IMG/VR virus record: IMGVR_UViG_3300017757_000088
Location: 1 to 29,434 of that record
Length of the DNA: 29,434 nt
DNA from: a virus
Direction: 5' to 3' (one strand)
The notes beneath the pieces are model-generated. The model had not been told where the DNA came from, ran no database searches, and saw only the letters and a program-made list of their open reading frames with translations. Position numbers and translations under genes: made by a program. Of the stretch, positions 1-29,434 are shown piece by piece (positions within the stretch are counted from its first letter, which is position 1; every line of letters starts with the position of its first letter).

Positions 1-556
1 AAATTTCCCATCCACCTGCTTTAGAGCCTATATACCCAGCGCTTGCAGTTATCGCTCCATCTCCATCTACTTTGAACGCTGATGATGAAATATAATAAGG
101 TCCGTCACTATCTAATATTACTTTACCACCACTTGATGTTAATTGAGTTGTTCCAATATGCAATCCACCAATATCACCACCCAATTCTACTTGAATAGTT
201 CCCTGCATTATAACATCACCACTTTCATTTAATTCAAAATTAGATGATGATATTCCAATTGTACCATCCCCTGAGCCAGATATGTATGATGATGGACTAC
301 CGAAAAAGAATTTTTTTGATCTAACTTCAAATTCACTTCCTGCCCCTGCACCTGATCCTGTTTTCGATCTAAACCTAAAATAACTTTCACTGCTAGCTAT
401 AGCCTCTAATCCTACACCATGATATGGTGTTTGATTTGTTCCATCTTTTTTTCCCAATAACATGGAGCCAGACCACATCATAATACCTGAGCCGGTAGCA
501 GCACTTCCAGTTGCGTAATTAAATCCTCTATATGTATGTGTTCTTAAATTTGCCAT
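1..556 (-). CDS. Tail fibre / receptor-binding structural protein, 3' end cut by window edge
   Basis: An open frame starts at ATG 556-554 and runs without a stop to base 1, giving about 185 residues of a longer protein. It starts MANLRTHTYRGF and is rich in Gly, Ser and Thr. It contains repeated short strands of the kind 'G-x-I-x-(A/G)-x-x-G-x-I-G': for example DIGGLHIG, and DGAITASAGYIG followed by GGWEI. Such repeats are common in beta-rich tail fibres and in host-specificity proteins. The gene begins 3 bases after the stop of the 680-residue structural gene, so the two are probably co-transcribed. I infer a distal tail or fibre role from composition, repeats and position. No catalytic domain is visible in the part present, and the C-terminal receptor or chaperone region lies outside the window. 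Confidence 0.7.
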   Translation of the reverse strand, partial: MANLRTHTYRGFNYATGSAATGSGIMMWSGSMLLGKKDGTNQTPYHGVGLEAIASSESYFRFRSKTGSGAGAGSEFEVRSKKFFFGSPSSYISGSGDGTIGISSSNFELNESGDVIMQGTIQVELGGDIGGLHIGTTQLTSSGGKVILDSDGPYYISSSAFKVDGDGAITASAGYIGSKAGGWEI

Positions 557-559
557 ATG

Positions 560-2602
560 TTACCCATCTGATAATGTATTTTCTGCTACGGTAAATCCTT
601 CCATTACAAATCCATCACCTATTATAATGGATCCTGAAAGTACATTATTATTACCACTTATAAATAGATTGCTACCTGAAAAATTAATTGATTCTGTTAA
701 TAATGATATATTTGCTTGCTGACCAGCTGCGTTGTAAAATTCAAATCTAAAATCTAATATGTCATCTTGTCTTGGTGCGTCTACCGGTACTTCAATAAAT
801 GTATGATTTGGTGTAAATTGGTAGTCTATAGCTCCCTGTAAAACAACATCATTTATATACCAATCACCTGATTCAACTGCAAATACTATTTGTATATCGT
901 CATCTTTACTAGGTATAAATGGTAGGTCTAGCAATTTATCATCACCTACTCCAAATTGTACATCTACATTTGCAGTTGAATTACTCGGCCACGATGCTGC
1001 GTATTCTTGCGTGAATGTACTTGTATAGGTATTATTCCAGCCAGTATCTGTTGGAGAGGTCATAAGACCTTTTGGTTGGGTTGTTTGTAGTTCTGCCCAT
1101 GCATTTCCTTGTGAGTCAATTGCTGTAGTGGTCCAATTCTGTTGCGTTTCTCCATCTGCACTGAGTTGCACTATTTTTTCACCAATTTGTCTATCATCAC
1201 TATTAGGTATATTACTCCCTGATATATACACAGCCATTTTAGATTTTACTTCCTGACCATCAAATTTCTTTGCAATAGCTCTAAATTTTATTTCATATTC
1301 ATTGTCTTTATATACTTCAATTTTAGGTATACAATATGTTTTTATATATGCATCTTCTTCAGTTAACCCGCTACTTCCTGTTATTCTTAATGAAGATATC
1401 ATAACATCATTATCATAAACATTTCTAAAATTAATAGATTGATTTACTGATTCAGATGCCCAGTAGTTATTTATAGTTTCTTGACTATAAAATCTCCCAA
1501 ACCTATCAAACGCTAAATCAGCATTAGGTATCATGAGTAAATCCCTTTCTACAAGTATATTATCTCCTACTAATTGAAAATCTGCAAATCCGTGACTCCT
1601 TATATATGTTTTAATGTTATGAATATTACCACACACTGGCGTTAGATTTTTTAATGTTATACTTGCAAATGATTGGGAGTTTAATGATCCTGTATTTAGT
1701 GTTGCTTCTTGTTGATAGCTTATTTCATATGGAGGATCTACAGTAAACGCCGTTGGTTCATAATTATAAGGTGTATAAACATATGATGGTGGATATTCTG
1801 TTCCTACCTGCTCTTGTGATTGTAAAGCCATAGAATAAGGTGATACTCTAATTTGTGTAGAGGATATTACTTCGTGTATAACGGTAGTATACTCTGCCGT
1901 TTCACCTGGCTGGAATGAATTACCAGCACCTATAACAACTCCAGGCTCAGGTACTGTTAATAGTCCACCTTCCATGGATGCTGAAAACACTCCTGTATTA
2001 CTATTTACTACTATATACGCAGATCCAAATCCAGGATATGCGTATGTCGTATTCCCTCCTATATCATCACTCGATGCAGTATGCTGTGCTGTACCTGTAC
2101 CATATGTTTGTGTTAAATATTCTCTAACATTTTCTACTATTTTTAAACCTGGTATTTTTTTGAATAGCACAGGTGATGTATTAACTTTAATAGGATCAAT
2201 AGCTATATCTCGTGACCACAATACATTATACTTATTAGCCCAAAATCCTTTAATATCATTCCCTTTTATTCGTTTTTTTGCTATTGCTAATATTTGCACC
2301 TTACCTGTCCCAGGCGGAGTGTCAGGGTATATATATGGGCTTATAACAACTCTACCCGTTGAATCTATGTATGTTGTATTATGATGGTAAATAGGGTTTC
2401 CGTTAACATCTGTAACTGATATTAATATTGGCTTATCAACTCTTAATAAGTGTCTGTCACCATATATTTTAAACATGTTTTTACCAGCAGTAAGTTCGGA
2501 AGGAAAATCAGAAACTTTGAAATATGAAGAATCGGTATTTGTATCTATTATTAATACATCTTCCTGAAAGCGTGGGTCGACTGTACCGTACCTTTTTATC
2601 AT
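560..2602 (-). CDS. Large virion structural protein, probably tail or fibre-associated
   Basis: 680 residues from ATG at 2602, preceded by a good ribosome site (GGAGAATTAGTAATG). I do not recognise a named family. The N-terminal ~140 residues look like a beta-sandwich that orders extended strands (VDKPILISVTDVNGNPIY, then KVQILAIAKK). Residues ~410-600 resemble a carbohydrate-binding-module-like jelly roll, with phrases such as DNEYEIKFRAIAKKFDG and GDWYINDVVLQG. The protein ends in a Gly/Ser-rich tail (IIIGDGFVMEGFTVAENTLSDG region). It sits directly upstream of the partial fibre gene and behind its own candidate promoter and a leader hairpin. Together this suggests a tail or fibre attachment protein able to bind surface glycans. 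That role is inference from fold-like appearance and position. Confidence 0.7.
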   Translation of the reverse strand: MIKRYGTVDPRFQEDVLIIDTNTDSSYFKVSDFPSELTAGKNMFKIYGDRHLLRVDKPILISVTDVNGNPIYHHNTTYIDSTGRVVISPYIYPDTPPGTGKVQILAIAKKRIKGNDIKGFWANKYNVLWSRDIAIDPIKVNTSPVLFKKIPGLKIVENVREYLTQTYGTGTAQHTASSDDIGGNTTYAYPGFGSAYIVVNSNTGVFSASMEGGLLTVPEPGVVIGAGNSFQPGETAEYTTVIHEVISSTQIRVSPYSMALQSQEQVGTEYPPSYVYTPYNYEPTAFTVDPPYEISYQQEATLNTGSLNSQSFASITLKNLTPVCGNIHNIKTYIRSHGFADFQLVGDNILVERDLLMIPNADLAFDRFGRFYSQETINNYWASESVNQSINFRNVYDNDVMISSLRITGSSGLTEEDAYIKTYCIPKIEVYKDNEYEIKFRAIAKKFDGQEVKSKMAVYISGSNIPNSDDRQIGEKIVQLSADGETQQNWTTTAIDSQGNAWAELQTTQPKGLMTSPTDTGWNNTYTSTFTQEYAASWPSNSTANVDVQFGVGDDKLLDLPFIPSKDDDIQIVFAVESGDWYINDVVLQGAIDYQFTPNHTFIEVPVDAPRQDDILDFRFEFYNAAGQQANISLLTESINFSGSNLFISGNNNVLSGSIIIGDGFVMEGFTVAENTLSDG

Positions 2603-2622
2603 TACTAATTCTCCATATGTCT

Positions 2623-2640
2623 ATCTACTTTAGCGTAGAT
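2623..2640 (-). promoter_or_regulatory. Leader hairpin before the 680-residue structural gene
   Basis: The bases ATCTAC and GTAGAT form a perfect 6-bp stem with a 6-base loop (GCTAAA on the coding strand). The hairpin lies between the candidate late promoter at 2643-2656 and the ribosome site of the downstream gene. It could stabilise the transcript's 5' end, much as 5' hairpins do on other phage late mRNAs. No U-run follows it, so it is not a normal terminator. Confidence 0.35.
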
Positions 2641-2642
2641 AT

Positions 2643-2656
2643 CATATATAAATATC
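2643..2656 (-). promoter_or_regulatory. Candidate late promoter element (AT-rich box)
   Basis: The coding strand reads GATATTTATATATG, about 40 bases before the start codon at 2602. The same 15 bases (with one extra A) recur exactly at 27764-27778, in front of the tmRNA. Related boxes lie at 11204-11220, 20873-20889 and 22300-22314. The element is close to palindromic, and its other strand contains the T4 late octamer TATAAATA, so its polarity is not proven by sequence alone. A gp55-like sigma factor is encoded in the window. Confidence 0.45.
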
Positions 2657-2661
2657 GAGAA

Positions 2662-5600
2662 CTAATAAATAACGTTACTTAACTGATTGTTTCTTGAAAT
2701 TTCGATAAGATCATCTACCATATCTCTCATAACGTCTATATGAGATATTACTAACATAAAATCAAATTCTGTTTTTAAATAGTCGAATAATAATGCAATA
2801 GAATTTATATTATTTGAATCTAGATTTCCAAAACCCTCATCTATTGCTAAAAATGTAGGTCTAGGTAAGCTTGATATATTAATTAATGCAACTCTGATAG
2901 CTAATGATGATATAAATTTTTCCATACCTGATGTCATATCTAGAGACCATTTATTATCACCGTATTTAATATCTGTTAATATATTCTTACCATCAACACT
3001 AAACTCTAATTTAAAATCTACAATATGTGATAAAATATTATTTATCTCTTCTTCTACATACGGTAATGTATCAGATATTATTTCGTAAGGTATACCATCT
3101 CGCTGTATAGCATTAAGATAATATTCATACGCTTTTAATTTTGTTTCTAAATCATGAGCTTTTTTAATTTGCGTATTAATATTTTTAATCTGAGATTTTA
3201 ATACTTTTATATCGCTGTAGCATAATTGGCATTTACTACTTATATCATTTAATCTGTGATTTAGTTCATTTTCTTTATTAGTTAATAAATCAATAGCTTG
3301 ATTTATTTTTTTATTTTCTTCTATAGCTTTAATATTATCGTGATATTTTTTTATTTTCTTTTTTATTGTGTTAACTTTTTGTTGAAATTGATCTCGCTTT
3401 TCTTTAGCTTGATAATATGATATTCTACCTGCATTTCTTTCACGCTCAATAGTACTTAATAAATTATTTATTTGATTTATTTTATTATAATCATCAATAG
3501 CGTTACTATTATTTTCAATAAATTCATTATATGTTTTTAGCTCCGCTAAAACATTTTGGACTTTTATTTTATCTTGATTTAATGAAATTTTTGTTTTTTC
3601 AGCTAGTTCAATAAATTCACTTTCTCTCTTACTACAATATTCACATTTAGGGTCAAATTCACATTTGTTATCTAATTTTTCTAACTTATGCTTTACTTCT
3701 AATTTTAACCGCTCTCGCTTTTGTTCTAAATCTTTAATTTTTAATTTAGTTTCATTGAACTTAATATATTTATCATTAACTATATCTATATCATAAGAAT
3801 GTAATATCTTATTAGCTTTAGCTATTTTTTCTTTATTAGCAGCTGCAATACCTTCATCAGACTGTAATCTTGTATTTATATTTTTTATCTGGTTTTCTAA
3901 CCCTACGAGTTCTAATTCTAATAAATTAACATCATCTAAAGGAACGCGTTTATGTAGTGTTTTAGTTTTTCCTAAAATACTTTTTTGTACCTCTTTTATT
4001 GAAATTTGAATAGTATCTTTTTCATCTTTATATTCATCATACCTTACTTTATCTTTTTCTAATTTTTCTTCTGCATCTAATAACTGTTGTGAATAATCTG
4101 TACTTCCAAAATCTTTTAATAGAACTTGTACGTCTTTTATTTCATTATTAGCTAGCTGATACAGCTCTTCAAAAACTGTTATATCTAAAAACTGTGATAA
4201 TAAATCCTTTTTCTCATGTTGAGACATATCGATAAAGCCGGTATTCTTATTTTGAGCTGATAGTGCTGTTAGTATAAAATCATCATATTGTCCAACATAG
4301 CTCTGAATTATTTTATCTGTATCTCTCCGTTGTTCTCCATTTAATGATATATTATTACCATCTTCATCTACATACCAAAAATCTGTATCAACTCTAACAC
4401 GACCTTTCATCCATCCTTTTAGTATACGTTTAGCTTTTCGTTCAATAAAATAATCCGTTCCATCAATTTGTATATTTATTTTACAATGAAATGTATTTTT
4501 TGTATTGTTCATTATTTGATCAGCTGATTTACTTCTACTACACCTATCAAATAAACAAAAACAAATAGAATCAAGGATTGCAGACTTACCTGTGTGGTTC
4601 GCAGCAAATAGTCCTATTAAATTTTTAGCTTTAGTAAAATCAATTTTATTATCAGGGCCATAACTAAACATATTCGAAAATTCAAACGTTTTTAATTTCC
4701 AAATTAAATTACGAGTAATATCTTCATTGCGTAATTCATTATTTAACGTTTTATTTATACGTTTAATTTGTTTCATCATATCACTATCAACATCATGGTT
4801 CTTTTCCATATATTCCTGTAATAATGTATTTTGATAATTAACATCTCTAACATCTCTTGTTAAAGCTCTTGTATTAGTTGCATACCCTTTAATTTTATCT
4901 TGCTTTATAATTATAATATCACGAGGTCGAGATTTTTTCTTTATTTCTTTAATATTTGTTTTAAGTTCAGCTTCAGTAGTATTTGTTGTGCGAAGTCTAA
5001 CTCTAGGATATTTAGGTATATTATCTATATTAGGTAGCTTACCATCTTTTATATCAATTGTATAGAATCCGTAATTATTAGGTATATCAACAAAATTTGG
5101 TTTTCGAGTTTTAACATCCCATATAGCGTAACCATGTTTTTCAAATGCTTCACCAAAATTTTGTTGTATTAAAGATCCAGGGTAGCATATTGTTTTCTCT
5201 CTATCTACATATTGACGTTTATGAATATCTCCTAATAATGATAAATCATAGCCTTTAAATAGATCTGCAGTATATTCATCACCTGTCACTTCAAAACCAA
5301 TATCTGTTTTAGATGATTTAACTGGTCCATGAAATAGTGCGATTTTTGTATCTGCTTTAAAGGAACTAGCTTTAATATATTCTGATGGTTCATCAAATAT
5401 ACTAAACACCGTAAAGTGCACGTCACCAAAATTATAAACACCAGAATCTTTTAGATAATGTAATTGTGAGTGATTTAAGTTTTTAATAATTGGTGTTAGT
5501 GCATCTAAACGGCTTGTATTATTAAGATTTGTATCATGATTACCTGTTATAATAATTGTATGTCTTATGTCTGCTAACTTTTTAAAAAATTCAGATGTAA

Positions 5601-5814
5601 TTGAAATTAGTTCAGGAGAAATATCTGTTTTATTATGAACAATGTCACCAGCAACATATATTAATGATTCTTCTGGTAGTTGTTTTGCTGCACTATATAA
5701 TTGTTTAAAAACTTCACGATACTCTTTGTGTCGTTGATAGTTTCGTATATGAATATCTGCAACATGCAATATTTTTTGTACTTTATTAAATCCAATATTT
5801 ATATTTTTTATCAA
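2662..5814 (-). CDS. Fused Mre11-Rad50 (gp47-gp46 / SbcD-SbcC) recombination nuclease
   Basis: One 1050-residue protein joins two normally separate subunits. Residues 1-~300 are an Mre11/SbcD calcineurin-type phosphoesterase: HVADIHI (17-23), GDIVHN (56-61), GNHD (91-94), FHGP (161-164) and GDIHKR (195-200), the expected metal-binding motifs. Residues ~375-1050 are a Rad50/SbcC ATPase: P-loop AANHTGKS (404-411), long coiled coil (~575-900), CxxC at 724-727 as candidate zinc hook, a signature-like TSGMEKF (961-967), Walker B FLAIDEGFGNLD (988-999) and an H-loop VISH (1022-1025). A second CxxC lies at 862-865. In T4, gp46/gp47 resect DNA ends for recombination-dependent replication. The start is a TTG at 5814-5812 overlapping the primase stop (TTGA). 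It is supported because the first nuclease motif begins at residue 17 and no ATG lies nearby. Confidence 0.93.
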   Translation of the reverse strand: MIKNINIGFNKVQKILHVADIHIRNYQRHKEYREVFKQLYSAAKQLPEESLIYVAGDIVHNKTDISPELISITSEFFKKLADIRHTIIITGNHDTNLNNTSRLDALTPIIKNLNHSQLHYLKDSGVYNFGDVHFTVFSIFDEPSEYIKASSFKADTKIALFHGPVKSSKTDIGFEVTGDEYTADLFKGYDLSLLGDIHKRQYVDREKTICYPGSLIQQNFGEAFEKHGYAIWDVKTRKPNFVDIPNNYGFYTIDIKDGKLPNIDNIPKYPRVRLRTTNTTEAELKTNIKEIKKKSRPRDIIIIKQDKIKGYATNTRALTRDVRDVNYQNTLLQEYMEKNHDVDSDMMKQIKRINKTLNNELRNEDITRNLIWKLKTFEFSNMFSYGPDNKIDFTKAKNLIGLFAANHTGKSAILDSICFCLFDRCSRSKSADQIMNNTKNTFHCKINIQIDGTDYFIERKAKRILKGWMKGRVRVDTDFWYVDEDGNNISLNGEQRRDTDKIIQSYVGQYDDFILTALSAQNKNTGFIDMSQHEKKDLLSQFLDITVFEELYQLANNEIKDVQVLLKDFGSTDYSQQLLDAEEKLEKDKVRYDEYKDEKDTIQISIKEVQKSILGKTKTLHKRVPLDDVNLLELELVGLENQIKNINTRLQSDEGIAAANKEKIAKANKILHSYDIDIVNDKYIKFNETKLKIKDLEQKRERLKLEVKHKLEKLDNKCEFDPKCEYCSKRESEFIELAEKTKISLNQDKIKVQNVLAELKTYNEFIENNSNAIDDYNKINQINNLLSTIERERNAGRISYYQAKEKRDQFQQKVNTIKKKIKKYHDNIKAIEENKKINQAIDLLTNKENELNHRLNDISSKCQLCYSDIKVLKSQIKNINTQIKKAHDLETKLKAYEYYLNAIQRDGIPYEIISDTLPYVEEEINNILSHIVDFKLEFSVDGKNILTDIKYGDNKWSLDMTSGMEKFISSLAIRVALINISSLPRPTFLAIDEGFGNLDSNNINSIALLFDYLKTEFDFMLVISHIDVMRDMVDDLIEISRNNQLSNVIY

Positions 5815-6719
5815 AGCGCTATTCCCATCTTTTTAATCATTAGATCACTTCCAGTAATAGGGGTTGATTTATATATTATATCTGTAATATTTTTATATCC
5901 TAGTTCTGATGGATCTTGTTCATTCAATTCTGTTAAGTGTACATTAATTCCTGTATCTATAAAATATTGACATATATCTAATGCTTTAGATTTTGCATCA
6001 CAGTCAAGTGCTATATATACAGTTTGTACATTTTTTTCAATTATTTGTTTTTTAAATTTATCTAATAATATTTTACCAAACAATGGTATTGCATTTCTTT
6101 TAACTGCTATTGCATCAAAAGCTCCTTCTACTATTACAATAGGTTCATTCCAGTTGATAAATAATTCAAAGCCAATAATATCTTTTGATATTTTAGGATT
6201 TTTATGCTTAAATGTTGAATCTTTATAATAACTTCTTCCTGTAAAAAAGTTAAGCTTACCATCTGAATCGTAGCTTGGAATAATAATCATTTTTTCATAT
6301 GGACCTGATTCACAATATCCTATACCATATTTTACTATATCTTGTTTAGTTAACCCTCTATTTTTTAAATACATTAATGCATTTCTAAATTCTGGGTTTG
6401 CTTTTCTACCACCTAATATTAATTTAAATTCAGATGGTAACGATATGTGACATTGTTTATTTTCTTGTTTAGGTATATATGAATCTGTTTGCGTTCCTAA
6501 ATCTCTTAACTGAGATATAGAAGCGTTAACTTTTTTAAATAATGTATAAAGCTTTCTTCCTTTAGCATTACAAACCCAGCAATGCCAATACTGTGTGTTT
6601 AGATCAATCTCCAACTTATGCTTATAATGATTGCATAATGGACATTTGAATGACACATTATTACCTGAGGTCTTTTTTGACCTACCTATAACAGACTCTA
6701 GTAAACTTAATAAACTCAC
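5811..6719 (-). CDS. DNA primase, DnaG/gp61 type (zinc ribbon plus TOPRIM)
   Basis: 302 residues that synthesise RNA primers for lagging-strand replication. The N-terminus carries a four-cysteine zinc ribbon, CPLC (26-29) and CWVC (47-50), with the spacing of primase CHC2-type fingers. The central region has the usual bacterial-type primase core (YGIGYCESGPYEKMIIIPSYD, given in part). The TOPRIM domain follows: catalytic glutamate in VIVEGAFDA (E198), then the LDCD pair (D239 and D241) and a later QDP (D269). The predicted start is GTG at 6719-6717. An AT-rich box abuts this codon directly, leaving no ribosome site, so translation may be leaderless or the start may differ. The stop overlaps the TTG start of the Mre11-Rad50 gene, so the two proteins are translationally coupled, fitting joint roles in replication and recombination. 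Confidence 0.9.
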   Translation of the reverse strand: MSLLSLLESVIGRSKKTSGNNVSFKCPLCNHYKHKLEIDLNTQYWHCWVCNAKGRKLYTLFKKVNASISQLRDLGTQTDSYIPKQENKQCHISLPSEFKLILGGRKANPEFRNALMYLKNRGLTKQDIVKYGIGYCESGPYEKMIIIPSYDSDGKLNFFTGRSYYKDSTFKHKNPKISKDIIGFELFINWNEPIVIVEGAFDAIAVKRNAIPLFGKILLDKFKKQIIEKNVQTVYIALDCDAKSKALDICQYFIDTGINVHLTELNEQDPSELGYKNITDIIYKSTPITGSDLMIKKMGIAL

Positions 6720-6725
6720 AATATA

Positions 6726-6736
6726 AATATAAGAAA
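6726..6736 (-). promoter_or_regulatory. Candidate promoter box before primase
   Basis: The coding strand here reads TTTCTTATATT, followed by TATATT and then the GTG start of the primase. The same TTTCTTATATT precedes two other genes (25821-25834 and 28802-28815). It may be a second promoter class, separate from the ATATTTAT late-type boxes, although this copy also overlaps an ATATTTATAT sequence. Confidence 0.3.
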
Positions 6737-6746
6737 AATAATTTAA

Positions 6747-7187
6747 TTAAACAACAATATTCTTAATAATATCACTAATATCTTCATCAAGTTTTACGTT
6801 AGCAAACCTTCTTGGTCCAATACAGTCATTATAAAACTCACCATTAGATGCTACATGATATCTATGATGTATATTTTCTTCTAAATAATTTACTTGACCT
6901 TTTGTTCTACCTAATATAAGAATTTCAAAGCGGAATTGCCACATTCCTAATGTTTTTATATCTTGATTTAATTCTTTAGATGAGCCTGTATATTCTTTCC
7001 AATTAGAATCTTTTCTAATAACCTTACGTCGTTTTTTACCTGCTACTTTTACACGACGTGTTGATCCGAAATATTTTCGACCAATATACTTCCTACCTGA
7101 TTTTTTATTTGTAATTAAATAGATGAAACCAAAATAACCTTCAGGCGCCTCTTCTAGCGTTTTATTTTTATATAACCAATGACTCAT
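6747..7187 (-). CDS. GIY-YIG family putative endonuclease
   Basis: 146 residues when started at MSHWLY (ATG 7187-7185), which overlaps the upstream stop as TAATG. An in-frame start nine codons earlier would lie inside the upstream gene and is less likely. The GIY-YIG signature is clear: FIY at 21-23 and YIG at 34-36, followed by Arg37, a glutamate at 103/104 (YLEEN) and an asparagine at ~120 (FYND). These match the catalytic Tyr, Arg, Glu and Asn positions of the family. A very basic loop (KKRRKVIRK, ~51-59) probably contacts DNA. No second DNA-binding domain is attached, so it is smaller than most homing endonucleases. It may be a homing, host-DNA-degrading or repair nuclease. Its placement next to primase and Mre11-Rad50 favours a DNA-processing role. 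Confidence 0.75.
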   Translation of the reverse strand: MSHWLYKNKTLEEAPEGYFGFIYLITNKKSGRKYIGRKYFGSTRRVKVAGKKRRKVIRKDSNWKEYTGSSKELNQDIKTLGMWQFRFEILILGRTKGQVNYLEENIHHRYHVASNGEFYNDCIGPRRFANVKLDEDISDIIKNIVV

Positions 7188-7603
7188 TATAAATACTTTA
7201 AGTATCTCTTCCAATTTTTTTCTGATTTAGTAGCTGCTTTCTCATACGGGTGAGTTTTATAATTATATCCCTTTGCATACCCATCATCAAACTTTTTCTT
7301 ATTTTGCAATGAATGTGTATGTTCATGTAATAATGATCTAATTACTTCTTGTATGTTTTCTGCACCTGCATAATAAACATATATCTTTTTTTTATCCCAA
7401 TCATATTCAGCAGCTGGATTATCATCTTCCATTAATTCTTCTGCACCAACAGCACCAACTCTATTCCATATGTTGTTATGAACTTCTACTTTTAGCTTTT
7501 TTCCACCCAAATCTTTTACAATTTGAGGATACACTTTACTGACCACCTCCATAATTTCATTTTTGGACATGCCCTCATTTAATATGTCTTTTAGTTTTAT
7601 CAT
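7187..7603 (-). CDS. HExxH zincin-like protein (putative metallopeptidase)
   Basis: 138 residues, with ATG at 7603-7601 overlapping the stop of the LamG structural gene (TAATG). The key motif is HEHTH (93-97) in a predicted helix, matching the HExxH zinc site of metallopeptidases. A following HPYEKAA segment offers Glu121 as a plausible third zinc ligand, as in gluzincin-like folds. The N-terminus MIKLKDILNEG resembles the short amphipathic leader seen on several marine T4-like phage proteins. Possible roles are virion maturation, cleavage of host surface or regulatory protein, or trimming of a tail component. Its coupling to a tail gene upstream and a nuclease downstream does not settle this. 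The motif is directly visible. Proteolysis itself is inference. Confidence 0.65.
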   Translation of the reverse strand: MIKLKDILNEGMSKNEIMEVVSKVYPQIVKDLGGKKLKVEVHNNIWNRVGAVGAEELMEDDNPAAEYDWDKKKIYVYYAGAENIQEVIRSLLHEHTHSLQNKKKFDDGYAKGYNYKTHPYEKAATKSEKNWKRYLKYL

Positions 7604-9393
7604 TATGTATCAAATTGAACGTTGAATGTTATATCTATATCAGTTGGGCTTTTTACTGGGTATGCTAATTTACCAATTGCTAATAATTGATTACTATCAT
7701 CAACTAAACCAATTGTAGTTATATATGGTGAAAAGTTAGATGATGAAGCAATACCTTGTAATTTATCACTATTTGGATCGTAATTTTTACGTACACTTGG
7801 ATTTAATGATACATTGTATTCCCCATCTTCAACAACGCATTTATAATTATGAACAGTTCTTTCAACACTACTTTTAAAATTTAATGTATAATCATCAATT
7901 AAATCGTTATAAGATCCTGATAAATCTGTAATTGTTATCATGCCGTGATTATAAAATACATTACCAACAATACTACTATCTCTATAATAATTCTTCATAG
8001 ATGTAATCTGGTTTGAAGATAAATAATTTTTAAATACTCTAAACTGATTTACTGATCCTTTAAATGGGTGTATGTAGTTCGTTGCTAATTTACTATGAAA
8101 GAATACACCTCTCTCACCAGATGCAGCTCTATACCTTCGTTTATGACTCCACTTTCTACCTCCAATAAGTATATTTGCTGTTTGATCATATATTGCAATA
8201 TTAGTTGCAGGATCTGTTTTTGACGCTTGTAATGTACCATCAATATATAATTGCATAGAAGCAGTTGCAACCTGAATTACAACGTGGTGCCAGTTACCAT
8301 CATTTAATGCAGTTGAAGATGTGATTTCTGTTAGTGTGGTATCATCTGTACCAAATCCTCGTAAGAATCGAATTTTACCTTTTTTTGATGTTCTACTATT
8401 GTATACCTGTAACTCCCAAGGGGTGTGTCTATTATTTGACTGAGCTTGTGATGTAGCTATTATATTATAATCATTATCTACTAGTGGTCTATTTTGCCAC
8501 CTATTAGAAGTTGTTTGTTCGTTAACCCAATTACCTGTAAAGCTTTGAGTTACTGATTGTGATTCAGGTACGTTTATCCATGTAGATATAGACCAGTTAT
8601 TATTCCATAATCTGTCTACACTCATCTGAACTGTTCCATCTATTTCTATATAACTATTAGTATCCTCATCAATGCTTTGAGATCCGTGTAGTGTTACATA
8701 TGATGAACCACTTCTACCATACATTCCACCAGCTCCCATAGCTAGAGCATGATAATCAAAGGTAATATCTCGCCCTATAGCAGTATAAGGTCCATTTGAA
8801 AAATCTAATAACCGTATACCTTTATTTTCAATAAATGTTGAGTCTGTTTTATAATTACCTTTTTGAGTTTTGTATCCTTCATTAAGATCGAGCTTGATGT
8901 AATAATCATCTTTAGTAAAAGGTTCGAAATTTGATAATGTTTCTATATTCTTATCTCGTATATTACCTACCCCATCATCATATAAGTATGCTTTACCACT
9001 ACTCATGGTAACTGATCCTTCTCTTAATCTATCTCCAAATATACGTGAAGGTATATCTACTACGTGAATTAATCTATGTAAATTACGAGTTTGTTGTCTA
9101 AAATATTGATTATCCCCACTAATGAAAGAATTTTCTGGATCTCTGTAGTAGATATGTTTTAATGAATCAAATATTTCTCGTTTATAAAAAGAATCTGTTG
9201 TTTGTGGTTCGTTAGAAACATTAGTGTTATTATTATCACTAATACTCCATTCACCATTAGAATACTGCCCTGAATAAGAAACTATTCCATATGCACCGGC
9301 TGTTTCATCAGTCACAGTCCATGATTTATGCATCGTATACTTTTTATCAGCTAGTGACGTACCTTTAATTGGTTTATATGTAAACCTTGCCAT
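7603..9393 (-). CDS. LamG-domain tail structural protein
   Basis: 596 residues from ATG 9393, with ribosome site AGAGGGG seven bases before. Residues ~240-465 form a laminin-G/concanavalin-A-like jelly roll: NNWSISTWINVP, DGNWHHVVIQV, MQLYIDGTLQA and NILIGGRKW are the standard strands of this fold, which usually binds sugars. Before it is a conserved-looking segment (~75-125, HRLIHVVDIPSRIFGDRL). After it comes GNVFYNHGMITIT (478-490), a phrase common in phage tail proteins. The last ~40 residues (YITTIGLVDDSNQLLAIGKL) are a terminal module shared with the 360-residue gene just upstream. I infer a tail or fibre component, likely glycan-binding, co-transcribed with the neighbouring structural genes. 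Confidence 0.8.
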   Translation of the reverse strand: MARFTYKPIKGTSLADKKYTMHKSWTVTDETAGAYGIVSYSGQYSNGEWSISDNNNTNVSNEPQTTDSFYKREIFDSLKHIYYRDPENSFISGDNQYFRQQTRNLHRLIHVVDIPSRIFGDRLREGSVTMSSGKAYLYDDGVGNIRDKNIETLSNFEPFTKDDYYIKLDLNEGYKTQKGNYKTDSTFIENKGIRLLDFSNGPYTAIGRDITFDYHALAMGAGGMYGRSGSSYVTLHGSQSIDEDTNSYIEIDGTVQMSVDRLWNNNWSISTWINVPESQSVTQSFTGNWVNEQTTSNRWQNRPLVDNDYNIIATSQAQSNNRHTPWELQVYNSRTSKKGKIRFLRGFGTDDTTLTEITSSTALNDGNWHHVVIQVATASMQLYIDGTLQASKTDPATNIAIYDQTANILIGGRKWSHKRRYRAASGERGVFFHSKLATNYIHPFKGSVNQFRVFKNYLSSNQITSMKNYYRDSSIVGNVFYNHGMITITDLSGSYNDLIDDYTLNFKSSVERTVHNYKCVVEDGEYNVSLNPSVRKNYDPNSDKLQGIASSSNFSPYITTIGLVDDSNQLLAIGKLAYPVKSPTDIDITFNVQFDT

Positions 9394-9405
9394 ATCACCC
9401 CTCTA

Positions 9406-10488
9406 CTAGTAATCTAATTTAACGCGTATGGTAGTTTCTCTTTCAAAATTCTTTAATAACGGCTTACTTAATTTTGCTACAGCTAATAAATCATTTTGGT
9501 CGTTATATAATCCTACTGTTGTAATAAATGTCTGTGGATTTTGTATAAATGACTGGTGTTTTAACTGACCATTTGAACCCGTTTGATATGTTGGGTTGGT
9601 TGAATAATTAAAATGTTGGTTTTTTGCGCGAACAAAAAAGTGTGTTGATGATACATCTTCTTCTGATCTAGCTGCAAAATATCCTCCATTCTTAATTGCA
9701 TGCCACATAACTTTATTCATTGTATCATATGTGTTACTACCAGTACCGTAAGCTAAATCACTAGCTTCTCCTTGATCTAAACCATAAGTTGTTGATCCTG
9801 CAGCTCCTGAGCCTGTAATAACTCTATTACCATTAAATGCTAATATACCTAATTGAGGATAAAATAATCCCCAGTGATGATAATTACTTGATCCGTCTGT
9901 ATATACTCCGTTTGCGTCTGATCCACTTACTATGTTATATACTAAATGACCGTTTACTGTTTCACCATTTGATACACTACTATCATCTATTAACTTCAAC
10001 GGTGTACCTAATATACCTCCAAATACATTAGATGTATGTGAGCTAGATAAATTAATTTCCCAATTACCAGCATTTAACCCTTGCTTATATCTTGCACGAT
10101 TCATAGTTAAGAAAAACATCTTATCGCAAGATACATTATCTCCCATTATAAATCTTGTTGATTCAGAATTATCATTTAGTAATAATTGTCTAAATTGACT
10201 ATATACAGCTCTCGATGGTGTATAACCATCTGTCGCTCCTGTTTGTTTTGCAGTTCCTAATCCTGTTGCACTACCATACGCTACACTAAACTGTACTTCT
10301 GCACTAGCATTACTTGTTGCTAGATTATATATATCCCATTGAAATTTACCTGCGTCTGAAGCTACTTGTGCAGATGAAGTGTGAAATACAACTATACTTC
10401 CTGAACTGTTACTAAATACTGTAGATGTTACACCTCTTACAATGTTACCTTCTACTATATCGTCACTATTAAATCCTACATATGCCAT
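9406..10488 (-). CDS. Tail structural protein sharing a C-terminal module with the LamG protein
   Basis: 360 residues, ATG at 10488 after GGAGAATAAAAA. The body is Ser/Gly/Asn-rich beta structure of no family I recognise. The C-terminus (FITTVGLYNDQNDLLAVAKL, ~321-340) matches the last residues of the 596-residue LamG protein: both read (Y/F)ITT(I/V)GL, then N(Q/D)LLA, then KL and Pro. This implies a shared attachment or assembly domain, with both proteins docking to the same tail element. The gene lies 12 bases upstream of the LamG gene and belongs to the same transcription unit. A role in the baseplate periphery or fibre is likely but not proven by sequence. Confidence 0.75.
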   Translation of the reverse strand: MAYVGFNSDDIVEGNIVRGVTSTVFSNSSGSIVVFHTSSAQVASDAGKFQWDIYNLATSNASAEVQFSVAYGSATGLGTAKQTGATDGYTPSRAVYSQFRQLLLNDNSESTRFIMGDNVSCDKMFFLTMNRARYKQGLNAGNWEINLSSSHTSNVFGGILGTPLKLIDDSSVSNGETVNGHLVYNIVSGSDANGVYTDGSSNYHHWGLFYPQLGILAFNGNRVITGSGAAGSTTYGLDQGEASDLAYGTGSNTYDTMNKVMWHAIKNGGYFAARSEEDVSSTHFFVRAKNQHFNYSTNPTYQTGSNGQLKHQSFIQNPQTFITTVGLYNDQNDLLAVAKLSKPLLKNFERETTIRVKLDY

Positions 10489-10502
10489 TTTTTATTCTCC
10501 AT

Positions 10503-11183
10503 CTAGTTTGCTTTTAATGCTGGATCTGCTTTAACAGTAACTGGTATTGTTATTGTACCACCTGTATCGTTTCCAGTTATACTTAATGTTGTAGTTGTCT
10601 GTGATACTAGTGATAATCCTTTTAATTCAATTTCAAATCCATTAACGGTATAAGATGATTGATATCCTGTTGCATATGATGAATCTACCGCTCCTGTTGT
10701 TGTTTGTGTTGTTCCTTCAAATCCAGGTCTCGGATTAGCTAAAGATACAGTCTGTTGACCTAATAACACTACTTGTACAATATCTGTATTTGCAATTGTA
10801 AATGAATATCCATTAGTTGCATTAGCATTAGATACATTTGCAGTTGAAGGTGTTATTGTTTGAACTTGACTAGTTTCTAATGTTACAGAAGATATTGGTA
10901 ACTGCACTACCGGTAATACCTGTGTATTTTTTGGTAGAGTAACAAGTTTATATTTTAAAGTTTGTGTATCATTTGTGAATGCTTCTAGTACAGGCATCCT
11001 TTCTATTGCTTCACCGTAATAGGCAGAGCCTAAATTGTGTGATGTGTCATATAACCCGTAATCTATTTCGTCATCTCCTAGACAAAATTTTGTTATATTT
11101 AACTGTCCTTGAGCTAATAACTCTCGACCTTTTTTTGTTAACACTGCATCTACTGTTACAGATGAATTATCTAAATATCCCAT
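10503..11183 (-). CDS. Structural protein with a C-terminal Ig/Big-like beta domain
   Basis: 226 residues. The ATG at 11183 follows CGGAGATATAAAAA, and a candidate late promoter lies 20-37 bases upstream. The N-terminal ~80 residues (VTVDAVLTKKGRELLAQGQLNITKF, shown in part, then LGDDEIDYGLYD) resemble a conserved marine T4-like phage structural protein of unassigned function. The C-terminal half (~95-226) is a Thr/Val-rich all-beta segment ending in LSITGNDTGGTITIPVTVKA, typical of bacterial Ig-like domains used as virion decorations or spacers. Because it has its own candidate promoter, it may begin the transcription unit for the small tail proteins downstream. Structural role is likely; precise location in the virion is unknown. 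Confidence 0.72.
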   Translation of the reverse strand: MGYLDNSSVTVDAVLTKKGRELLAQGQLNITKFCLGDDEIDYGLYDTSHNLGSAYYGEAIERMPVLEAFTNDTQTLKYKLVTLPKNTQVLPVVQLPISSVTLETSQVQTITPSTANVSNANATNGYSFTIANTDIVQVVLLGQQTVSLANPRPGFEGTTQTTTGAVDSSYATGYQSSYTVNGFEIELKGLSLVSQTTTTLSITGNDTGGTITIPVTVKADPALKAN

Positions 11184-11203
11184 TTTTTATATCTCCGTTG
11201 TAT

Positions 11204-11220
11204 TATATATAATAAATATA
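11204..11220 (-). promoter_or_regulatory. Candidate late promoter element
   Basis: The coding strand reads TATATTTATTATATATA, about 20 bases before the start of the 226-residue gene. Sixteen of these bases (ATATTTATTATATATA) recur exactly at 20873-20889. It belongs to the same AT-rich family as the boxes at 2643, 22300 and 27765, but has two extra bases (TA) in the middle. Confidence 0.45.
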
Positions 11221-11261
11221 CAGCTTTTCAAATTTTCACTTACTATCTTAAATTATATAGG

Positions 11262-14200
11262 TTACCTTACTGCTAAATACCCATCTTGCTCCATTTGAAT
11301 TATATTTGGATTAACTAATTTATATTCAACAACAGGTTTTCCATCTAATGTATGTATACTGCTCACATTAAACTCTGCGCTAGTCATTCGTGTACCTTCA
11401 TAAACTAATCTACGCTGTGCATTACTTGAAAAGTAAGATGGGCTAATATCCGTTTCTACCCAAGAGCGTGTTACAGCTGAAGCGTTAATATCTGTCATAG
11501 AGTAAGATCCTGTTTTTCTTGGTTTTGAAACAGATGCGTTTTGTGATGAAAATACTGGATTGTAATTGTATAATGATGCTTTACTACCTGTTGTTATTGC
11601 TGAACTAGATACAAATGGCATTACATCTGATGCTGTTACTTCTCCAAACCAGCAGTTATATATTTCACTACCTTCAATAAATCTGTTTATATATGTATCA
11701 CTACCGCTAGCTCCTTGCTGTGATGATCTAACGCCTATTTCAATAGTTGATACATAGTTTGAATACGAACTTCCTTTATATGTTTGTAAAGATGGTATAT
11801 CTCCACTAAACTTTTCATGAAGCGCTGTTTCTTCAACGCTACTTGTATAATATGTGTTCATTTGAGACATAGATGCAGCACCTACTACTTTATGTCTCTC
11901 TAATAAATTAGGTCTTATCTCAATACCTACGCGTGCATCAGCTCTTGCTGGTATCATTGACTCTAACTGTTTAAAAAGTCCTACATTTATTGTTTTTAAT
12001 AATTTTATAAATGCCCATATATTATACGCTCCAGAATACTTTTTAAAATAATAATTTTGAACATCTCTTAATGATGTATAGAAAGTTTGATAATTATCGC
12101 GAGCGTCTCCTATATAATCTGCTAAATCAAAATCTCCAAATTGCATAGCTATATCAGTATCAATTTGATCTTGAGGTGATAGTGCTATTGTTATTTCATG
12201 TGAGTCTAATGCATTAGTATCATAAGATGATGATTCAAATGATTCTAATCTACTTAATAAATTATTACGTACTTCATTATCTTCTATCCTAATTTTATTA
12301 GAATGAGGTCTAGCGCCTAATGTATTAGGTACACTGACATAATATGTTTCTCGATCAGCTGTATAATTATAAGCTGTTGAATCTGTATTTACAGGCCATC
12401 CATGTGATCCGATTCTTGTATGCTGGTCTGATGCTCCTCCAGAGTATAACCACATAGCATCAGTGGTGCCGAAATTTATATTCGGTACTGAACCTGTAGA
12501 ACTATGACTTACTATTAAATGATTATTATACCTTTTTAGATCTGTACCGAAAGGAAATCTATACACTAAATCATTATATGCCATTTGAACAGAATCACCT
12601 ACTATAGATGTAGGTGCTAGTGCGTGTTGGTAGAATGCATTATCAGTTATATACTCTGCCCAGCCTCTAAACTCCTGAATTGATCCTGTGAATCCTAATA
12701 TTACTGGATGGTGTGTCATTTGTGATAAATCGTTGGAACCAGTTCCTATAAGGGTAAATTTATGAGCTCCATAAATTTGACTAACATTTGATGATGCAAG
12801 ACCTGTTTGTGCAGAACCTGAATGTGTAATTTTTCCATCTGCATGTTCTGAGGCTTTTGCATACCTTATAATACCTGTATTTGTACCTGCACTTACCAGG
12901 TATTCACTAGTACCCCACGTTATGTTCCACCAATCTCCATCATAAAAAGGTTCCCAATTAGTAGATGCAGAAACACATGGAGTTGGAGCTCCTCCAGAAA
13001 CTATCATATGTAATCTACCATATTTTGCTAACATAGATTGAGATCCAGCTGCTTTAGCAGAAGTAGAATCCCATCCTGCAGCTGATGATGAGTGTTCAAG
13101 ATATACAAGCATACGTGGTCCATTTGTAGGTTGGTATAAGGGATAAGATCTCGCATCTGACGCAATATGCATACTATGAGAATTTTTTTGATCTATTTTA
13201 AATCTCATTTCCCACATAGACATTCTTCGACCGGTTGATGATCCATTTGGATTAGTAAAATTGAGATCAGCTGAACCTGTATCAAGAACGAAATTAGGAA
13301 CTCTAAACTCAGATGATCCGCTACAATTTAATTGATATTGGAATTTTTTTATCTTACGTTTATATTCACTTTTTTCTGTTACAGGCCCTCCAAATTCTTC
13401 TACTCGTAATATTGTATTCGGGATACCATATATACGTAAAAGTGATTCTACACCTTCCTTTGTTCCTTTAGTTTTTAATAAATGCGGTATATTATTTAAT
13501 ATTCGTTTCCAAATTTGTTTTTGTGCATCTTCATGTGAATAAGATTCACGCCTTACATATGTTAGTATATCTCCTGATCCAGATGCTTGATACCCTTCAT
13601 CTTCATCTGTGCCTAATAAATATTCCCATAATTTAGCTGTCGATACACCGCTATACAAATCCCATCCTAAAGCTTTAGCGCTATCAATTAATAAATCTTT
13701 AGATAATCCTTCATATATAGATTCTTCCCTATTAGTCATATTTTCAAAAGCTTCTACTTGGTTGTAGAAGGTGTCAAAAAAGTGACCTAACATATCATAT
13801 AATTTTATCCACTGAACGTTTGCTGTATCAGATGTAATATGAACAGGAACAGTATAGCGTAGCGCGTCTGAATTATTTTGATCATAAAAAGATGCGCTCT
13901 CTAATTGACTAGTGTACCATGCTACTGCTTCAGAGCCGGTTGTATGTATTAGTGAGTGTGGCTTTAATGCTGTTGATTTTGGCCATGTTGATGGATTATA
14001 TCTTGTAATTCCTTTTTTAGTACGCCTGTTTCCAGTATAAACTTGTTCAGTAGAGTGCGATTCAAAATATAAATATTTTTCATACCCATCAAAGGATCCT
14101 ATAATTTGCTGCTTCTTTGAATCATATTCAGCTTTGTTTTGTACCATTACATATGAACCAGTTGCTGCTGATTGAGCTAATCCTGTCATCTGTGTACTAT

Positions 14201-15425
14201 AAGCTTCTGATTTAGATACATAATACTCTATTTGTTCTAATTTATATTTAAATGTTTTTAATCGTTCTTCAGCTGATCCAAAATGTACAAATGTATTATA
14301 ACTTCTATAATCATTATTTATAGTAATAGTATCAGAACTACTTAAATAAGCATTAATAATTTTATTTTGTACATTACTATTACTACCAATAAGATCATTA
14401 AATGAATATATATCCGTTGGATGTCCTGTTCTTGATTCTGCTGGAATTCGTAAGTTTGGGCCACGTAACTCTTCATAAACATCCTCGATTACTTGTGGTA
14501 TATCAATATGTACAGGAACTTCAAATGGTATAATTAAGTTACGTATTAGTTTTACAAGAGCGCCAGGTCGAACAGATGTTGGTGCACTTTTCCCTAATCT
14601 AAATATTATAGTATCTTCAAGTGAACCATCCTTTTGTTCTACACCGTGATTTAGCCAGTTTATAGCTTGTAAATCTAATGGTCGACCGTTTTTACCACTC
14701 GTTAGTGTACGTAGTGTAACAGGCCAAATTCCTTTATCTGAATGCAATACAGCTTCATAGGTGTATTCATCATTTTCATCTTTTATTGATATTCCTTCCC
14801 AATCAGCTGGATATCCTCTATCTTTTCTATGTTCAAAATACTCTTCTTCAGATGAAAATGCGTGTTGACCTTTATCTTCGTCTTCATAGTAAACAGTTCC
14901 GTCACCAAAACTTTTATCATACATCCAATATTGACCTGAGAGTACCTTATCAGGTCTTACATTAGCTCGAAAATCGTCAAATGCACTTAAAACTTTTGGT
15001 GTTGCTTTAACACGTATTTCATTACCTGTTGATGATACTTCTGAAACTCTTACGTATCCATGCTGACTTAATTTAAGGTTTTTAGGAGGAGGAAACTCTT
15101 CTGGTAGTAAATTTCTAAAAGCACTAATTCGAAGTGTAAAAGATCCTTTTGTTCTTCCAAATATATCCCCTACAATACCTAATGCATCAATTCGTAATTT
15201 ACCTTTATATTGTATATAAGGGGTATCAGATAATCTCATTTCCCTCGCTTCAACTACACCCGATTCAGCTCTTAACTCTAATCTTATGATATCTGAAGGA
15301 AGGTTTTTACTTAATCCATGTGGTATCATATACAATGCTACATTTTGTTTGATACCTTCATTAAATGGAGGAACAGAAAATTGATCTGTTATAGGAAAAT
15401 TATCTATTTGTATTATATCACTCAT
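11262..15425 (-). CDS. Giant baseplate/tail protein with a tail-protein-I-like region
   Basis: 1387 residues, the largest gene here. The ATG at 15425 overlaps the upstream stop (TAATG). Residues ~1-130 look like an Ig-like beta domain. Residues ~536-680 resemble P2 gpI-type baseplate proteins: VQWIKLYDMLGHFFDTFYNQV, given in part, then KDLLIDSAKALGWDL, QKQIWKRILNNIPHLLKTKG and YGIPNTILRVEEFGG. Residues ~690-960 look like a LamG or concanavalin-like domain (EMRFKIDQKNSHSMHI, ILGFTGSIQEFRGW). The C-terminal part has a helical stretch (YQTFYTSLRDVQNYYFKKY) and then beta-rich sequence. Position after gp6-like and gp25-like genes suggests a wedge component equivalent to T4 gp7 or gp10. I infer that role from gene order and do not see clear T4 gp7 identity. 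Confidence 0.8.
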   Translation of the reverse strand: MSDIIQIDNFPITDQFSVPPFNEGIKQNVALYMIPHGLSKNLPSDIIRLELRAESGVVEAREMRLSDTPYIQYKGKLRIDALGIVGDIFGRTKGSFTLRISAFRNLLPEEFPPPKNLKLSQHGYVRVSEVSSTGNEIRVKATPKVLSAFDDFRANVRPDKVLSGQYWMYDKSFGDGTVYYEDEDKGQHAFSSEEEYFEHRKDRGYPADWEGISIKDENDEYTYEAVLHSDKGIWPVTLRTLTSGKNGRPLDLQAINWLNHGVEQKDGSLEDTIIFRLGKSAPTSVRPGALVKLIRNLIIPFEVPVHIDIPQVIEDVYEELRGPNLRIPAESRTGHPTDIYSFNDLIGSNSNVQNKIINAYLSSSDTITINNDYRSYNTFVHFGSAEERLKTFKYKLEQIEYYVSKSEAYSTQMTGLAQSAATGSYVMVQNKAEYDSKKQQIIGSFDGYEKYLYFESHSTEQVYTGNRRTKKGITRYNPSTWPKSTALKPHSLIHTTGSEAVAWYTSQLESASFYDQNNSDALRYTVPVHITSDTANVQWIKLYDMLGHFFDTFYNQVEAFENMTNREESIYEGLSKDLLIDSAKALGWDLYSGVSTAKLWEYLLGTDEDEGYQASGSGDILTYVRRESYSHEDAQKQIWKRILNNIPHLLKTKGTKEGVESLLRIYGIPNTILRVEEFGGPVTEKSEYKRKIKKFQYQLNCSGSSEFRVPNFVLDTGSADLNFTNPNGSSTGRRMSMWEMRFKIDQKNSHSMHIASDARSYPLYQPTNGPRMLVYLEHSSSAAGWDSTSAKAAGSQSMLAKYGRLHMIVSGGAPTPCVSASTNWEPFYDGDWWNITWGTSEYLVSAGTNTGIIRYAKASEHADGKITHSGSAQTGLASSNVSQIYGAHKFTLIGTGSNDLSQMTHHPVILGFTGSIQEFRGWAEYITDNAFYQHALAPTSIVGDSVQMAYNDLVYRFPFGTDLKRYNNHLIVSHSSTGSVPNINFGTTDAMWLYSGGASDQHTRIGSHGWPVNTDSTAYNYTADRETYYVSVPNTLGARPHSNKIRIEDNEVRNNLLSRLESFESSSYDTNALDSHEITIALSPQDQIDTDIAMQFGDFDLADYIGDARDNYQTFYTSLRDVQNYYFKKYSGAYNIWAFIKLLKTINVGLFKQLESMIPARADARVGIEIRPNLLERHKVVGAASMSQMNTYYTSSVEETALHEKFSGDIPSLQTYKGSSYSNYVSTIEIGVRSSQQGASGSDTYINRFIEGSEIYNCWFGEVTASDVMPFVSSSAITTGSKASLYNYNPVFSSQNASVSKPRKTGSYSMTDINASAVTRSWVETDISPSYFSSNAQRRLVYEGTRMTSAEFNVSSIHTLDGKPVVEYKLVNPNIIQMEQDGYLAVR

Positions 15426-17104
15426 TATACTTTCTCATCTGAATAATGTACTGTATGTATTCCTAAATCCATTGGTTGTAATGGGGAGTCTAAATCTAAA
15501 TCAAATTCAAATTTATGGTAATATGTACGTCTCCACTTTTTACCTATATTAAATAATCCTTTTCTAAATGTAAAGTTGCATGTTACCTCCACTTCCATAG
15601 GGCCTGGATTTTTATCAACTTGTATTAATGCGTTCCATTCATCATCATCAGGTGGGTGGTAAAATAGTGCAGAATTTCCTGTATCACTTAATGCTGTCAT
15701 ATCTGTTACATCTACATCACTTAATGTTTTACCTTCGTGAGGATTACCATTACCTCCAAATATCTCACTCCAATCAAATCCAAGACCTACACCCGCAGAT
15801 AACAATCCTGCTCCTGTTACAATTTTTGCATATAGTATAGGAACTATTGCACCAACACCAGGTATAAACGCAGAAGCCGCTGCTGCTATACCTCCAATTA
15901 ATGTTAAGAGTGGTGCACCAAAATCATCAAAAAACTCTCCAAAAGCTGTTTTCTGACCATCTAATTTTATAGCTGTATCTTTCCATACTTTTACACCATC
16001 AACTTTAACGGTAGCTTTTATATCTTTAAATTGCCTAACTGGAGATTCTCCTTTTCCTAAATCTTTCCATTTAAATCTAACAAACATACTCCTACCTTTA
16101 TATCTCTCATCCTGTATATATTCAACCCCTGTATAAGGAGTTATTTTAGGTTCAAACCTACCAGTAAAATATGCACCGAAATTCTCAGATTCTGAATCAA
16201 TATCAACTCCAGCAATGGCAGCTGCATTCTCTGAATCTACTACAGCATATTTTATTTCTCGAATTATTTTACCTCTTGGGTTATTTATTTCTATTGTTAT
16301 TAATTTAGGTGTCATAATCTTCATTAATTCACCTTCTTCAGTAGGGGATTCAACACCCACTTCAATAACAGTTTCTTCTACACTTTCCATATCTAAAAAC
16401 CAGCCTTTATGAACTTCTTTTCCATCTACTTTCCAAACTATATCATCAGGTATAATCTGGTAAGATCCATCTTTTGGATGTATATAACTAATTGCATTAT
16501 CTATATAAAATGTTGCTGCATCTCCTGAGAAAAATAAGTATACAGGATCTAATGTATATTGAGCTGGCCATCTATGTTTTGTTTCCCATTCTTCTAATGT
16601 CCAATCAGCAGCGGATTCAATATCTAATTCTTTTTTTGTTTCATCTGTTATTCCACCGTAATTAACAATTCTACTCCAATTTACAGCATATACATCTCCT
16701 GATATAGGGGGATTTTGTGGGTATGCTATCTCTTCTGGTAGTAGTTCAAATATTGTATCATTTATTATACCTACCTCTATATCACCTCCAGTTAAATCAT
16801 CGTGATCATAAGCAAAATTAAGTACTTGTCTTGTAATTATATTTGGCTTTTCTGGATCAATATAATATATACCACCTATAAATCCTTGAGCTTCACCTAA
16901 TCCTGAACCACCATCTCCTAACAGATATGGATCTTGCTGGTTGTTACTCATTGTCATGAGTGCTTCAGTAGCAGCGTTTTGAGGTGTTCCCCATTGGGTT
17001 TGAAATGTTTGCTCGTTTTCAGTTAAATGATCATGCTCCTTTTGATTACCTGCTGCAGCTGATTTTTCTATCTGATTTAGTAAATTATATTTGCCTGTTG
17101 CCAT
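15425..17104 (-). CDS. Structural protein with a hydrophobic glycine/alanine segment
   Basis: 559 residues, ATG at 17104 after AGGAAGGGGG. No family is recognised. The protein is mostly acidic beta-rich sequence, but residues ~396-443 are a strongly hydrophobic Ala/Gly-rich stretch (APLLTLIGGIAAAASAFIPG, then VPILYAKIVTGAGLLSAGVG). This looks like a pair of membrane-active or buried helices, unusual within a soluble baseplate protein. After it comes a beta segment (MEVEVTCNFTFRKGLFNIG). Its location between a DNRLRE-like protein and the giant baseplate gene makes a baseplate or tail role likely. The hydrophobic region could insert into the host envelope during injection, but this is speculation. 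Confidence 0.68.
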   Translation of the reverse strand: MATGKYNLLNQIEKSAAAGNQKEHDHLTENEQTFQTQWGTPQNAATEALMTMSNNQQDPYLLGDGGSGLGEAQGFIGGIYYIDPEKPNIITRQVLNFAYDHDDLTGGDIEVGIINDTIFELLPEEIAYPQNPPISGDVYAVNWSRIVNYGGITDETKKELDIESAADWTLEEWETKHRWPAQYTLDPVYLFFSGDAATFYIDNAISYIHPKDGSYQIIPDDIVWKVDGKEVHKGWFLDMESVEETVIEVGVESPTEEGELMKIMTPKLITIEINNPRGKIIREIKYAVVDSENAAAIAGVDIDSESENFGAYFTGRFEPKITPYTGVEYIQDERYKGRSMFVRFKWKDLGKGESPVRQFKDIKATVKVDGVKVWKDTAIKLDGQKTAFGEFFDDFGAPLLTLIGGIAAAASAFIPGVGAIVPILYAKIVTGAGLLSAGVGLGFDWSEIFGGNGNPHEGKTLSDVDVTDMTALSDTGNSALFYHPPDDDEWNALIQVDKNPGPMEVEVTCNFTFRKGLFNIGKKWRRTYYHKFEFDLDLDSPLQPMDLGIHTVHYSDEKV

Positions 17105-17118
17105 AACTTACCCCCTTC

Positions 17119-18210
17119 CTACTTAATCACTTTAAATACTGTCGGTACATTAAAATATTGAACAGAGTTTGTATATAATAAGTCAGGTACTTTTACTTGC
17201 AATTTATAATATCGTTCAGGAAATAATCCTGCAAAATTTATATCAATATAATGCTTGTTACCAGAGCATGCTATTAATGTTGAAACAGTATCGTGATCTA
17301 TTACTACTTCACCTGTAGCATTATCTATAATAGCATATGAAGAACTAGCTGGTAAAGCATATCTTGTTATTGTTCCTACAGCATCTGTTTGTGTTCTTGT
17401 TGGAAATCTCGGCTGTGCTATTACCTCTACTCTTGTTTCTGTATCTTGTTTATATTCTGGTGTTAATAAAGCTTCTACTTTTATATCATCATTTGATCCT
17501 AACTCAGTCATAGATCCGGTACTTCTCGCCGGTGTATTATCCCACTTTGCTATTAACCGTGGTGGATAAATAGTATTAGTATTTTTTGAATAATACCTAG
17601 TAATACCTAATTGTGTTGTACTTGTTTCTTCTGATCCACTTCTCTTTACTATAAAGCCTGTATTTGTTATTGTATTAGTGTGCCAGCTTTCTACTATATT
17701 TGTAACATCAATATCTATATCTCCCTGCACACCTGAGAATTCTTGTGTTGCAGATTGTGAAGCATGTGAGCCAGACCAGAAATATCCTCCATAATTTCCA
17801 CCTGTCCACAATACTTCTGGTGTTTTACCTGTTCTGTATAACCAACTTACCCCTTCTGTCGTTGTAGGGTTGTGATAGCGTTTACCGAGACCAGCAGTCC
17901 ATGATTCTCTCATAGGATGTGCAACTATATTATATGTTTCTGGTATATCAATTTCTTCAGAAACAAAGAGTTTTAAATTCCATGTTAAACTACCACTATC
18001 TGATGCAGTATTTATTCCTAGTGCAGATAGTGATGCTGAAAGTGTAGATGTATCAAACTGTAATAACATTCTAGTATTTTTAGTACTTGATAATCCTGAT
18101 GCTGATATTGATTTTTCTAATTCTAATATCTCATCTAACCCTGTATTTTTAGAACCAGAGTCTTCATACAGTGTTGCATTTTTAGTTGGATATATTGTTC
18201 TTATTGCCAT
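17119..18210 (-). CDS. DNRLRE/CBM-like virion structural protein
   Basis: 363 residues, ATG at 18210 after AGGGAAAGAC. The N-terminal ~210 residues match the pattern of DNRLRE-type (disaggregatase-like) beta-sandwich domains: IYPTKNATLYEDSGSKNTG, then TRMLLQFDTSTLSASLSAL, a WTAGLGKRYHN segment, and a late VDVTNIVESWHTN-like strand (DIDVTNIVESWHTN). This fold occurs in extracellular adhesins and in phage tail proteins. The remaining ~150 residues form another beta domain ending with YKLQVKVPDLLYTNSVQYFNV, given in part. The gene directly follows the gp6-like wedge gene, so it probably encodes a baseplate-associated protein, perhaps a socket for fibres. Family-level resemblance is moderate. Virion location is inferred from gene order. 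Confidence 0.7.
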   Translation of the reverse strand: MAIRTIYPTKNATLYEDSGSKNTGLDEILELEKSISASGLSSTKNTRMLLQFDTSTLSASLSALGINTASDSGSLTWNLKLFVSEEIDIPETYNIVAHPMRESWTAGLGKRYHNPTTTEGVSWLYRTGKTPEVLWTGGNYGGYFWSGSHASQSATQEFSGVQGDIDIDVTNIVESWHTNTITNTGFIVKRSGSEETSTTQLGITRYYSKNTNTIYPPRLIAKWDNTPARSTGSMTELGSNDDIKVEALLTPEYKQDTETRVEVIAQPRFPTRTQTDAVGTITRYALPASSSYAIIDNATGEVVIDHDTVSTLIACSGNKHYIDINFAGLFPERYYKLQVKVPDLLYTNSVQYFNVPTVFKVIK

Positions 18211-18218
18211 GTCTTTCC

Positions 18219-20093
18219 CTAATACTGTATTACTTGTCCTTGTATATCATCGTTTGGAAATTTTATTTCAAAACATGATGGATCTAATGATGGAAAAATT
18301 ACATCATTCATTGTTGCATCTTCTATATTATATCTGTATTTACTATACGCGCCGCCAAATTTATTTACTACTTCAACATCTATAACAGATTGAACTCCTT
18401 CTACGTTAGCGATACATAAATAAATATCTTTAAGATATATAACACTACCAAAAGTAAAGTTATCTATTTGATATTTTTCTTTTAATGCACTGATAGTTTT
18501 TAATAAAACTTTATTAGAATTTTGATTACTTAATACAGTTATTTTAAAATTGATACCAATGTTAACAATATACCCGTTTTTAATATTAATTGCATCTGTT
18601 AACATTCTATATTGTGACATATACGTTCTTAAATTCTCTTTTGCTGCCCCGACTGGTTGTGTTAATTTTTTTGATCTATCATATGTTAATACATATAGAT
18701 TTATAGCTAGTGGGTTTGATACTGATATATGATCTTTTGTCATTTGTTCATCTGAAGCTACCCAAGCTTTTGCAATTGACCCAAATTTAGCTGGCATACT
18801 CAACGCTCTAATAACATAATCTTCTTTTGTTACTACTCTATTTTGTGTATTAAAAAATCCTAACGCATTCTGTCTTACTTGTTCAATTGTTTCAGGACCT
18901 GAACCACCGGTAGCTGGGGATACGTTTGCAACATAAATAGAGTTTTGAACTGTCTCTATTGTACCCTTTACTAATGTTTTATCATCTGGAAATGTTATTG
19001 TTTTAGATACTATATCTGTTACTTCATTAGTCCCAACATTAGCTCGTAATCCATATCCATGTAAATAGGTAACTGTTAATGTTGTATTGGATGGCATTTC
19101 ACCATATGTGTTTGTATACAGGAAGTTAGAAGGATCAAATGATTTATTTAAATTATTAACACCTCCAGGTAGTGATGATCCGACATTTTGTGGATTAGGT
19201 ATTATTTCTTCATCAGGATCAGATGATATTCCAGCTCCAAATTGTATTTTTATTCTATTATCTGGAGTAACTCTTGTTATAAATCGCTTACCTATACTTT
19301 TTAATGATAATACATATGGTATAGTGTTAGAATTTGCAGATAGTGTTGGATCATTTGCTACACTATTTACCGTTTCATTAAACACTGTTTCTTGCGCTAA
19401 AAAAGGAACTTCTGTCCAATTATTCCCATCTGAATCTACTATACTTTCTATTGATTGAACTCTATCACTATCTAATACGATAGATGCATATGGATCTGCT
19501 GAACCTAGTGCAAATTCTTCACTTCTCAGTTCTCCACTGACACAATTTACTTCTTTAGAACATAAATACTGCTCTGGCAATCCTGTTGATTCATTTGTTG
19601 TATATACTGATACCTGTGTTGGATCATAAGAACTGGATGTTCTAAAATCTACATGATCGATTGTTTGAAATTTTATACTTTGATTGGATTTAACAATCAT
19701 ACCTTTATTTACTCGTGGAGCATAATCCCAATCTGGCTTTACATTTGCTCCTGTACCGGTAGATGGTATTAGTGTATATACAAATAATTTTAGTGTGCTT
19801 GGTGTCGCTATTTTTGGTTTATAGCCGAAACTTTGTGCGATAGCAAATACATTTTTTCGTTCTTGAGCTCTATGCAGCATAGTTTCTTTCATAGAGTAAT
19901 CTGTATAATAAGAAAGGACATCTCCAACATACGCAGCCATATCTATAAACATAGTTGATGGTGAGGCTTCAGTAAAATCTTTAACAGTATTTGGAAAATA
20001 ATTTTTTGCAAACTCTATTAAATTTGTTTTTATTCCAGAGAAATCTCTCTGTGTAAATTTTACTTCTTTTATATTTTTCTTTGTATATGCCAT
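18219..20093 (-). CDS. 6: Baseplate wedge protein, T4 gp6-like (baseplate J family)
   Basis: 624 residues, close to T4 gp6 (660). The N-terminus is the recognisable gp6 opening: a helix-rich segment FSGIKTNLIEFAKNYFPN, then ASPSTMFIDMAAYVGDVLSY and RAQERKNVFAIAQSFGY. The middle has the beta-rich ring portion with GGVNNLNKSFDPSNF. The region ~385-470 (GPETIEQVRQNALGFFNTQN and RVVTKEDYVIRALSMP) is the hallmark of baseplate J-like proteins. In T4, gp6 dimers form the inner wedge ring that controls sheath contraction. The gene starts one base after the gp25-like stop and has the same neighbours as in other contractile phages. I am confident of the family. The T4 gene name is by homology of sequence pattern. 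Confidence 0.92.
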   Translation of the reverse strand: MAYTKKNIKEVKFTQRDFSGIKTNLIEFAKNYFPNTVKDFTEASPSTMFIDMAAYVGDVLSYYTDYSMKETMLHRAQERKNVFAIAQSFGYKPKIATPSTLKLFVYTLIPSTGTGANVKPDWDYAPRVNKGMIVKSNQSIKFQTIDHVDFRTSSSYDPTQVSVYTTNESTGLPEQYLCSKEVNCVSGELRSEEFALGSADPYASIVLDSDRVQSIESIVDSDGNNWTEVPFLAQETVFNETVNSVANDPTLSANSNTIPYVLSLKSIGKRFITRVTPDNRIKIQFGAGISSDPDEEIIPNPQNVGSSLPGGVNNLNKSFDPSNFLYTNTYGEMPSNTTLTVTYLHGYGLRANVGTNEVTDIVSKTITFPDDKTLVKGTIETVQNSIYVANVSPATGGSGPETIEQVRQNALGFFNTQNRVVTKEDYVIRALSMPAKFGSIAKAWVASDEQMTKDHISVSNPLAINLYVLTYDRSKKLTQPVGAAKENLRTYMSQYRMLTDAINIKNGYIVNIGINFKITVLSNQNSNKVLLKTISALKEKYQIDNFTFGSVIYLKDIYLCIANVEGVQSVIDVEVVNKFGGAYSKYRYNIEDATMNDVIFPSLDPSCFEIKFPNDDIQGQVIQY

Positions 20094-20094
20094 G

Positions 20095-20505
20095 TTATAA
20101 ACTCACATCCAGATTTAATATGTTACCTGCTTCCCATCCGTTAACCCTATATTGAACTCTTATATTCATTTTATTTTCTGCTGGATTAGATACTATATCG
20201 ACATTACTTATAGCTATATATGGCATCCATTCTTCAACAGCATTTTCTATCGCGATTGTTGCTGCAGGTTCTAGTTCACCAGAACTTAATGGTTCATATA
20301 ATAGATGATATAGTCCGCTACCAAATGTTGGATAGTACACCCTCTCTCCAGGTATTGTTAGTATTAGATTTCTTAAATTATCATGTATCTGTCTTGCTGT
20401 TGTATAGTTTTGATATGTTGTACCAACAGTTAGAGGAAAAGCTACTCCAATAGCTATTGTTTCTTCATAATCATTTGGTATTATATTTGGTACTAATCTA
20501 GACAT
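20095..20505 (-). CDS. 25: Baseplate wedge protein, gp25/GpW family
   Basis: 136 residues, nearly the same length as T4 gp25 (132). The family pattern is visible: an N-terminal strand region, a helix QIHDNLRNLILTIPGERVYYP, given in part, with the invariant 'TxxGERxxxPxFG' phrase (TIPGERVYYPTFG), then the helix YHLLYEPLS and AIENAVEEWMPYI, ending in beta strands. In contractile tails this protein joins the wedge to the sheath initiation ring. Start ATG overlaps the upstream stop as TAATG, and gp6 begins one base after its end. The order gp25 then gp6 is the usual one in such modules. Confidence 0.93.
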   Translation of the reverse strand: MSRLVPNIIPNDYEETIAIGVAFPLTVGTTYQNYTTARQIHDNLRNLILTIPGERVYYPTFGSGLYHLLYEPLSSGELEPAATIAIENAVEEWMPYIAISNVDIVSNPAENKMNIRVQYRVNGWEAGNILNLDVSL

Positions 20506-20852
20506 TATTTTTTAAACCTTTTTACTAATTCTGAGTAATCTCTCGTTAATGCATTATTTAAATCATCTGGCAAGCTCTCTGCTTTTACTAACCTTCCGTT
20601 AAGATCTTGTTGCATAGGTTTTTGATTTATACCATTCTGCATTGCTGCAAACCCTGCTCTTGCGTCAGTAGCATCAAAAGTCTTCATTGTTGGATATGCT
20701 TCCTGTTCTGTTTGACTTAATGCTTCCGTTAATGTTAGTATTCCTTTTTCTTCCTTCTGTGTTTTTTGTTCTGTAAGTACACTTCTTACTTCTCTTTGCA
20801 CTTCTTCACGTACTATTTTTCTAATAACCTGTGCTAATTGTTTTGCTTTCAT
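20505..20852 (-). CDS. Unknown small protein in the baseplate module
   Basis: 115 residues, ATG at 20852 after AGGAGATAAAAT, with a candidate late promoter 20-37 bases upstream. No family is recognised. The first ~30 residues (KQLAQVIRKIVREEVQREVR) form a charged amphipathic helix similar to leaders on several marine T4-like structural or head proteins. The middle is Gln/Glu-rich and low in hydrophobics, and the C-terminus is a short helix (LNNALTRDYSELVKRFKK). It may be an assembly chaperone, scaffold-like or minor virion protein. Tight coupling to gp25 supports a baseplate connection, but this is only positional. Confidence 0.6.
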   Translation of the reverse strand: MKAKQLAQVIRKIVREEVQREVRSVLTEQKTQKEEKGILTLTEALSQTEQEAYPTMKTFDATDARAGFAAMQNGINQKPMQQDLNGRLVKAESLPDDLNNALTRDYSELVKRFKK

Positions 20853-20872
20853 ATTTTATCTCCTAGGAATAG

Positions 20873-20889
20873 TATATATAATAAATATC
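20873..20889 (-). promoter_or_regulatory. Candidate late promoter element
   Basis: The coding strand reads GATATTTATTATATATA, 20 bases before the 115-residue gene that opens the gp25/gp6 group. It shares an exact 16-base core with the box at 11204-11220. The spacing to the start codon is also alike (about 20 bases in both), which strengthens the view that these are real signals. Confidence 0.5.
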
Positions 20890-20908
20890 ACATATTTTTA
20901 TTTTATAT

Positions 20909-21955
20909 CTATTTCTGTTTAAATTCATCAAAAGTAGTTTGTAACTGATTTAACTCTGCTTGTATTGTGGCTGCTTGTCCGTAATACTGTCCAAAATCTG
21001 ATATTCTTGTTGATTGTAATGTTGTACCTATTCCAGGTATTACAAATGTTTGCCATTGACAGGCAAAGTTCATACTATGAACGATATCGATGATTGACTT
21101 TAATTTTTCTAATAATTGCTCGTTAAATTGCATAATTTTATCCACATCATAATTCCATTTCTCCGTTTGTATGTATATATTCTTTTTACTATTTATAATT
21201 ATATTATCTAATCTTGTTCCTAATACAATTCTATCACTATATAATACACATTGACCATGATCAAAACGTTCTAGGTCAGTTATGTCAGAATGTAATGGGC
21301 TTCGTAGCGGTATAGGTATATGCTGATCAGCTGTTAACCATAATGATGATGCATCATAAAACATATTTTCAATTGGTAGCCATCCTGTGCGTAAAATTGT
21401 AATAGGTGATTGATTTTTACTTGAACTGTTTCTCCATGGAAATTTAGCTTTATCACTTGTGCTCGACATTCGTAAACTTTGTCCAAACCTACCTTGTATA
21501 ATAACATCACCTTCTTTTGTATCAACAGCACGTGCCTGATCAGGATATGGTAAAAATGTTTCACCAGGGTATAATTCTGATAAATCCTGCTTCCATGTTT
21601 TACTAGTTGCATTGGGTATTATATTAATATCTGCTGCATTGGATGTAATTCCCATATAATACCATTTTTTACCAAATCTAGGATCTTTTATACATACCAC
21701 TTGCTCATTTGGTACAGGAACAGTATATGTGTGTGGTGATAGCGGTCCCATAGTTATGTTTAAAACACCGTGATCTTTTGTTTTAATATTTACGTTAATA
21801 TCACCTATACTTCTATTATTATTATCATGTATTACCTTAACAACATCACCAAAAGCTGTTTCAGCAATTAAATGGTCTTTACCACCTCCGGTATATTGAC
21901 TTGATCTAGAGGATTTTAATCTAACAAGCTTATCATCATCTGTAAATTTACTCAT
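20909..21955 (-). CDS. Baseplate spike/hub protein, gp5/gpV-like, without lysozyme domain
   Basis: 348 residues, ATG at 21955 after GGAGAAATCTCT. It overlaps the preceding gene by eight bases. The N-terminal half reads like the OB-fold region of baseplate assembly proteins: FGDVVKVIHDNN, HTYTVPVPNEQVVCIKDP and KKWYYMGITS. A later segment EGDVIIQGRFGQSLRMSST (~148-166) resembles phage baseplate proteins that present beta-helix spikes. A C-terminal helical tail follows (VDKIMQFNEQLLEKLKSI). T4 gp5 (575 residues) carries a lysozyme insert; nothing like it is visible here. Gene order before gp25 and gp6 supports the assignment. I rate the family moderately certain. Confidence 0.72.
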   Translation of the reverse strand: MSKFTDDDKLVRLKSSRSSQYTGGGKDHLIAETAFGDVVKVIHDNNNRSIGDINVNIKTKDHGVLNITMGPLSPHTYTVPVPNEQVVCIKDPRFGKKWYYMGITSNAADINIIPNATSKTWKQDLSELYPGETFLPYPDQARAVDTKEGDVIIQGRFGQSLRMSSTSDKAKFPWRNSSSKNQSPITILRTGWLPIENMFYDASSLWLTADQHIPIPLRSPLHSDITDLERFDHGQCVLYSDRIVLGTRLDNIIINSKKNIYIQTEKWNYDVDKIMQFNEQLLEKLKSIIDIVHSMNFACQWQTFVIPGIGTTLQSTRISDFGQYYGQAATIQAELNQLQTTFDEFKQK

Positions 21956-22286
21956 TAGAGATTTCTCCTACTTTTTCAACTTGTTCTATTAATTGTTTCT
22001 TTTCTTCTTCTGTTAATAATAAATTACCTTCATCACTACCGCGTCCTTGAGCTTTTTGTACAATTGCTGCCATCTTGATTAAAGCTTCATCATTTTTTAC
22101 AGCTATCTCCATATAATCCTTAATTAATGGTACAATAATAACTGCGTCACCTATATTTTTTATCATAGGCTTCAATTCTGTTATAAGAATTTGTATTTGT
22201 GTCTCTTTACGCTTTGAGTTATCATAAATATCTTTCAATAAACTATCAAACGTCTTACCACTAAATATTTCTTTGTTTTCTTCCAT
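21948..22286 (-). CDS. Unknown helical protein opening the baseplate module
   Basis: 112 residues, ATG at 22286 after TAGGAGTATATT. No family is recognised. The protein is largely helical and acidic: KTFDSLLKDIYDNSKRKETQ, a hydrophobic centre (VIIVPLIKDYMEIAV), and a C-terminal acidic helix (LTEEEKKQLIEQVEKVGE). It lies just after the terminator at 22322-22350 and a candidate late promoter, so it appears to be the first gene of the baseplate unit. A tail-assembly chaperone or scaffold role is possible. The eight-base overlap with the gp5-like gene suggests coupled translation. Confidence 0.6.
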   Translation of the reverse strand: MEENKEIFSGKTFDSLLKDIYDNSKRKETQIQILITELKPMIKNIGDAVIIVPLIKDYMEIAVKNDEALIKMAAIVQKAQGRGSDEGNLLLTEEEKKQLIEQVEKVGEISNE

Positions 22287-22299
22287 AATATACTCCTAT

Positions 22300-22314
22300 G
22301 TATATATAAATATA
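22300..22314 (-). promoter_or_regulatory. Candidate late promoter element
   Basis: The coding strand reads TATATTTATATATAC, 13 bases before the 112-residue gene. It shares ATATTTATATAT with the boxes at 2643 and 27765. The close spacing leaves almost no leader, so the transcription start would lie in or near the ribosome site. This weakens but does not exclude a promoter role. Confidence 0.35.
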
Positions 22315-22321
22315 CGAAAAT

Positions 22322-22350
22322 AAAAAAGCGCCCGGTTAAAGGCGCTTTTA
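22322..22350 (-). terminator. Intrinsic terminator, possibly bidirectional
   Basis: The sequence AAAAGCGCC (22324-22332) pairs perfectly over nine bases with GGCGCTTTT (22341-22349) around an eight-base loop. On the minus strand the stem is followed by a T-run. It lies downstream of the 74-residue membrane protein gene and upstream of the baseplate module, so it separates two transcription units. The A-run on the other side could also support rightward termination. Confidence 0.85.
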
Positions 22351-22373
22351 TAGTTATATTTATCTGTAGATAA

Positions 22374-22598
22374 CTATTTCTTCGTAAAGAATGATGCAAT
22401 GATAACTAGTACTACTAGTCCTACAAATCCTCCATTACCTAATCCTTCGATTAGAGTAGTAAGATTTGCAATAACATCCATTCCGAAAACATTAGTACCC
22501 GTAAGTACTTGCCACAAGATTGTTACTGGAATTACTGCCATAAATATGGTTAGTAGTCCACCGAAAAATCCGTTTACATGTTTAATTACTGAATCCAT
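22374..22598 (-). CDS. Small two-TM membrane protein (holin candidate)
   Basis: 74 residues, ATG at 22598 after GGAGAATAACAC. Two hydrophobic helices are visible: ~12-32 (GLLTIFMAVIPVTILWQVL) and ~52-71 (GLGNGGFVGLVVLVIIASFF), with a Lys-Lys C-terminus. Length, topology and charged tail fit small phage holins, which form the inner-membrane lesion for lysis. It is also compatible with a superinfection or membrane-remodelling protein. It appears GC-richer than most neighbours. The lytic transglycosylase gene is about 2.4 kb upstream on the same strand, so it is not in a classic adjacent holin-endolysin pair. A strong terminator ends its transcript. Function is inference. Confidence 0.6.
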   Translation of the reverse strand: MDSVIKHVNGFFGGLLTIFMAVIPVTILWQVLTGTNVFGMDVIANLTTLIEGLGNGGFVGLVVLVIIASFFTKK

Positions 22599-22629
22599 GT
22601 GTTATTCTCCATTTTTTTTTATGTTTTGC

Positions 22630-22641
22630 GGCAATATTGCC
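22630..22641. repeat. Perfect 12-bp palindrome between OMP and holin-like genes
   Basis: GGCAATATTGCC is a perfect palindrome in the gap between the outer-membrane protein gene and the 74-residue gene. No U-run follows on the coding strand, so it is a poor terminator. It could be a dimeric-regulator site, a weak hairpin, or chance. Confidence 0.3.
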
Positions 22642-22670
22642 TGGTGAGTTTTTTGAGCGATTAAATTAAA

Positions 22671-23078
22671 TTAGAACTTAAATCCAAATCCTAACGTAAG
22701 ATTTGTAGTTCCTTCTCCTGTATTATATACGACCTTTGGGTCTACGTAAATGTTATTTCTAACGGTAAACATTTTACCAGCACCGATAGACATTCCATCT
22801 GTACTGAATCCATCCACACCTAGATATCCGAAAAATCCTTTCCAGAAATATCTTGCATGAAAATCGATATCCATATCTGCTTCCTCAGAAGCTTGATTTA
22901 GTGACATACCAATCATAAGATTGTTTGTCACACCATATCCGATTGTTGGTGAAACAGCCCAATCAGTCCATGCGACATTATTAATATCACCTGTACCAAC
23001 GTACCAATCACCTTGTTGTTGTGCTTGACATGCGAATATACCACATACCAATGCTAATGTTAAAATTAAATTTCTCAT
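22671..23078 (-). CDS. Phage-encoded outer-membrane beta-barrel protein
   Basis: 135 residues from ATG 23078, chosen because AGAGGGAATTATTT precedes it. An upstream in-frame start adds 12 residues without a ribosome site. A clear signal peptide (MRNLILTLALVCGIFACQAQ) ends in Ala/Gln residues, typical of Bacteroidetes exports; Cys17 could also serve as a weak lipobox. The mature part is made of alternating amphipathic strands (AVSPTIGYGVTNNLMIGMSL, then DIDFHARYFW, GMSIGAGKMF) and ends in a terminal aromatic (LGFGFKF), the C-terminal signature for outer-membrane insertion. It probably changes the host surface, for instance to block reinfection, or acts as a porin. It could have come from a host. 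A TATAAATA box lies about 80 bases upstream on the coding strand. Confidence 0.8.
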   Translation of the reverse strand: MRNLILTLALVCGIFACQAQQQGDWYVGTGDINNVAWTDWAVSPTIGYGVTNNLMIGMSLNQASEEADMDIDFHARYFWKGFFGYLGVDGFSTDGMSIGAGKMFTVRNNIYVDPKVVYNTGEGTTNLTLGFGFKF

Positions 23079-23155
23079 AAATAATTCCCTCTTTTTGTTA
23101 GTGCTCAAACTCACTATTAAATAACCTTTTTAAACCTTAATTTGTATAACTGTTT

Positions 23156-23163
23156 TATTTATA
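23156..23163 (-). promoter_or_regulatory. Exact T4-type late promoter octamer upstream of the OMP gene
   Basis: The coding strand reads TATAAATA, the T4 gp55-dependent late promoter consensus, about 80 bases before the ATG at 23078. Downstream bases (AAACAG) do not match the T4 extension. In this AT-rich genome a chance match is possible, but the location in a non-coding gap and the gp55-like gene nearby favour a real element. Confidence 0.4.
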
Positions 23164-23190
23164 ATACATATCATGTTTAAATAGTTTATA

Positions 23191-23964
23191 CTACCTTTTT
23201 TCATATATTTTAAACAGCCTTATATACTCCTTCTTCAGTATATTAACAACACGTGTTATATATTGTGTCTTTACATCAACCATCTCGCGTACCATTATAT
23301 AAAGTGCTTTTTTATTATATGTTTCTATGTTTTCACAATTTTTAAAAATTTCTAATACAGCATAAGCGATAGGTACATCTCTCTTATACTTTATTATTTT
23401 ATCTATATTATCTGTACAGTATTCTATAAATAATCTATAAAAATCTTTTACTTCTTCTTGCTTACTCTTTCTAACTGATTCATTAGTTAGATCTCTCTGT
23501 GTATCAATTGCAATTACTGGCGCCTTCCCTTTCTTGTGATTATAATGCTTATAATTATTTTGTATTAAATAATTTTTTGCTACTATACTAAAGTAAGAAA
23601 ACGCTTTACCCTTTTCCTTTGAATACTTATTTAACTTCTCTAATAAAAATGCTATTACCTCATATTGAACCTCTTTTGTTGTTGCATCAAAATGGTAAAA
23701 CTTATACCTATGTACAAGATTTTCACACATCTTCATTAATGGTTTATGTATATGAGAATTAAATACTTTATTGCGTAATTCATGATCTAATTCATTATTA
23801 TAAGCAATGATAGCATTTTCTGTATCTTCTGTAAAATATAATTTATTTTTACGAGGTCGACCTCTTTTAGGTCCTAGCTGCTTATGTCTTTCCACTGCTA
23901 ACTCTAATTTTTTTCGCTCTATATCTGCATAAAACTCTTTAACAGGGCTTGATTTAACTTTCAT
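23191..23964 (-). CDS. 55: Late sigma factor, gp55-like, with an AT-hook-like motif
   Basis: 257 residues, longer than T4 gp55 (185). The ATG at 23964 follows GAGGATATAG and overlaps the upstream gene. The region ~95-140 (EVQYEVIAFLLEKLNKYS, then KAFSYFSIVAKNYLIQNN) is the sigma region-2-like segment characteristic of gp55 in marine T4-like phages. These proteins direct host RNA polymerase to phage late promoters. Residues 32-41 (PKRGRPRKNK) form a textbook AT-hook-like motif with a GRP core, which binds the minor groove of AT-rich DNA. I do not know this as a normal part of T4 gp55. It fits the very AT-rich boxes found before late genes here. The C-terminal ~80 residues are helical and may contact clamp or core polymerase. 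Confidence 0.82.
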   Translation of the reverse strand: MKVKSSPVKEFYADIERKKLELAVERHKQLGPKRGRPRKNKLYFTEDTENAIIAYNNELDHELRNKVFNSHIHKPLMKMCENLVHRYKFYHFDATTKEVQYEVIAFLLEKLNKYSKEKGKAFSYFSIVAKNYLIQNNYKHYNHKKGKAPVIAIDTQRDLTNESVRKSKQEEVKDFYRLFIEYCTDNIDKIIKYKRDVPIAYAVLEIFKNCENIETYNKKALYIMVREMVDVKTQYITRVVNILKKEYIRLFKIYEKR

Positions 23965-24244
23965 CTATATCCTCTTTTATATTATATTTATCTTTTACTT
24001 TTGTTACTATATTCTTAATTTCGGAAAATACAGAACCTACCTCATCATCTGATTCAAAACTTCCTCTACTGTCTGCTTTTTTTATTGCTGCATATGCTCG
24101 ATCTATATCTTTAATAAAACTATCCATGCTTAAAGAAACATCTGTCAGTTCATCATCTAACCGTTCCACCTTTTTTAATAAATTTATATTAATAAAAATA
24201 GATATAATTAATAATACACTTAATATAATGATTGTTGTAATCAT
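23954..24244 (-). CDS. Small membrane-anchored protein upstream of gp55
   Basis: 96 residues, ATG overlapping the HD gene stop (ATGA). Residues 2-22 (ITTIIILSVLLIISIFININ) form one strong N-terminal transmembrane helix, followed by an acidic, helical cytoplasmic or periplasmic domain (ERLDDELTDVSLSMDSFIKD, EIKNIVTKVKDKYN). No family name is known to me. Similar small membrane proteins sit next to gp55 in T4-like marine phages, from memory. The 11-base overlap with gp55 indicates joint translation. A role in lysis control or in membrane association of the late programme is possible, without direct evidence. Confidence 0.6.
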   Translation of the reverse strand: MITTIIILSVLLIISIFININLLKKVERLDDELTDVSLSMDSFIKDIDRAYAAIKKADSRGSFESDDEVGSVFSEIKNIVTKVKDKYNIKEDIDES

Positions 24245-25005
24245 TTAGTATCTCCAAAAAGATCTTTAAATAAATCTTTAGCTGAGTCATTAGCTCCTGA
24301 TACCGTTTTAGAGGTGTAAGCTTTTCTAGCAACCTTTTTTGTTTCTTTTACTGCAGTCGAGTTACTACCTTTCCACGTTTCATATTCTATCTGACTCGCC
24401 ATATGATCAGCGTGGTGTAATATAATAGGTAAGTTAATTCTCATTCTAGATTCAGGTCTAAATGCTACAAAATACGGTTTATTAGAATCATCATATAATC
24501 CATCATGTAACTTAATACCCATCATTTCATTTTGATTAAACTTAATACCAAACTCATTTAATAGTAAAAGAGATCTATCAGGTACAGACATAAAAGGTAT
24601 ATCAGGATTTATTTCATAAATCTTCCCTTGATTCTTTCTATGCCATTCAGATGGATTAGGTCTATACATTTCTATCTCTTGAGTACCTACTTTACCTAAA
24701 TCGTGATTAAGTGCAGCAAACATTAACTCTTCATATGTGTAACCTGAACAATCAGATCCCATTTCTTTCCATGAGTTGTATACTTTACCAGCACATTCCA
24801 TAACCCTAATAATATGATCAACATACCCACCCGCAAAGCAATTATGAAAATGCTCAAAGCTTGATGCAGGCATCATCATCATTCTATCTTGAAAGAACTC
24901 ATACATTTCTATAAGCTTTTCTCTACGTGGGTCTGCAAAGTTACCGTTAATTAATCCGATTAACTTTTCCCAATTTTCTGCTATTTTATTTTCATCTAGA
25001 TGCAT
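24241..25005 (-). CDS. HD-domain metal-dependent phosphohydrolase
   Basis: 254 residues, ATG at 25005 after AGAGGAAGAAT, overlapping the transglycosylase stop by 14 bases. The HD pattern is clear: H54 and H64 (FHNCFAGGYVDH), the HD pair H101-D102 (ALNHDLGKVG), H167-D168 (KLHDGLYD) and HHADHM (197-202), which supply a two-metal phosphohydrolase site. Such enzymes hydrolyse nucleotides, deoxynucleotides or signalling nucleotides. The substrate cannot be told from sequence. HD proteins are frequent in marine T4-like phages. The Lys/Ser-rich C-terminus (~215-254) is probably disordered except for a final helix (AKDLFKDLFG). A nucleotide-pool or signalling role during infection is the best inference. 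Confidence 0.82.
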   Translation of the reverse strand: MHLDENKIAENWEKLIGLINGNFADPRREKLIEMYEFFQDRMMMMPASSFEHFHNCFAGGYVDHIIRVMECAGKVYNSWKEMGSDCSGYTYEELMFAALNHDLGKVGTQEIEMYRPNPSEWHRKNQGKIYEINPDIPFMSVPDRSLLLLNEFGIKFNQNEMMGIKLHDGLYDDSNKPYFVAFRPESRMRINLPIILHHADHMASQIEYETWKGSNSTAVKETKKVARKAYTSKTVSGANDSAKDLFKDLFGDTK

Positions 25006-25579
25006 ATTCTTCCTCTAATTCTAATTCTACTTTATTCCAATACTTTATTGTATATGGATTATTAATTCCTCTTGGACCACCATTCCAACATCTTGCCATT
25101 TCTTCTGCTGTTGTTAATCCATAGTATGTACAAAATATATCAAACATTTCTATAGATTTATCTTTACTCCATCTATCCTGGTATGTATATCTAAAAAATG
25201 TTCCTCGCTTTTTTAATATTCGATTTACATCATCAACCATACATTTTCTTATTTGTAATATACCTACAGCATCTTCACTAGGCGCATATGCATTTGGATT
25301 ACCTCTACTCTCAACTTGAATAATTGCATTTAATATATCTACCATATCTTTACCTGGTGATTTATCGAACATTTTATATCGATTTGAAAGTGAATCTAAT
25401 ACGCTTTGTAAGCTATCTATTACACACTGATTATCTTGAAAGGTGGTTATTACTTGTTCATACTCTACTACTTTATCTTTATATATATCTTTTATTTCTT
25501 CCATTTTAAATAAATTAACTACATATAAAATACTACATACAGATAGTGTAGTAAATAAAAATATTTTTTGTATATTCAT
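24992..25579 (-). CDS. Membrane-anchored lytic transglycosylase (endolysin candidate)
   Basis: 195 residues. One N-terminal hydrophobic helix (~6-24, IFLFTTLSVCSILYVVNLF) precedes a short coiled coil (~26-70). The catalytic domain then shows the SLT/lysozyme-like pattern: AIIQVESRGNPNAY with catalytic Glu90, AVGILQI (104-110) and CWNGGPRG (164-171). It should cleave peptidoglycan glycan strands. The uncleaved N-terminal anchor recalls signal-arrest-release endolysins that can be membrane-tethered until lysis. A virion-entry muramidase is also possible. It is coupled to the 71-residue gene (TGATG) and to the HD gene. Family call is firm; lysis timing is inferred. Confidence 0.83.
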   Translation of the reverse strand: MNIQKIFLFTTLSVCSILYVVNLFKMEEIKDIYKDKVVEYEQVITTFQDNQCVIDSLQSVLDSLSNRYKMFDKSPGKDMVDILNAIIQVESRGNPNAYAPSEDAVGILQIRKCMVDDVNRILKKRGTFFRYTYQDRWSKDKSIEMFDIFCTYYGLTTAEEMARCWNGGPRGINNPYTIKYWNKVELELEEEYASR

Positions 25580-25794
25580 CAGTCTTTTAAAATTTGTTTG
25601 TTATTACTTGTTGGTGGCTGGCACAAACACCCTCCAAATGTTTCTTCAATAGTTTCTGGATTATATCCTAGTGATGCTGCTAATCTCTTACACAATCTCT
25701 TAAAATCATGTATACTTAAATCTTCAGGTACTTCAAATTCTACCTTTTGAGCTTCCCTAGAATATGTGCCTCGTGTATATGTTATTTTATCCAC
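25579..25794 (-). CDS. Unknown 71-residue protein
   Basis: 71 residues from GTG at 25794 with a good ribosome site (GGAGACATATT). No family is recognised. It has a beta-type start (DKITYTRGTYSREAQKVEFEV), given in part, then a helix (IHDFKRLCKRLAASLGY) and a C-terminal GGCLCQPP segment with two cysteines two apart, followed by a polar tail. It is translationally coupled to the transglycosylase. It may regulate or accompany that enzyme. A candidate promoter (25821-25834) precedes it, so it may open the transcript that continues through the transglycosylase, HD, membrane and sigma-factor genes. Confidence 0.55.
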   Translation of the reverse strand: MDKITYTRGTYSREAQKVEFEVPEDLSIHDFKRLCKRLAASLGYNPETIEETFGGCLCQPPTSNNKQILKD

Positions 25795-25820
25795 AATATG
25801 TCTCCATTACTATTATTTAT

Positions 25821-25834
25821 TATAATATAAGAAA
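25821..25834 (-). promoter_or_regulatory. Candidate promoter, TTTCTTATATTATA class
   Basis: The coding strand reads TTTCTTATATTATA and continues AATAAATAATAG, so it contains an exact TATAAT -10-like hexamer. The identical 14 bases occur at 28802-28815. It stands about 27-40 bases before the 71-residue gene. It looks different from the ATATTTAT boxes and may be an early or middle promoter read by host sigma factor. Confidence 0.4.
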
Positions 25835-25852
25835 AAATATTCATTAAACCAA

Positions 25853-26323
25853 CTATTTTTGTACTTGTCTTTGAATTTTTTTTATTTGAGATGTTATTTT
25901 ACGTATATCTTTTTTATACTTTGCTTTAGATAACTGCTTTTTTAATTTATGTAACTGTGTTAATAGCTCTGTACGTTGCTGTGCTTTCTGAGCTTTTGTT
26001 ATTTTAGGTTTTGGTGGTTTCTTTTTTATAACAGTAGGTTTTAGTTTACCCTTTAATTCAGGATGCTCTACACCTCTCCTATATACATTACCATCTTTAT
26101 CGACAAACTGTTTCATAAACCTCCAACCTCTCGGTTTACCGGATGGTTTATAACCTATACTCATTTCCATTGGAAACTGTTTATTATAAGATTCATTAAC
26201 GCATTGATGACATGTGTAACCTGTTGCTTCAGTACTAACAGGTTCTACAACTCCACACACTTTACATTCCATGTGTCGTTGGCCATTTTTATACTCTGTA
26301 TAATATTCTTTGTGTTCGTTCAT
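25853..26323 (-). CDS. Zinc-ribbon protein with a basic coiled-coil tail
   Basis: 156 residues, ATG at 26323 (MNEHKEYY). The N-terminal part has two CxxC pairs, CKVC (20-23) and CHQC (38-41), forming a likely zinc ribbon. A middle segment (GKPRGWRFMKQFVDKDGNVY) looks like a compact, conserved-type domain, perhaps DNA- or RNA-contacting, with a second phrase RRGVEHPELKGKL. Residues ~95-156 are Lys/Gln-rich and helical (TQLHKLKKQLSKAKYKKDIR), which predicts a positively charged coiled coil. The whole suggests nucleic-acid binding, such as a transcription or translation modulator. I do not recognise a named family. No ribosome site is obvious, since only an AT-rich stretch precedes it. Confidence 0.62.
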   Translation of the reverse strand: MNEHKEYYTEYKNGQRHMECKVCGVVEPVSTEATGYTCHQCVNESYNKQFPMEMSIGYKPSGKPRGWRFMKQFVDKDGNVYRRGVEHPELKGKLKPTVIKKKPPKPKITKAQKAQQRTELLTQLHKLKKQLSKAKYKKDIRKITSQIKKIQRQVQK

Positions 26324-26349
26324 ATATTATATATATATTTAAATTAAAA

Positions 26350-26370
26350 ATACAGGCAGGTTTTAACTAC
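26350..26370. repeat. Inverted repeat, left copy, at the end of hsp20
   Basis: This 21-base copy (core ATACAGGCAGGTT followed by AACTAC after two extra T bases) overlaps the hsp20 stop codon. Its reverse complement stands at 26856-26874, so the pair brackets hsp20. The coding-strand copy is followed by a short T-run. Confidence 0.6.
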
Positions 26371-26804
26371 TTAATTATAACCGTTTTTGGTTTCGATTCC
26401 TCGGATAGAGAAATTCGAATGTTTAATAACCCATTTTCCATATTAGCTTTAATACTGTTAAGGTCGTATTTAGCGCTAATTTTCCATCCTAAATTAAAGC
26501 TTTTTCTTGTTATGCCTCTATGCATAAAATCTGGTGCTTCTGTTTCAGATGGATTGCTCTCGATATTAGGTTTGTTATAAGCAACCTTTAAAGTATTGCC
26601 TTCTGTTGTAATATCGATATCACCTTTCTTTAAACCAACACATGCTATATCAAAGCATAAATCTGAATCTTGTGTATATACATCTACCGGGTAATTTGGT
26701 TTCTGCTCTACATAAGATTGAAACATTGAATTGTTGTCAAAAAAATTTCTAAATAATAAATCCGTTGGAAAAAACGAATGTTCGTGTAATTGTATTCCTG
26801 TCAT
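26367..26804 (-). CDS. Hsp20-type small heat-shock chaperone
   Basis: 145 residues, ATG at 26804 after AAGGAGATTTATT, a strong ribosome site. The alpha-crystallin domain spans ~38-133: YPVDVYTQDSDLCFDIACVG (38-57), the GLKKGDIDITTEGNTLKVAY strands, a RGITRKSFNLGWKI segment (96-109), and the hallmark ENGLLNIRISL (123-133). A C-terminal TVIIK tail may serve as the dimer-exchange motif. Such proteins hold unfolding proteins in solution. Hsp20 genes are common in marine T4-like phages, where they may support capsid or tail assembly. The gene is bracketed by inverted repeats. Confidence 0.92.
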   Translation of the reverse strand: MTGIQLHEHSFFPTDLLFRNFFDNNSMFQSYVEQKPNYPVDVYTQDSDLCFDIACVGLKKGDIDITTEGNTLKVAYNKPNIESNPSETEAPDFMHRGITRKSFNLGWKISAKYDLNSIKANMENGLLNIRISLSEESKPKTVIIK

Positions 26805-26855
26805 AATAAATCTCCTTAAATGATTTTAAATTAATAATTTTCTAAAATAATGATA

Positions 26856-26874
26856 GTAGTTAACCTGCCTGTAT
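26856..26874. repeat. Inverted repeat, right copy, upstream of hsp20
   Basis: These 19 bases (GTAGTTAACCTGCCTGTAT) are the reverse complement of 26350-26370, apart from a two-base deletion. The copy begins at the stop of the 210-residue gene and lies about 50 bases before the hsp20 start. Transcribed together, the two copies could pair around the whole hsp20 message. Confidence 0.6.
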
Positions 26875-27506
26875 TAAATACTATTTTGTTTTCCCATATT
26901 AAATATGTAGCTATGTATTGTAATGTTACCGTGCTTTTTAATCCTATGTTCACATTCACAATTATTATTTGCTAACATTCTTTCTTTAAATTTTGTAAGT
27001 TCTGATAAATTAGATGAACTGATTGCTATATATCCATCTAATATCTCAACTTTAGTTTTCTTACTAGTATAAACAAAACTCGAATGTAATGGCTTTCCTG
27101 ATAATGCTCTATTTGCATAATAATCTAACATCTCATCTGATAATGTTGATATCCAGTTATAAAACGATTCAGATGTTTTATATAAGCTCTTATCATGTGT
27201 ATGTAAAATATCCCACAATCTTTCCTCATCTCTATGTGTATATTGTGTGAAGTATTTTTCGAACTCACTTACTTCATCTGTTGTTAATGATTTTATATAA
27301 TCCATTAATGATTTTGATTTGTTTACTGTCTTACTCTCTCGTTGATGTACTATTGCTCTTATCTGATCAAATAATGTACTTTGATTACGAGCTGGTAATC
27401 CGCTACGTAAAGTATCAACCTCATCTTGTGTATACGAGAATAAGCTATCCTTCAATTTATCACTGAATAAATCACTTGGTGCTAATCCTGTATCTCTCAA
27501 TTTCAT
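26874..27506 (-). CDS. Unknown 210-residue protein downstream of tmRNA
   Basis: ATG at 27506 is chosen because GAGG lies six bases before it. A GTG four codons upstream is possible but lacks a better ribosome site. No family is recognised. The sequence is helical and polar, with a Ser/Leu/Thr-rich N-terminus (GLAPSDLFSDKLKDSLFSY), a central helical section (SLMDYIKSLTTDEVSEFEKY) and a C-terminal portion with strands (KVEILDGYIAISSSN), Cys-Glu-Cys (CEC) and HRIKKHGNITIHSY. Repeated phrases around 'D-E-V/M' and 'S-L/F-x-x-W' might reflect internal duplication, though I cannot establish it. It directly follows the tmRNA and may share its transcript. Confidence 0.6.
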   Translation of the reverse strand: MKLRDTGLAPSDLFSDKLKDSLFSYTQDEVDTLRSGLPARNQSTLFDQIRAIVHQRESKTVNKSKSLMDYIKSLTTDEVSEFEKYFTQYTHRDEERLWDILHTHDKSLYKTSESFYNWISTLSDEMLDYYANRALSGKPLHSSFVYTSKKTKVEILDGYIAISSSNLSELTKFKERMLANNNCECEHRIKKHGNITIHSYIFNMGKQNSI

Positions 27507-27534
27507 ATTATACCTCACGTTATTTTTTAACCTC

Positions 27535-27757
27535 AGATCCTCCGGGATTTTGACGACATGATCCCTGTTTGTCGTTTGGTATGGGTGCCTATCTAGGCAG
27601 CCATCGCCATTTCAACTTGTTCGCCAGTTAATTGCGGTTTGACCTTCCTTATACCCTTACTACCTGTCAACGCCATTCACCCCCATATTATAAGTTGTCA
27701 CTTGGTGGAGATGCCGGGAATCGAACCCGGGTCCAGATTAGCAGCTAATATAAGTAC
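27535..27757 (-). ncRNA. ssrA: Circularly permuted (two-piece) tmRNA
   Basis: In transcription order, the acceptor piece comes first: a T-arm (CCGGGTTCGATTCCCGG, ~27731-27715), then CATCTCC and ACCA ending at 27703. After an 18-base spacer, the coding piece starts GGGGGTG (27684-27678). GGGGGTG pairs with CATCTCC over seven positions (two G-U), forming the tRNA-like acceptor stem. GAATGGCGTTGACAGG follows, matching the conserved tmRNA D-region. A GTATAAG/CTTATAT match can form helix P2 between the pieces. The tag frame starts at GGC 27625 after TAACT and encodes GEQVEMAMAA then TAG (27595-27593), its stop in the loop of a TGCC/GGCA hairpin. An H-type pseudoknot follows: ACGACA/TGTCGT (27575-27570 with 27558-27553) and GGGAT/ATCCC (27565-27561 with 27548-27544). 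Outer ends are approximate. Confidence 0.92.
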
Positions 27758-27763
27758 TAGCGG

Positions 27764-27778
27764 TCATATATAAATATC
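27764..27778 (-). promoter_or_regulatory. Candidate promoter of the tmRNA
   Basis: The coding strand reads GATATTTATATATGA, identical over 15 bases to the box at 2642-2656. It overlaps the stop codon of the 142-residue gene and ends about seven bases before the likely start of the tmRNA acceptor piece. That is the distance expected between a -10 box and a transcription start. It suggests the tmRNA is made at the same time as late structural genes. Confidence 0.5.
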
Positions 27779-28206
27779 TATTTACCATTTAAAATCCTTT
27801 GGATTGTTAAATGTTTTTTATTAATGATATTCATATGCTTCTTTTCGTCTTTAGTAATTGTTCGTGTGCTAACGATATTATCCATACTTACAACGAAATT
27901 AAGATCTTCAGTATAATCTTTAGTATCAAAATTATTTAAGCTTTTACATATCTTAATGTTAGATTTAATTAAAGTAATTAATTGTTTTATCTTATCCTTA
28001 ACACCTTTATTATTAATCTTATTAGATAGTTTATCTATACCTTCAGGCATTTCAGCCCAGAAGTTATCTACAGCTGATTTAAGACCTGTAAGATCTCGAT
28101 CTACAGACCATGCTCTGTACGTCTGAGTCTGATCATCTTTGTCTAGATATACATCAGCAATCTGCTTAAGTTTTTTTGATACTAATTTTTTATACTTTTC
28201 ATCCAT
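27778..28206 (-). CDS. Unknown 142-residue helical protein
   Basis: ATG at 28206, just after the upstream stop (TAATATG). No family is recognised. The sequence is Lys-rich, helical and cytosolic in character: KKLVSKKLKQIADVYLDKDD, a central segment with Trp (YRAWSVDRDLTGLK and FWAEMPEGIDKL), and a long Lys/Ile/Asn-rich helix (KDKIKQLITLIKSNIKICKS). The C-terminus (TKDEKKHMNIINKKHLTIQR) is basic. It ends exactly where the tmRNA promoter begins. A nucleic-acid or protein-binding role is plausible but not shown. Confidence 0.55.
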   Translation of the reverse strand: MDEKYKKLVSKKLKQIADVYLDKDDQTQTYRAWSVDRDLTGLKSAVDNFWAEMPEGIDKLSNKINNKGVKDKIKQLITLIKSNIKICKSLNNFDTKDYTEDLNFVVSMDNIVSTRTITKDEKKHMNIINKKHLTIQRILNGK

Positions 28207-28207
28207 A

Positions 28208-28531
28208 TTATAAAAACTTTACACCTGCATCTTGATTTGTTCTACCTAATCTAGTTCCTACATTATATCTATGCTGTGCATCCCTTAACGTCTCAATTAT
28301 CTTATTTGTTTCTGTAAATGTTAATTCATGAGATTGATTACCGATTACTAATTTACCTATAACAGGACCTTTAGCATCACCTTGAGGTGTACGGCCCCAT
28401 TCATGATTAAAGTTAATCGATCCCCATACATCACCATATTGTTTCGGATTGAATACTTTATTCTGATTGTGAATTGTTTTATTTTCCTTTTTCCACTGTT
28501 GTCTATTTTTACTAAATCTACTTTTTTTCAT
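28208..28531 (-). CDS. Unknown 107-residue protein
   Basis: ATG at 28531 lies inside the end of the upstream gene (14-base overlap). The N-terminal 30 residues are very basic (MKKSRFSKNRQQWKKENKTI). The rest is a compact domain with alternating strands and one helix: YGDVWGSINFNHEWGRT, PVIGKLVIGNQSHELTFTE, then ETLRDAQHRYNVGTRLGR. It resembles, from memory, small conserved proteins of T4-like marine phages without known function. The basic leader suggests nucleic-acid contact. Its coupling to the UVR-like gene and the next gene indicates a common operon. Confidence 0.58.
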   Translation of the reverse strand: MKKSRFSKNRQQWKKENKTIHNQNKVFNPKQYGDVWGSINFNHEWGRTPQGDAKGPVIGKLVIGNQSHELTFTETNKIIETLRDAQHRYNVGTRLGRTNQDAGVKFL

Positions 28532-28787
28532 TTTTATTACTATTTAAATTAAACTTTGTTTTTATTAAGTCTCGTATTACAGCACACTTTTCATATTGCT
28601 CCATATGTACGAAATGTTTTTCCATCTTCCTGAGTATTTGACGTTGCTTGTATGGTGTTCCTGGTATTGATAAATCAACTCCATCTGTTATAATGTTATC
28701 ATACAAATCTATAATTAAATTAGATATTAAATTATCTGTTAATTCTTCTAATTCTTCAAGTGTTATTTTTCGTCCGTTTATATACAT
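28518..28787 (-). CDS. Small UVR-like motif protein
   Basis: 89 residues, ATG at 28787. The first 45 residues are acidic and helical (LEELEELTDNLISNLIIDLY). Residues ~51-77 resemble a UVR motif as found in UvrB, UvrC and McsA: ILRKMEKHFVHMEQYEKCAV followed by IRDLIKTK, where 'YEKCAxIRDxIK' matches the family's 'Y-E-x-A-x-x-x-R-D-x-I' core. UVR motifs mediate protein-protein binding in repair and protease systems. Alone, it is likely a small adaptor. A candidate promoter (28802-28815) lies just upstream, giving about 15 bases of leader. Confidence 0.6.
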   Translation of the reverse strand: MYINGRKITLEELEELTDNLISNLIIDLYDNIITDGVDLSIPGTPYKQRQILRKMEKHFVHMEQYEKCAVIRDLIKTKFNLNSNKNEKK

Positions 28788-28801
28788 CAGCGTTATTTTA
28801 C

Positions 28802-28815
28802 TATAATATAAGAAA
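28802..28815 (-). promoter_or_regulatory. Candidate promoter, TTTCTTATATTATA class
   Basis: The coding strand reads TTTCTTATATTATA, the same 14 bases as at 25821-25834, here followed by GTAAAATAACG. It includes a TATAGT -10-like hexamer. It stands between the 69-residue gene and the UVR-like gene. Confidence 0.4.
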
Positions 28816-29025
28816 TTAATTACTAATAATCAACTCCTTTTTAATCTTTCTTTCAGCTACTCTATCTTTTTTATCATACAATAAGCTATACATATTAGCT
28901 GCAAATGTATCTGTAAATAATAATATATCAGGCTGAAAGAAATACTTCTTTAAACCTTCCATTCCTGATATATCATAAACACCTAATACATTATCTCTAC
29001 CTATAAATCTTTTATTAACTCCCAT
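28816..29025 (-). CDS. Unknown 69-residue protein
   Basis: The best start is ATG 29025-29023, one base past the upstream stop (TAATATG). A longer version starting at 29067 would overlap the upstream gene by 41 bases. No family is recognised. The short protein opens with a basic segment (NKRFIGRDNVLGVYD), then has a mixed alpha/beta section (GLKKYFFQPDILLFTDTFAA) and ends with a basic helix (KKDRVAERKIKKELI). Role unknown; it belongs to the cluster of small genes upstream of the tmRNA. Confidence 0.5.
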   Translation of the reverse strand: MGVNKRFIGRDNVLGVYDISGMEGLKKYFFQPDILLFTDTFAANMYSLLYDKKDRVAERKIKKELIISN

Positions 29026-29026
29026 A

Positions 29027-29434
29027 TTATATTTTCCAATTTCTGAACGCATGTAGTATCTCATCATCTACTGGTTCGTGTTCTATTTCTTTTTTTGCCA
29101 CCTTAATGGTAGGCTTAAACGTTTCTATTATATCTATTATCTGTCTACGCTGGATACCAGATATAATCTCATTCTTATATGCTTCATCAACCTTCTCTAA
29201 TGCATATGATTTATTATCTAACCATAGCATAGCTTCTTCTAATACCTTTTCAAAGTTAGCTCTCGTAAACTCTGGTAAACGTCTCATAGGTCGTTTAGGA
29301 GTTTTTGATAGTTCGGATGCTTTAGTTTCAGGAATATTTCTACTAGCTCTATATAAACTAGAACCAAACCCAGTTCTACCTTTCGCGTCTAACCTCTTAA
29401 GATACTCCTTTGTATCTTTATTCTTGATAACCTC
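29027..29434 (-). CDS. Unknown protein, 5' end cut by window edge
   Basis: The frame is open from the right window edge through 29434 to the stop at 29027, so 135 residues are visible and the true start lies outside. An internal ATG at 29287 exists, but the frame continues upstream without a stop (first residues EVIKNKDTKEYLKRLD), so that start is unlikely. The N-terminal visible part is basic (YLKRLDAKGRTGFGSSLYRA), followed by a helical section (ANFEKVLEEAMLWLDNKSYA, SGIQRRQIIDIIETF) and an acidic end (EHEPVDDEILHAFRNWKI). No family is recognised. A nucleic-acid-related role is possible from charge only. Confidence 0.65.
   Translation of the reverse strand, partial: EVIKNKDTKEYLKRLDAKGRTGFGSSLYRASRNIPETKASELSKTPKRPMRRLPEFTRANFEKVLEEAMLWLDNKSYALEKVDEAYKNEIISGIQRRQIIDIIETFKPTIKVAKKEIEHEPVDDEILHAFRNWKI

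Follow-up and report, generated by a model that had tools for sequence, protein, structure and literature searches.

A circularly permuted tmRNA gene, likely of Bacteroidota-like type, in a clade of marine T4-like phages

The window, that is the whole stretch of 29,434 nucleotides analysed here, carries a circularly permuted tmRNA gene on its minus strand (27766-27544, taking the paired extent from the P2 3' strand to the end of the pseudoknot). The explanation that we favour, and hold to be probable, is that it is a genuine two-piece tmRNA gene belonging to a clade of marine T4-like phages, derived from a Bacteroidota one-piece tmRNA that was permuted in the phage lineage, and working via host enzymes. 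Permutation of the tmRNA gene is known from three bacterial lineages and from mitochondria. Two-piece tmRNAs of phages have also been published, as in a survey from 2022 where they made up 53 of 133 unique phage tmRNA structures, mostly marine and 50 of them aquatic (PMC9004378); a permuted tmRNA in a phage is thus not new, and the surprise expressed at it in the first-pass annotation finds no support. The permuted form has been described in three main bacterial clades (PMC11915505), and a literature search for permuted tmRNA and Bacteroidota returned no report of a Bacteroidota-like type, while the supplementary tables of PMC11915505 may already list permuted entries from phages or Bacteroidota. 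It is this Bacteroidota-like type of permuted phage tmRNA that looks new.

Layout and covariation of the permuted gene

The only RNA gene that ARAGORN called in the window lies on the minus strand; it was classed as a permuted tmRNA (tmRNA*), and its tag was read as GEQVEMAMAA. The Rfam model tmRNA_permuted (RF04321) matched at 67.4 bits (E 3.7e-11; cut-off 47 bits) over 27755-27593, covering the full model (1-213). Read along the minus strand, the P2 3' strand, T arm, acceptor 3' strand and A-CCA are followed by an 18-base spacer and GGGGGUG, and then by the D-region, P2 5' strand, resume site, tag, hairpin and pseudoknot. The sequence and structural features that define membership of RF04321 were found: the T arm and acceptor 3' end are encoded upstream of the acceptor 5' end, a 7-bp acceptor stem with G3-U70 joins both parts together with P2, and the tag frame has a resume codon and ends in a stop. 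The swapped halves and 18-base spacer of the first-pass annotation are thereby confirmed (ARAGORN, RF04321, covariation), as are its 7-bp acceptor stem, P2 helix and H-type pseudoknot, all of which covary in 58 relatives, and the ends that it named (27703 and 27684) coincide in the sequence with CCA and G1. It had given the extent as 27535-27757 with no strand; the gene stands, on the minus strand, but its start does not, as the pairing extends as far as about 27766. The parts are the following:

27544..27766, minus strand: permuted tmRNA gene, paired extent (ARAGORN, RF04321, covariation)
27703..27766, minus strand: tRNA-like 3' piece (acceptor piece) with P2 3' strand, T arm, acceptor 3' strand and A-CCA
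27762..27766, minus strand: P2 outer helix, 3' strand UGACC; partner GGUCA at 27644-27640 (two-sided changes at 4 of 5 pairs, 96.9% paired)
27748..27754, minus strand: P2 middle helix, 3' strand CUUAUAU; partner GUAUAAG at 27654-27648 (two-sided changes at 5 of 7 pairs, 99.3% paired)
27736..27741, minus strand: P2 inner helix, 3' strand; partner AGGUAG near 27665-27660 (interrupted in the window copy)
27714..27730, minus strand: T arm CCGGG-UUCGAUU-CCCGG (100% paired, two covarying pairs)
27707..27713, minus strand: acceptor stem 3' strand CAUCUCC, pairing across the permutation with 27684-27678; invariant G3-U70
27703..27706, minus strand: discriminator A and encoded CCA (sequence)
27685..27702, minus strand: intervening segment of 18 bases, presumably removed on processing
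27678..27684, minus strand: acceptor stem 5' strand GGGGGUG; predicted mature 5' end of the coding piece (RNase P site)
27665..27677, minus strand: D-loop-like AAUGGCGUUGACA, with the Bacteroidota-type U before GAC
27593..27625, minus strand: tag reading frame GGC..UAG, GEQVEMAMAA* (ARAGORN; codon counts in 64 sequences)
27584..27602, minus strand: hairpin across the tag end and stop codon (100% paired, compensatory C-G/U-A/G-C)
27544..27575, minus strand: H-type pseudoknot, S1 27575-27571/27557-27553 and S2 27565-27561/27548-27544

The structure was assessed in an alignment of 58 distinct relatives from viral contigs, gathered by a tag scan and by a scan with a phage neighbour gene; ARAGORN called the gathered relatives permuted, with tags G[EATK]QVE[MLY]AMAA. 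Over 39 pairs 97.6% of the cells are paired, and 20 pairs show two-sided changes, which number 255 as against 72 in shuffles. The covariation score is 0.366, compared with 0.177 +/- 0.006 in shuffles (0 of 500 reach it) and at most 0.095 with partners slid; sliding by one base makes the pairing between the two halves collapse, and much of the signal comes from the helices that link these swapped halves. All 7 pairs of the acceptor stem are kept in 100% of the 58 sequences, with the third pair covarying (CG/UA/GC) and G3-U70 kept in 58/58. The outer P2 pair varies as C-G/U-A/A-U, and the inner P2 helix occurs in 29 distinct strand combinations that remain complementary, with a mean longest helix of 5.45 bp versus 3.67 +/- 0.18 bp for shuffled partners. 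In the pseudoknot, S1 is 98.6% paired across the 58 sequences and S2 has two-sided changes at all five pairs. The frame of tag and stop is intact in all counted sequences and the resume context is kept; Ala codons and stops change synonymously, and the wobble positions of the tag codons CAA GUU GAA are invariant in 64 sequences, a hint of constraint at the RNA level. Folding of the single window copy is unremarkable and uninformative (z -1.12), and the case for the structure therefore rests on covariation, not on single-sequence folding. The folding result would suit a chance resemblance or a plain tRNA fragment, a reading that is already refuted by covariation far above the shuffled and slid controls, as well as opposed by the Rfam E value, and to which we give practically no weight.

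Outside the paired core the family varies more. Many relatives have ACUA or ACAA in place of the encoded A-CCA, and the intervening segment differs in both length and sequence; in two members (L206 and L222) a nearly identical long structured spacer (cggactatattcatttagatataatatggtcc...) lies between the halves. The mature 5' end of the acceptor piece is provisionally placed at 27766, from the covarying pair there. A candidate hairpin at 27629-27608 (AACU-GGCGAACA-AGUU) would hold the resume codon inside its loop. Immediately upstream of P2 lies TATTTAT (27776-27769), kept in 60/66 family members, whose opposite strand reads as a T4-type late promoter, TATAAATA; the motif may serve in processing or as a promoter. 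A scan for promoters and terminators near the tmRNA gene gave no signal above chance. In three distinct family members the pseudoknot is directly followed by an intrinsic terminator, suggesting where the transcript has its 3' end.

Type of the tmRNA and the permuted form elsewhere

As for the models that the first-pass annotation had proposed as a check, ARAGORN and the general permuted model recognise the gene, whereas alpha_tmRNA (RF01849), beta_tmRNA (RF01850) and cyano_tmRNA (RF01851) all remain below their gathering score for it. The gene resembles the RF04321 family in the order of the halves, the tRNA-like domain and P2, and reaches 67 bits on that general model; the best of the three subtypes, beta_tmRNA, gives 47 bits against a cut-off of 84 (E 1.9e-13 in a small search). 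Most of the other permuted phage tmRNAs that were scored exceed the threshold of alpha_tmRNA or beta_tmRNA. A marine tmRNA family of considerable size escapes all three subtype models.

In the window copy the D-loop GUUGAC, the resume site AACUGGCGAA and the Gly-Glu tag, a small set of characters, are of the Bacteroidota tmRNA type. The U before GAC in the D-loop occurs in 62/66 family members and in 89/105 tmRNAs of a genome set with Gly-Glu tags (nearly all Bacteroidota), as opposed to 2/31 other permuted phage tmRNAs. The resume context AACUGGC and the Gly-Glu start of the tag match one-piece tmRNAs of Bacteroidota, as does its AMAA end, so that the earlier description of the tag as Bacteroidetes-like holds. 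Log-odds scoring favours the Bacteroidota type for 41/44 resume sites and 33/44 D-loops, while the T arm is neutral and does not separate Bacteroidota from alpha or beta types. Gly-Glu tags are also found outside Bacteroidota, for example in Chloroflexota and Zixibacteria, and some standard tmRNAs of Chloroflexota combine AACUGGC with Gly-Glu tags, without the D-loop character. With the one-piece tmRNAs of Bacteroidota (tags such as GEDSYAMAA) the phage gene shares UUUGACA, AACUGGCGAA, the Gly-Glu start and the AMAA end, but the former have the standard order and about 360-400 nt, whereas the phage gene is permuted and has about 220 nt. In common with the two-piece tmRNAs of marine phages (Melnitz, Pelagibacter phage Mosig and others), it is a permuted ssrA of T4-like marine myophages with a short spacer and a 5' half that holds tag and pseudoknot; those were, however, reported as alphaproteobacterial, gammaproteobacterial or cyanobacterial types (PMC9004378), whereas the window gene has a D-loop, resume site and tag of Bacteroidota type. 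On these few sequence characters, the gene is likely a two-piece tmRNA of Bacteroidota-like type, permuted apart from the alpha, beta and cyano lineages.

The permuted form was also sought in Bacteroidota chromosomes, using two overlapping sets, 395 genomes from the phylum and 396 from a single order (about 790 genome searches, a fraction of the phylum). Only one genome, G243 (L357 / L394), had a permuted match above cut-off. Phage-type genes for a primase, a helicase, a DNA polymerase and an annealing protein are found near its permuted tmRNA, whose tag is GKVIQMNNAPVRLAA; the same genome also carries a standard tmRNA (160 bits), and the tag type of the permuted gene recurs in viral contigs. 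A search of isolate phages by DNA yielded T-arm matches only, and these led to permuted tmRNAs in Chryseobacterium phage MA9V-3 and in the crAss-like phages cr50_1 and cr10_1; Cellulophaga phage Calle was rejected as a further case, its tmRNA being of standard form. The single hit in a phage region and the occurrences in phages argue that, within this sample, the permuted form is phage-carried. The first-pass annotation had left it between a host lineage with permuted tmRNA and a phage that acquired or invented the permutation; the phage-borne form is favoured, since the sole Bacteroidota hit is in a phage region and the host copy is standard. The genes of MA9V-3, cr50_1, cr10_1 and the prophage-like copy in G243 are, like the window gene, permuted, with tags starting in Gly; they lie in phages of Bacteroidota, as the window phage may be, but have longer or different tags, longer spacers and belong to other phage groups.

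Taken together, these genes probably form a fourth, phage-borne group of permuted tmRNAs that arose in phages of Bacteroidota and uses host SmpB. We lean slightly towards a fourth independent permutation that is confined to such phages (T4-like, crAss-like, Chryseobacterium, prophage), with the hosts keeping the one-piece form. If so, two tmRNAs with different tags would coexist in infected cells, the one-piece form of the host and the two-piece form of the phage.

Several further observations concern these other groups. The long spacers in cr50_1 and cr10_1 (L390, L391) hold a stretch like a tRNA T arm, and RAGATH-22 and RAGATH-9 RNAs lie 0.5-1.2 kb upstream of the permuted tmRNA. Sister permuted tmRNAs (L408, L409, L413, L437; L410, L416, L421, L431) have tags of 36-37 aa, e.g. 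GKQVNTTIASIFASLSAIRSLSQETIVAKEQVFAMAA, far above the usual 10 aa and mostly mis-predicted by ARAGORN. Constraint at the protein level on the 37-aa tags was unsupported, as non-synonymous changes exceed synonymous ones.

Host and proposed working

The evidence on the host is divided. A Bacteroidota host is suggested by a Flavobacterium phage among the closest relatives and by the tmRNA characters (D-loop, resume site, tag). In the same direction points an exported outer membrane protein (OMP) of the phage, with Gln as the first residue past its signal peptide in 25 relatives; Bacteroidota habitually have Gln at this position. Homologues of the OMP were found in 54/296 genomes of one Flavobacteriales-type order. 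On the other side, Shine-Dalgarno-like GGAG/GAGG precedes 14/28 window genes (background 6%); Flavobacterium phage immuto has it at 1/34, and Bacteroidota loci stay at the background level. This contrast argues against an ordinary Bacteroidota as host. A 5.6-kb phage-like contig (G476) was too weak as a host link, sharing just the OMP and a weak second match. Chloroflexota were rejected as hosts with a permuted gene: 251 genomes contained no permuted tmRNA, and the sole hit above cut-off is a standard gene according to ARAGORN.

In the established two-piece mechanism a single precursor is cut by tRNA-processing enzymes and the pieces are held together by base pairs (PMC9004378, PMC11915505), and every feature of the window gene appears to fit it. 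One precursor would be transcribed, the tRNA-like 3' part first, and the acceptor stem would close round the 18-base spacer. Host tRNA-processing enzymes would then excise the spacer, with RNase P cutting at 27684/27685, 3' nucleases trimming and CCA being added, and two RNAs would remain, joined by acceptor stem and P2. Charging by host AlaRS via G3-U70 would follow. SmpB is encoded in none of 14 phage records examined, so that host SmpB must serve, bringing the tmRNA to stalled ribosomes, which would be released upon addition of GEQVEMAMAA. By descent, a Bacteroidota one-piece tmRNA would have undergone permutation within a phage lineage, in an event distinct from those behind the alpha, beta and cyano forms. 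The phage may benefit by keeping ribosomes running once host DNA is destroyed, or by replacing the host tmRNA or competing with it.

The same working would hold if the gene were an alpha- or beta-type permuted tmRNA taken from a proteobacterium or its phage, with tag, resume site and D-loop drifted to a Bacteroidota-like state. Such permuted types are common in marine phages (PMC9004378), the beta_tmRNA score has a low E value, and the use of Shine-Dalgarno sites is like that of phages with alpha- or beta-type tmRNA. We nevertheless consider this capture unlikely, given that the gene falls under each old subtype cut-off, that the D-loop U, AACUGGC and Gly-Glu tag match Bacteroidota one-piece tmRNAs instead, and that the same characters occur in phages tied more firmly to Bacteroidota. 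The Shine-Dalgarno sites, which speak against ordinary Bacteroidota, and the Gly-Glu tags of other phyla would also agree with an unsampled marine host that has both, carries a permuted tmRNA on its chromosome and passed a copy to the phage. The 251 Chloroflexota genomes offer no such case, however, and the Bacteroidota-like permuted family is abundant in viral contigs, which makes a chromosomal source improbable.

A decayed or decoy tmRNA, binding SmpB or ribosomes without tagging in the manner of the tRNA-like-only tmRNA reported for phage DS6A, would account for the encoded CCA missing in many relatives, and a phage RNA that inhibits tmRNA is known (PMC11915505; PMC4131195). Against the intact tag frame and stop, the kept resume context and the invariant G3-U70, it seems very improbable. 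Should the favoured reading of a phage-confined Bacteroidota-like type be true, it would show that rearranged essential RNAs can arise or be maintained in phages, and would offer a natural system where the tmRNAs of host and phage, unlike in architecture and tag, compete for one SmpB.

Phage setting of the gene

The 29-kb virus record encodes an SbcCD-like nuclease, a primase and T4-type baseplate wedge proteins, the last bearing out the earlier assignment to a T4-like phage. By wedge protein, the closest named phages are Microcystis phage Mel-JY01, Flavobacterium phage immuto and the huge phage LR756508; neither of the former two yields a tmRNA above threshold, and LR756508 carries one of standard form. 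This standard tmRNA (L150, LR756508.1 92434-92880) lies about 12 kb from the homologous baseplate gene and has an apparent very long tag, for which the ARAGORN call is probably wrong.

In near relatives of the window phage the same two phage genes flank the tmRNA, while in others (e.g. L076, L080, L089) these genes adjoin and the tmRNA is absent, indicating that it is gained or lost as a clean unit. A pattern scan of viral contigs gave no relatives of the adjacent gene (26874-27518) but did so for the HD-hydrolase gene, and the tmRNA is present at 27/80 loci with the latter. A gene for an Hsp20 small heat shock protein (26367-26804 in the window) adjoins the tmRNA in this clade.
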